Below, one piece after another: positions 1 to 64,000 of a stretch of 64,000 nucleotides of DNA. Every line of letters starts with the position of its first letter. Position 1 is the first letter of the stretch. The translations under genes and the position numbers were made by a program. Source of the stretch: Sphagnum magellanicum (Eukaryota; Streptophyta; Sphagnopsida; Sphagnales; Sphagnaceae); the NCBI GenBank assembly GCA_021904315.1, contig CM038912.1, positions 18,625,061-18,689,060 on the forward strand, written 5' to 3'. The notes beneath the pieces were generated by a model that was not told the DNA's origin, did no database searches, and saw nothing but the letters and a program-made list of their open reading frames with translations.

Positions 1-43
1 ACCCGCAAATGTTTACCAAATTACACTGGTTTATCTATAAATT

Positions 44-117
44 TTTTAAAAATTCTTTAAAATTCTTGTTTCTTTGGGCTTCCATAACATTCTCGCACCA
101 AGAATGTCATAACTATG
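44..117 (-). mobile_element. MITE-like fragment, related to the 1126-1225 element
   Basis: About 60-70 bp here are the reverse complement of the left and middle parts of the 1126-1225 element, ending in AAGAATGTCATAACTATG at 100-117. The other terminal repeat is not visible: sequence left of about position 44 differs. The element is therefore truncated, rearranged, or a longer relative that starts outside the window. It abuts the left edge of duplicated copy A. Confidence 0.7.
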
Positions 118-169
118 ATTATAATTTTCTTTAAAATCCTACACCTTATAATCTACATTTAGTCAACAA

Positions 170-1436
170 CTTAAGCTTTTGACATGCATTAAATTCCCCA
201 AAATATGTAGGTACTTTTTACCAGCTCAAGCATCTCAACAAATGAAGGTTTGGAATGCATTGAATTGACTAATATACATAGGTAATTTTTGCAAGTTCGA
301 ACACCCTAACAAATGAAAGTTTTTAAGTGTAATCAATTGCCCAATAGAGGTAGGTAATTTTTGCAAGTTCGGACAATCGTTCAAATGAAGGTTTTGGAGT
401 GCATTCAATTACCCAATAGATGTAGGTAATTCTTACAAGATCAAACAATCGTTCAAATGAAGGTTTTGAAATGCATTCAATTACTCGATAGATGTAGGTA
501 ATTCTTGCAATTTCAAACAACTTGACAATTCAACGTTTTGGAATGCACTCAATTGCCCAATATATGTATGTAATTCTTGCAAGTTCAAACACCCCCACAA
601 ATCAAGGTTTTGGAATGCACTCAATTGGCCAATAGATGTAAGTAATTTTTGCAAGTTCGAACACCCCCACAAATGAAGGCTTTGGAGTGCATTCAATTGG
701 CCAAAAGATGTAGGTAATTCTTGCAACGTCAAACAATAGTTCAAATGAAGGTTTTGGAATGCATTCAATTTCCCAATAGATGTGGGTAATTCTTGCAAGC
801 TTGAACAATCATCCAAATTAAAGTTTTGGAGTACATTCAATTGGCTAATAGATGTAAGTAATTCTTGTAAGCTTGAACAATCATTTAAATGAAGGTTTTG
901 GAGTGCACTCAATTGCCCAATAGATGTAGGTAATTATTTCAAGTTTGAACAATTATTCAAACAAAGGTTTTTAAGTGCACTTAATTGCCCAATAGATGTA
1001 GCTGATTTTTGTAAACATGAACAATTTGATAGACTAAGGTCTTAAAGTGCATTCATGTGACCAATAGATGTAGGTAATTCTTGTAACCTCAAACAATCGT
1101 GCAAATGAAGGTTTTGGAGTACATTCATAGTTATGACATTCTTGGTGCGAGAATGTTATGGAAGCCCAAAGAAGCAAGAATTTTAAAGAATTTTAATGTG
1201 CAAAATGAAGAATGTCATAACTATGAGTACATTCAATTGCCCAATAGATGTAGGTAATTTTTGCAAGCTCAAAAATCATTCAAATGACGGTTTTAGAATG
1301 TAGTCAATTGCCCAATAGATGTAGGTAATTTTTGCAAGCTTAAACAATAATTGAAATGAAGGTTTTGGAGTGTTGTCAAATGCTGAATAGATGTAAGTAA
1401 TTATTGCGAATTAGAACAATTGTTCAAATGAAGGTT
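170..1436 (-). pseudogene. Decayed 3' part of the LRR array, copy A
   Basis: The 72-bp LRR units of the neighbouring NB-ARC-LRR gene continue downstream of its stop codon at 1437 almost to position 170, about 16-17 more units. They are interrupted by stops, single-base indels and a MITE. The unit still reads LPTSIGQLSALQNLHL in stretches, for example an open 143-codon segment at 481-912. Small indels shift the reading frame, for example near 1268, where a unit lacks one base. This looks like the former C-terminal LRRs, now untranslated unless read through. A 3' untranslated role is possible but nothing shows it. Confidence 0.85.
1126..1225. mobile_element. 100-bp MITE inserted in the LRR array (Mutator-like by TSD length)
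   Basis: The element begins CATAGTTATGACATTCTT (1126-1143) and ends with its perfect reverse complement (1208-1225), giving 18-bp terminal inverted repeats. The flanks carry the direct repeat AGTACATT at 1118-1125 and 1226-1233, or 9 bp if the preceding G is counted. The host LRR unit resumes exactly after it. An 8-9 bp target duplication with short inverted repeats fits a Mutator-type MITE; that class is inferred from duplication length only. Element plus duplication adds 108 bp, a multiple of three, but brings an in-frame TAA in the LRR reading frame. No equivalent insertion is seen in copy B. Confidence 0.9.
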
Positions 1437-2653
1437 TTAAAGTGGAGTCAATTGTGTAATAGATGTAGGTAACTCTTGCAAGCTCGAACAATCGTTCAAA
1501 TGAAGGTTTTGGAGTGCACTCAATTGTCCAATAGATGTAGGTAATTCTTGCAAGCTCGAACAACTTGACAAATCAAGGTTTTGGAGTGCATTCAATTGCC
1601 CAATAGATGTAGGTAATTCTTGCAAGCTTGAACAACTTAACAAATCAAGGTTTTGGAGTGCACTCAATTGCCCAATAGATGTAGGTAATTCGTGCAAGCT
1701 TGAACAAACATTCAAATGAAGGTTTTGGAGTACACTCAATTGGCCAATAGATGTAGGTAATTCTTGCAAGTTCGAACAACTTGACAAATGAAGGTTTTGG
1801 AGTGCACTCAATTGCCCAATAGATGTAGGTAATTCTTGCAAGCTGGAACAATCGTTCAAATGAAGGCTTTGGAGTGCACTCAATTGGCCAATAGATGTAG
1901 GTAATTCTTGCAAACTTGAACACCTTGACAAATGAAGGTTTTGGAGTGCAGTCAATTGGCCAATAGATGTAGGTAATTCTTGTAACTTCGAACAATTGTG
2001 CAAATCAAGGTTTTGAAGTGCACTCAATTGGCCAATAGATGTAGGTAATTTTTGTAAACTTGAACACTCCGATAAATTGAGCTCTTGAAGTGCATTCAAT
2101 TGACCAATAGATGTAGGTAAGTCTTGCAAGTTTAAACACCCCGATAAATTAAGTTCTAAGAGTGCATTCAATTTGCCCATAGATGTGGATAATTTCTTAT
2201 CAACACATGTTAACATATTAAAGCCAGGGCTTAAAATATCAAAAAAAAATTGTAGACGATTACATTTTGTTATATGGAGTACTTGTAAGTGACAATAATT
2301 AAACAAATTATTTGGCAACTTTTTGATCATGCATTCTTGGAGACACAACCATCGAAGGCTATTCAAATCTTGACCTTGGATAAAATTTTCCACTGTATAT
2401 GGCGAGGCTTTTGTTAAGTCAAGTAACTTAAGGTTGTGAAACTCCTTTGAACCATTTTGGAAAAATGAAGGCAAAATTTCACATTTTTTTAAAGAAAGGC
2501 CTTCTAAAAATTTCATCACCTATCACATCAAACAAAATTTAAAAAATTGTCAACATCAATAGAAATAAATTTTCATTATAATGCCATGTTTTTAATGAAA
2601 ACATATTACACCTTTTAAAATAAAGTCAAAACTTATGGTTTCATTTGGAATTT

Positions 2654-2693
<40 letters not shown>

Positions 2694-4378
2694 ATAAGAT
2701 TGAATTAACAAACGTTGCTCAAACCTGATTCTTTTGCAAAGATATATTTGGTTTCCATATAAATCGACTCATTGTAACTTCCGTTGCGATATTTCGACCC
2801 ATGTCTTGTAATTGTTCATGCATGTACAAGTTGCCATCTTTTGCCCATTTGATCAAAGATCTATCTTTCAAGTTTTGTAACATAAGCATAGGGCTCGATG
2901 AATCATCTCCATTTGAATACACTCGACAAAACGTACTTTTATTGAAACCAACGAAAAAACAAGCAATATCCAAAAACATGTCTTGATGTTCTTTATTCAA
3001 GTGGTCATAAGAAATCCGCAAAGTTTTCCAAAGCATTTCATTGTCAGAGCCCCCTATTATGTTTCGCCCACCTTTCAATTTGTCCAATGCATCTTTCCAT
3101 ATTTCCAAATCACAAATATCACACAAATAACAACCCAATATTTCAAGGCTTAAAGGGAGGCCCCCGCAAGCTTTTATAATCTCCATAGAAATGTTTTTGA
3201 AATCATTTGTCACACTATTTGCATGTTTGAATGCATGGAACATGAAAAGTTCCCTTGCTTGTTCTTCCTCCAAGAATGCCATGTCTACTTGTGCAGTCTC
3301 CCTTACATGGTTTTTCAATATTTGCCAATTTCGACAATTTACAAGTATTTTGCTCTTGCAATCTACATTAGTTGCATGTTTGTCAATAGGAAGCTGCAAG
3401 GTGTCAAGGTTTTTCATCATACCAACATCATCCACAACCACCAAAACTTTATTCTTTATCATGCATTGCTTGATTTCATCAAGGTATTCATCAACATCTT
3501 CATTCTCGTGTAATTTTCTACCACATAAATCTTGTAGAAGTTTTCTTTTTACATCATTGATGTCTTTTGATTTCACATCCTCCAAGAAGCTAGATTTTTC
3601 ATATTGGTTGTGGAACAAATGATACATTTTTTTACACAAAGTGGTCTTCCCAATCCCACCCATTCCAACCAATGCAACAATAGATTCCTTTTGAAACAAA
3701 CTATGTATGGCATTTGCTTTATTTTCCAATGCCACTTCATAACATGGGAAAAGTGGCAGAGTTGGTGTTTTCTTTTCCTGTCAAAATTCACCAAAAAATA
3801 AAATTTATTTTAAATAACGAATAACACCTTAAAAATTATGGCACACAATTTAAGTGAAATGATGTAATGTTTGCATTGAAATTACATGAACATACATAAT
3901 TCTAAAAATTAAAACCAATGTTATTTACCTTCATAAAAAATTTCAAACATTCCAATAATTTGGAATAGCTTAAATGGTCCTTTGTTGGGGGCTTGCAAAT
4001 TGTCAAGTGATTAGCATCTTCGACTTTGTAATTGTTATTATTCTATTTCACATGGGTTGGTTTAAATGATGCAACAAAAAAACAAGCAAAATTATTGATA
4101 TTCAACAAGGAAGCTCATAAACTGATATCAAATTTCAACATGTAGCTTCAAAAAACCCAAGAAAAAAAGTTGTGCAAAACAAGTTCAATCATAAAATCAA
4201 GAGGACGCACCACATGGGGGCCTTGTCTAGAGCTTGAAGGAGCATTTTCACCCGGGATTGGAGGTGTGTTGATCACACCATGAATTTGCATAACATCTCC
4301 TTTTCTTTTTTTTGGTGGCCCTTGTGAAACATCATCTTTTCTCTTACGATGAGAAAATGAATCTCCCATACCTCCCAC
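1437..4378 (-). CDS. NB-ARC-LRR disease-resistance protein, copy A (4 exons, about 785 aa)
   Basis: Probable intracellular immune receptor: the NB-ARC ATPase switch controls signalling and the LRRs sense ligand or self-inhibit. My exon model on the minus strand is 4378-4252, 4023-3929, 3777-2725 and 2519-1437. All introns are GT-AG and reading phases agree (1, 0, 0). Exon 1 encodes a short basic N-terminus with an NLS-like PPKKRKG; no TIR, coiled coil or kinase domain is visible. Exon 3 is the NB-ARC: P-loop GMGGIGKTT (about residues 112-120), kinase-2 VLVVVDDVG, GLPLSLEILG, FLDIACFF, and MHE where MHD is usual. FLDIACFF and the Asp-ended kinase 2 are TIR-NLR-like features. Exon 4 has a lead-in of about 110 residues and 11 LRRs of 24 residues. 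It stops where CAA became TAA in the 11th unit, and more LRR sequence follows. Either a truncated functional receptor or an early pseudogene. Exon 1 and its donor (CCGG|GTGAAA) are the least certain parts. Confidence 0.85.
2660..2691. repeat. (TA)n microsatellite in intron 3 of the copy A gene
   Basis: An alternating TA run lies between the NB-ARC exon and the LRR exon. The same run in copy B (about 31998-32026) is shorter, so it is a length-variable site within the duplicated intron. Confidence 0.9.
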
Positions 4379-4800
4379 TACTCAAATTCCTTTCATTAAC
4401 TCCTCTCATATGTGTTTCTCTTCCCTTTCTGCTCTCCTAAAACCTGCTAGAAGTCCTTTACCCTCTCAAAAGCATACATGTTATAAAGTGTCTCCATCAC
4501 AACACAGAATCACAGAACCTGATCTTTCCTATAGCTCTCAAGACATATTGATGCCTTTTCTCTTCACGATCTCCCTGAAATTTCCACACTCTTCTCCTCC
4601 TCCTTTCCTCCCGTTTCTTCATAAACTCTTCTTTCACATATCTTTTTGATTTGTTTTCTCCTCCCCAGGAACTTCCTAGAAGGATTGTGCCACCACTGAT
4701 GGCAGGTACACGTTTACGGATTCCGTGCCCACTCAACCATTCATTCATCTCTATCTTGGACACAAGTAGTCGATTTCCATCTCATAATTGAGGATAGAGT
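4379..4800 (-). promoter_or_regulatory. Probable 5' leader and upstream region of the copy A resistance gene
   Basis: Directly upstream of the proposed ATG (4378) the minus strand is purine-rich (GA and GGA runs around 4560-4640), a composition common in plant 5' untranslated leaders. The minus strand holds an 88-codon open frame (4497-4763) and the plus strand a 79-codon one. Neither resembles a known protein, and both are explained by the purine/pyrimidine skew. No TATA box is clear. Assignment as leader rests on position and composition only. Confidence 0.35.
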
Positions 4801-6171
4801 TGGCAATGCAGGGTTGATCGGTAAACATGTTTTATTGGTTGCTCCATTGTTGCCATGACTCTTGTTTTACATCCACACGTCTCCTGTTTGCTGATTTCAC
4901 CCAGTGTCCGTATTTAGCCCATCATGTTGAAGAAGTCATCTTTACTTTGGTGACATGGGTGACAAGGATTAACAGTAGCTTGAGCCTTTGAGGGAGAAGG
5001 AAGCTACGTGGATGGTCATAGCAAATAAATCTAAAGTGGAAAAAAGTCTATTGTAGAGAGGTAGATATGTTATACATAGGTGGGTGGCTGTGGTAAACCC
5101 AACACCTACACTGGTACCGTGTGTAAGTAAGGTACCTAATGGTCTTTTGTTGCAATGATGAGGAAAACTAGGATGAAGAAAATTGAGTTGTTGTACAAAA
5201 ATGTTGGATCCAACGACCGAGACAAAGCGTGGAATTTTTGCAAGTATCCCACCCACACATACTATCCTTGGTCCCATGCCCTTGTACTACATGTGTGGGT
5301 TGTGCATGGGACCATGGGTTTGAAACGTGTGAATCTAGCTGGTATATTATCACGAGGGTAGATGCTACCGGATTTTGAAGCCTATTCCTAATTATTTCAA
5401 CTTTGGTTGTAGGCGAATTTTGAAGGTTGCCCCGCCCCCCACCCCCCCCCACACACAAAATCGTAAAAAAACTAGAGTCAAGCGAAAAAAAAATCTTTAA
5501 AAATCGTAAAACAAAAATCTGAAGGTTGCCCCCCCCCCTCCCACCCCAACTTGGAGGTAAATATATCGATGACGACTGGGTAGAGTCCGGAGAAGACGTA
5601 TGACTCACTAGGGCTGTAGACTGTTGTTGGGCGGGTATTATAAACCGCACAAACCCCTGCTGGGTATCATGGCGGTTTTTAAGGTTCATAATCACAATTC
5701 CCAGAAATATCAAATACCCATATTTTGAAATGTATAACCCATGGTCCAAGAAAACAATTTGAATTAGTGAAATAACCACCGGTTCTTCTTCGAAAAGTGG
5801 CAGTTCTTTCAAGGTTTTGATATATCCAGAACCGAAGGTTCTCCGGATCGGAAACATTTGAAAAACCAGGCAGTTATTTGTAAAAATCAAATTTGCCCCG
5901 GACACTGATATCGGTAGGCACGAATGACACGCCGGGGGGGGGGGGGCAGGGGGCAATGAAATAATGAGCGCTTGCTGGGCCTCATATCTTTACACGAGAA
6001 ATTTGTGGATGTGTTTGAAAAGCAGGCGTTGGGGGGCACAGCACGAAAGGCATTTGAAAAAGCAGGCGTAAAGACATGTGCAAGAAGACAAGAAAAACAA
6101 GCACCGGACAGACAAAGCTAGTGAGGCCACATCACTCTTGCCAATTTCAGATCATGAGACCTGATTTGTTG
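4801..6171. other. Duplicated non-coding block with C/G homopolymers
   Basis: No recognisable gene. The minus strand has a 262-codon open frame (5168-5956), but it is proline/glycine-rich because of poly-C and poly-G tracts, resembles no family I know, and is broken in copy B. Copy A contains about 75 bp (about 5440-5520) with a second GAAGGTTGCCCC that copy B lacks. A run of 13 G lies at 5934-5946, where copy B has 32 G. Confidence 0.6.
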
Positions 6172-6382
6172 GGCCCTGGGACAATGGCATTGGATCCAAC
6201 TTTTGGAAGTTCTTACCTTATTAGAACCAGTTTCACATTACGAGAACTGGTTTCTTTGGTGATAGTGTTTAGACTGTTTAGATTGGAACGGATTGTTTTG
6301 GTGTTGAGAGTGTAGACACAGTAGGTAGATGTACAACATCATATCTATTGGCAGGGCCACGTGTGTGATGCCTTGTTCTTCT
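6172..6382 (+). repeat. Dispersed LTR-like repeat, copy A
   Basis: About 210 bp, from the CCCTGGGAC motif to GGCAGGGCCACGTGTGTGATG, followed by CT-rich runs. The same sequence occurs in copy B (35437-35647) and, inverted and more diverged, at 60208-60406, so it is a repeat independent of the large duplication. The adjacent CT-rich stretch and leader-like sequence up to 7040 suggest part of an LTR retrotransposon or TRIM, but no second LTR, primer-binding site or coding domain is visible. Confidence 0.6.
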
Positions 6383-7041
6383 CTCTCTCTCTTTAGCTAG
6401 CTCTCTTGCTGAGTCCCTTTCTCTCTTCCACCAAGTCTGTTTACTTTCTCGAGCATAACCTCTCTCTCTCTCGACTTGAAATCTCTTTTGTGCTCCAAGT
6501 GTGCCAAAAGTTTAGTGTTCATAAATTTTATTTTTATTAGTGGGAACTAATTTGAGGGTTAATCCTTTTGGGAATTAAGATTAATTGTAAGCGTTATCGC
6601 ACAGATGTCAAGTTGTGTCAAGGGGTGTTGCCCAGTGTCAGTTTCACAGCCAGTTTTGGTTTCACTTCTTGAAACTCAAATTGACAGTTCTTGCAAGTTC
6701 ATTAGTCGCCTCACTAACCAGTTCAGTGGTTCTTGAGGGGAGGGAAGAACTGTCACAAGAACCATCACAAGAACTAATCCGGCGGTTAACCGTCACTAGA
6801 AACACTGGAGAGGGCTAACCAGAACAAACAGGAAAAGGTGGGAACCTAGTGAGATTAACTAGACCACTTGGGTGAACCTTTTGCACGAGTTTAGTGGCCA
6901 AATGGGTTAAGGACACAAGACAGCCGGTGCAACACTACCTTACTACAATTAGGGTTTGGCCAAGGAGTTTTCATAGAGATCTTGGTTCTTCTTAAGTTTT
7001 TCATGGCTTTTGGAATTGTTAGTCTTGTAGCACTTTATTAT
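6383..7041 (+). other. CT-rich, leader-like non-coding sequence
   Basis: Short CT microsatellites (6380-6480) are followed by moderately GC-rich unique sequence. A 67-codon frame (6615-6818) is present in both copies but has no recognisable domain. It could be the untranslated leader of a transposon or of an unknown transcript. I see no gene. Confidence 0.35.
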
Positions 7042-7259
7042 GGTGCATTCACACTTGATGTTAAGTCAGTGTTGAATGAAAATCTAGATGACATCCTAGG
7101 TGGCACCCAATGTTAAATGGGTGATAGCTTAATTTAATTATAAGTGATTGTTAACTTAACATAAAATGTTCATGTGGTAAGTAGGTGTAAGTCCTAAATG
7201 ACTAGCATGGTGTTAGGGGACTCAACACTAGAGTCCCTAACACCAAGTGTGAATGCACC
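7042..7259 (+). mobile_element. 218-bp MITE, copy A (Tourist/PIF-Harbinger-like?)
   Basis: Terminal inverted repeats start GGTGCATTCACACTTGATGTTA and end with the reverse complement of GGTGCATTCACACTTGGTGTTA. No coding capacity. The flanks are TTA/TAA-like but do not form a clean duplication, so the superfamily is uncertain. The copy at the same place in segment B (36310-36527) shows that insertion came before the segmental duplication. A further copy lies at 60688-60895. Confidence 0.8.
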
Positions 7260-10200
7260 TTAAAGATGGCAGTTGAAGGAACGAACCTACATGTTGTTGT
7301 TTTTTTAAGCTAGTGGGTTAGCTAACTGGATTTGCTCTCTTATTCAGGTATTCATTCTTATAGGTGTTTTCTGTTCAATTCGAGTTTCCCTAGCTACCCA
7401 TCGTGGTTAGCTCGGTTGCTTTTTTTTCTTTTTTTTCTACCTACCTACTAATCATCACCCACAAGCAGGTTGGTAGTAGGTATAAAATAAAAGCAGCCCT
7501 TACCTATGTATAAACCATATACTTACCTAATAATACCTTTTTTGTAAAAAAAAACCTATCTACCTATATATAAGACCTATTTCCTACGGAATTGGTTATC
7601 AAGGTGAAACCAAATATTAACTCAGTTAAAGTTCATCCACAACTGAGTAAATAACAGGCATCCAGTGGATGGATGGTGTGCCTGTGGGTGCGGGTTCACT
7701 GGGCTGGCACAGGTAACTAATGAGAACTGGTAAGTGTTAAAATTGAGAGCGACCACCTACCACAAACCTATGAGGACCTTACTAGTTTCCATCCAACAAA
7801 TCATCCACCCCTACGCCTACTGAAAGACACCACGAATGAATGTAGGTTAGCCATTGCCTTTGCCTTGCCTTTTTTTTCCTTTAAAAGACACAAAGTTCAT
7901 TCAAGGACCCAAGAATAATACTTTTTTATAGGTGAACATTTATTAAAAAAAGAAAGAAAATGGAACCTTGTATGAAAATTATTTTTTATTGGTCAGAAAA
8001 TGGAAAAATGTAGCTATGGTGGCATAACCCAGCCAGCCAGGTTTTCCCACCCATCCATCATCATCATCAGCATCATTATCATCATCCTTGTCTGGAGCTT
8101 ATCTGGCCATTCAATCAAACCTTTGCCAAAATTGGCAGACCTCTCTGGCTGGAGGCGGTGCCCCCAAACTTAGCAGAAACCCAGTAAAGTGTAGCCAGCC
8201 AAACGTCCGCTGGACGCTTCAAAGTTGGTAAAATCCCACCACCTACATTACATACATAACAGCCGCCTTTCTGGACGTGCGCTAAGAAGAGAAAATAAAC
8301 TTCACTTATTATTACCTACCTTTGATGTGAAAAAAGCTATTTTTTTCAAAAGATGGAATGCCAACAAAGCCTGCTTTCACAGACATTTTGGTTTTTCCAA
8401 TCCAACAGAGCCGGTTCTGATGGACAATTTTAAATAAATAAATAACCTGTAAATAAATTATTTATTTATTTATTTATTTTAATTAAATAAATAAAGGAAA
8501 AACACCTGGCAAGGGAACAAGAGAAGAAAAAAAGAGAAAGGATCCAAGTCCAAACCAAAAAAAGCCAACACTCAAAAATGCAAACTGCACAATGGAGAGT
8601 CCCAAGAGGAGAAACCAATTAACCTATGCCCTAAACCCATCACCAGTAGCAGGAAGCAAGTTGTGAAAGGACAGGGGCAGAAATACATGGAAAAACATTT
8701 TGGTTTTTGAAACCATAGAGTGAGTGTTTGGTTTTTTGAAATAAAATTGAACAATTTTTTTTTCATTATTCCTGTGACACGCGTGGTGGGTACCCACTGG
8801 GTATCATGAACAAAAAAAAAGAAAAAGAAATTGGAATAAGTGGCTTTTAAAGGCTTGGGTTCTTGACTTTTGAAGCTTTGATGAAGCAAATTCACAGGCA
8901 GCGTGCAAGCCAGGCCGAGAATGCTGCTGGCCTCTGCGTGCTGCCGCTGCTCTCCTCAACATCCCATCGCAACGCGCTCTCTTCTCCCTCTCTCTCTCTA
9001 TTATGATGTTGCCTCTCCTCCTCCTTTCCCCCTTCACTTCCTTCTCCTCCTCAGCATCGCAATTTCAAAGAATGCTATAACCTTGGCACTGTCACTTCCA
9101 CCCTCAGTTGTTCACAAACATACCCATGCGCACACGCCCATCTCGTGGATTCATCCAATTTTGTTTGTACAAGTTTAGTTCAAGCAAAGCAAGACAAAAT
9201 TCCCAATGTTTTTGAAGCGTGAGACATTAATTCATTCCTATATGAAATTGAAGCATGAACAACATTGTAATACACTTTGAATTGAATTAAGATTCAATTC
9301 AATTCAATTCAAAATTTGGATTAAGATTCAATTAAAGAAAAAATGAGATGCAAATGGGTGGAAATTGTATTGAAAATCTTCTATTGAATACGATGTTCGA
9401 AAAAAAACTTTGAAAATATACAAATATAAAAAGACACCTTTCCACTTATGTTCACTTGAGAATGGGCTAAACAAATTCTAGCTTGAAACCATCCAATTTA
9501 TGATGATGACTTATGGAACCTAAAATTTTCCTATTTAAACTAGCTCCAATAAATCATCATCATTTAAATTAATCTATATCGTATTATGGTGTCAAAGGTT
9601 CAATTCCCACTTGTGACACTTGACATTTGCAATCTATTACATGCTTAGGGAGCTAGGTTATTTGTGATCCAAGTACCTTATGGCTTATGGTCCCTACCTA
9701 CTACATTTAAATAGGTAGTTCATAGCTAGGTATGAAAATTTGGGTTGGATGACCTTTAACAAAAGCACATATGACTTACCTATTACCACATCTACTTACC
9801 ACAAAAAAAAAAAAGTCAAATTATTTAGAAATAATGATTTATGATAGATTCATTTGTGTAACGATTTTTTTCCCCCTAAATTGTCGATGCTTGAAATTTT
9901 TATTATTGATTTGACTAATCAAAGGTCCATCATTTGACTAGTCAAAAAGACCACAAATTGGCTTGTTCAAATCAACTTGTCCAAAACAATGAGTTGGTCA
10001 AATTGGGAAGTGTTTGACACATGACCTTTTTGATTAAATTTTTGGTCAAAATATAATGTATGTTTTTTTATTGTAGAGTATTGAACATGTCAAGGAGGGT
10101 TTAAACACAAATTTTGATAGATTGAATTTGATCTTTTAAAGAATTGGATCACTAGATTTTAAACAAAAGTAGGTGAATGAACATATTTTGACAAGAAAAA

Positions 10201-11285
10201 TTTGTCTTGTAAGTGAATTCATATTATTTTGAATTATAATTTTATAGAAATTTATCTGATTTGTGTTGTATTTGCCTTTGAATTCCTAGGGAAGAAAATG
10301 ATGCATGTGTTTGACATCAAGGCATTTTAGGACAAAAGTTTGTGGGGGCGGTGGGGGGGGGGGGGGTTGGTGGGTGCCACTTATGAAGGAGGTGTGGACC
10401 TATTAATTCCACAATGGTGTGTGAACTTTTCATTGTACACAAGTGCACATGTTGATTTCTATTAACTTTTTTCATGTAAGGTGTCAACACCTTATAAACA
10501 CTTTTGTCCTTGAATCTTACCCCTATGGGCACCAAATGTCTTGTTTTCCTCTTAACTCTTTCCCTCTTATTAAACCCCTTAATTCATGTCAGCCAACTAC
10601 TTACACAACACATAAGTAGTTATTAACCCCTCTTTGCACCCCGTTTTGAATGCAAACCTCTTTGGCCACAACTACAACTTACACTTTTGTCTAATCATAT
10701 GCCATTCTCATCCCATATATTTGTTTAACCATGTGTCATTTTCATCCCATATTCTTTTTTAACCTTCCCAACCCCATATCTTCTCAATCCCCACTAATGT
10801 TGCACAAGCCTTGCCCATTGGTTATATTAAGATGGTTATGCAAACAAGGGGATGCCTTTCTACATGCTTGTGCCAACACAACTTAAGGAATGAGTGGGTT
10901 AAACAATCTTTCATGTTTGATATTGATCACTTTCTTTAATCAATGACTTTTCATCAGACTTCAAATGATGGGCATCTTCCAACTTAAGCACTAACAATGG
11001 GTTTGGCCACCTCTTGATTTCCCCTTCTCCTAACCCATTGTCCATTCCCATAGTTGATTACTATTTGCAAACAATTGAAATTCCAGTGACGATGATAATC
11101 AAAACTAGTTTGTGTAGACCATGTATAGGGTCTTTTTTCGTCACTAAGACAATTACACCATGGTCATCAACCATGACAATTATAAATGATCACTTGGTCA
11201 ACAATTATGTGTTAGAATGACCAAAGTTTAACAATTTTGCGTCACAATGACGAAAGTTTGGGTAGTTTTTTTTTTCATTTTTTTA
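7260..11285. other. Duplicated non-coding block, no gene recognised
   Basis: Nothing here resembles a known protein, rRNA or tRNA. There is a TTTA/AAAT-rich inverted repeat able to form an AT hairpin (about 8430-8500), a CAT/CCAT microsatellite (about 8045-8090), a CT-rich segment (8950-9060) and a G-rich run (about 10347-10368). The block is conserved in copy B apart from an insertion/deletion at the position of 38121-38347. Confidence 0.6.
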
Positions 11286-11289
11286 TTCT

Positions 11290-12220
11290 TGGTGCAAGAG
11301 GAAATGTTGAGAGTGCAACTTTGTAATAGCCATGGAAAGATCCATGAAAAAGATGGCCTGATTTTGAGCTTGCAACATGAATTTGATCATAACCAGGTCT
11401 TATTGTAAGCAAAAACCCTATGGCACACATTAGAATTGGAAAGAGCCAAAGCCCGAGAGTTTGTGGTGGAGCAAAAGTGGAATAGTTGTGAAACTGAACT
11501 GAAGGCATAGGTGGTAACATTACATATGTGTGTGTAGATGCATTTTAGAGTTAATTTTTGACAATATAAAATAAAATGGTGGAATAAAAAAAGCTTGTTG
11601 CGAAGCAGCTTGGGAAGTGGAGAATGAAACCTTGATGGTTGCAGTATTGGAAGTAGAATACCAGTTTTTTAACAAAGATCAAAAGTTGCATTTGACACTT
11701 CAAACACAAATGATTGAAGCAGAGGTTCATGAAAGGGCATTGTCTTCATGTGCCAAAGAGCTTCTCATGGGGAATGAAGTAGTAGCGAGAACCTTGGATT
11801 TCCTTGCAGTGAACACCTTACCCCACTTGGCACATGCAATCAAATTTCTAAGATTCAAGGTTTTTCAATTTGCTTATAATGTTTGTGAGTGGCAAGCTCT
11901 TAGACACAATTATGTAAAAACTAGATAGATTGTGAGAATACATTTAGGGTTCCAATTGAAAGACATTTTTGATGACTTTAGGAGGAGCCTGTGGCATTTG
12001 GTAATATTGCCCAAGTTCGTTTTCTTACAAAAATTTCACATTGGTGTTTCCTTTTCAATGAATTCTTGGGGATTGTAAAATTTTGAATAACACCTCATTT
12101 GTTTTTCATTAGCCATGTTTCAATTTCTAAGCAAGGTGGATATACTTCGGTCTTGGGTAGATTCATCAGGCTATGTTGAGGACACCCTTTGGAAATGGAC
12201 CCCCTTCACTTATTACTATC
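11290..12220 (+). pseudogene. Decayed gene of unknown family, copy A
   Basis: Three open segments share one strand and align with copy B. The first (about 11300-11507) reads LILSLQHEFDHNQ and then ELERAKA and FVVEQ, a charged, helix-prone, coiled-coil-like stretch; it is broken by TAA (CAG in copy B). The second (11617-11928, 103 codons) contains TQMIEAEVHERALSSCAKE and is intact here but interrupted in B. The third (about 12115-12220) contains KVDILRSWVDSSGYVEDTLW and ends at a donor-like CAAG|GTATCTG. It looks like exons of one former gene, but I do not recognise the family and assign no function. Confidence 0.6.
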
Positions 12221-12338
12221 AAGGTATCTGTTTCATCTCAAACATATGAATTATTGGTGTAAATGTGTGTCCAAATGTCAAGGTATTTGTTTCATCTCAA
12301 ATATATGAATCATTGGTGTAAATGTGTGTCCAAATGTC
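12220..12338. repeat. 59-bp minisatellite, 2 units (copy A)
   Basis: AAGGTATCTGTTTCATCTCA starts at 12221 and its near-copy at 12280, giving a 59-bp period. Copy B has three units at the same place (41720-41896). Confidence 0.9.
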
Positions 12339-12538
12339 AAGAGGTCTTCAAATATGTGTAGTAGATGTTGGTAGCTCAAAGAAAACTTAGTTCTATATGG
12401 TCCAAATTGCTTCTTTTTAGCGAGACTTTGCTTGAGTTGATGTGGTCACATTCTAGAATGTTGATCATGGATATGGTAAAGGAGGATTGAAATATGTAAT
12501 ACCTGCATACTTACTTACATACATAAGTACATGTATTT

Positions 12539-13735
12539 TTTCATAAGGCCACAATTTTTTCATAGTTTGATTAACAAGGTTTGAATGTTTGAATGAACAA
12601 TTCAAGTTGGTATTAGACTTTTCACAAAAAAAAAATTGTTGGATAGGTATGTTTAGAAGTTGGAGAAAGTTTAAAGTTAGTATTGGGATTTCACAAATAT
12701 CTCTTTTGGATTGAAAAGGTTTGAATTTTGAACCATTGTTTAGTATTGGATATTCCCATATTGGAATTTGGAAAGATTTGGGTATTGGAATTTTCAAACC
12801 CATCATTTACATACCCAAATGGGTACAATACATATAAGGGTAGGCACTATTATTACTGCCTTCCACCTTGTGAATAAAAAGTGGAACATGTGGTCTAAAG
12901 TGGAAGGCATTTATAGCAATGATTTCCCTTTCATAAAAATCAAGATGTGCACTATTACAAGGATGACCTAGATGCATTCAAATGAATGTTGCAAATCACT
13001 TTACAACAAATTTCCATTACCCTAGGCACATCACATGTAATTTCCCCCATCTTCAAAAAAAAAATGATAAAATCCAAGATTGGGAAATTATGGTTGGGGA
13101 GGTCCCCCAAACTATACCATGATTTTCAATGAAGGTTTTTACAATGAGGAAATGCATGTTTAAGCTCCCCCACAAATTTGCTATTTCATCAAGAGGTAAA
13201 TGTGTTGATTCTAATGGTAGGTTTTTATGTTTAACTTGAAGGAATATTGATGGACCATTTGCCCCATGTAGATGAATTTTTTTGCATTTAAATGACGGCA
13301 AATTGTTAATGAATACATTTGTTAACACATCTATTGGTAGCTGGAAGCGAACATATAATTTTTTTGCTAACCAAATTTGTTTTGCTTTAACAAAACCAAT
13401 GCAATTTTCTTCCCACCATTAAAAAATGTGTCTTTAAGGGCAAAAACATTAACCCACAAGGATTGCCTTTAATTCCTCCCTCCCAATGTAAAAAATTTAT
13501 AAAATAACATGTTCATACATAATGTGCAATGCAAGTTCTATGTTGCACAACACATTAATGCACATAGAAATTAGGGTTTAAACATTTCATTCTTTATAGT
13601 AATCATGGAAGATGAATTTTATTTGGCATCGAAAATATGAACAATGATCTATTCTTCCATAGTGCAAATTCTCTATGCACAAATTCAAGTCCTTCACAAT
13701 GCAAATTCTTTATGCATAGGACAATTAATGCACAA
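12539..13735. other. Unique spacer, no gene recognised
   Basis: Sequence right of the copy A boundary. A 91-codon minus-strand frame (13053-13328) has no recognisable domain, and its upstream frame is broken. I see nothing else. Confidence 0.5.
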
Positions 13736-14559
13736 TGTCGCAACCCCATTTTGGGGCTAAGTGTGAGAATGCAACTCACACTCCCAAAAGTGGGAAAATG
13801 GAGTCCTCTAGGACTCCCGAAAACTCAAAAGACGATTGGAGGGGTCAAAACTCCTTGCCTTGGCGCGTTCTTTATATCAATGAAAAGCTTTCGAAGCGTA
13901 AATGTCCAAAATGGCCTCGCATTGCCCATTTGAACATCTGCAGCCCAAGTTATGGGCAAAAGAAAGGCCGAGAGTCAAACTGTCAGTTTGACTCCCGATC
14001 ACTAAAAGTCGGGAATCGACCTCTTCCCGACGTCGCCTCAAGGAGTACGACACGGCGTTGAAAAGCTCTCGATGAGAGCTACAACTTTGGTTCAGAGCTC
14101 ATCCCGATCCGAGTTCGGGGCGAGGAGCTATGGCCGTCCAAAGTCCCAGGACTCCAACCCGGGACAATTTCGGGCTCCAACTTGGGAGTCCCAAGAAAAA
14201 GAGCCATTTGGATGTAGCTTCGGCGGAGAGCTGCAAAGTATACTATATGGGGGAAGGTGGTGGCTTCCCTCGAGTCCAGGCCGTGGTGAGTCTTGTGTGT
14301 AAAAGTGCTCGTGGCTTGTCCCAACACCCAAGGGTGTTCCTGAATGCTAACTAACCCTCTTGTGGTTGGTTTTGGATGCAGATTCAAGCTTGATCTTCTA
14401 ATCCATCTTCCTAATCTAATCCCGGGACTTCTAGCACGTCTCTCTACCCCTTTTTAATGCTGGAAGTCGAGAGCGCCCCTCAAGTCCCAACTTTCCGCAA
14501 CTCAACATAGTTGGACCCTCAAGTGGGTTCAAGCCGGGACTTGGGAATGCGTCGCACAA
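13736..14559. mobile_element. Probable solo LTR (about 820 bp)
   Basis: A GC-richer island in AT-rich surroundings that begins TGTCGCAACCCC and ends GAATGCGTCGCACA. The two ends are partly inverted-complementary (TGTCGCA against TGCGACA-type sequence), as in LTRs. CACAA precedes the start (13731-13735) and recurs at the right end (14555-14559), consistent with a 5-bp target duplication, though the right end overlaps the expected CA terminus so the exact border is unsure. Its open frames carry no gag, protease, RT or integrase motif. No partner LTR lies in the window, so recombination to a solo LTR is the likely history. Confidence 0.5.
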
Positions 14560-15899
14560 CATGATATAAAAAAAACTAAGGTTTAATTTCATAACAACAA
14601 AATTTCATTCCATAGTGTGAACCTCAAGTCTCCCCTAAGCTTTTTTTGAAACCTTTTTTGAAAGCCTCTTGAGTTTGTAGGTTGTACTTTAAAGACGTTG
14701 ACCTTACCTAATTTACCATGCCCAAAGAACCCCTTGTTCACATGGGGGTTTAAGTAGGTTTTTTAATGTGAAACTAGGCAAGTGGGGTTAATTCAAACAT
14801 GTTACATGTGCATGGCTTTTGCTAATTGCTAACCAAGCAAATTTGTGACTATTGGGGGTGTGTCGTGGAAAGTTTGTTAAGAAGCTGATTTTTTTTTTTG
14901 TTGAAATTTCACCAAATGGTGAGTTTTTTTTTCAAATTGGTGAAAAATTAGTGTTTATTGCATTTCTTGGTCACCAATCTTTTTTTCAAAAAATCACCAA
15001 TTTTTTTATTAAATTAAAACATGTAACCAAAAATGTTAAATTTTCTTTTACTTTCATATTTTCTTATTATCAAATTTGGCTAAATCTTTGTTCACCACTT
15101 TGACTACATCACAAAAATTGAAAGAAAAAACATTGTTCATAAAAGAATCTACTTAACTAATGATGACCATGTTCATGGGGTAATTAGTAGCCAACTTTAT
15201 TAAGTGAATTGGGTTCATGATATAACTAAAGGTTTATTTGGCATAATTGATCACATCTTGTTTTATAGTACATGTAGTTTATTTACTAGTTTCCTTTATT
15301 TGGCACCTTTGCTTATTGCCCTTACTTATTAAAACATTTGTAATTGCATTATTATAATTTTAAGGGATGATTATAGGGAGACATTAAACACCCCTAATTA
15401 AGCTTTGTTTGGTGCATTATCTGACTTATTTTTAGAACACATGTGGTTTTGCATTGTTCTATGCAATTTGATTCCCCCACTATCAAAATATACACACTAA
15501 TACAAAAGTGGGGTGTAGTTCATTAGCCTAAATCACTATGGGACCTTAAAAGTGAAATAAGTTCACTACACTTTAATGATTTCACCTTGATTAAAATTAT
15601 TTCACTATAATATCATTGTGTGAACATCGTGTTTCATTATTAATTGACATAATTCATTATTATAATTTACTATGGTAAATAGGTTTATTTTTATGTTGTT
15701 GTTTTAAATACCTTATGCTACTTTATGGTATACCTTATATTATTTTAAGTTACCCTAGTTATTTTAACTTATACCCTAAGTTATTATAAATCATTATACC
15801 CTAAACATTATACATTATTATACTTTAAGGTATCACAACTAATTTATTATAGGTTTTCAAAATTATTTTAAATCAAATTATTCAACTAATTTTAGGTTA
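14560..15899. other. AT-rich spacer with one dispersed palindromic repeat
   Basis: No gene seen. Around 15071-15113 is a member of a dispersed family: AAATTTGGCTAAA followed by a TTCACCACTTTGACTACATC-like tail, with relatives at 48131-48176, 62180-62235 and 62480-62550. Confidence 0.5.
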
Positions 15900-16730
15900 T
15901 AACTTAGGTTATTTTATTTTAAATTAATATATGTGATTTAAAATTATATTTTAAGTTATTCAAGGTCATTCTATTTTTTAATGTTATTATAAGTTATTGT
16001 TTTAAGTATAACAACTTAAAATAATCTAAAATATAATATAACGACCTAATGTAAAATAACTTAGAATAACCAATAATAGCTTATGAAAAAACATTTAAAA
16101 TAACCTACAATAAAATAACTACAATAGCCACTAATAAACTAGCAACAATAGTTACTAATATACTAACCAATAATAACCACCAATAACCACCAATAGCCAT
16201 TAATATCTTGTGATAATTTAGCCTAAAATAATCATCAATAGTCATTCATATATAATAACTAATAATAACCACCAATAAAATAGCCATTAATGAAATAACC
16301 ACTAATAACCACCAATATAATATATAGGCATTAATAAACACCAATATAATAACCAACATCACCAATTAAATAGCCACAAATAACCTATGGTAATATAGCC
16401 TAAAATAACAAAAAAAAATTTATAATAACCACAAATAGGTTGAAGTGAAATAGCCTACAATAACAAAAAATAACTTATAATGATAAAAATAACTTACAAT
16501 AATAAAAAAATAGCTTAAGGTGAAATAACCTAAAATAATCAGAAATAACATAAAATAATTATAAATAACTTAAAATAATTGAAAGTAACCTAAGGTGAAA
16601 TAACTAAAAATAGACCAAAATTTTAAAAATACCCATAAATAGCCGTAAATAATGTAGGGTGAAATAAATTATAACAATGAAAAAGAGTTTTAAAATAGCT
16701 AAAAGTAACCTAACATAGGTAATATTACTA
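15900..16730. repeat. G-poor degenerate AATAACC / AATAGCC tract
   Basis: The plus strand repeats AATAACC, AATAGCC and ACCACCAATA-like words in irregular order for about 800 bp with very few G. It is a decayed short tandem repeat. A similar heptamer-like tract lies at 58000-58630. It holds no open frame of note. Confidence 0.75.
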
Positions 16731-19700
16731 TATTAACAAAAAATTTATCCATTAATTAAACATTTTCCTTTTCAAAAGAATGGTCATTGAAATGATATTG
16801 AATAATGATATTCCAAAAAAAATTTGTTCAAATGATTCTACATTTTCAAAAGGAAATAAATGTAATTATCTATGTTATTGAAAAAATAAAAATTGAACTT
16901 TAATCATTTCATTTGGACAAAATCTTAATAGGATATGAATTTTTAAAGTTTATGTTTTGTAATGTTTAAAATGAAGTATTTGATAAATGGAATGGAGTGT
17001 AACACATTATAACAATGAATGTGGTGGTTTGATGGTAGGGGTGTTTGCTTACATTTTAGAAGTCAAAGGATCAAACCTCACAAATGGTGTGTTTGTGGTC
17101 AATAGTGGTAAATTGATCAAATATTCTCCTATGTAGTTTCCTAAAGTAGGTGCCAACTAGGTTGATTACATGGCTTATGTACTTAGGCTAGATTTTTAAC
17201 CTAACATAGGTAGTGACACTTGTTAATAATTCGTAAGCTAAAAATTCATGAAATTATTAATAATATTATATATTACATTAAAGATTAAATAATTTAAATT
17301 TAATTGATTTTTATGTTACTTAATTAATTAATTAGCACATGAAATGACTTGGTAAATTTGTATTTAACTTGAAAATAATTTTGTTTCACCAAGTATTAAT
17401 GGACCAATTCATTGTCCATAACAACCAGTTCCAATTCATCAGGGGGTTGACCAATTTCGTCATGGTAAAAAGTTCAAATTCACTCAAAATCTAGTGAAAC
17501 TCAAAGTGAACTAAGACACATTTTGGTGGAATGAAATTTGATTTAACAAAACATTTTTTTAATTTAATATTTTGTTGTCACCAACTGGGTTTGAACCCAT
17601 GACTTCGTTGTTGAGTCCATGATTCCAAGGATGTTGCAAATGAAACCCAACAATAACATACATTTAACCATCTACTACATTGATGTTTTTTTTAATTTAA
17701 TTTTTCTTTTGTGGAACATCAATCGAAGCTTGCAAAATTCTATGTAGGCATTGCACATTGCCTTAATAATGCACCAAATAAAATTCAATGGGGGTACTTA
17801 ACATCTCATGATGATTATATTCCCCACATTATATTATAACTTGAGCAATCATGTAATTTATTTTAGGCATTCAATAAGGTGAACGAATATATGTAAAACA
17901 TGGCAAATTCTTGCAAAGTGGGCCCGAGGAAAGGACAAGGGGTGGAGGCAAGAAGTTGGAACCTTCAATATTGGCTGGCTTTAAGGTATTTGTTCCCCCA
18001 CATGTTCTTAATAATGTTATTGATGGTGTTCCCAATTTGTTTCCTTGTGTTTTTTAATTATATTCAATACGTTTTGCCTTTTTTTTTTTTGTGAAGGTGG
18101 AAGGGCGTTTACTTCCAAACTCCCCTAATTTGAAGGCATTACTAAACATAAAAGTTGACACAAATTTTTATTTTAAGAAAACCATGTAATACATGGTGTC
18201 AAATTTGGCATTTCAAAAAACAAAATGCACAAAGGATTACTCATGACATAATACACTTTGGGAACATACCTCCAAATACGCTAAAAATATTTGCAAATAT
18301 TTTTACAAAATATTTTATGTGATAATCAATGAGCCCATCACACCCCCAAAAATTAAAATTTTTGGATTCACCAATAACTAACTAATAAAAACCACATGAT
18401 ACTATATTGACTAATGATCTTCTTTAAGGTAAAGTACACAACTTATGTAGTTTACTGAATTATGGGCCAACTAGCAAAGAATCTCATCAAATGTGTGCAA
18501 AGACCAAGTTTCACCACTTGCTACCTTCCTCTTTACTTTTAATCATTTAAAAAAAAAATTCTATGGCCATGACACCTAACCTATAGCATGAACCTATTCA
18601 ATTTATGTTTCCATGTGGGTTATTTGTGGGATTATTTCAGTTTTAAGTGATATGAACATTTGCTTAATGTGCACACTTTTTTTTTTTCAAATTTGTGATA
18701 AAACTAAACTAGGGATCATCCATAAACAAATGTAGCAGATTTGGTTAATAATGAAAATGATTTCTTTAGTATCTTTTTTTTTTAAACTACCTACTTGAAT
18801 CATGTATAATTTCAAAGAATTTTTCAATTAAAACAATTTGAACTTTAAAAAAAATTCAATAGTGCAATATTTCACACCCCAAAAAAAGGTTGAATGGGTA
18901 TTATTTATAAATATTGAATAGTCATCTCTTGTATGATCAAATCACTAAAAATTGGTGATACTCACCGACTTTTGTATATGCCCAATTGTCTCTAGTCTCT
19001 AATCAAGTTTCCAAGATAGTGCTTATTTTACACTAGACCTTGCAATCCCATGATCATTGAAATTGAAATTTTTTGATTGGAAGAAAAGATATGTCAAGGT
19101 ACAAGTTCACTTTACACACTTGGTTGGAAGCCTAAGGGATCAATGAAATGTGAATGGATGATAAATGGACATTAAGTGCACTTTTGATAATGTTTTACAA
19201 TTTAATATATTTCATGCCAAGCCCACCTTTTTGAGGTGGGCCTATTCCAAAATATTTTAAACTATGAACCCAAAAAGCTACAATTGGTCTAAATTTTATT
19301 ACATTAATATACCTTGGTGGAATATTTTATCATTTTGCATTACATTTACCAATGAACATACACACATATATAAAATTTGAATTTCCATGAGTTAATTAGC
19401 CTTTGGATGTGTTTTGAAAGCTTTCAACATTTCCATGATGACAATCCCTCACCATAATGTAAAGGGGGCTTATGGGGCATTTTGTTATTAGAAGAAGGAA
19501 ATGCGTTTATGTTTCCAACACATGCATTGAAGTGCTAGGTTATTCAAAGATAACCTACCATTTTAATATTACTTGGGGTTACACTCAAAAATAGTTCATT
19601 TTCACACACTAAAAATTTCATTTCCATTGGTATCAATTAGTAAGTCAACATTGATCTTCCACATCAAATACATGGTAAGTTTGAATTTCAAACCTTAAGC

Positions 19701-20370
19701 CCAACATTAAAAAGTTCTTAAAAAAAGTTCAATGTATTTATGTTTTTTGAGTGACTAGATATCTAGGATGCCATTTCTTGCAAACCCACTCTACTTATAT
19801 CCAAAATTACAATTTGTCATACTTACTTGCCACCAAGATTTAGTCAATTAACAAGTTTTCTTTAATCACGGAGTATATCTTGAATAACCATCTCTCCCAA
19901 CACCTCCATCTTCATGAGGTGACATGTTTGGGTATATAAATCCTTATGTATATCTAATTATAATAAGTTGATTTACTTCAAAACCTTATAGCAAAAGTGT
20001 TTGAACAATTGGTGTGACTATTGTTGGAAATCTTTAAAAGGGATCCCTTTAAATAATTTGAAGACCACATTATGTATATGAAATGAACATCAATGTTTTT
20101 AGAGCATCTCCAATAGGGTACATGAAACACAACACTAATGATAACTTAATGTTAATAACTATTTTGCCTTCCCCATTGTTCACTCCAACCTTTCAAAACC
20201 AAACTAGTCTTTGTAAAAAAACTTATTTCATTTGAAAATTTGCAATAAAATATAGACCTTCAAATCGATATTTATGGCAAATTAATGAGATCATGTTGGC
20301 AATGCACTAACATCCATGTGGTTCTAGCAACTCTTGTAACATCAATTGTGGACCCCAATTGACAAGCATC
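16731..20370. other. AT-rich spacer, no gene recognised
   Basis: Only short, low-complexity frames. The phrase GGGTTTGAACCCATGAC near 17587 resembles a tRNA T-arm but has no acceptor stem or anticodon arm around it. I see no supported feature. Confidence 0.5.
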
Positions 20371-20377
20371 CGTATCA

Positions 20378-21110
20378 AAGAAAGGTAAGAACTTCGTCAT
20401 TGAGGAAGAATGCCAACTTTGTGTAAGCTTCATGCACTTCAGCCAAGACCCAAAAATAAGGAATGGTAAAAAAAATAACACATTTTGGGATAGGGTGTTT
20501 GAAGATTACAACAAAAATAGAGTCTTTGAACGACTTGCAAGATCGTTGGAAACATAATGGGGGTAAAAAAATTGATGTTGCCAAGTTTTGTGGGTGTTAG
20601 TTACATGGTTGTAGTGGCAATGAATGAATATGAGAACTCTCAAAATGACACCTTGCTAAAGGCAATGGAGCTTTACAAGTTGAAACATCCAAAACACATG
20701 AACTTCACCTTCATAAATTGTTGGTTGGTGTTTAAGGATGTGCCCAAATGGGCGAATATGTGTGATAATTTGAAGAAACTAGTGCCATTGAAAAGGTTGA
20801 CCTTCCCAAGTGACATCAATGAACAATTGTGTGAAGTTTGTGTGCCTTCAATTGAAAGCAACATTGAGATCATGGATTTTGTGGATGCTATCAATAGTAG
20901 CACACACCTATAAAACACCCACATGGGGCAAAGAAGGTAAAATAGATAGAAAAAATGAACAAAATCAATGAGAATATAATGTGCATTGAAAAGATGATGT
21001 CTATTTTCAAAAAGGCGATGATTTTTTAGATGCAAACATCATTGCCTTGTTCACATTACTAGACAAACAACTTGTTTTGTAAGAAGTAAAAGAATATTTC
21101 TAGTTGCATT
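20378..21110 (+). pseudogene. Broken Myb/SANT-like gene (PIF/Harbinger ORF1 type)
   Basis: The plus strand encodes, across frame changes, a plant trihelix/Myb-SANT-like protein of the kind paired with PIF/Harbinger transposases. From 20384 it reads GKNFVIEEECQLC, then FSQDPKI and FWDRVFEDYNKNR, then RSLET followed by TAA where Lys is expected, then WG. A frameshift near 20556 leads into a 118-codon frame with LLKAMELYKLKHP and INCWLVFKDVPKW, the conserved CW...L.D.PKW block of the NAM-associated C-terminal domain. Relics of an RPMGRK-like motif and a helical tail run on to about 21100. The family role is DNA binding to transposon ends. With a nonsense codon and shifts this copy is inactive. 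No matching terminal repeats were found around it. Confidence 0.75.
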
Positions 21111-21722
21111 GATGCAAAAAACTCTAGAAATTGTAAACTCACCTTGCATCTTTAGTGTTTGGTTTGTCAACTTCACTTTCTGATCTTGTGACATTGCTTG
21201 CAAGAACAACCACCACAACACCTACAAGTGCTTAAGCTCCTAACTTTCATTTTTTTTTTCATTTTTCATGGCTTTCCAATGTGTTTGCACTATGTTCCCT
21301 TCAAGTTTTCAATGGGTTCCCAATACGTTCCCCAAATTTGCAATGTTTTCCCTAACATGTTTTCCATACCACTTCACTTTTATCCCATATGCCTTGGAAA
21401 ATGGTGTCTTCCTTTCACCTATATAGGTGGGCCAAAGGGGAGGAACTATATACTTCAAAATAGAGCCTTTTATTTTGGAGAGTTTCCATAGTTTCATTTT
21501 TTTGAGTGATGGGCTAATCAAATTGGCATGTTGCCAAAAAAAAACATGGGAGGCACCTCATGTAATTAATAGGAAAGGTGAGTATGTGAACCAAACAAAT
21601 CATTAGAAGATTTTCATCAAATGATGTAGCAAGGTGCTAAACGCCCCCTAATGAGCTCATAGTATGTGGGAAGGATGGCCTTGTTTTCCCTACTTATAAG
21701 TTTTTTTTCAAATTAGTTATAA

Positions 21723-21794
21723 CACTACAACAAAAGGTGTCCCTATATGCTAAGTGATTTCACTAAATTTTGAGTGAATTCACTAGTTGTAGTG
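21723..21794. mobile_element. Possible CACTA-type terminus or tiny CACTA-like MITE
   Basis: CACTACAACAAAA at 21723 matches the usual start of plant CACTA (En/Spm) elements, and GTTGTAGTG at 21786-21794 is the exact inverted repeat of its first nine bases. The flanking trinucleotides (TAA, AAC) do not match, so a simple insertion is not proved. The next 70 bp repeat GACTAGTGAA words. It may be one end of a larger degraded element. Confidence 0.3.
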
Positions 21795-21962
21795 AACGAG
21801 GACTAGTGAAGAAGTAGTGAATTCATTGGTCTAATGAACAGGGACTAGTGAATTGCACCCACATTTTGTAATAATGTAATGTAGGGCAAGTACCCCAATC
21901 CCCACCGAAAGAAAGTTAGTGAACCAAACAAACCATTTGAAGATTTTCATCATATGATGTAT

Positions 21963-24043
21963 GGAATTCCAAAAAGGCCATGTATATAAGAAGATTAAAA
22001 ATGAGAGTTTTGGCTTTAGCCAAGGGGCAAATCATGAAAGATTTTCTTGGCTGGGGTCCTTGACATGAAAGATACTTTGTCAATCTCTTTGTCTTGGGCT
22101 TTAGATTATTTTGTCTTGGGCACCCAACTAACTAAGGTCTTTGGGAACACATAATGGGAATAAGCGTATAATTTTAATCCATGTTTTTTATATGAATGTA
22201 TTTGACATCCAAAAAGATCATCCATGAAAACATGGTAACATTATGAATTTTGGCTTAGGTTTAAGGTAGGCAATAAAATATTTTTTGTGGCTTGGAGTCT
22301 GGGGAGATGTTCCATACATCAGGCATGTTTTATGATGGGCACTATACCACCATGTCCAAGCCCCCAAGTAGTCAAGGGTCATTTGGTATGAGCCCCATGC
22401 CACCCATGACCATAATGTCTTAAACCTCGGGCTATCACATCCCAACCCCTAGCAACCTAGGATCATTCTATCTTAGGCCCCATGTTATCATGTCCTAGAC
22501 CCTAGGCCACCTTCTCCTAGCCCCTAAGTAACATAGGGTCCATTCCATTTTGTCATGGGCCCATGTTGTGAAGTGTCCGAGAGCCCAAACCACATTGTTT
22601 TCAAAAGGTCTAAAATCATTTTTCATAGGTCGTAGGCCACTTGTCCTAGGCCCCAAGCAAGCTAGGTGGGCTTCAAAGCACCCATTCTTGGGCCTAGGCA
22701 ACAAGGGTCTATTTTTGTCACAGTCCTAAGGCACCTTGTCTTGGCCCCCAAGCCACTTGTCTTGGTCCCTGTGTTATTTGAAGGTGGGATTCAGTTTTTT
22801 TTTACTTTGCTTGCTACATTTAGCCAAATTTGGTTTTTTTTTTGTGGGTGATTGCCAGTCCACATACTTGAGGGAATATTTAGAAAATTTATTCTTACTT
22901 CAGGGAAGAATAATTATTTTGAGGTGGGCATAATAAAAAGGATGTTTTTTGAAACCATCCTTCTACATATAAATAATTGCACTTTGCAAATTTGTTTGGT
23001 GTATGATGAGTGTATAAATTATGGTTATATTTAATGTGATTTTGTATTGACATTTTATTTTTATTCATTCCAATATATGGTTTGGACAAACTTCATCTAT
23101 TACTCTTGAATACTCTCAAAATCCATATCCATGCTTTGTTTTTATAATGGCAAAATCATAGTTGTAGACCCATTGTTGTTTTGGGTGGAATGGGCCTTCC
23201 TAGGTGCATTCCATCCTAATACAAGTTCCATACCATTGACAAGTGCCTTGGGAGCCAAGATAGGATGCCCTGGGGCCATGACAATAATAGACCCATGGTT
23301 GATTGGGTCCAAAATGGGTGCCTTGAGGCCCCTTTAGCTTGCTTGGGGCCTAGGACACACGGCCTATCATCTATGAAAAATGATTTTAGACTTTTTGACG
23401 GCTAGGACAAGGTGGTTTGGGCTTTAGGACACTACACAACATGGGCCCGTGACAAAATGGAATGGACCTTAAGTTATTTAGGGGCTAGAAGAAGGTGGCC
23501 CATGATTTAGGACATGACAACGTGGGGCTTAGGATAGAATGATCCTAAGTTGCTAGGGATTGGGATGTGATAGCCCAAGGTCTAGGACATTATGGCCATG
23601 GGTGGCATGGAGCTCATACCAACTTATGACCTTTGACGACTCGGGGGCTTAAACATGGTGGCATAGTGCCCATCATAGAACATACCCAAGGTATCAAACA
23701 TGTCCCTGGACTCCAAGCCATGAAAATATTCTATGGCTTTCCCCAAGTTTAAGCCAAATTTCATAATGTTACCATGCCTTCACAAATGATCTTTTTGAAT
23801 GTCAGATACATTCATATAAAAAACATGGATTAAAATTATAAGCTTGTTCCCATTATGTGTTCCCAAAGACCCTAGGTAGCTAGGGGCCCAATATAAAGTA
23901 ATACGGGGCCCAAGACAAAAGCTTGACAAGGTATCTTTCATGTCAAAGGGACCTAGCCAAGATAATTTTCATAATTTGCCCCTAGGCTGGAGCCAAAATT
24001 ATCATTTTTAATCTTCTTACATACATGGCCTTTTTGGAATTCC
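21963..24043. repeat. 2.1-kb foldback sequence with arms of about 800 bp
   Basis: The left arm (about 21963-22770) and the right arm (about 23225-24043) are reverse complements with moderate divergence, separated by a loop of about 450 bp. Both outer ends are GGAATTCCAAAAAGGCCATG or its complement. Inner matching blocks include the two AAATCATTTTTCATAG-type segments (about 22615 and 23370) and CATGGGCCC (22556, 23440). Each arm also repeats CCTAGGCCAC-like words. There is no coding capacity. This fits a foldback transposon or an inverted duplication whose transcript would form a long hairpin RNA. No clean target duplication was found. Confidence 0.85.
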
Positions 24044-27000
24044 GTAATGATGGCCTATCCAACCCCACCCTAGTCTTCTGTGAAAGTTTTTTATTAATCC
24101 AACCCCTTTTGTTCACTCTTTTGTTCTTACCAGTTGGTTTTGGGTCCACCACCCCATTAACAGAATTATTTACTCCAGTTAGTTGTGATCCAAAGGAGCT
24201 TGGTTTTTGTCATATTTACACAAGTGATGAGAAATGAGAAGGAAAGAGGAAAGGGGTAGGAAGGGATTGGAGAGATATAAATAAAATTCCTACAACAAGG
24301 GAGCTTAAAGGGAGAATTTACAAACCCTTTGTTGTGAAGGATTGTTAGACAAACCAATGAGATTTTAACTCATAATATTTTTGGAAACTTTTCACACCTT
24401 ACCCTGGGGTTTGGTGGCAATGATAAGAGTACGTTCTCTACCATTGTAAATGTTTAATAATAACAGATTGTTTATTTATTTATTTATTTTTCTTTATGAT
24501 CTATAAATCATAAGGTATAATTATATTTAATCATAAAAATCTTTGAATTGACACTATATAACCTTGGATTAATCCAAGCCTTTTTCCCAACTACAAGATT
24601 CTAGTGTGTGTATTTTTTCCTCTTTTAAGGTGAGGGAATGGCAAACACTCATGAAAAGGAAAGATGCACATAGGAAGGATTGTCCAAACACACAATTCCC
24701 ATCCAAAGTTTGAAGTTCAAGTTTACAACTAACCATAATCCATACATGGCAACTTTTACTAAATTTTTTTCTTAGTCAATATTTCTCAACCAACTTCTGA
24801 TATCCTTGTGAACATTGTGTTTGTGCAATCATCAGTTTATTATGACCATGTCTCAAGAATTGGGTAAACCCAAGTTTGTACCATGGTAAAACCCCAAGCC
24901 CATTTCTCAAATAGTTGCTTGTAAACATTATGTGGATTAGTATTGGACAGTTCTTTGAATTTTTTAAGAAATGTCAATTCCAAATCTTTGAATATTTCTA
25001 GTTTTCGATGATTCCAATTTTTTGGAAAAAAATTAGAATGGAAGAACCATTGGTTCTAGTTGCTATTTCAAAAGCTTCAAAGAACAAATGATTTTCATTA
25101 AAGAATTGACCCAACAAATTTGATGGAAGTTTGGAAAGTTCTTTCATTTTTTAAAATTTCAAAAACCATGGTTATTGTATCAAAATTGGATATTTGATAA
25201 ATATTGAAAACCAATGAGTAAGTCGGTATATACCCAATCAATAACTATTGGGTATCTATCCTTCATTTTGAAAACCGCTAAAGACTGATATAGACTTCCT
25301 CCCAAGACTAAATTGGGGTTTTTGAATCTGAATTTCACATTTTTCAAGTTAAATATAGACAATGAAAGGCCTCATTCAAAAGGTTAAAGTGCCATTAGGG
25401 GTTTCCCTTGGGCCAATGTCTGATTTTTTAATGACCCACATTTCATTATTGGGTGCTTGTTGTGCCATGATGTTGTGGTCCAAGTCTGCCTTGCACATAT
25501 TGCACCCCTTTGCTCACCATGAGAATAATTTAGCTTTGAAGAGTGCATCATTGAATTTGGATATATACATTTGCAAGCATACATACCAATCTATTAAAGA
25601 AGGTAGTTTGTTTGTCACCCAAGGATCTTCCAAACCATGAGAAGTAATTTCATAAATTTTAAAGTTTAAACATATAGTGCATGAGTTATTGAATAATGAT
25701 CATCTTACAATTGAAATTGTAATATAAATAAATAAAATAAAAAATTGAGGCACATTATCAAGATCATGCTTAGGATTGAACAACTTTGAAGCATTGAAAA
25801 TTCACAAGTCAACAAATGATTTGTTAAAAAATATTTACAACTAACTTCACATATTTTCCAATCATTGCTTTCATCTTCTCCAATGAGTCAAAAAAGTAGA
25901 TATGTACGTGTGGTGCATGTAATGCATCATATTAGAATTTTTTTTTGCCATTTAAAAAGTGCTTGACAAAAGAAATAGTTATGAAAAGATCAAGGTCCTT
26001 GGTGCCATGTGCAAAGTTATTGGGATTTTAAAGATTATTCCTCAACAAAAAAATAGTTGGTTCCAAAGAGGAGCCAATGGTAAAAATGTCAACCATGTCC
26101 TTATGAAATAATTGATTGAGTTCATTCAACCCAATCAACAAATGTACAATTAGATGTAACATAATTGATATGAGGTTATTTAAATACCAATATGACTAAA
26201 TTAAAACTATAGACGATTCAAATATTGCAACAAGCATGTAAGACAAGGTGCATTCCAAAACCTATAGGTGAAATAATCATCTCACTATTAATGAAATTCC
26301 AAGATGATCAAAGGTGTGTCATCAAATGCCAATTCCACGAGTCATTTCAATTCTTATACCCTATGTTATGTTTAACCCACTCATTACTCAAATTAAAACC
26401 AAAAATTGATTTGTACCTTTCCATGTTTTGTCCCAACAAGTTTTTTCAATTGTCACTTTTTGTTTAATCACACTTCTCCAATCTTAATTTCACTTATGGT
26501 TGTTCTTTCAACTTCCAAATTTTGATCAATGTTACTGGCAATTATGAGAACTACACAAAGAATGAAGATTTTTATTTTGGAGATTTAGTTTTGCATACAA
26601 AAATCTACCTTGATAATATACCAAATGGTTATTAAGTTGGGCATTTCAAAGCCAACCCTTATGCATAATAGACACATGTTATCAACAAAATAACTAAGGA
26701 AATTGATAACCAAGTATATCATTTAAACAATAATGTAATAATATAGTTGGGTTTCAAAAAAAATCAAAATCTAGTTATTTGATCCCCTATGTCAAACCAA
26801 AAAAAAATGCATGCCTTTGAAAACTTCCCCCTCTCCCAACTTCCCCCCCTTTATGTTATGAGAAAAAACAAAAACATTTGAACTTGTCACGCCCTTAAAT
26901 TCATCTTAAGGTATTGGGAGTAAACCTTTAAGTTGATGGTAATGCTCTAAAAAGGGGAAATATAAGGAAAAATTGGTGGCATGTTCCCTAGCTCCTTACA

Positions 27001-28350
27001 TTTAGAAAAGATCTAAAATGGGACTAGGAGAATGTGATAATCATAAGAATCTCATGGAAATGTCACCTCCACGAGCAAAACAATGTAGGTGGTTTTAATG
27101 CAAATGGAATTGACTTTTAATCACAAACTTGTTTTGGACTCATTACACTCACATGACCCATATTTGGAAATAAACCACCACCCTTCCTTGTTATAAATAC
27201 ATTTTTTGATTAGTGGTAAAGGTTGCATCAAAATGGTTTAAATCCTTGCAACTCCCAAGTTATGAATCGTGTGATTTTATGGGGTCATAAAATTTCCATA
27301 TTAATTTCGATTAAAAAATTTCACATTACAAAGTTGTAATTTTTGACAAGATCTTTCCAATGACATGTTGCACACCTCGATCAAAGGTCATTTGATCCAT
27401 GTTCCTAGGTTTTAATGGTCAAGAATCAAATTGAGAATTTGATTCATGACTTTTCTTTTGGCCATAACTTTCGACTCAACACTCCAAATATTGCAAAGTT
27501 TGAATCCACTTTTGATATTTACACTTCAAGACGTTTACAATAATGTATTGGGGACTTAATTTATTATTTACATTTTTGTCCCAAAGATTCAAAACACTTC
27601 GAAACTCCAAATTTCAAAATGATTTTCACTTTAAAATGCTTGGGGCTCATTTCCATCCCACACTTGTGCAAGTGTGCATGAATCCTAGGATGTTCTTCCT
27701 TGGGTTGTCAATATTTTTTGGGTCCTAAAAGGTTATATTAAATGGGTTCAAAACCAATTGTTCAAAAAACATAATATGAAAAAGATTAAACTACATCATT
27801 TGTAACATACCTCAAGAATGAAAATAAAAACACAAGGAAAGGTGTTACAAGGCTTGTAATTGTTGTTGTAGCCCTACATGTTGCATATTACTTAGCACCT
27901 ACCTTGTTACAAGCCAACAAAGGTAGTAAAAATGATTTAAGATCATGAAAATGGGTGTTGCAATAGATATTACTTTCATTACTTCATGTAGGTTACCACC
28001 TACCATCCTATTCATCTACAACAACAATGGTTGTTTTTTCAATCATGAAAAAACTATGCATGTGTAGGAAGTACAAAATCATTGTTGCAATAATAAATTA
28101 TATTAGTTGTTATATGTTTCTCTTTATAAAATTTAGAATGTACGTTTTGAAATATATAGATTTTGTTGTAAGAATATTATAATATAAAAGTTCTGTAGAA
28201 TTAATACTTACCAAATGGCCACATGTAAATTGCATTGTTTGGATCATGTGATTAATATTTTCCTACATGACATCCACAATAGGCCTTTGTGTGTTGAATT
28301 TTTGGGGAAGTTCTAACATGTTATTTTTGGTCCACTTTGAATGCATGTAC
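24044..28350. other. AT-rich spacer, no gene recognised
   Basis: A TTTA microsatellite lies at about 24470-24490. The minus strand of 25360-25640 reads as a nearly open stretch (GLEDPWVTNKLPSLIDW with one stop) that could be a protein relic, but I do not recognise it. Nothing else is supported. Confidence 0.45.
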
Positions 28351-28576
28351 CAACAAATGAAGCTCTTGGGTTGCATTCAAGTAACCAATAGATGCAGGAC
28401 TAATTTTTGCAAATTTGAACACCCCCATATTAAATGAGCTTTTAAAGTGCACTCAAATGGTTAATAGACATACATCTATTCTTGCAACTTCAAACACCCC
28501 CACAAATGAAGCTCTTGGAGGGCATTCAATTGGTCAATAGATGTAGGTAGTTATTACAAGCTCAAACAATTGGACA
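28351..28576 (-). pseudogene. Detached LRR remnant (about three 72-bp units)
   Basis: Three degenerate copies of the same 72-bp LRR unit found in the two resistance genes, recognisable by AATGAAGCTCTTGG..GCATTCAA..CCAATAGATG..GGTA on the plus strand. They lie about 1.4 kb beyond the end of the copy B array, outside the duplicated block, and contain stops and indels. Either the original array reached this far and was split by inserted or decayed sequence, or this is the trace of a third resistance gene. Confidence 0.85.
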
Positions 28577-30012
28577 AGGGGAATGTAAGCTACGTATACA
28601 ATGTAGACAAAATATTATCACAATTTGACAAATTTCAACACGTCCAGATTTGATGCATGATTGTGGATATTTAGAAGATTTTTCTTTATAAAGGGTTCAT
28701 TCACAATTTGAGTTCCAAAAAAAGAGATAAAAACTCCAACATTTCTTAGGGTTACTTTTTAAAATAACAATTACATGGAAAAAAATTGAATGAACAAAAT
28801 TGAGTAGCCCAAGATAAGATAATTCATGTGGTGCTAGTGATTTTTCACATGCATACATAATTGTGCATCAATATTTTGGTTTACAAGTACACATATGACA
28901 TATGCTTTGAGCTAATTTTTTTGAGTTTAATGGATATAGACAAGTAGAAAAGTAATATAAACAAATGAGTATTTACCATTGCAACCATTTGGTTCAAAAT
29001 TTCAAGCCTTTGAAATGTTGATATGATTTTTTTATTCATCAAGTTCACCCAATGAACACATATTTGCCTTAAACAAAACATGTTTTTCTTGTACAAAAAG
29101 TTGAAATAAATTTGGATGATTTTTTACTTTCCTTTTGATTATTCAAAAAATGAAGTTTAAAACAATTAATATCTTTAGTTTAAAAATCTCAAAAAGGCAT
29201 TTACATAATATCCAAAACATTTTTTTATTAATATAATAAAAAATCATTTTATTTATTAACATACAACAATCCACTCCAATTGTTATCATTTCAATAAAAT
29301 AAAAATTGAAAGTTGGACTTCAAAATCCTTGAAAAGTTAAACATTCTTTTTTGGAAATTTCATTATGAACAAACCTTGAAAAGATGTAATAAATGATGGT
29401 TTATATCCTAACTCGTCATTATGTTATGGAATTGGTGCACATATTAATGATTTAATTGTGCAAAAAAAATTATTTTGATTTATAGGGCTTTTAAGAATCA
29501 TTATAATTATAATAAATTAATTGTAAAGTACCAATTTTAATGAAAATTTTTCCATGAAATTTTACCCATATAAAACGACAACCATTAAAAACAATATTCC
29601 CCATCAAAGCTTTCCAAATTTCTTAAAGTCATGGAGATCAATCATATGAATTAAAAAACTTGTTTGTTATTACATTATGTTATGATAATGTTGATGATTA
29701 TGAATATTTGAGGTTGCAAAATGTTCTTCCATTAAAGATATACTTGAGCTAAATATATTTTTAATCATTTGACAACAGTAAATTAGATTTTTAAAATTAA
29801 TAAAAATGTTGTTAGGCAAGGGTTTTAAAAAAACCTCTATAAATTTATTGGTGTACATTTACAATATAAAAGTGCAATTATGAATCAATTAAATATTGAT
29901 GATTTTTATAACATATTTTTGTTTTCAAACCCCAATCATTTCTATATGATCTGTACAATAATTCAAAATGAATAAAATCTTATTGACACAATATATAATT
30001 TTAGTTTTGTTT
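28577..30012. other. AT-rich spacer, no gene recognised
   Basis: Low-complexity A/T-rich sequence between the LRR remnant and the copy B array. No open frame with a recognisable domain. Confidence 0.5.
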
Positions 30013-30059
30013 AAAATCTTACACATTATAATCTATATTTAATCAACAACTTAAGCTTT

Positions 30060-30753
30060 TGACATGCATAGAATTCCCCGAGTGATGTAGGTAAGTTTTG
30101 CCAACTCAAACACCTTGACAAATGAAGGTTTGGAATGCATTGAATTGACCAATATACATGGGTAATTTTTGTAACTTTGAACACATTAACAAATGAAAGT
30201 TTTAGAGTGTAGTCAATTGCCAAATAAACGTAGGTAATTCTTGCAAGCTCGAATAATCAATCAAATCAAGGTTTTGTAGTGCACTCAATTGGCCAATAGA
30301 TGTAGGTAATTCTTCCAAGTTCAAACAATTGTGCAAATCAAGATTTCGAAGTGCACTCAATTGGCCAATGGATGTAGGTAATTATTGCAAGCTCAAACAA
30401 TTATGTAAATCAAGGTTTTGAAGTGCACTCAATTGGTGAATGGATGTGGGTAATTTTTGAAAACTCGAACACCCCCACAAATGAAGGTCTTGGAGTGCAC
30501 TCAATTGGCCAATAGATGTAGGTAATTCTTGCAAGCTCGAACAACTTGACAAATGAAGGTTTTGGATTGCACTCAAATGGCCAATAGATGTAGGTAAATC
30601 TTGCAAGCTCAAACAACTTGACAAATGAAGGTTTTGAAGTGCACTCAATTGGCTAATAGATGTAGGTAATTTTTGCAAGCTTGAATACCCCCACAAATGA
30701 AGGTTTTGGAGTGCATTCAATTGGCCAATAAATTTAGGTAATTCTTATAACCT
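30060..30753 (-). pseudogene. Decayed 3' part of the LRR array, copy B
   Basis: About nine further 72-bp LRR units downstream of the copy B stop codon, containing open stretches in the LRR frame (for example 30382-30720, LPTSIGQLSALQDLHL type) separated by stops. The array is about six units shorter overall than in copy A and has no MITE. Confidence 0.85.
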
Positions 30754-31994
30754 CTAATAATTTGACAAATCAAGATTTTGGAATGCGTTCAATTGGCCAA
30801 TAGCTATAGGTAATTCTTGCAAGCTCGAACAATCGTTCAAATGAAGGTTTTGGAGTGCACTCAATTGGCCAATAGATGTAGGTAATTCTTGCAAGCTTGA
30901 ACAATTGTGCAAATCAAGATTTCGAAGTGCATTCAACTGGCTAATAGATGTAGGTAATTTTTGCAAGCTCGAACAACTTGACAAATCAAGGTTTTGGAGT
31001 GCATTCAATTGGCCAATAGATGTAGGCAATTTTTGCAAGCTCGAACAATTTGACAAATGAAGGTTTTGGAGTGCACTTAAATGGCCAATAGATGTAGGTA
31101 ATTTTTGCAGGCTCCAACAACTTGATAAATGAAGGTTTTGGAGTGCACTTAATTGCCCAATAGATGGAGGTAATTCATGCAAGCTCGAACAATCATTCAA
31201 ATGAAGGTTTTGGAGTGCACTCAATTGGCCAATAGATGTAGGTAATTTTTGCAAACTTGAACACCTTGACAAATGAAGGTTTTGGAGTGCATTCAATTGG
31301 CCAATAGATGTAGGTAATTCTTGTAACTTCGAACAATTGTGCAAATCAAGGTTTTGAAGTGCACTCAATTGGCCAATAGATGTAGGTAATTTTTGTAAAC
31401 TTGAACACTCCGATAAATTAAGCTCTTGAAGTGCATTCAATTGACCAATAGATGTAGGTAAGTCTTGCAAGTTTAAACACCCCGATAAATTAAGTTCTAA
31501 GAGTGCATTCAATTTGCCCATAGATGTGGATAATTTCCTATCAACACATGTTAACATATTAAAGCCAGGGCTTAAAATATCAAAAAAAAATTGTAGATGA
31601 TTACATTTTGTTATATGGAGTACTTGTAAGTGACAATAATTAAACAAATTATTTGGCAACTTTTTGATCATGCATTCTTGGAGACACAACCATCGAAGGC
31701 TATTCAAATCTTGACCTTGGATAAAATTTTCCACTGTATATGGCGAGGCTTTTGTTAAGTCAAGTAACTTAAGGTTGTGAAACTCCTTTGAACCATTTTG
31801 GAAAAATGAAGGCAAAATTTCACATTTTTTTAAAGAAAGGCTTTCTAAAAATTTCATCACCTATCACATCAAACAAAATTTAAAAAATTGTCAACGTCAA
31901 TAGAAATAAATTTTCATTATAATGCCATGTTTTTAATGAAAACATATTACACCTTTTAAAATAAAGTCAAAACTTATGGTTTCATTTGGAATTT

Positions 31995-32026
<32 letters not shown>

Positions 32027-33713
32027 CCATAAGATTGAATTAACAAACGATGCTCAAACCTTATTCTTTTGCAAAGATATATTTGGTTTCCATATAAATC
32101 GACTCATTGTAACTTCCGTTGCGATATTTCGACCCATGTCTTGTAATTGTTCATGCATGTACAAGCTGCCATCTTTTGCCCATTTGATCAAAGATCTATC
32201 TTTCAAGTTTTGTAACATAAGCATAGGGCTCGATGAATCATCTCCATTTGAATACACTCGACAAAACGTACTTTTATTGAAACCAACGAAAAAACAAGCA
32301 ATATCCAAAAACATGTCTTGATGTTCTTTATTCAAGTGGTCATAAGAAATCCGCAAAGTTTTCCAAAGCATTTCATTGTCAGAGCCCCCTATTATGTTTC
32401 GCCCACCTTTCAATTTGTCCAATGCATCTTTCCATATTTCCAAATCACAAATATCACACAAATAACAACCCAATATTTCAAGGCTTAAAGGGAGGCCCCC
32501 GCAAGCTTTTATAATCTCCATAGAAATGTTTTTGAAATCATTTGTCACACTATTTGCATGTTTGAATGCATGGAACATGAAAAGTTCCCTTGCTTGTTCT
32601 TCCTCCAAGAATGCCATGTCTACTTTTGCAGTCTCCCTTACATGGTTTTTCAATATTTGCCAATTTCGACAATTTAAAAGTATTTTGCTCTTGCAATCTA
32701 CATTAGTTGCATGTTTGTCAATAGGAAGCTGCAAGGTGTCAAGGTTTTTCATCATACCAACATCATCCACAACCACCAAAACTTTATTCTTTATCATGCA
32801 TTGCTTGATTTCATCAATGTATTCATCAACATCTTCATTCTCGTGTAATTTTCTACCACATAAATCTTGTAGAAGTTTTCTTTTTACATCATTGATGTCT
32901 TTTGATTTCACATCCTCCAAGAAGCTAGATTTTTCATATTGGTTGTGGAACAAATGATACATTTTTTTACACAAAATGGTCTTCCCAATCCCACCCATTC
33001 CAACCAATGCAACAATAGATTCCTTTTGAAACAAACTATGTATGGCATTTGCTTTATTTTCCAATGCCACTTCATAACATGGCAAAGGTGGCAGAGTTGG
33101 TGTTTTCTTTTCTTGTCAAAATTCACCAAAAAATAAAATTTATTTTAAATAACGAATAACACCTTAAAAATTATGGCACACAATTTAAGTGAAATGATGT
33201 AATGTTTGCATTGAAATTACATGAACATACATAATTCTAAAAATTAAAACCAATGTTATTTACCTTCATAAAAAATTTCAAACATTCCAATAATTTGGAA
33301 TAGCTTAAACGGTCCTTTGTTGGTGGCTTGCAAATTGTCAAGTGATTAGCATCTTCGACTTTGTAATTGTTATTATACTATTTCACATGGGTTGGTTTAA
33401 ATGATGCAACAAAAAAACAAGCAAAATTATTGATATTCAACAAGGAAGCTCATAAACTGATATCAAATTTCAACATGTAGCTTCAAAAAACCCAAGAAAA
33501 AGAGTTGTGCAAAACAAGTTCAATCATAAAATCAAGAGGACGCACCACATGGGGGCCTTGTCTAGAGCTTGAAGGAGCATTTTCACCCGGGATTGGAGGT
33601 GTGTTGATCACACCATGAATTTGCATAACATCTCCTTTTCTTTTTTTTGGTGGCCCTTGTGAAACATCATCTTTTCTCTTACGATGAGAAAATGAATCTC
33701 CCATACCTCCCAC
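30754..33713 (-). CDS. NB-ARC-LRR disease-resistance protein, copy B (4 exons)
   Basis: Paralogue of the copy A receptor. Expected exons by homology: 33713-33587, 33358-33264, about 33112-32060 and 31860-30754. NB-ARC motifs are present: P-loop GMGGIGKTI, VLVVVDDVG, GLPLSLEILG, FLDIACFF and MHE. Eleven LRRs of 24 residues follow, ending at TAG within the 11th (after DLSNY), a different mutation from copy A. Two oddities bear on function. The P-loop has Ile instead of the second Thr after GK; the first Thr, which helps hold Mg, is kept. The exon 3 acceptor is CAAG rather than CAGG, so the nearest AG lies one base downstream and would shift the frame. An AG five bases further (AAAAG|AAA) would restore it at the cost of two residues. 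It may be functional with a shifted acceptor, or a recent pseudogene. Confidence 0.75.
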
Positions 33714-34135
33714 TACTCAAATTCCTTTCATTAACTCCTCTCATATGTGTTTCTCTTCCCTTTCTGCTCTCCTAAAACCTGCTAGAAGTCCTTTACCATC
33801 TCAAAAGCATACATGTTATAAAGTGTCTCCATCACAACACAGAATCACAGAACCTGATCTTTCCTATAGCTCTCAAGACATATTGATGCCTTTTCTCTTC
33901 ACGATCTCCCTGAAATTTCCACACTCTTCTCCTCCTCCTTTCCTCCCGTTTCTTCATAAACTCTTCTTTCACATATCTTTTTGATTTGTTTTCTCCTCCC
34001 CAGGAACTTCCTAGAAGGATTGTGCCACCACTGACGGCAGGTACACGTTTACGGATTCCGTGCCCACTCAACCATTCATTCATCTCTATCTTGGACACAA
34101 GTAGTCGATTTCCATCTCATAATTGAGGATAGAGT
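33714..34135 (-). promoter_or_regulatory. Probable 5' leader and upstream region of the copy B resistance gene
   Basis: Near-identical counterpart of 4379-4800, purine-rich on the minus strand directly upstream of the proposed ATG at 33713. No TATA box is clear. Called by position and homology only. Confidence 0.35.
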
Positions 34136-35177
34136 TGGCAATGCAGGGTTGATCGGTAAACATGTTTTATTGGTTGCTCCATTGTTGCCATGACTCTTGT
34201 TTTACATCCACACGTCTCCTGTTTGCTGATTTCACCCAGTGTCCATATTTAGCCCATCATCTTGCAGAAGTCATCTTTACTTTGGTGACATGGGTGACAA
34301 TGATTACCAGTAACTTGAGCCTTTGAGGGAGAAGGAAGCTACATGGATGGTCATAGCAAATAAATCTAGAGTGGAAAAAAGTCTATTGTAGAGAGGTAGA
34401 TATGTCATACATAGGTGGGTGGCTGTGGTAAACCCAACACCTACACTGGTACCGTGTGTAAGTAAGGTACCTAATGGTCTTTTGTTGCAATGATGAGGAA
34501 AACTAGGATGAAGAAAATTGAGTGTACAAAAATGTTGGATCCAACGACCGAGACAAAGCGTGGAATTTTTGGAAGTATTCCACCCACACATACTATCCTT
34601 GGTCCCACGCCCTTGTACTACATGTGTGGGTTGGGCATGGGACCATGGGTTTGAAACGTGTGAATCTAGCTGGTGTATTATCACGAGGGTAGATGCTACC
34701 GGATTTTGAAGCCCATTCCTAATTATTTCAACTTTGGTTGTAGGCGAATCTTGAAAGTTGCCCCTTCCCCCCCTCGACCCCTCCCCGCCCACCAATTTGG
34801 AGGTAAATATACCAATGACGACTGGGTAGAGTCCTGAGAAGACCTATGACTCACTAGGGATGTAGACCGTTATTGGGCGGGTATTATAAACTGCTCAAAC
34901 CCCTGCTGGGTATCATGGCGGTTTTTAAGGTTCATAATCACAATTCCCAGAAATATCAAATACCCATATTTTGAAATGTATAACCCATGGTCCAAGAAAA
35001 CAATTTGAATTAGTGAAATAACCACCGGTTCTTCTTCGAAAAGTGGCAGTTCTTTCAAGGTTTTGATATATCCAGAACCGAAAGTTCTCCGGATCGGAAA
35101 CATTTGAAAAACCAGGCAGTTATTTGTAAAAATCAAATTTGCCCCGGACACTGATATCGGTAGGCACGAATGACACG

Positions 35178-35214
<37 letters not shown>

Positions 35215-35436
35215 GGGGCAATGAAATAATGAGCGCTTGCTGGGCCTCATATCTTTACACGAGAAATTTGTGGATGTGTTTGAAAAGCAGGCGTTGGGGG
35301 GCACAGCACGAAAGGCATTTGAAAAAGCAGGCGTAAAGACATGTGCAAGAAGACAAGAAAAACAAGCACCGGACAGACAAAGCTAGTGAGGCCACATCAC
35401 TCTTGCCAATTTCAGATCACGAGACCTGATTTGTTG
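34136..35436. other. Duplicated non-coding block of copy B, with a 32-G tract
   Basis: Counterpart of 4801-6171. The long minus-strand frame of copy A is split here. An uninterrupted run of 32 G lies at 35180-35211. No gene recognised. Confidence 0.6.
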
Positions 35437-35647
35437 GGCCCTGGGACTATGGCATTGGATCCAACTTTTGGAGGTTCTTACCTTATTAGAACCAGTTTCA
35501 CATTACGAGAACTGGTTTCTTTGGTGAAAGTGTTTAGACTGTTTAGATTGGAACGGATTGTTTTGGTGTTGAGAGTGTGGACACAGTAGGTAGATGTACA
35601 ACATCATATCTATTGGCAGGGCCACGTGTGTGATGTCTTGTTCTTCT
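35437..35647 (+). repeat. Dispersed LTR-like repeat, copy B
   Basis: Near-identical to 6172-6382, again followed by CT runs. It moved with the segmental duplication; the independent inverted relative is at 60208-60406. Confidence 0.6.
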
Positions 35648-36309
35648 CTCTCTCTCTTTAGCTAGCTCTCTTGCTGAGTCCCTTTCTCTCTTCCACCAAG
35701 TCTGTTTACTTTCTCGAGCATAACCTCTCTCTCTCTCTCGACTTGAAATCTCTTTTGTGCTCCAAGTGTGCCAAAAGTTTAGTGTTCATAAATTTTATTT
35801 TTATTAGTGGGAACTAATTTGAGGGTTAATCCTTTTGGGAATTAAGATTAATTGTAAGCGTTATCGCACAGATGTCAAGTTGTGTCAAGGGGTGTTGCCC
35901 AGTTTCAGTTTCACAGCCAGTTTTGGTTTCACTTCTTGAAACTCAAATTGACAGTTCTTGCAAGTTCATTAGTCGCCTCACTAACCAGTTCAGTGGTTCT
36001 TGAGGGGAGTGAAGAACTGTCACAAGAACCATCACAAGAACTAATCCGGCGGTTAACCGTCACTAGAAACACTGGAGAGGGCTAACCAGAACAAACAGGA
36101 AAAGGTGGGAACCTAGTGAGATTAACTAGACCACTTGGGTGAACCTTTTGCACGAGTTTAGTGGCCAAATGGGTTAAGGACACAAGACAGCCGGTGCAAC
36201 ACTACCTTACTACAATTAGGGTTTGGCCAAGGAGTTTGACATAGAGATCTTGGTTCTTCTTAAGTTTTTCATGGCTTTTGGAATTGTTAGTCTTGTAGCA
36301 CTTTATTAT

Positions 36310-36527
36310 GGTGCATTCACACTTGATGTTAAGTCAGTGTTGAATGAAAATCTAGATGACATCCTAGGTGGCACCCAATGTTAAATGGGTGATAGCTTAA
36401 TTTAATTATAAGTGATTGTTAACTTAACATAAAATGTTCATGTGGTAAGTAGGTGTAAGTCCTAAATGACTAGCATGGTGTTAGGGGACTCAACACTAGA
36501 GTCCCTAACACCAAGTGTGAATGCACC
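36310..36527 (+). mobile_element. 218-bp MITE, copy B
   Basis: Same element and same insertion point as 7042-7259, with the GGTGCATTCACACTTG-type terminal inverted repeats. Shared position shows insertion before duplication. Confidence 0.8.
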
Positions 36528-39500
36528 TTAAAGATGGCAGTTGAAGGAACGAACCTACATGTTGTTGTTTTTTTAAGCTAGTGGGTTAGCTAACTGGATT
36601 TGCTCTCTTATTCAGGTATTCATTCTTATAGGTGTTTTCTGTTCAATTCGAGTTTCCCTAGCTACCCATGGTGGTTAGCTCGGTTGCTTTTTTTTCTTTT
36701 TTTTCTACCTACCTACTAATCATCACCCACAAGCAGGTTGGTAGTAGGTATAAAATAAAAGCAGCCCTTACCTATGTATAAACCATATACTTACCTAATA
36801 ATACCTTTTTTGTAAAAAAAAAACCTATCTACCTATATACAAGACCTATTTCCTACGGAATTGGTTATCAAGGTGAAACCAAATATTAACTCAGTTAAAG
36901 TTCATCCACAACTGAGTAAATAACAGGCATCCAGTGGATGGATGGTGTGCCTGTGGGTGCTGGTTCACTGGGCTGGCAAAGGTAACTAATGAGAACTGGT
37001 AAGTGTTAAAATTGAGAGCGACCACCTACCACAAACCTATGAGGACCTTACTAGTTTCCATCCAACAAATCATCCACCCCTACGCCTACTCAAAGACACC
37101 ACGAATGAATGTAGGTTAGCCATTGCCTTTGCCTTGCCTTTTTTTTCCTTTAAAAGACACAAAGTTCATTCAAGGACCCAAGAATAATACTTTTTTATAG
37201 GTGAAGATTTATTAAAAAAAGAAAGAAAATGAAACCTTGTATGAAAATTATTTTTTATTGGTCAGAAAATGGAAAAATGTAGCTATGGTGGCATAACCCA
37301 GCCAGCCAGGTTTTCCACCCATCCATCCATCCATCCATCCATCCATCATCATCATCATCATCATCATCCTTGTCTGGAGCTTATCCGGCCATTCAATCAA
37401 ACCTTTGCCAAAATTGGCAGACTTCTCTGGCTGGAGGCGGTGCCCCCAAACTTAGCAGAAACCCAGTAAAGTGTAGCCAGCCAAACGTCCGCTGGACGCT
37501 TCAAAGTTGGTAAAATCCCACCACCTACATTACATACATAACAGCCGCCTTTCTGGACGTGCGCTAAGAAGAGAAAATAAACTTCACTTATTATTACCTA
37601 CCTTTGATGTGAAAAAAGCTATTTTTTTCAAAAGATGGAATGCCAACAAAGCCTGCTTTCACAGACATTTTGGTTTTTCCAATCCAACAGAGCCGGTTCT
37701 GATGGACAATTTTAAATAAATAAATAACCTGTAAATAAATATTTTATTTATTTATTTATTTAAATTAAATAAATAAAGGAAAAACACCTGGCAAGGGAAC
37801 AAGAGAAGAAAAAAAGAGAAAGGATCCAAGTCCAAACAAAAAAAGACAACACTCAAAAATGCAAACTGCTCAATGGAGAGTCCCAAGAGGAGAAACCAAG
37901 TAACCTATGCCCTAAACTCATCACCAGTAGCAGGAAGCAAGTTGTGAAAGGAGAGGGGCAGAAATACATGGAAAAACATTTTGGTTTTTGAAACGTAGAG
38001 TGAGTGTTTGGTTCTTTGAAATAAAATTGAACAATTTTTTTTTCATTATTCCTGTGATACGTGTGGTGGGTGGGTACCGACTGGGTATCATGAACAAAAA
38101 AAAGAAAAAAGAAATTGGAGCAGTAAGTAAAGCCCTCGTCGTCTTGTCTACATGTTTTAGCCTACACTACAGCAACGATGTGGTAGTTAGTTTTCATTTG
38201 CTCCCACATTTTGAGGATTGTTCAGCAGGTGTTGTTCCTACGTGAATCTATGAGTTCAGTTCTTAGGGAGTTCAAATTTGTTTTATAAAAAAACGATGTA
38301 AGGAAGGATGCCATTACGGCGGTGAGGCCTGCTTATTTGGTTTTCATAAATAAGGGGCTTTTAAAGGCTTGGGTTCTTGACTTTTGAAGCTTTGATGAAG
38401 CAGATTCACAGGCAGCGTACAAGCCAGGCTGAGAATGCTGCTGGCCTCGGCGCGCTGCCGCTGCTCTCCTCAACATCGCATCGCAACGTGCTCTTTTCTC
38501 TCTTTCTCTCTCTATTATGATGTTGCCTCTCCTCCTCCTTTCCCCCTTCACTTCCTTCTCCTCCTCAGCATCGCAATTTCAAAGAATGCTATAACCTTGG
38601 CACCATCACTTCCACCCTCAGTTGTTCAGAAACATATACACGCGCACACACCCATCTGCTGGATTCATCGAATTTTGTCTGTACAGGTTTAGTTCAAGCA
38701 AATGAAGACAAAATTCCAAATGTTTTTGAAGCATGAGACATTAATTCACTCCTATATGCAATTGAAGCATGAACAACATTGTAATACACTTTGAATTGAA
38801 TTAAGATTCAATTGAAGAGAAATGAGATGCAAATGGGTGGAAAATGTATTGAAAATCTTCTATTGAATATGATGTTGGAAAAAAAACTTTGAAAATATAC
38901 AAATAAGAAAAGACACCTTTCCACGTTTGTTCACTTGAGAATGGGCTAAACAAATTCTAGTTTGAAACCATCCAATTTATGATGATGATTTATGGAACCA
39001 AAAAATTTCCTACCTAAACTAGCTCCAATAAATCATCATCACTTAAATTAATCTATATCATATTATGGTGTCAAAGGTTCAATTCCCACTTGTGACATTT
39101 GACATTTGCAATCTATTACATGTGTAAGGGGCTAGGTTATTTGTGATCCAACTACTTTATGGCTTATGGTTCCTACCTACTACATTTAAATAGGTAGTTC
39201 ATAGCTAGGTATGAAAATTTGGGTTGGATCACCTTTTTAAAAAAAACACATGTGACTTACCTATTACTTACCTACCTCATCTACTTACCACCAAAAAGAA
39301 AAAAGTCAAATTATTTAGAAATAATGATTTATGATAGATTCATTTTGTGCAACAATTTTTTTTCCCCAAATTGTTGATGCTTGAAATTTTTATTATTTGA
39401 TTTGACTAATCAAAGGTCCATCATTTGACTAGTCAAAAAGATCACGAATTGGCTTGTTCAAATCAACTTGTCCAAAATGATAAGTTGGTCAAATTGGGAA

Positions 39501-40795
39501 GTGTTTGGACACATGACCTTTTTGATTAAATTTTTGGTCAAAATATAATGTATGTTTTTTTATTGTAGAGTATTGAACATTTCAAGGAAGGATTAAACAT
39601 AAATTTTGATAGATTGAATTTGATCTTTTAAAGAATTGGATTGCTAGATTTTAAACAAAAGCAGGTGAATGAACATATTTTGACAAGAGAAATTTGTTTT
39701 GTAAGTGAATTCATATTATTTTGAATTATAATTTTATGGAAATTTATTTGATTTGTGTTGTATTTTCCTTTGATTTCCTAGGGAAGAAAGTGATGCATAT
39801 GTTTGACATCAAGGCATTTTAGGACAAAAGTTTGTGGGGGGGGGGGGGGGAGGGGGGGGGGTTTGGTGGGTGCCACCTATGAAGTAGGTGTGAACCTATT
39901 AGTTCCACAATGGTGTGTGAACTTTTCATTTTACACAAGTGCACATGTTGATTTCTATTAACTTTTCTCATGTAAGGTGTCAACACCTTATAAACACTTT
40001 TGTCCTTGAATTTTACCCCTATGGGCACCAAATGTCTTTGTTTTCCTCTTAACTCTTTGTCTCTTATTAAACCCCTTAATTCATGTCATCCAACTACTCA
40101 CACAACACATATGTAATTGTTAACCCCTCTTTCCACCCCCTTTTGAATGCAAACCTTTTTGGCCACAACTACAACTTACACCCTTGTCTAACCATATGCC
40201 ATTCTCATCTCATATATTTGTTTAACCATGTGTCATTTTCATCCCATTTTTTAACCTTCCCAACCCCATATCTTCTCAATCCCCACTAATGTTGCACAAG
40301 CCTTGCCCATTGGTTATATTAAGATGGTTATGCAAACAAGGGGATGCCTTTTTACATGATTGTGCCAACACAACTTAAGGAATGAGTGGGTTAAACAATC
40401 TTCCATGTTTGATATTGATCACTTTCTTTAATCAATGACTTTTCATCGCACTTCAAATGATGGGCATCTTCCAACTTAAGCACTAACAATGGGTTTGGCC
40501 ACCTCTTGATTTCCCCTTCTCCTAAACCCATTGTCCATTCCCATAGTTGATTACTAATTGCAAACAATTGAAATTCCAGCGACGATGATAATCGAAACTA
40601 GTTTGTGTAGACCATGTATAGGGTCTTTTTTCGTCACTAAGACAATTACACCATGATCATTGACCATGACAATTGTAAATGGTCACCTAGTCAACAATTA
40701 TGTGCTAAAATGACCAAAGTTTAACAATTATGTGTCACAATGATGAAAGTTTGGATAGTTTTTTTTTTTTCATTTTTTTGTTCTTGGTGCAAGAA
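36528..40795. other. Duplicated non-coding block of copy B, no gene recognised
   Basis: Counterpart of 7260-11285. It holds an expanded CCAT/CAT microsatellite (about 37315-37372), an AT hairpin (about 37708-37782), a segment of about 230 bp not present in copy A (38121-38347), and G-rich runs (about 39836-39861). No coding sequence is supported. Confidence 0.6.
38121..38347. other. Segment of about 230 bp present only in copy B
   Basis: Copy A goes directly from GAAATTGGA to ATAAGTGGCTTTTAAAGG (about 8838-8855). Copy B has this segment between the same flanks. It has no clear terminal inverted repeats, poly-A tail or clean target duplication; AATAAGGGGC on its right resembles the flank. It is either an insertion in B or a deletion in A. 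Confidence 0.8.
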
Positions 40796-40799
40796 AAGA

Positions 40800-41720
40800 T
40801 GTTGAGAGTGCAACTTTGTAATAGTCATGGAAAAATCCATGAGAAAGATGGCCTGATTTTGAGCTTGCAACATGAATTCGATCATAACCAAGCCCTATTG
40901 CAGGCAAAAACCTTAAGGCACACACTGGAATTGGAAAGAGCCAAAGCCCAAGAGTTTGTGGTGGAGCAAGAGTGGAATAGTTGTGAAACTAAACTAAAGG
41001 CATAGGTGGTAACATTACAAATGTGTGTAGATTCATTTTGGAGTTAATTTTGACAAAAGAGAAGAAAATGGTGGAATCAAAAAAGCTTGTTGCAAAGTAG
41101 CTTGGGAAGTGGGAAGTGGAGAATGAAACCTTGATGGTTACAACATTGGAAGTAGAGCATTAGTTTCTTAACAAAGATCAAAAGCTACATTTGACACTTC
41201 AAGCACAAATGATTGAAGCAGAGGTTCATGAAAGGGCATTGTCTTCATGTGCCAAAGAGCTTCTTGTGGGGAATGCAGCAATAGTGAAAATCTTAGATTT
41301 CCTTGCAGTGAACACCTTACCCCCCTTAGCATAGGAAATCAAATTTCTAAGATTCAAGGTTTTTCAATTTGCTTGCAATGTTTGTGGGTGGCAAGCTCTT
41401 AGACACAATTATGTAAAAACTAGATAGATTGTGGAGAATGCATTTAAGGTTCCAATTGAAGACTTTTTGATGACTTTAAGGAGGAGCCTATGGCACTTGG
41501 TAGCATTGCCCAAGTTTGTCTTCTTAAAAAAATTTCACATTGGTGTTTCCTTTTCAATGAATTCTTGGGGATTGTAAAATTTTGAATAACACCTCCTTTG
41601 TTTCTCATTAGCCATGTTTCAATTTCTAAGCAAGGTGGATATACTTCGGTCCTGGGTAGATTCATTGGGCTATGTTGAGGACACCCTTTGGAAATGGGCC
41701 CCCCTCACTTATTACTATCA
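40800..41720 (+). pseudogene. Decayed gene of unknown family, copy B
   Basis: Counterpart of 11290-12220. The first segment is intact here (40730-41005, with LLQAKTLRHTLELERAKAQE, helix-prone and charged), while the second is interrupted by a stop after LEVEH and by indels (about 41160). The third segment contains FLSKVDILRSWVDSLGYVED and ends at CAAG|GTATTTG. Family and function unknown. Each copy has lost a different part, so neither encodes the whole protein. Confidence 0.6.
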
Positions 41721-41897
41721 AGGTATTTGTTTCATCTCAAATATATGAATTATTGGTGTAAATGTGTGTCCAAATGTCAAGGTATTTGTTTCATCTCAAA
41801 TATATGAATTATTGGTGTAAATGTGTGTCCAAATGTCAAGGTATTTGTTTCATCTCAAATATATGAATCATTGGTGTAAATGTGTGTCCAAGTGTCA
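41720..41897. repeat. 59-bp minisatellite, 3 units (copy B)
   Basis: AAGGTATTTGTTTCATCTCA starts at 41720, 41779 and 41838. Copy A has two units. Confidence 0.92.
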
Positions 41898-42096
41898 AGG
41901 GGTCTTCAAATATGTGTACTAGATGTTGGTAGCTCAACGAAAACTTAGTTCTATATGGTCCAAATTGCTTCTTTTTAGTAAGACTTTGCTTGAGTTGATG
42001 TGGTCACATTCTAGAATGTTGATCATGGATATGGTAAAGGAGGACTGAAATATGTAATACCTGCATACTTACTTACATACATAAGTACATGTATTT

Positions 42097-43280
42097 CATT
42101 GAATCATAGCCTCTTTTCAGACTTAGAGATGGTTTGTAGGGCATGAGGTCATGCTTTGATGGTCAGATTTAGCAAGTTGTGAATGCATGGACTAGATGCA
42201 GGTTTGACATCCAAGAGTAAGCAAGCTTATACAAAGAGATTTTGTCATAATTAAGACAAGTACCTTAACCAAGTTCTCATCATTAGTGCCAGGTCTACAA
42301 CATCTACAACGTCTAGGAAAGAGTGTGCAGCACTTTGCATCTTTCATGTCTAGACAAGTGTGTAATAGAAAGGAGAGAGAGTGAGATGGGTGGTCTCAAG
42401 GAATTATTCCTAATTTCATTTGAAGCCATTCCAATTGATATGATAGACATTTCAACTACAGTTTTCATCTACTGAAGTGGTTAACTATTGTTTCCTCTCA
42501 TTGGCATTGGTTGCTGTGTGATTTCAATGGAGGATCTAAGGCAGGGTGGGGACATTACTTATTTCAGACATTTGAAAGAGGGACAAACAGTAGCAAACTT
42601 TGTGGATGCAGGGTCCCTGTCTAGTGTTCATTCACGACTTGCATATATTGGGAGTAGTTGCCTGTTGAGGATGCTACTGGTAAGCACAAGCATTGTGTTC
42701 AAAGATTCACTTTTTTTTCCTGCTTGACCATACTATGGTGAAGAGGAGCATATTAAAACTCATGATTGTGTGTTCAGTCTGCCGCATAGTTGACTAGGTT
42801 GTTCAGGAAGGGTTGGACATACATTCAGCTGTGAGGGGGTTTGAGCTTTTTGTGTGCCAACAATAAATAAGTAAAATTGTGGCTGCGGAATATTGTCAGA
42901 AACAGGAGTTTGAGAAATCATTGAATTGGAGTGTTTTAGGAGGATAATTTTGTTCATGGAGACTTACATCTTCGACATATTCAACAATAACTTGCTAGAA
43001 GTTATCATGTTGGCTGCTAAATTCACCCATTTGCTGCTAAATCTTGAACATTCTGCACATCTTTCCCTTGCCCAGGAGTAGTAGATGAGTGCATAAGTAT
43101 TGAATACATCTGATTGAATCTTCGCCTTATTCCTTGCAGAGTTCTAGATATAGGAACTAGGTTTGATACTAAGATGTAGAATGAAATAGCAATGGTAAAC
43201 GCACTTATAGTCTCAGTATGAAATGCCCTCATTTTACACTTGTTTCCCTCCACCTAGGGTGTTGTGACGTGGATCTTCAG
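42097..43280 (+). other. Genic-looking sequence upstream of the recA pseudogene
   Basis: The base composition changes at the end of copy B to the G/T-rich, less low-complexity style seen around the recA exons, so this may be introns or lost 5' exons. A 79-codon frame (42488-42727) ends near a donor-like CTG|GTAAGC at about 42679 but resembles no recA segment. I could not find the Walker A region expected here. Confidence 0.35.
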
Positions 43281-44463
43281 GCTTCTGTCTTTTTGTTGAT
43301 GCAGAGCATGTAGTGGACCTGCAGTTTGCAGAGGGCATTGGTGTAAATACTCGAGACCTTCTGTTTTTGCAACCCGATGCAGCTGAGCAGGTACCCTTTT
43401 ACTTGCAAGATTGTTGTTGGCAAGTCTGTACAAGGTCTGTACAAGGTTTCTATCTTGAGATTTTGACAAATGTATTCATTTCTGGAATATAGATATGTTG
43501 TCAGATCATTAATGATGGGGTCTGAGTGGCAAGTTGCAGCACTGATACCAAAAGCAGAGCTGGAGGGGGAGATGGGGGATTCCCAAATGGCACTGCAAGC
43601 ACGTTTCATGAGCAAAGCTCTACACAAGCTTACTCGCTCTCTTAACTCAGCTCAGACAGTTCTCATCTTTTTCAGTTCCAGGTAATTACATCCTTATAGA
43701 TTATGCAGGTGATTGACAAGATGGTTAGATATTCTGTTTTTTATTGCACGCAACTTCCCCACATTAGAAGGACGAGGAGGCATAGGGCTGGAAGTGCAGT
43801 TGCCATTTACTGATCAAGATGCGTGCTTTAGTGCAACAGACTCAACATGAATTGAGCACATTTGGTGGGATGCCATCTGAAGTTACAGCAGGAGGCAATG
43901 CTCTCAAGTTCTATGCATCAGTGTGTTTGAACATCAAGAGAAAATCCCAGTTGAAACATGGTGATGAGGTATTATTATGGACATGTCTATACATTGTCCA
44001 GGTGCCATACAATAGGTTTTTTCCTCACTTTAGGGTATGTACATTAAAGCTAAATGAACATGTAATGGCATGCAGGCATATGGAAATGAAGTAACTGTCA
44101 AAGTGGTGAAGAACAAAGTCACACCTCCTTTCAAGACAACAGAGTTTGACATTGATGTTGGTAGAGGTATTTCATGCGAAGGTGAAATTCTGGACCTAGG
44201 TGTGAAACATCATCTTTTGAAGCTTTCAAGTTTGTGGTACTCCTATGAGGAGAAGAACTTTGCAAATGGGAAGGATAACACTAAGAGGTACTTAAGGGAG
44301 AACAAGGAGTTTTTCTAATACCTTGATCAACACAATCAAAGACAAGCTTCTCGGTATGTCGAATGAGGTCAACAACACTAGAAGAGTGGAAGGGGAAGAA
44401 ATTGCTGACCATGAGGGTACTTGGGAGGTGGATTTTGAAGATGAGGAAGAAATTTCCTTGTGA
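43281..44463 (+). pseudogene. recA-like recombinase pseudogene (organellar type), 5'-truncated
   Basis: RecA-family DNA strand-exchange proteins act in plastids or mitochondria of plants. Exons visible: 43281-43390 ([23 protein letters not shown]); about 43490-43681 ([30 protein letters not shown]); about 43836-43968 ([25 protein letters not shown]); 44076-44315 ([33 protein letters not shown]). A frameshift then leads to an acidic tail ending at TGA 44461. GT-AG borders are seen at 43391, 43682, 43969 and 44075. The Walker A half is missing, the residues containing the Walker B Asp before VAAL are deleted, the NQ after LIF is lost, and phase breaks between exons. It is therefore a pseudogene. 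Plastid or mitochondrial type cannot be decided by eye; the KVVKNK..PPFKT wording suggests the mitochondrial-type group. Confidence 0.88.
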
Positions 44464-47328
44464 TAGATCTGATAGCCTTGTGACAGATATGGTTGTGGTG
44501 GCCTCACTTTACAATTGAAAACTTCGTTTGAGCCTGCTGATAGGTGATGCTAAGGTATCATGCTGCAAGTGGATATCAATATTCATTAGTTATTTGCTGG
44601 CTATGGGATGGTCTTTTCAACTCACCTTCTCTGTTACCAAAAGTTGCCCCAAGACCTGAGGGTCCCTAAAACATACATTGCATGTGGTCTAAAGGAGAAG
44701 CTTAAAAAGGTGATTTGAAATAACCAAGTTGCATAATGACATGTCTGATGCGGTAAGATGCTTGTTGTCAAGGCTTATAAGTGTACAAAGGTTTTTTTTT
44801 GGTAGGAAAGCATAGCATCCTACCCATTCCTTTTATCTAATGCTATTGTATAGACTGCATCCCAAAAATCCCAACAAGTTGTAACATTCAGATTCTTGCA
44901 TACTGGGTTGTTTCATGCATGTCACACAAGGAACCTACTGCAGACTTTGAAAAAAAGTTGGTAGTCTTAGGAATCTTTTGCCATGTTTCTTGTAGAATTT
45001 TGTGCAAGTGATGGGCCCAGATGCTACATAAGGCTTGCATGTACGTGCATGCTTGTCAATGAATTCAAGAATCTATGGTTCATTTAGCATTTGGTTTCAA
45101 GGATGTATCTATCTGTGTCTTGTAGAGACCATACATCTACATGTTTAAAGCAATCTTTTCCAGGAAAACTGGCTGAAATGTGACAAATCAATTCCTGCAA
45201 TTCTTGTGAAGCCAACAGGGTTACTTCTGTATATGACATTTCTTGTGAATATGAAGTGTACATTTGGGATTTTCAATTACATTTGGGAAGAAAGTTCTTG
45301 TGTAGGAATTGAAATTGGCCGCTCAATTTGTCATGGATTCTATGATGCTTACAGATGTGCCTCTTCTTTTTCTTCTTGGCCAGGATGGTACTTTTTGTGG
45401 CACATTGATCATAATTAGTGTTGTGACTTGTGTATTAACATGTGTTTGAATTTTGTCATGAGAAAATGTGGGCATTTCTGGCTGCTAGAGCAAGTACTCC
45501 TGAAATATGATGTTCTCACTTCTTTGGGCCTTATGTAAGAGTTTTTTTCTGGTTTGTGAAGCTTCTATAAAGCATGTAAAAACTCATAAAAGCATCAATT
45601 TTCATTTACCTCAATAACAGGTGTTTGCATCTCTAGTATTTCCCTGTTTTTTGAAGTAAATGAACTTATAAGTGACTGATAGTTTTCTCTATTGGGTGTG
45701 TATTGAAACCTTTGGATGTCTAGAGAATTTAATTTTTTTTGCCAATGGTGGATGCATTTCATCTAGCTTCATTTTCCTCGATGTACTTTTGTGTCGATCT
45801 TCAAGCACAGGAAGGTGTGGTCCATCGTACATCCAAATACTCTTGTGCAAATTTGATTTTTTTGAATAGATTTTAGGTATGCAAGGGAGAGCCTAGGCTG
45901 AGACCTGGGAAGGAAGATGGGTGAGTACACACAAGACTTAATTGTGAGACAAATTTTATGCACTTGTGAATTTAGTGAATTGGGATTGTGGGGTATGTTA
46001 TAAAAATGTCTCTTGATGTTTGGGCAATATTCTGATATGTTGTGAGAAAAGGATGTGACACATGAATTCTAGGAAGGAAGCTTTCAGTAATGGAGTTGAA
46101 AACCTTGGTGTTTTTTAAAGGTTCTGTTGTCATGTGCTTCATGTATAGACTTGGTTGTTTTCTTTGATATTTCTAATGCACACCTTGTTTTCACTCTGTT
46201 TTGTGTGAGGTAGTTTGTGTAGAAGGTACAACCTTGTGGTTATTCTGCAAGTGTGACGACCTTAGATGATGCTTTTATTGCTGAAAGCAAAATAGTTTGT
46301 AGTGCTTGCCTGATTTTGGGTTACTGTGCATGAGTGAAATCTTGCAAAATTTATTGATGGTTTCGACTTTTGAGTTAGTAGTAATGTTGTGAATAGACAA
46401 ACAAGTCTTTGCAGAGTCTGATCACAAATTTTTTGTGTTGGAAGCTTTTGGTGTTTGGTGACTAAAGACATAATATTGAAAAGAAAGAAAAAAATTCCAA
46501 TTTTTTCCTCAGAAGAAGTGATGGAATAAAAATGTATTTGATAAAATGGTTGTGCAATAGAGCAACATGGAGCCCTAATAACTTTATAGAAAAACTTTAA
46601 AAAAAGAAGCAATTGTACTGGCAACATCCCAACAGTATATTGTAATGTGTTGTTATGTTACCAATCAATTGCAAACACATTTACAAAACTCCATAAACAA
46701 CAAATACATATTTCTCTTTCCAAAATATGAACTAATATGACAATTCATAATTCATCATCACGGGTACAACAAAACAGCTTAGAGCCCAAGTTTGAGTTAA
46801 CACCTACATTTTTAGATATGTCTTTGACATTTGACTTGTAGCAATTCAAACTAAGAATGAGGTAGTCTCATTTTTTGCATTTCACTTACTCTCTAGACTA
46901 GATTGGTGGGCCTTCCTTAATAAAGTTTGTTAAGGTTACAAACCATAAAAGATTACATTGAAAAATAATGAGAATTGATAGCTACAATGGAAAGCATAAA
47001 ACAAAATCATGCAAAGAACATTAAAATAAGCCTAAAAGGGTGGGTTTTTCCCTCCCCCCATCCCCTTCATTAGGGGTTGTGTGTCTTCTTGGCTTTTGAG
47101 CCAGGCCACACCTTCTCCTTCGACCCTTGTGACATAATGCATTCATCCAAGATTCCTCTTGTGCCTATCCAGCTCAACCTAGGGTTTGTTTTGTTTCAAT
47201 TTGGTGACGTTGCATTGAGTGACGTCATGTTTCTAGAAGCTGTCCCAAAAGTGAGAAGCTACTTTTTTAAAAATGGTCTCAAACTAAGTCAAAAAGGTCA
47301 TGAATTTTATTTATTTTTTTCAATTTTG
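44464..47328 (+). other. Possible 3' remains of the recA locus, no gene recognised
   Basis: G/T-rich plus-strand sequence to about 46260 resembles introns or a 3' untranslated region, but no conserved protein segment is visible. The minus-strand 121-codon frame at 46262-46627 has no domain and looks accidental. Confidence 0.35.
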
Positions 47329-47456
47329 GGAAATAAATTTGGCAATTTTCTTTCCCTAAAAGCAGGGAGCATCCACTATTTTTTTAAATTTTTTTTGAAT
47401 TTTTGGAAATAAATTTGGCGATTTCCTTTCCCTGAAAGCAGGGAGCATCCACTACT
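47329..47456. repeat. 76-bp tandem duplication
   Basis: GGAAATAAATTTGGC starts at 47329 and again at 47405, each followed by a TTTCCCT(A/G)AAAGCAGGGAGC segment ending in ATCCACTA. Two copies with a few differences. Confidence 0.85.
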
Positions 47457-47539
47457 ACACCCTTTGGCAGGTAATGGCAACTGGGCAATTTTGAGACTAA
47501 GCTTAATGGAAGAAGCATGAGCAAAGACCTCTTTTGTGG

Positions 47540-47640
47540 GAATGGGAACACCCCTGGTTTGGGAACACATTGGGAACTTGGGGAACAGCATGGGGGTGGG
47601 GAACACATTGAGAACTTGGGGAACATTAATTAGGACATGG
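47540..47640. repeat. GGGAACACATTGGGAACTTGG motif cluster
   Basis: The words GGGAACACATTGGGAACTTG and GGGGAACA recur several times here, again at about 48880-48906, and in complement around 21290-21370. It is a short dispersed repeat family; nothing marks its ends. Confidence 0.5.
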
Positions 47641-48016
47641 TGGGAACAATTTTTTTTTTTTAAATCCTCTCTCCTCCCCTCTCCTCTTCCTCCCCCCAAA
47701 CGAAAAAAGATGAGACCTTGTGAGTGCATATGGAAATCAATTACGGGCACAACATAGGTATTTTAGACCTTGCAACGTCCACCCAATTCCACCCAAAATC
47801 TGAAAGGCCCGGTTCCATTAATTTGTTGGGCATCCTGCTTTGCAAGGCCCCTACTTGGGGGCCAGATTTAGGGTTTTGGGTTTAGGGTAAGGTCCCTTGA
47901 AAGTTGGCTTTTAATATTTCTTTTTCGGCTTCAACAGGTTTTGGCCGGAGTGAGGCTCCCCATGGGGCGGTGGTATGGTTATAAGCTCCCTATAGCAAGA
48001 CTGGGCATCCCCATTG

Positions 48017-48126
48017 TGTTGGGAGGGGTATCTATACATGTTGGGAGGATACAATATACCCTCTAGTGTTGGGAGGGGTATCTATACATGTTGGGAGGAT
48101 ACAATATACCCTCTAGTGTTGGGAGA
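48017..48126. repeat. 50-bp tandem repeat, 2.2 perfect units
   Basis: TGTTGGGAGGGGTATCTATA starts at 48017 and 48067, and a third unit begins at 48117 (TGTTGGGAG). The first two units are identical, which suggests a recent duplication. Confidence 0.95.
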
Positions 48127-48130
48127 GCAA

Positions 48131-48176
48131 AAGTGACAATCATCCATACAAAGGTTTAGCCAAATCTGGCTATCAT
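48131..48176. repeat. Dispersed palindromic repeat member (inverted)
   Basis: AATCATCCATACAAAGG followed by TTTAGCCAAATCTGGCTA, the reverse complement of the family seen at 62180-62235 and 15071-15113. Confidence 0.55.
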
Positions 48177-50230
48177 AAACCAGATATGCAGTACAAATCT
48201 TTATTCATCCTTCTACACTTTTGGCTATTTCCCAAAACCACAAATAGAAATCTAGCCATTTTTTTCCCCCTCAACTTTTGGCATTTTTAAACCTTCAAAA
48301 ATCACTTCAGTTTTGAATTTTTGATTTTGAGTTTTGATTTTTAACGAGATTTCATCAATAAAAAATAAATAAGGCTCCCATAGAGTATGATAAGTCTCTA
48401 GCTTGCACCGACACCTAAAAATTTATAGACCTTGAAACCGAGCCCCAAGTAGAGGTATAAAAAGGGGAAATGCATGCAAAATCATTGCTACATAACGATT
48501 ACACAAAATAGAAGACCGTCCAAGTCAAGGGCATCACTTGTGTATGAGAGACAAACGGCCTGCCTGAGGAGGGCATCTTGGGACTTTTTTGAGCCAATTC
48601 CCCTCAGTCAAGTTATCACATACCAGGGTCTAAACCATGGTAGGTGCCCACCCGAAACCCATATACCTGCCCAAAAATGGCATCTCAAAAGAAAAAAAAA
48701 AACACAAACATAATTTTGTTTGCTGCCCTTCAATTTTCCCAAAGGGAGAGAATGGGCCAGTGTTTTGCAAGCTGAACCCCTTCTTGTGGACTTGCTGGTC
48801 TTGGTGTAGTGTAATGCCCTCAGAGCACCCCATTCCGGAGATAAGAACATGGGATAAAATGAGGCAATATTGAGAACATGTTGGGGAACACATTGGGAAC
48901 TTGGGAATGTAATGCGCACTTTGTGAGAACTGGATGGGAACTAAATAGGAACAATGAAAATATCCGACACCCTCCCCAAGTTGTCCCAAACTTGGATAGA
49001 GGCATTGTGCGAACTCTTTTTGGATGGATGTAGGATGTGGAGAATGTAGGATGTAGGCTGAATGAATATAAGCCTTCAAGTTAATTAAGCGAATTTGAAT
49101 GTCACTTCACTTAAGAAATTGTAAACTGGGGGCAATAAATTCAGTTAACAGAAAAACCTCTGAAATTTTGTCTAGTGTATCTAGAGCTACACTTACATAG
49201 CATACATTGTTGTGTGCAAGAGGTAGGCATTTCGTTTTTCAAAATGCCCACTCACTATCATTTTTTCCATTTTTTCATCAAATTTTAAGCTTGGTAACAC
49301 CCTTGGCTCCATCTCAGGCAGGTGCTTACTTCAGGAATTCCTTTGGCTCCTTGAGACACTACATTAAAATGTTAGTTGGAGTTTTTAAAAGAAATTTTGC
49401 TTTAAATGCTGATTTGATTTATTCTTAAAATTTTAACTTTTTTACAACTAGGATAGATAGGCTGACCACCATACACATATTGTATTACTTTTGAAAAATT
49501 ATTCATTATTTGTGCCGAAATTTTAATAAATTTAAAAGTTCAACTGTTAAGATTTGAATTGTAAACTTTCCAGGACAATGATTTAAAAATAAAGCAATCT
49601 AAACATATTAGACTATTCCACGACATTGACAAAACTATGTTTATTATCTCCTATAATCATTACCCGCCAAAAAATTTTAAATAAAAAAATCAGGTGCCAA
49701 AGTTAAGATTTCAAATTTAAATCATTATTTGATAATTTGTTGCTGAAATGATAAAGTTACTACGATAGTAGCTCATAAGGCTCTTTAATCTTTGATCCTT
49801 TCTTAAATCGCCATGGCCCTTATAAAAATGGTGTAACATGTCACCATGCACTTGGAATGTCACTTAAATTGTTCAAATTCGTATACAAATAAGAAATTAT
49901 GCCCTCCCAAAGTAGGAAGGGTCTATCATTTGAAGAAAACCTTTTTAAACACTTTGCACCTTAGGTTTGGACAAGAAAAATCTCAAGCATATTCAAAATT
50001 TGGTCATTGGACAAACAATAAAACCTTTAATACCAAACTTATATCTTTGAAATTTTGTTCACAACACATCAATTATTAAAATCTTCTTATTCAAATGAGA
50101 TGTTTGATCTATAATAGTGGGGAGTTTAAAGGTTCACCAAAGCCTAATGTGTATGCATGGTGAGAGGTGTTGCTACCAAGTTTCATTATTGTGGCAATTG
50201 TCACTACTCATGGTGTTCATGTTCATAATT
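48177..50230. other. Spacer, no gene recognised
   Basis: Several overlapping short frames on both strands at 48470-49080 carry no recognisable domain. Nothing else is supported. Confidence 0.5.
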
Positions 50231-50239
50231 GCCACTTGT

Positions 50240-50490
50240 GTTTTTTTTGTTCTTGCTCCTCTTCACATTGGTTTATAGTCATTATTCATGTTGTTGTTCA
50301 TGTTCCTTTTGCTCTTGGTTTCTAATTGTTGTTAACACTATTAGTTGTTGCTCATGTTCCTTTTGCTCTTGGTCCTTCATTGTTGTGCATGTTCTTCTTC
50401 ACCTTGGTTCCCATCTATTGCACATGTTCCTTTTCACCTTGATTCCTAACTATTGTTCATGCTCCTTTTTGCCTTGGTTTGTAATTGGAA
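50240..50490 (+). repeat. 35-bp pyrimidine-rich minisatellite
   Basis: CATGTTCC or a close form starts at 50299, 50353, 50388, 50423 and 50458: one 54-bp and then three 35-bp intervals. Each unit contains TTTTGCTCTTGG or TTTCACCTTGG. The 92-codon frame across it is a by-product of the repeat. Confidence 0.85.
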
Positions 50491-52154
50491 TTATAATGCC
50501 TAGTTAATTTTAGTTTACCCTAACCTCCAAATCCTTGTGACTTTAGTTCACTTATTGAAAATTTATTGTAGCCTTGCTATAATTTGTCCTTGTGTTTCCA
50601 CTCAAGTTTCGCATCTTTCTCTTTGTTTTTTGAACTTGTGTTGATTGCATAACTTATTGGTTTAAATTATATTGCATTAACTCGTATGCCTACTTGCAAA
50701 TGACAATGTAATCATTCGTTTGATTCTTCCATTGCAATTACAGACTAAGAATCCATAAATTCAGCTCTTACATGTTTGTCATTTGACCTTTGAATTGCTC
50801 ACTCAACAATAGTCTATGAATAAGCCACCTTCAATACTTCATTTTTCCCTTGTCTTACACATTACTTCCCTAATATCTTTTTTAGTTCTTTTTCAATTAC
50901 CTTTCTTCATGTAATTTTCAAATATTCATGTGAGGTGACCACATGTGATAGGTTGTAATGAACTAATGGTTCATTGCTTTTGGTATTCTTGTAAGAAAGT
51001 GGAGGCAATGACAACAAATGCCTTTTGAATTTTTCTTGTTGAAATTTGTTTCTACTCTTATTGTTTAGAACTAGGGCTTTAGTTTAAATTGACCCTTACT
51101 TGTTCCAATATTATACTAAACATGTTATAAAACTTGAAATTATGAATTATAAAAGGAAATTTAAATTGTATTTCAAGTTGTTTATTTTTTGAAAGAATTA
51201 AATGTGTAAAGCATTTGGGGGGTATTTGCACTTTGTGCCTTTTAAGGTGTTCATAAATGTCCCAATCCCTAAAATCTATAGTTTGTTGTGGTGTTTAATA
51301 ATTCAACACTAATATAATTTTAGATTTTTTTTGGGTATGTTCAGGTCCCCTTGTTTAACAAAACACTCCAATCCCCTTCACTAGACATTAGCCCTTCTTA
51401 GGTGCTCACCTTACACCCCTTTACAAGACTCTTTATGCCCCCTCGTTGTTTCTTCATCCCTGAAAAAAAAATTAAAATCCATTTGGGCATTCATTCATTC
51501 ATTGTTCCCCACATGTTATCAACTTTTAAATAATCATATATAAACATAACATCAAACAACAAACAAACACAAAGGCAACCATAAAATTTCAAAACTACAT
51601 AAACTTCCACCCAAAATTGGACATAAAAAAAACCATTTCGGCTACCCTCCCCTGAAATACCAAGTGACTATTTTTTGAATCCTGATGTTCACTTTTGGGC
51701 ATTCGGGTGCATGGTGTCTAGATGTCAAGTGTTCAATGGTCGGCCCTACCTTGCACTAATGGGGTGTTCAGTGGTAGGCATGTGAATGGTGTTGGGTATG
51801 TTTACCTTACTATGATAGTGGTGTTGGGTATGCTTTTATTATGTTATAATTAAGACTTTTCAAGGCTGTGGGGGCTTGTTTTATATACTAGAAATTTATG
51901 CAAAGTTATCTATAAAGTTTTGCAAATTCAGCACTAGAAGCTCGTGTTTGTTAGATTCACAGGTCATAATGTCCAATTCAACACAACAAAGTAACAAAAG
52001 GCATTAACGAGTGGTGAAATTGGATTTTTGTAACTAATTAAACATGAAAGATATTGAATTGCTCTACTCAATGCATCTAGTTCTCGACCTACTTTTTTAC
52101 TTATTTTTCTTAAGGGTTCTTTGAGGTGAAAGGGTTTTAAAATAACACCAATGT
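50491..52154. other. AT-rich spacer, no gene recognised
   Basis: No domain-bearing frame and no clear repeat apart from short homopolymers. Confidence 0.5.
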
Positions 52155-52430
52155 TTGGAAAAAAGGTTTAACATTGTGCAAATAGGTGTCGATAGATAAC
52201 ATTATGACTTAGAGAAAGGGTTGAACATTGTGGAAATAGAGGCCGAAGGAGGGAAGCTACTTGGAGAAGGGGTTTAACATTATGGAAGCAAACACCAAGG
52301 GAGGGAAAGCTGCTTGGAAAAATGGTTTAACATTGTAGAAACATGCACTAAGGGAAGGAAGCTACTTGGAAAAAGGATTTAACATTTCTAAAATTGGCAC
52401 CAAGGGAGGGAAGCTGCATCATAAACATCC
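52155..52430. repeat. Minisatellite of about 53 bp, 5 degenerate units
   Basis: AACATT within GGTTTAACATTGTGGAAA-like sequence recurs at 52170, 52224, 52276, 52329 and 52381, with AAGGGAGGGAAGCTACTTGG between units. Intervals are 54, 52, 53 and 52 bp. Confidence 0.85.
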
Positions 52431-53264
52431 ATAAAGAAGTGCATAATGGAGGAAGCACGCTTGCATTGCCAATTATCCATTCTACATTTGGTTTTGTAGC
52501 AAAAACACCAACAACCTTATTTCAATTTTTTTTCGAAGCGAAGCATAATTTTAACTGTAACCATACCTTCATATTGAATAGTTATGATGAAGTCAAAGTT
52601 TTTTATGACTATCACGCATAAGACTTTACCCTATGGCATACATTTTTGTTCACATTGTGGTCATTTTTGGGGTTTGTTCATTCAATTTGTATGTTTCCTC
52701 TCGAACATTGTGAATTTCTACAAACCTTAACCTCTTCATGGCTTGCCCAATAATTGAAGAAATTTCAAGATTTGGATCCTATAAAACTTGCATTTCATAA
52801 ACATTCTTCAACCTTAGAACCTATTGACCATGGCTTGAAACCTGCAAGAACATTAGAATTTGTAAAACTTAAGATTTAGGAAATTTTACATGAAAGCCAT
52901 GGCCTTCTACTACCCCCATTGATGGATGATTTTGTTGTTGAACATATATATTCACTCAGTTGCCTATGGACCCGTCCATGTTGTGGTGTCTTCGTTGAGT
53001 AAACAAAGCTTGGTTCAAGGTTGTAGGCAAAACTTCGACATGGAAATTGTCAAATTTAACAATGCTTCTTATCATCACACAATTACTATAAAGGTCTTCC
53101 AAGGCTTTTTCTTAAAACCTAGTTGAAATTTGAATTAGAATCCTCAAAATATTGCATCATGGCAAGTGATTCACTAGATTCACTAAATGATATTAAAACT
53201 TGACATTTGTATATGACCTTTCATTATGTATATTTTCAAAATTTTGAACCACATGACTACCATT
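52431..53264. other. Spacer, no gene recognised
   Basis: Short plus-strand frames (52394-52621, 52926-53126) show no domain. Nothing else is supported. Confidence 0.45.
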
Positions 53265-53299
53265 GCCCATACCTCCTTTAGTTAGTCTTAATACTTTTA

Positions 53300-54260
53300 A
53301 TGGTCTTGATTCTAGATATGATGATGGTGGGGGTCAAAATTGTTATGATTTTGTTGGTTCAAGTTTTAGACACAAGACCTTTAGCTTGAATGATTGGTCC
53401 AAATGCTCCAAATCCTTCTTTTGACCATCATCTTTTTCTTGATTTTAGCCTAATCACTCACAACCCACAACCCCACTTGGTGGTCTTGTTGGTTTTTTTT
53501 TCCTCATGATTTGGTTGTGAAAACATGTTGATTGGGTTGGATCAAATTTGAAATCATCACTTCAAGTTAAATGGCTAGGGGACATCATCTACATTTTCTT
53601 ATGATCATCATTAGAATCTTGATTCTAGTTTTATGATGTAGTGATCAAAACTTACCTATATTTTGTTCCATCAAATTTGAGATCCCCATGTCCAACCCTG
53701 GTTGGTGGTCATAATGGTCTAACCTTCCCATTTTGGTTAGATTTTTAAACTACATTTTGGACTAATAATTCTTAACCCTACGTAGTAGATGTCGCTTGGT
53801 GGTCTAGGTGGTCATCATTTTGGATATGATGGAGCAGTTGCCAAAACTTTTATGATTTTGTTGGACTAAGTTTATGATGCAAACCTTTGGTTTGAATGAC
53901 TAGTGTGAATGCTCCAACTGCTTTTTCTAACCATCATATTTTTCTTGATTTTGGCTTAATCACTTTTAACCTATAACCTAAAATAAACTTTACTGGCCTT
54001 GCTAATTTTTTTTCCTCATGATTTAATTGTGAAAACATGTTGATAGGTTGGATTAGATTTGAAATCATCACTTTAGGTTAAATGGCTAAAGGAATTTATC
54101 TACATTTTCTTATGATCATCATTAGAATGTTGATTATGGTTCTAATGATGTGGAGATCAAAACTTACTTGTATTTTGTTTCATCACATTTGAAATCCCCA
54201 TGTCCAACCCTAGTTGGTGGTCATAATGGTTTGAATTCCTTAACTAGTTAGATTTTCTTA
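53300..54260. repeat. Tandem duplication of about 513 bp, two diverged units
   Basis: CCCCATGTCCAACCCT lies at 53684 and 54197. Upstream, GATATGATG..TTATGATTTTGTTGG, CCTCATGATTT..TTGTGAAAACATG and ACATTTTCTTATGATCATCA recur in the same order. No coding frame is conserved between units. Confidence 0.88.
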
Positions 54261-55134
54261 ATTGTTTGTTTTGACTATATTTAAACACCTAATTTCCAAT
54301 GTATTTTAATCTAAATGTAGTGGTCCAATTATGTTATGTGCGTGTTTCTAGGGATGGCAGACCTTTGGGCAAACATAGAAATTAAATCAAACCTACAAGA
54401 AATGTAACAATTTGAATTTGTTACACTACACAAAACCAAGGTCCCTCGGAAAGAAAAGGTTCTTAGACAAATTGTAGAGTTTCATTTAGCACCATGGTAA
54501 CTTCTTATAACAAACATTTTTAAAGTTACAACATGGGTAAAAAATAAATGATTCAATTCATCCCTATTATAGTGTGGAAGCAAATTTACATAGATTACTA
54601 ATTGCATCACCCATATTTAGTTTTTAAAAAAAAAACTTTGATGGACCACCTTTGTGACACCTTGAAGGAATTAAAAATAGGAACTAACAATGAAGAGGGG
54701 TTGGAACACATTGCAATGTGATGAGGTGTTATAACACTTAAGGGCCACAAATGGACATGCAATTAGGAACTTCTTGAAAAGTTGTCAAAGTTTGCTAGAT
54801 GGGTCACTTGTATCTATTGTCATGGGCATGAAAACAACCAAGTTTATAGGATATCTTAAACCAAAACAATAGAAAGAGAAGACCTAATTCCAAATTTAGA
54901 TTACAAAACTAAAAAACCATGACATGTGTAAGATAAGAATCCAATAAGATTTTATTACAAGAACAAAACAATATTAGAACAACCATGACAAGAAAACATA
55001 CCCAAAGTTGGTGTTGAACAAACTAAAGGAAATGGAAAATTCTACCTTTATTTATATCTATTAGGCATCTAGTTCAAGAAAATTTTTAAAAAAAATTTCA
55101 ACTTGTATGTGGCCCATGTGTACCCATGTGTGAA
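54261..55134. other. Spacer, no gene recognised
   Basis: AT-rich, no domain or clear repeat. Confidence 0.5.
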
Positions 55135-55400
55135 CTATGAGTGAACCAGGTTCAATTAAGAATGAATTTAGAGTTAACTAAAAAATTAACTTGGAATGAA
55201 CTCAAAATTAACTAAAAGTTAACAAGAAATGAATTAAGAACTAATTAAGAGTCAACTAGAAGTGAATTAAGATTTAACTAAAAATGAATTAAGAATTAAT
55301 TAAAAGTGAACTAAAAGTGAATTAAAATTTAATTAGAAACCAATTAAAAAGGAATTGAAACTAAATTAAGTGTTAAGTAAAAGTGCATTACAAGTCATGG
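55135..55400. repeat. Degenerate GAATTAA / GAACTAA short repeat
   Basis: Words such as AAGTGAATTAAGA, GAATTAAGAATTAATTA and AAGTGAACTAAAAGTGAATT recur irregularly for about 260 bp. It is a decayed short tandem repeat with no fixed period. Confidence 0.65.
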
Positions 55401-55781
55401 ATGAACATTCATATGAATGAGCTTCATGGTGTTGGCATTTGTGACATCTACACCTTCAACCCCATCATTTAGTTTAGTTGAATTAATATTTCCTATTTTT
55501 CACCCTGATGCTTCACTAGACTTTAAGCCATCTGCAAGTGATAATGAAATGCTAATGACCAAGGTAGAGATGTTACAAATCTAGTCCAAGAACATGGTGA
55601 TAGTTGTAGCTCATTTTTCCATAACCTTTAAGATTCGAAACACCTTCCTAGTTAGTAAAGTTGAGATCAATAATCAGAAATTCCATAAAGTAAAAATTAG
55701 AACTTGAAAATAACAAGAGACTTAGGTGATATCACATAGGACAAGTTTAGAATAGGGATTAAATTAGTTTTGGACCTATAA

Positions 55782-57600
55782 CTAAAAATCCCGAGCCCAA
55801 CCATGTGCAGTTGGATTAACATTTTGATCATGTATGACCTCATATGTTAGGTCCATGCATTTCTTGCGTAGGGTGTTAGTTAGGAAAATTGCGGCTTGAA
55901 ACAAATGTGAATGTTTTGGTTTTGGTGAATCAAACCTTTTCATGAGGCACATCCACTTTCTTTTCAACCCACCTATGCCCCACTCTACTTGCACTCTAAA
56001 CCCTACATGCATCTTGTTATAATAACATCATGGCCAACATTTGGTGGCAACTTTCGTTGCCCTATCCTACACATAATGAACATGTTTTTACCCATATAGC
56101 CCGAATCTCCCAATAGATATTCAAATTACTCATTTTTATGGGTGAAACACTTGTGCCAATCCCTATAAACACTTGAATGTCATAAAATGTTCACATCATG
56201 AAAGGAGCTTGGGTAACCACCATCTATGTAAATGAACAAGCCCTAATGGTCTAGGATGACCGTGTTGTTCATTGCATAAATTTTTTTCTACTGATTGAAC
56301 CATGTACAATGTGCTTCATTTTGCTAAGGCTTGCGAATCTCAATCAATGTCCCATCAATGAACCCAATATACCGTAGTAATTCTCACGAATGTGTCCCTA
56401 ACCTAACCCTCTCCTCAAGTGTGGGCCATTGGATCTCATCTAATAATGCATGGTTGATGTATGATGCAATGAATAATGCATTATCACTTAATGAAGATGT
56501 CGACCAATTCTTTATAAAGGCGTCATACATGGTGACATTGATATGCTTCATGTACAAAATGAAGTTGAAGAGGTGTTGTCCAAGTGTCAACTTGGAAGGC
56601 TAGCCTAATACAACTAAAGCCTCACCTATGATGATGCGATAAAACCCATCAAAATTAAAAACCCTAAATTTCAGTCCCGAACACTTTAACCTTAAAGACT
56701 AAATCCTAAACCTTCACCTTAAGCCAAAAAAATCAGACTTGAAACCCAACCACTAAACCTTAAAACCTAAACCTTTATCTTAAACACAAAAAAAGACCCT
56801 AAACCTTAAATTTCAAACCTGAAAACCTTAACCCTAAGGACCAAAACCTAGATCTTAACCCTAGGCCAAAAAAATTAGACCTGAAACCCAACCATTAACC
56901 CTAAAACCTAAACCCTAATCTTAACCCTAAATTTCAAACTTGAAAACCTTAACCCTTAGGACCAAAACCTAGACCCTAACCCTAAGCCAAAAAAATCAAC
57001 TTGAAACCTTAAAACCTAAACCCTAATCCTAAACACATAAAAAACTCTAAACCTTAAATTTCAAACCTGAAAATCCTCACCTTAAGGACCAAAACCTAAA
57101 CCCTAACCCTAAGCCAAAAAATCAGACTTGAAACCCAACCATAAAACCTTAAAACCTAAACCCTAATCCTAAACACCAAAAATTAGACCCTAAACTTTAA
57201 ATTTCAGACCTAAAAACCTTAACTTTAATGTTAAAATCCTATAACCTACCCTTAATGGACAAAAATCAGACCTTAAACCCTATTTGTAAAGTTAGCATGA
57301 CAACTTCACTTGTAGATCGTGAATGGGTTGAAATTGTTGAGACCATTAGAGATGTCAATTCATCAAACTTTGCCAAGTGAACTTGGTCAAAGTCTTGAAC
57401 AAATTTGGTGTGGCTCGCATTTTACTCAACACATCTCGAACACCAACCATTGGGTTTATGGGTTGCCTTGCCCCCTCTTTAATCTCATAGGATGTGAAAA
57501 GTTCATGGGAGTTGCAAGGAACCGCCATGCAATGGAAAATAACCATGTCTTCTTTGTCCATATCCTCCAATATCTCCTCATTGCTTGAGGTAGAAATGAA
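55782..57600 (-). pseudogene. PIF/Harbinger DDE transposase pseudogene
   Basis: The minus strand encodes a Harbinger-type (HARBI1-like, DDE_Tnp_4) nuclease that would cut and join transposon ends. The N-terminal part (57600-57275) includes DMVIFHCMAVP, VLSKMRATPNLFKTLTKFTW and, one frame over, KFDELTSLMV. The catalytic part (56608-55782) includes KLTLGQHLFNFILYMKH, IGFIDGT (first Asp, near 56350), LLGDSGYMG (second Asp, near 56100), and VQVEWGIGGLKRKWMCLMKR (Glu, near 55985), ending HGWARDF and TAG at 55782. The catalytic triad is still readable. Three in-frame TAG codons lie between FIDGT and FIYIDGG, and there are frame changes, so it is inactive. The halves are separated by a telomere-like array that may sit in an intron. 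A Myb-like partner of this superfamily is at 20378-21110, but on the other strand and 36 kb away. Confidence 0.88.
56640..57285. repeat. Telomere-like CCCTAAA-variant array with a higher-order period of about 120-140 bp
   Basis: The plus strand is full of AAACCCTAA, AACCTAAACC and AACCCTAAG words, variants of the plant telomere heptamer, with very few G. A longer period is visible: GGACCAAAACCTA or a close form begins near 56838, 56959 and 57086 (121 and 127 bp apart), with a weaker start near 56695. Each unit contains AAATTTCAAACCTGAAAACC and CCAAAAAAATCAGACTTGAA-like text. It lies between the two halves of the transposase pseudogene. Confidence 0.85.
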
Positions 57601-57700
57601 ATTATCACTATTAAAAGAAGAAGCATTAGTCTTTCTTGAAGAAAAATATCTTTGATCTCAAATGAAAATGAAAAGAGAAATGTTTAAAATGAACTCCTCC

Positions 57701-57710
57701 TTATATAGCC
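57701..57710 (-). promoter_or_regulatory. Possible TATA box of the Harbinger transposase gene
   Basis: The minus strand reads GGCTATATAAGG about 100 bp upstream of the N-terminal transposase segment. It is a good match to a plant TATA box in a fitting place, but no start site is known. Confidence 0.4.
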
Positions 57711-57999
57711 CTACACCTTATAATCTTACATTGTCCCTAGTCTACACCAAAGTCCACTCCATTGGGGCTGAATTTTTCTTTATCATTCTACATACACATA
57801 GAAAATAACCTTCAAACTACATTGCTAAGCTTGGTTTCATCATTAGCTTGCATCCATGGTGTTGCCCACTATAAACCCTACCTTGAAAATGTTTTTCTTA
57901 ACTAGGACCTTAATCTCAAAACAACCCTTTCTCCCTTTTAAAAATCACCTTTTAAAATCTACAAAACTAAACCTTAAACAATAAACATTAAACCCTAAA

Positions 58000-58630
58000 A
58001 CTCATAGCTTTATATGGTATAAGTTATTAAGCCCCTATATGCTTAATCATAGCCCCATAGCCTTAGCCCCCCTTGCCCCCAATAGCCCTAGCTCCCATGG
58101 AATTAACTACCGTAACATTACCCTTCATATCAATATATAGCTAGAAGCCCCCATGACCTCGGTCCCATAGCCCTATATATGTCCAAAACAATTAAACCTT
58201 AAAACCTTGTAAATAAAACCTTAATTTATCAAATAGCCAATAGCCCACAACCAATACCCAATAACCATAGCCAATTTACAATGGCCAATAACCAATAACC
58301 AATTGGTTTAAAACATAGCCATGGACAATGGGCAATAGTCAATTGGTTATAACCATATTGACAGTAGCCCTAGTGTAAATATCAATAGCCATCACCAATA
58401 GCCATGGACAATGGGCGATAACCAAAATGGGTTATAACCATAGCCACATTTCTTAGTGTAAATATCAATAGCCAATAACCATAGCCAATGGCCAATGACC
58501 AATAGCCATGGCCAATAGCCAATCATCAATGGCTAATAGCCATTGACATAGCCAATAGCCACATAGCACCTTAAACCCATAGCCCCATAGCACCCTAGCC
58601 CTTAGCTCCCCAGCCCTAGCCGCCATAGCA
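58000..58630. repeat. G-poor AATAGCC / CCATAGC degenerate repeat
   Basis: The words CCAATAGCCA, CAATAACC, CATAGCCC and AGCCCTAG recur for about 600 bp with few G on the plus strand. It resembles the 15900-16730 tract and the telomere-like array in composition. No fixed period was found. Confidence 0.75.
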
Positions 58631-60207
58631 GAAGGTAACTATGGGCAGCCCGTGGGTGGGAAAAATTAAAAACCCTGCTGTGGTCAAATTGTGGAACCCA
58701 ACCTGGGTTTTCCCAGTTTGGACCCCTGTTGGACCCCTGTCCGCTTACTTTACGGACAACACTAAACAAGGGATGAGGGGTGAGAGAGGGGGTGAAAGTG
58801 GGGCCCAACTGGGCACGACTTTACGGACAACTTTAATATCTCTGAGTTTTGTTCTACAGTTGCAGCCGTTTACGGACGTTTGGACCTTTGGGTGTTCACA
58901 TTTGGTTGTGGTTGCAAATGGGGGGATTTTTCACTAAGTCCAATAGCTTCAAGTCTAGAGCAATGCCACTTGTTGAAACTTGAAACTCCTTTGAAAGAAG
59001 TGCCAAATCAGTGGGCTGTTCACTTGGTCAAATTGGAGTCCTTGAAAATACTTAGTCATTATACCCTAGTACCTTTGGCCAATTGGACACTAATTATATA
59101 TTATTGTCAGAATATGTTGAAATTTTCAAAAATTATTTCTTCCAAATCAAAAAATATTGTGAAGGATAATAGTGAATATTTAGGAATATTTCATTTTTTG
59201 AAATGAAAATTTCAAAATTAATTAATTATTCCACCAACATGTGTTGAAATGGCCAAGGTACTATGGTATTGACCAACATGACTAGTCTCACTCTGCAAAA
59301 ACTAACTTCACCCCTTGTCACCTTGCATTATTAATCCCTTCCAAGGTTCAGTTCACCTGATATGGGTTGATGGATGATTTTTGCCCTTTCAAGGTGGTTT
59401 AGTAAACCTGATTCGGGTTGATGGATGATTTTTTGCACAAAGCACTACAGGCAGGCAGGCAGTAGCTAGAGTAGAACTGCCCATCATCGATCACTACCTT
59501 ATCATCGATCACTTCCTTAGATCTTCATCATCTGTGCTTCATTTTGAGCAATTTAAAATGTTAAAATGTTATGAGAGTGCTACCTCAAGTTCTAGAAATC
59601 AAATTTGAAGTGCAAATGAAAAGGAGTAATGAAAAAATGGCGAGGAAAAAAAAAAGCTTTTCAACTCACAAAATGCATTTTTTTTCCTCTTTGGACCCCT
59701 CCCGCTTTCAAAGCTTCTAACTTTCTCAGAGCACTGCCTTCAATCCTACAAATTGTTTTTGAACTCTAATAACAACAAAGCAACATATAAAGAATTTTTT
59801 GGGTGATTGGGAATCAGCTTTGTAGCTTTTGATGGTTTGTTTTGTTGAGTTCTTTACTCCTCTATTTTGAGGGGTCATAACTTTCTCCATTCTAATTCGT
59901 TTTTGGAGATTTTTAGTGCATTAAATGCGTCAATAGTAGGGGTTCAAGTTTTTTTTGGACACCAAAAAACACCAGAGCCCTCCCCTTGGGTTCGACCTGC
60001 CTAAGCACTTAAGTTATGGCTCAAGGGCTGTTCTACCCTAATGGTGTTGAGTTGAGTCATGAGGAAAGAATGCTTGAAAATCATGGAAAATGATTCTCTC
60101 CTGAAACCCCGGGTCCATTCAAAAAGATGATGACGTTCGGGGCAGGTGATTTGATAACCAGGTTATATACATGTCCAGCTCAGAAAAGCAATCCTTGGGA
60201 GCAAGGA
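58631..60207. other. Spacer with a GC-richer patch, no gene recognised
   Basis: 58640-58880 is GC-richer and repeats TTTACGGACA three times. A 51-bp imperfect duplication (CCTGATATGGGTTGATGGAT at 59356 and a near-copy at 59407) is also present. Neither marks a gene I recognise. Confidence 0.45.
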
Positions 60208-60406
60208 CAAGAAGCAAGGCATCACAAACGCGCTGGCCCTGCCAATAGAGAACATGTTGTACATCTACCTACTCTGAACACCAAAATAATCCGTTCTAGT
60301 CTGAACAATCAAAACACTTTCACCAAAGAAACCGGCTCACCTAACGTAAAACTGGTTCTAACAAGGCAAAACTTCCAAAAGTTGGATCCAATGCCATAGT
60401 CCCAGC
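60208..60406 (-). repeat. Dispersed LTR-like repeat, inverted copy C
   Basis: Reverse complement of 6172-6382 with moderate divergence. Shared words include AAGGCATCACA, GGCCCTGCCAATAGA, TTGTACATCTACCTACT, CACCAAAGAAACC and CCAAAAGTTGGATCCAATGC. It is not part of the large duplication, so the sequence is a genuine dispersed repeat. Confidence 0.75.
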
Positions 60407-60687
60407 AAACCCAGGGACTTTATGGTGCTCCTTCCATGGAGCTTTCAACATGTAGCTTGAAACATTTGATCTGAGGGTTGACACCTAGTAAATCCCCCTT
60501 TTTTCTTTGTCTAGTCGACAATCGCAAAATTGGTCAATTTGTAAAGCAAAGTTGGAAAAAACCCAAAGGATATTTTGGCTCTCAAGTTGCTCCATATTCT
60601 AGCTTTCTTTCTCTCTCTCTCTCCTTAGCTATAAAGGTGGGCACCCAATCCCCAAAGGAAGTGAAAAAACAAAGGGAAACCACCTAA

Positions 60688-60895
60688 AGGTGCATTCACA
60701 CTTGGTGTTAAGGACACTAGTGTTGAGTCCCCTAACACGATACTAGTCATTCATGACTTAAACTTACTTATTGTGAAGATTTTATGTTAAACTAACATTC
60801 ATTTAACATTAAGCTATTGACCATTTAACATTGGGTGTCACCTAGGATGCCACCTAGGTTTTCATTTAACATTGATCCACCATGCACTATAAGTC
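60688..60895 (-). mobile_element. MITE, third copy (inverted relative to 7042-7259)
   Basis: AGGTGCATTCACACTTGGTG begins at 60688, followed by the same internal order reversed: GTGTTGAGTCCCCTAACAC, then ATTTAACATTGGGTGTCACC and AGGATGCCACCTAGGTTTTC. The far end is degraded (CCACCATGCAC). TAA precedes the start. Confidence 0.75.
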
Positions 60896-61403
60896 CAAGT
60901 TGAATTCCTACAAGGCAATGTAGCAATTCAACATTCATGGTTTTTTTTGGGGGTGACAATTTGCTTGGTATTAAGAAAGGTTCTCTTGTCATTGACTTCA
61001 TTCATGCTATTTTGTATGGCATTTTGCTTGGTATAAAGAAAGCTTCTCTCTCTCTCTCTCTCTTTTCTCTCACACTTTACACACACTCTACTCCGGAATT
61101 TGCTTTCAAAGACATTCCAACAAAACCATTGCAAGATCGACACAACTGACTATTGTGCATTATTTGGTCATTTTTTAAAGCCTGGAAAATGAGGTTACTT
61201 TTGGAAATTTTTTTTGGTTTCTCCAGTGTAAAATCATACTAATTAATTTTTTTAATTGGAAAATTCGCCAAATTTTCAATAACTAAAAATTGAAAAAAAA
61301 AAAACCAACCCTGTCCCTCCTCACTGCCAAATTTTTCTTCATAAAAAAAATTCCCTTTGCAAAATTTAAATTTGCATTTAATATAGACTTTAATTCAATT
61401 ATG

Positions 61404-61407
<4 letters not shown>

Positions 61408-61439
<32 letters not shown>

Positions 61440-61482
61440 CTAGGAGTTAGTATACAAAATTAATTAATTAATTAATTAATTT
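61408..61482. repeat. (TA)n and (AATT)n microsatellites
   Basis: An alternating TA run at about 61408-61436 is followed by repeated TTAA units at about 61460-61482. Confidence 0.9.
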
Positions 61483-61799
61483 CTATGTATCAATTCACCA
61501 TTATCCCACATGCTTTCAATTTAGGTGTTGTTTTGGTACTCTAGGCCTAGGTACCGACGGGCACGTAAATACCCCCTAACAAACTCGGTCCGGACACTTG
61601 GAAGCTTATTATTGTTGTTGGAGCAATAGGCGGTTCTGGGCAGTGTCCTCAAACACCGTCAAAACTTAATTCACAAAAATGATATTATAATTTGAAAACT
61701 TAAAACTTGAAAATTCATGTTGATTAAATTTTCCTATAGGAAAATTTCAACTTAAAAAAATATTTAATCAATATTTTATGTTAATGGCTAAACACTGAA

Positions 61800-62600
61800 A
61801 ACACAATATAGAAATTTATCAATTTTGTACCCTTTTTTTTATAATGGAAACCCTCCAAAATCACTTCATTTTTCAAATGTTTATTTGTTATTTCGCTTTT
61901 TGGCGAAGTTTCGCCAAAAAAACAGCTGGTCCGACTCAAACCTTGCAGAGTATCATTTTTTTATTTTTTTATTTCTTTTGCTGGTTATATATAGCCAAAA
62001 AAATAAATTAAAAACTAAAAGTGCTAAAATCAAGTTTTGTATAAAAGATTCTCAATAGCCAGAAATTGAACAATTTTCAGGAAAAAAAATTGCCACATTT
62101 TTTTTATACATGGTTCAAGTAGGTAGTCAACAATATAGAAGGATGTGTTTTTAAATAAAAATTACACTTATATTTAGCTTGTAGCCAAATTTGGCTAAAT
62201 TTTCCTATGGATGATCACCACTTTGATTACATCACAAAATTGACCCCACCCCCCCCAAAATAAATAAATAAATAAATTTGCTGCAGAAACCAGCGATTTT
62301 GTTTACTGGCGAAATTTCGCCAAAAAGAAAAAGAAAAAAGAAAAAATGCCAAAAAGAAGTGATTTTGGTTTCAGTCACCAAGAAGTGAGAAAAAAACATT
62401 GTAAAAAATGGCCAAATTTATTTACTAATTTTGGCCATCACTTAATATAGGAGGATGATTATTAAAGATTTTTACTTTATATCTGGTTTATAACTAGATT
62501 TGGCTAAAAACCTTCCAAGGGGGATGATTGCCACTTTTTCGACATCTTCCTATGGATTACGCCATTTTGGCGACAAAAAAAATTCCTAAAAAAATTAATT
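61800..62600. repeat. Dispersed palindromic repeat cluster
   Basis: Two palindromes of the form TGGCGAA(A/G)TTTCGCCA lie at about 61901-61916 and 62307-62322. Two members of the TAGCCAAATTTGGCTAAA family, each followed by GGATGAT(C/T)(A/G)CCACTTT, lie at 62182-62228 and 62495-62540. Related copies are at 15071-15113 and 48131-48176. The surroundings are A/T homopolymers with no gene. It may be the degraded ends of a transposon family. Confidence 0.6.
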
Positions 62601-62639
62601 TATAATTTTTTAATAATTAAATTTATAAATTAAATAAAT

Positions 62640-62972
62640 AAATTTATTTTTTATAAAAATGGCACAAACTGCGGAAGATGCCGCACTGTCGCTGGGACAG
62701 TGGTCGCTAGGGTTTAGAGCCCTGCGTGTCTAGTGTTGTGTTGGGCGCGGGCGCGCGAGGAATGCGTAGCTCCTTTTCAATGGCATCAGGAGAGGAAGAA
62801 GAAGACGAACGAGAACAACAAAAAGGAGGAAAGGGTTTTGCGATGAGCTTGTGGATGTACGGAAAGGAGTTTTAGAGGAGTTGGAAGAAGAGAGAGAGAC
62901 ACAGAGAGAGAGAGAAAAGAAAAAGAAAAAAAGACGAGGAGCAAGTACCTTCTGTTGTTGCTGCTGTACGAG
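62640..62972 (+). promoter_or_regulatory. Possible first exon (5' leader) of a plus-strand gene leaving the window
   Basis: An abrupt change to GC-rich (62680-62765) and then purine-rich sequence is followed by a good splice donor, TACGAG|GTGAGT at 62972-62973, and then by T/G-rich intron-like sequence to the window end. This is the usual look of a plant 5' leader exon and first intron. No coding domain can be seen, so the product is unknown. Confidence 0.4.
62762..62875 (+). CDS. Possible 37-codon upstream ORF
   Basis: ATG at 62762 opens a 37-codon frame (MRSSFSMASGEEEEDEREQQ at its start, then GGKGFAMSLWMYG) ending at TAG 62873-62875, inside the putative leader. It is acidic and resembles nothing I know. 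It could be an upstream ORF or chance. Confidence 0.2.
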   Translation: MRSSFSMASGEEEEDEREQQKGGKGFAMSLWMYGKEF

Positions 62973-63157
62973 GTGAGTATGTAATTGTGTTTTTTGCTTT
63001 TTGCTTTTCTTTTCTCTCCGTAGCTCTCCCCCCCCGGCCCCCTCTCCCCCTTCTTCCCTTTTCTTTTCCTGTTTCTTTTGTCTGTCTTGGTTGCTTCTGT
63101 TGCTTGGTTTACGTTTTATTGGTAGTTGAGAAGGAAGAGACGAGGAGAAGAGGTGCG

Positions 63158-63295
63158 GATTTGGGATTTTGCTGGAGATGACATAGGAGAATTTTGGCAG
63201 GGAAAATAGCCAAAAAAGTTTTGTGAGGAGAGAAGATTTGGGTTTTTGTAGGGAGATAACATAGGAGAATTCTGCAGGGAAAATGGCCACGAAGA
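63158..63295. repeat. 77-bp imperfect tandem duplication
   Basis: GATTTGGG..GGAGAT..ACATAGGAGAATT..GCAGGGAAAAT.GCCA occurs at 63158 and again from 63235, within the putative first intron. Both units keep the order of these words. Confidence 0.8.
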
Positions 63296-64000
63296 CTTTT
63301 ATCACCAATGACTTTGGTGCTGTGAGAGTTTGTGGGTGGCCTTGATTCGGTGCTTGCAAATGTCATGGTATGTGAGTAGATGGGTGATTCCTGACGGAAT
63401 CATAGTTTTGCTGCTATGAATTATAATCACCCTGTGCTCTGCTGCTGCTGCAGTTGTTGCTCAGATTCTGCATAGAATTGTTTTCTTCTGGAGTGTGGTT
63501 TTCTTACTTAGGTGATGCTGTGTCTCTGCAAGTGTTGGACTGCATGTGCCTTGAGATCAGAGGATTAAGGCAAGTGCTGCTTGTCAATTGTGTGTTATTG
63601 GCACTATTTTGGGGTTAATATCCACCTTTTGTTGTTGCTATTGTGAGCTTCTTCCTCCTCTAGTGTGCTGTTTTACAGTGACTGCTTGCTTTTGTTTCTA
63701 TAAGTGGATCTCTAGTGACACACAGCAGTGCAAAGGTGCCTGTGTTTCACTCTGCTAAGAGGACTAGCTTTCTCAGTGCTTGAGTCTTGAAAGCAGCTAG
63801 TTGTCATCTGCTGCAATATTCAAGTCATGGAACATTTCATCTTTTGGGTTCACCATTGACTGCAATAAACTGTTGTCAAGTGCCTCAAAGAGTGATTTCT
63901 TTTTTGGCAGTAGTTGTCTGGCACTAGAATGCCTTAACCATTGAATTTTCTCTTCTTATTATGCAAATGAAATTTGATGCACTTCAACTTTTTCTGTTGG

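Follow-up and report, generated by a model that had tools for sequence, protein, structure and literature searches.

In maize, the Ac/Ds system comprises non-autonomous deletion derivatives together with an autonomous partner, and internal deletions there fall at short direct repeats. Sequence lying between direct repeats can be lost through abortive gap repair, slippage, or single-strand annealing; the first of these was reportedly addressed by Rubin and Levy in 1997. Elements of the hAT superfamily begin their terminal inverted repeats (TIRs) with YARNG. A target-site duplication (TSD) of 8 bp is also typical of P elements, while Mutator-type duplications are usually 8-11 bp long, with 9 bp typical. 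The hAT target preference is 8 bp, nTnnnnAn for Hermes (PMC10368747). Of 207 plant genomes, nearly all are reported to have hAT MITEs in prevalence (PMC12550479).

Here we describe a MITE family of the moss Sphagnum magellanicum, starting from a 100-bp element (element 1) inserted in an LRR unit of an NLR gene. Very probably, element 1 is an internal-deletion derivative of a hAT MITE that has a 5.8-kb partner, and is of local origin. The system resembles Ac/Ds in joining a non-autonomous deletion derivative to an autonomous partner, the latter a candidate here, and departs from it in its DUF659-type transposase and in two apparent shrinkages, from 5.8 kb to about 190 bp and from there to 100 bp. 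With BniHAT-1 and BniHAT-2 of Brassica nigra (PMC7385995) it shares an 8-bp TSD, TIRs, a non-autonomous state, and many copies. The Brassica elements measure 673 and 666 bp, as compared to 195 and 185 bp here, and their TIRs 25 and 12 bp, as compared to 18 bp (PMC7385995). The Sphagnum MITE further differs from both in that an element was identified whose ends match its own and which bears a transposase. Hermes has the same 8-bp nTnnnnAn preference and imperfect TIRs of 17 bp (PMC10368747); the TIRs here are 18 bp long and imperfect in the 5.8-kb element. A difference from Hermes is that a sequence comparison at E 0.001 matched the 659-aa transposase found here to none of the PDB chains.

Materials and methods

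The window is the whole stretch of DNA that was analysed, 64,000 bp in length (C6:18625061-18689060). The genome searched comprised 438,994,042 bases in 31 contigs. In a genome search for relatives of element 1, 40 of 399 candidates were scored and the 39 besides element 1 were fetched; these are its closest matches and hence biased to young copies. Their right ends were set by TIR match alone, before the TSDs were read. A second sample consisted of 20 more places from the TIR listing, nearly all of them single TIR matches; L058, which was cut, and L061, whose stretch contained no partner end, were excluded as untestable. A profile search of the genome with PF05699 gave at least 146 matches, of which 20 were fetched: 19 because their open frames were longer and one because it adjoined a MITE.

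Results and discussion

Structure of element 1

Element 1 is confirmed as a true insertion with a genuine target-site duplication (coordinates of all features are collected in Table 1). The original prediction of a 100-bp element with perfect 18-bp inverted repeats, inserted young and clean in the manner of a MITE and flanked by a TSD, was borne out. The inverted repeat extends over 19 of 19 bases (1125-1143 and 1208-1226), 18 bp of which run from CATAG...CTATG. At up to three mismatches the TIR 18-mer occurs at three places in the window, all of them exact, against 0.17 expected from shuffles; folded as a single DNA strand, element 1 scored z = -4.95. Element 1 is flanked by a raw direct repeat of 11 bp (GAGTACATTCA). 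Some bases are common to the target and the ends of the element, so that the TSD length as read from element 1 alone is 8-11 bp. In a scan at 66% identity, the other LRR units, 24 of them in array A and a further 18 in copy B, were all empty at the position of element 1, and the duplication thus arrived with the insertion.

Table 1. Positions of the mobile elements, their target sites, and the host gene frames within the window.
Feature	Position	Strand	Remarks
Element 2, full-length 195-bp MITE	1..117 (whole = window -77..117; rest in L009)	-	Right TIR without mismatch; TSD ATTATAAT on both sides
Element 2 TSD ATTATAAT, copy inside window	118..125	.	
Element 1 TSD AGTACATT, left copy	1118..1125	.	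Length of 8 set by relatives
Element 1, 100-bp internally deleted hAT MITE	1126..1225	+	TIRs 18/18; 195-bp consensus minus 95 bp, no mismatch
Element 1 left TIR CATAGTTATGACATTCTT	1126..1143	+	383 exact matches in genome (100 places listed), 0 for reversed-pattern control
Remaining copy of 21-bp direct repeat AAGAATTTTAAAGAATTTTAA, deletion junction of element 1	1176..1196	+	Two copies in 195-bp consensus
Element 1 right TIR (left-TIR 18-mer on minus strand)	1208..1225	-	
Element 1 TSD AGTACATT, right copy	1226..1233	.	Length of 8 set by relatives
LRR open frame, copy A, TAA stop at 1437-1439	1437..2519	-	Pfam LRR_14; stop met ahead of element 1 in gene direction
Open frame with NB-ARC of NLR gene, copy A	2719..3780	-	PF00931 E 4.1e-30; PF23282 E 9e-13
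Related empty site, GTTTTGCA once, of L098 MITE copy (TSD GATTTGCA)	26588..26595	.	
Element 2 related empty site, copy B, TATATAAT	29992..29999	.	Approximate, with small nearby differences; left flank 88% over 368 bp

The MITE family

Lengths among the 39 closest relatives were 195 bp (26 copies), 185 bp (11 copies), 194 bp (one), and 196 bp (one). An exact 8-bp TSD was observed around 38 of these, the last matching at 7/8; the 19 testable copies of the second sample comprised 16 with an exact 8-bp TSD, two at 7/8, and one with none. To these copies were added elements 1 and 2 together with their neighbours L098 and L099, the last two not being wholly independent TSD evidence since up to two TSD mismatches were permitted in the search that found them. 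Over the resulting 62 testable copies, the 8-bp TSD was exact in 58, matched at 7/8 in three, and was absent in one.

The 26 sampled 195-mers, which are those closest to element 1, differ by a mean of 0.59% from their own consensus, and the burst is accordingly young. In the second sample the 185-bp forms were 84-94% identical to the 195-bp consensus, with the 10-bp gap counted; other lengths in the family are 175, 184, and 255 bp. Short and non-coding, with TIRs, TSDs, and many near-identical copies, the family has the traits of MITEs. A literature search for the TIR strings found none, and one on Sphagnum, MITE, and hAT led only to a paper with a title on bacteria; Repbase and P-MITE lay outside its scope, and a prior entry is possible. 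Conversion of the right TIR by the left TIR was considered and then rejected, as the right end takes several different forms among older copies. Two individual places may be recorded. The 255-bp variant (L063) has a middle made of an AATTCGT-like short repeat and an exact TSD, CTTGCATC. At L057 (C2:2752-4079), two 185-bp copies separated by 358 bp face each other, and the second has no matching TSD.

From 195 bp to 100 bp

The 195-bp consensus contains a 21-bp direct repeat, at positions 51 and 146, and dropping the 95 bp between yields element 1 without a mismatch. Abortive gap repair, slippage, and single-strand annealing all fit such a loss. A search with the junction pattern gave 207 places at up to two mismatches; of the 100 listed, one was exact, namely the window, and the other 99 differed at two positions. 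If the listing is ordered by mismatches, the junction apparently occurs in no other copy. Element 1 is thus apparently a single-copy internal-deletion derivative of a young 195-bp hAT MITE, and not the unit of a 100-bp MITE family for which it had been taken.

Superfamily and candidate partner

Fourteen of 40 TSDs fit nTnnnnAn, compared with 4.35 expected (p 5e-5). This is a bias and not a rule: the remaining 26 lack the full fit, that of element 1 among them, while the TSD of element 2 conforms. The family TIR start, CATAG, matches YARNG at four of five positions, its third base being T.

The family TIR, at zero or one mismatch, ends a transposase element in two of the 20 fetched PF05699 places, one on C6 and one on C15; a third place with an exact TIR pair held a MITE copy only. 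Between the C6 and C15 transposase elements, identity is 98.2% across 5,627 columns of an alignment that starts exactly at the TIR. The C6 element is 5,798 bp long, with a TSD matching at 8/8 (GGAAATAC), a left TIR at 18/18, and a right TIR at 15/18, and carries a 659-aa open frame with DUF659 and Dimer_Tnp_hAT. Compared with its ends, the MITE is 85% identical over 116 bp on the left and 77% over 73 bp on the right. Because it matches both ends, the MITE has the appearance of an internally deleted relative of the 5,798-bp element, which to judge by these alignments is its likely parent and candidate autonomous partner. By its 8-bp TSD, its nTnnnnAn bias, and a hAT transposase element with matching ends, the family belongs to the hAT superfamily.

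A second open frame, of 321 aa, lies inside the 5.8-kb hAT element (L090 7876-8838) and had no Pfam match at E 0.001; it is possibly captured or intronic sequence.

The local cluster

The original prediction had passed over element 2, the full-length copy at the start of the window. Two more full-length MITE copies lie nearby (L098, C6:18620150-18620550; L099, C6:18623600-18624060), and with elements 1 and 2 they make four family copies within 6 kb. The three full-length local copies have differing TSDs (ATTATAAT, TGCAAATC, and ATCGCGGC, in element sense), and share the variants 70T and 86A, which occur together in none of the 26 sampled 195-mers from elsewhere. For two of the three, related empty sites were located in the window, both imperfect. 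Clustering is not confined to this locus: among the 100 right-half places listed, less than 10 kb separated the members of 14 adjacent pairs (11 without the local cluster), compared with 0.64 expected under uniform placement and on the assumption of a listing complete as far as the window. Shared variants with differing TSDs, along with the clustering, point to local hopping, as far as comparison of copies can indicate; insertion preference or regional duplication may be an added cause of the clustering. In element 1 the diagnostic sites 70T and 86A were removed or masked by its deletion, and its membership of the local group consequently rests on position only. Derivation from element 2 itself is not favoured, since element 2 carries 49A and element 1 does not.

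Alternative explanations

The Mutator-type MITE originally proposed for element 1 would accommodate its 11-bp raw repeat, which is within the usual Mutator range, but the TSD is fixed at 8 bp in the relatives and a hAT site bias is coupled with a hAT transposase within ends common to the MITE; we find this assignment scarcely credible. The proposed check, a genome search for the terminus with tabulation of flanking duplications, did return consistent 8-bp duplications, and these came with evidence that favours hAT rather than Mutator. Another superfamily with an 8-bp TSD, such as P, would be compatible with the duplication and with TIRs that start with CA. It is a remote prospect, however, when the element with matching ends encodes Dimer_Tnp_hAT and DUF659.

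Within the hAT assignment, element 1 could have been 100 bp long on arrival, travelling as a mobile sub-MITE with no deletion during or after its insertion. Perfect TIRs and a TSD are what a normal hop leaves, and we consider such an arrival unlikely without being implausible; set against it are the junction, exact only at the window among the best 100 of 207 places, and the absence of any length below 185 bp among the 39 closest relatives, which are all 185-196 bp. As to the cluster, one insertion might have been multiplied by segmental duplication in place of local hopping. The NLR locus is itself doubled, as copies A and B. Window positions 26552-26650 match the sequence flanking the L098 copy, a sign of further local duplication in a duplication-rich neighbourhood. 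Yet duplication of a single insertion agrees poorly with TSDs that differ among the three full-length local copies and with the related empty sites of two of them, and we regard it as very improbable.

Proposed order of events

The order of events preferred here, deletion of a locally derived hAT MITE, would be as follows. The transposase of the 5.8-kb elements would cut and paste the MITEs in trans. One MITE copy would have hopped locally into a 72-bp LRR unit, and recombination or repair between the direct repeats would have removed 95 bp, whether during the hop, as the gap left by excision was repaired, or afterwards with the element already in place. A broader scenario is also possible, one that we entertain but stop short of adopting: a recently, perhaps still, active moss hAT system, in which near-identical 5.8-kb elements drive a very young 195-bp MITE to hop locally into an NLR cluster, with element 1 a one-step miniaturisation by loss between internal direct repeats. 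The element is ordinary in kind; the history of its family is unusually complete. One genome contains the MITE family with its older 185-bp forms, a copy that has shrunk further, and a candidate source of the transposase. With all of these stages in one genome, the birth, shrinking, and clustering of a MITE can be traced stepwise, and the pairing of transposase and MITE is directly testable.

The host gene and its second copy

The NLR gene lies on the minus strand and encodes, by Pfam, an NB-ARC domain, a Roq1-like winged helix, and then LRRs. Beyond the stop that closes the LRR open frame of copy A, further stops and a frameshift were found at 1439-1257, upstream of element 1 in the gene's own direction and missing from the original prediction. 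The LRR frame being broken ahead of the insert, element 1 sits in a decayed LRR tail, where an effect on the protein would be unlikely; the NLR gene is probably unaffected by it. Element and TSD do total 108 bp, as had been predicted, and two stops in the LRR frame were found where one had been noted; the coding repeat supposed to receive them is not intact, and these stops are moot unless the decayed tail has another use.

About 29.3 kb separate copy B from copy A, and identity between the two is about 99% over the first 2-3 kb past the array and drops to 91% farther out. Each of the four LRR units nearest the gene has one clear partner in B (71-72/72), whereas for the 72-bp host unit of element 1 two B units tie at 65/72. 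Lacking a one-to-one partner for the host unit, copy B provides no true empty orthologous site; that the insertion has no counterpart there is correct, and is a weak argument.

Three further features of the locus were recorded. A 59-bp tandem unit is present in about two copies in A (12219-12341) and three in B (41718-41900). Between copies A and B lies an LRR-like fragment (28353-28577), about 71-76% identical to the array units. Copy B also has a 230-bp stretch (38120-38349) that copy A lacks, and its edges show no evident duplication.
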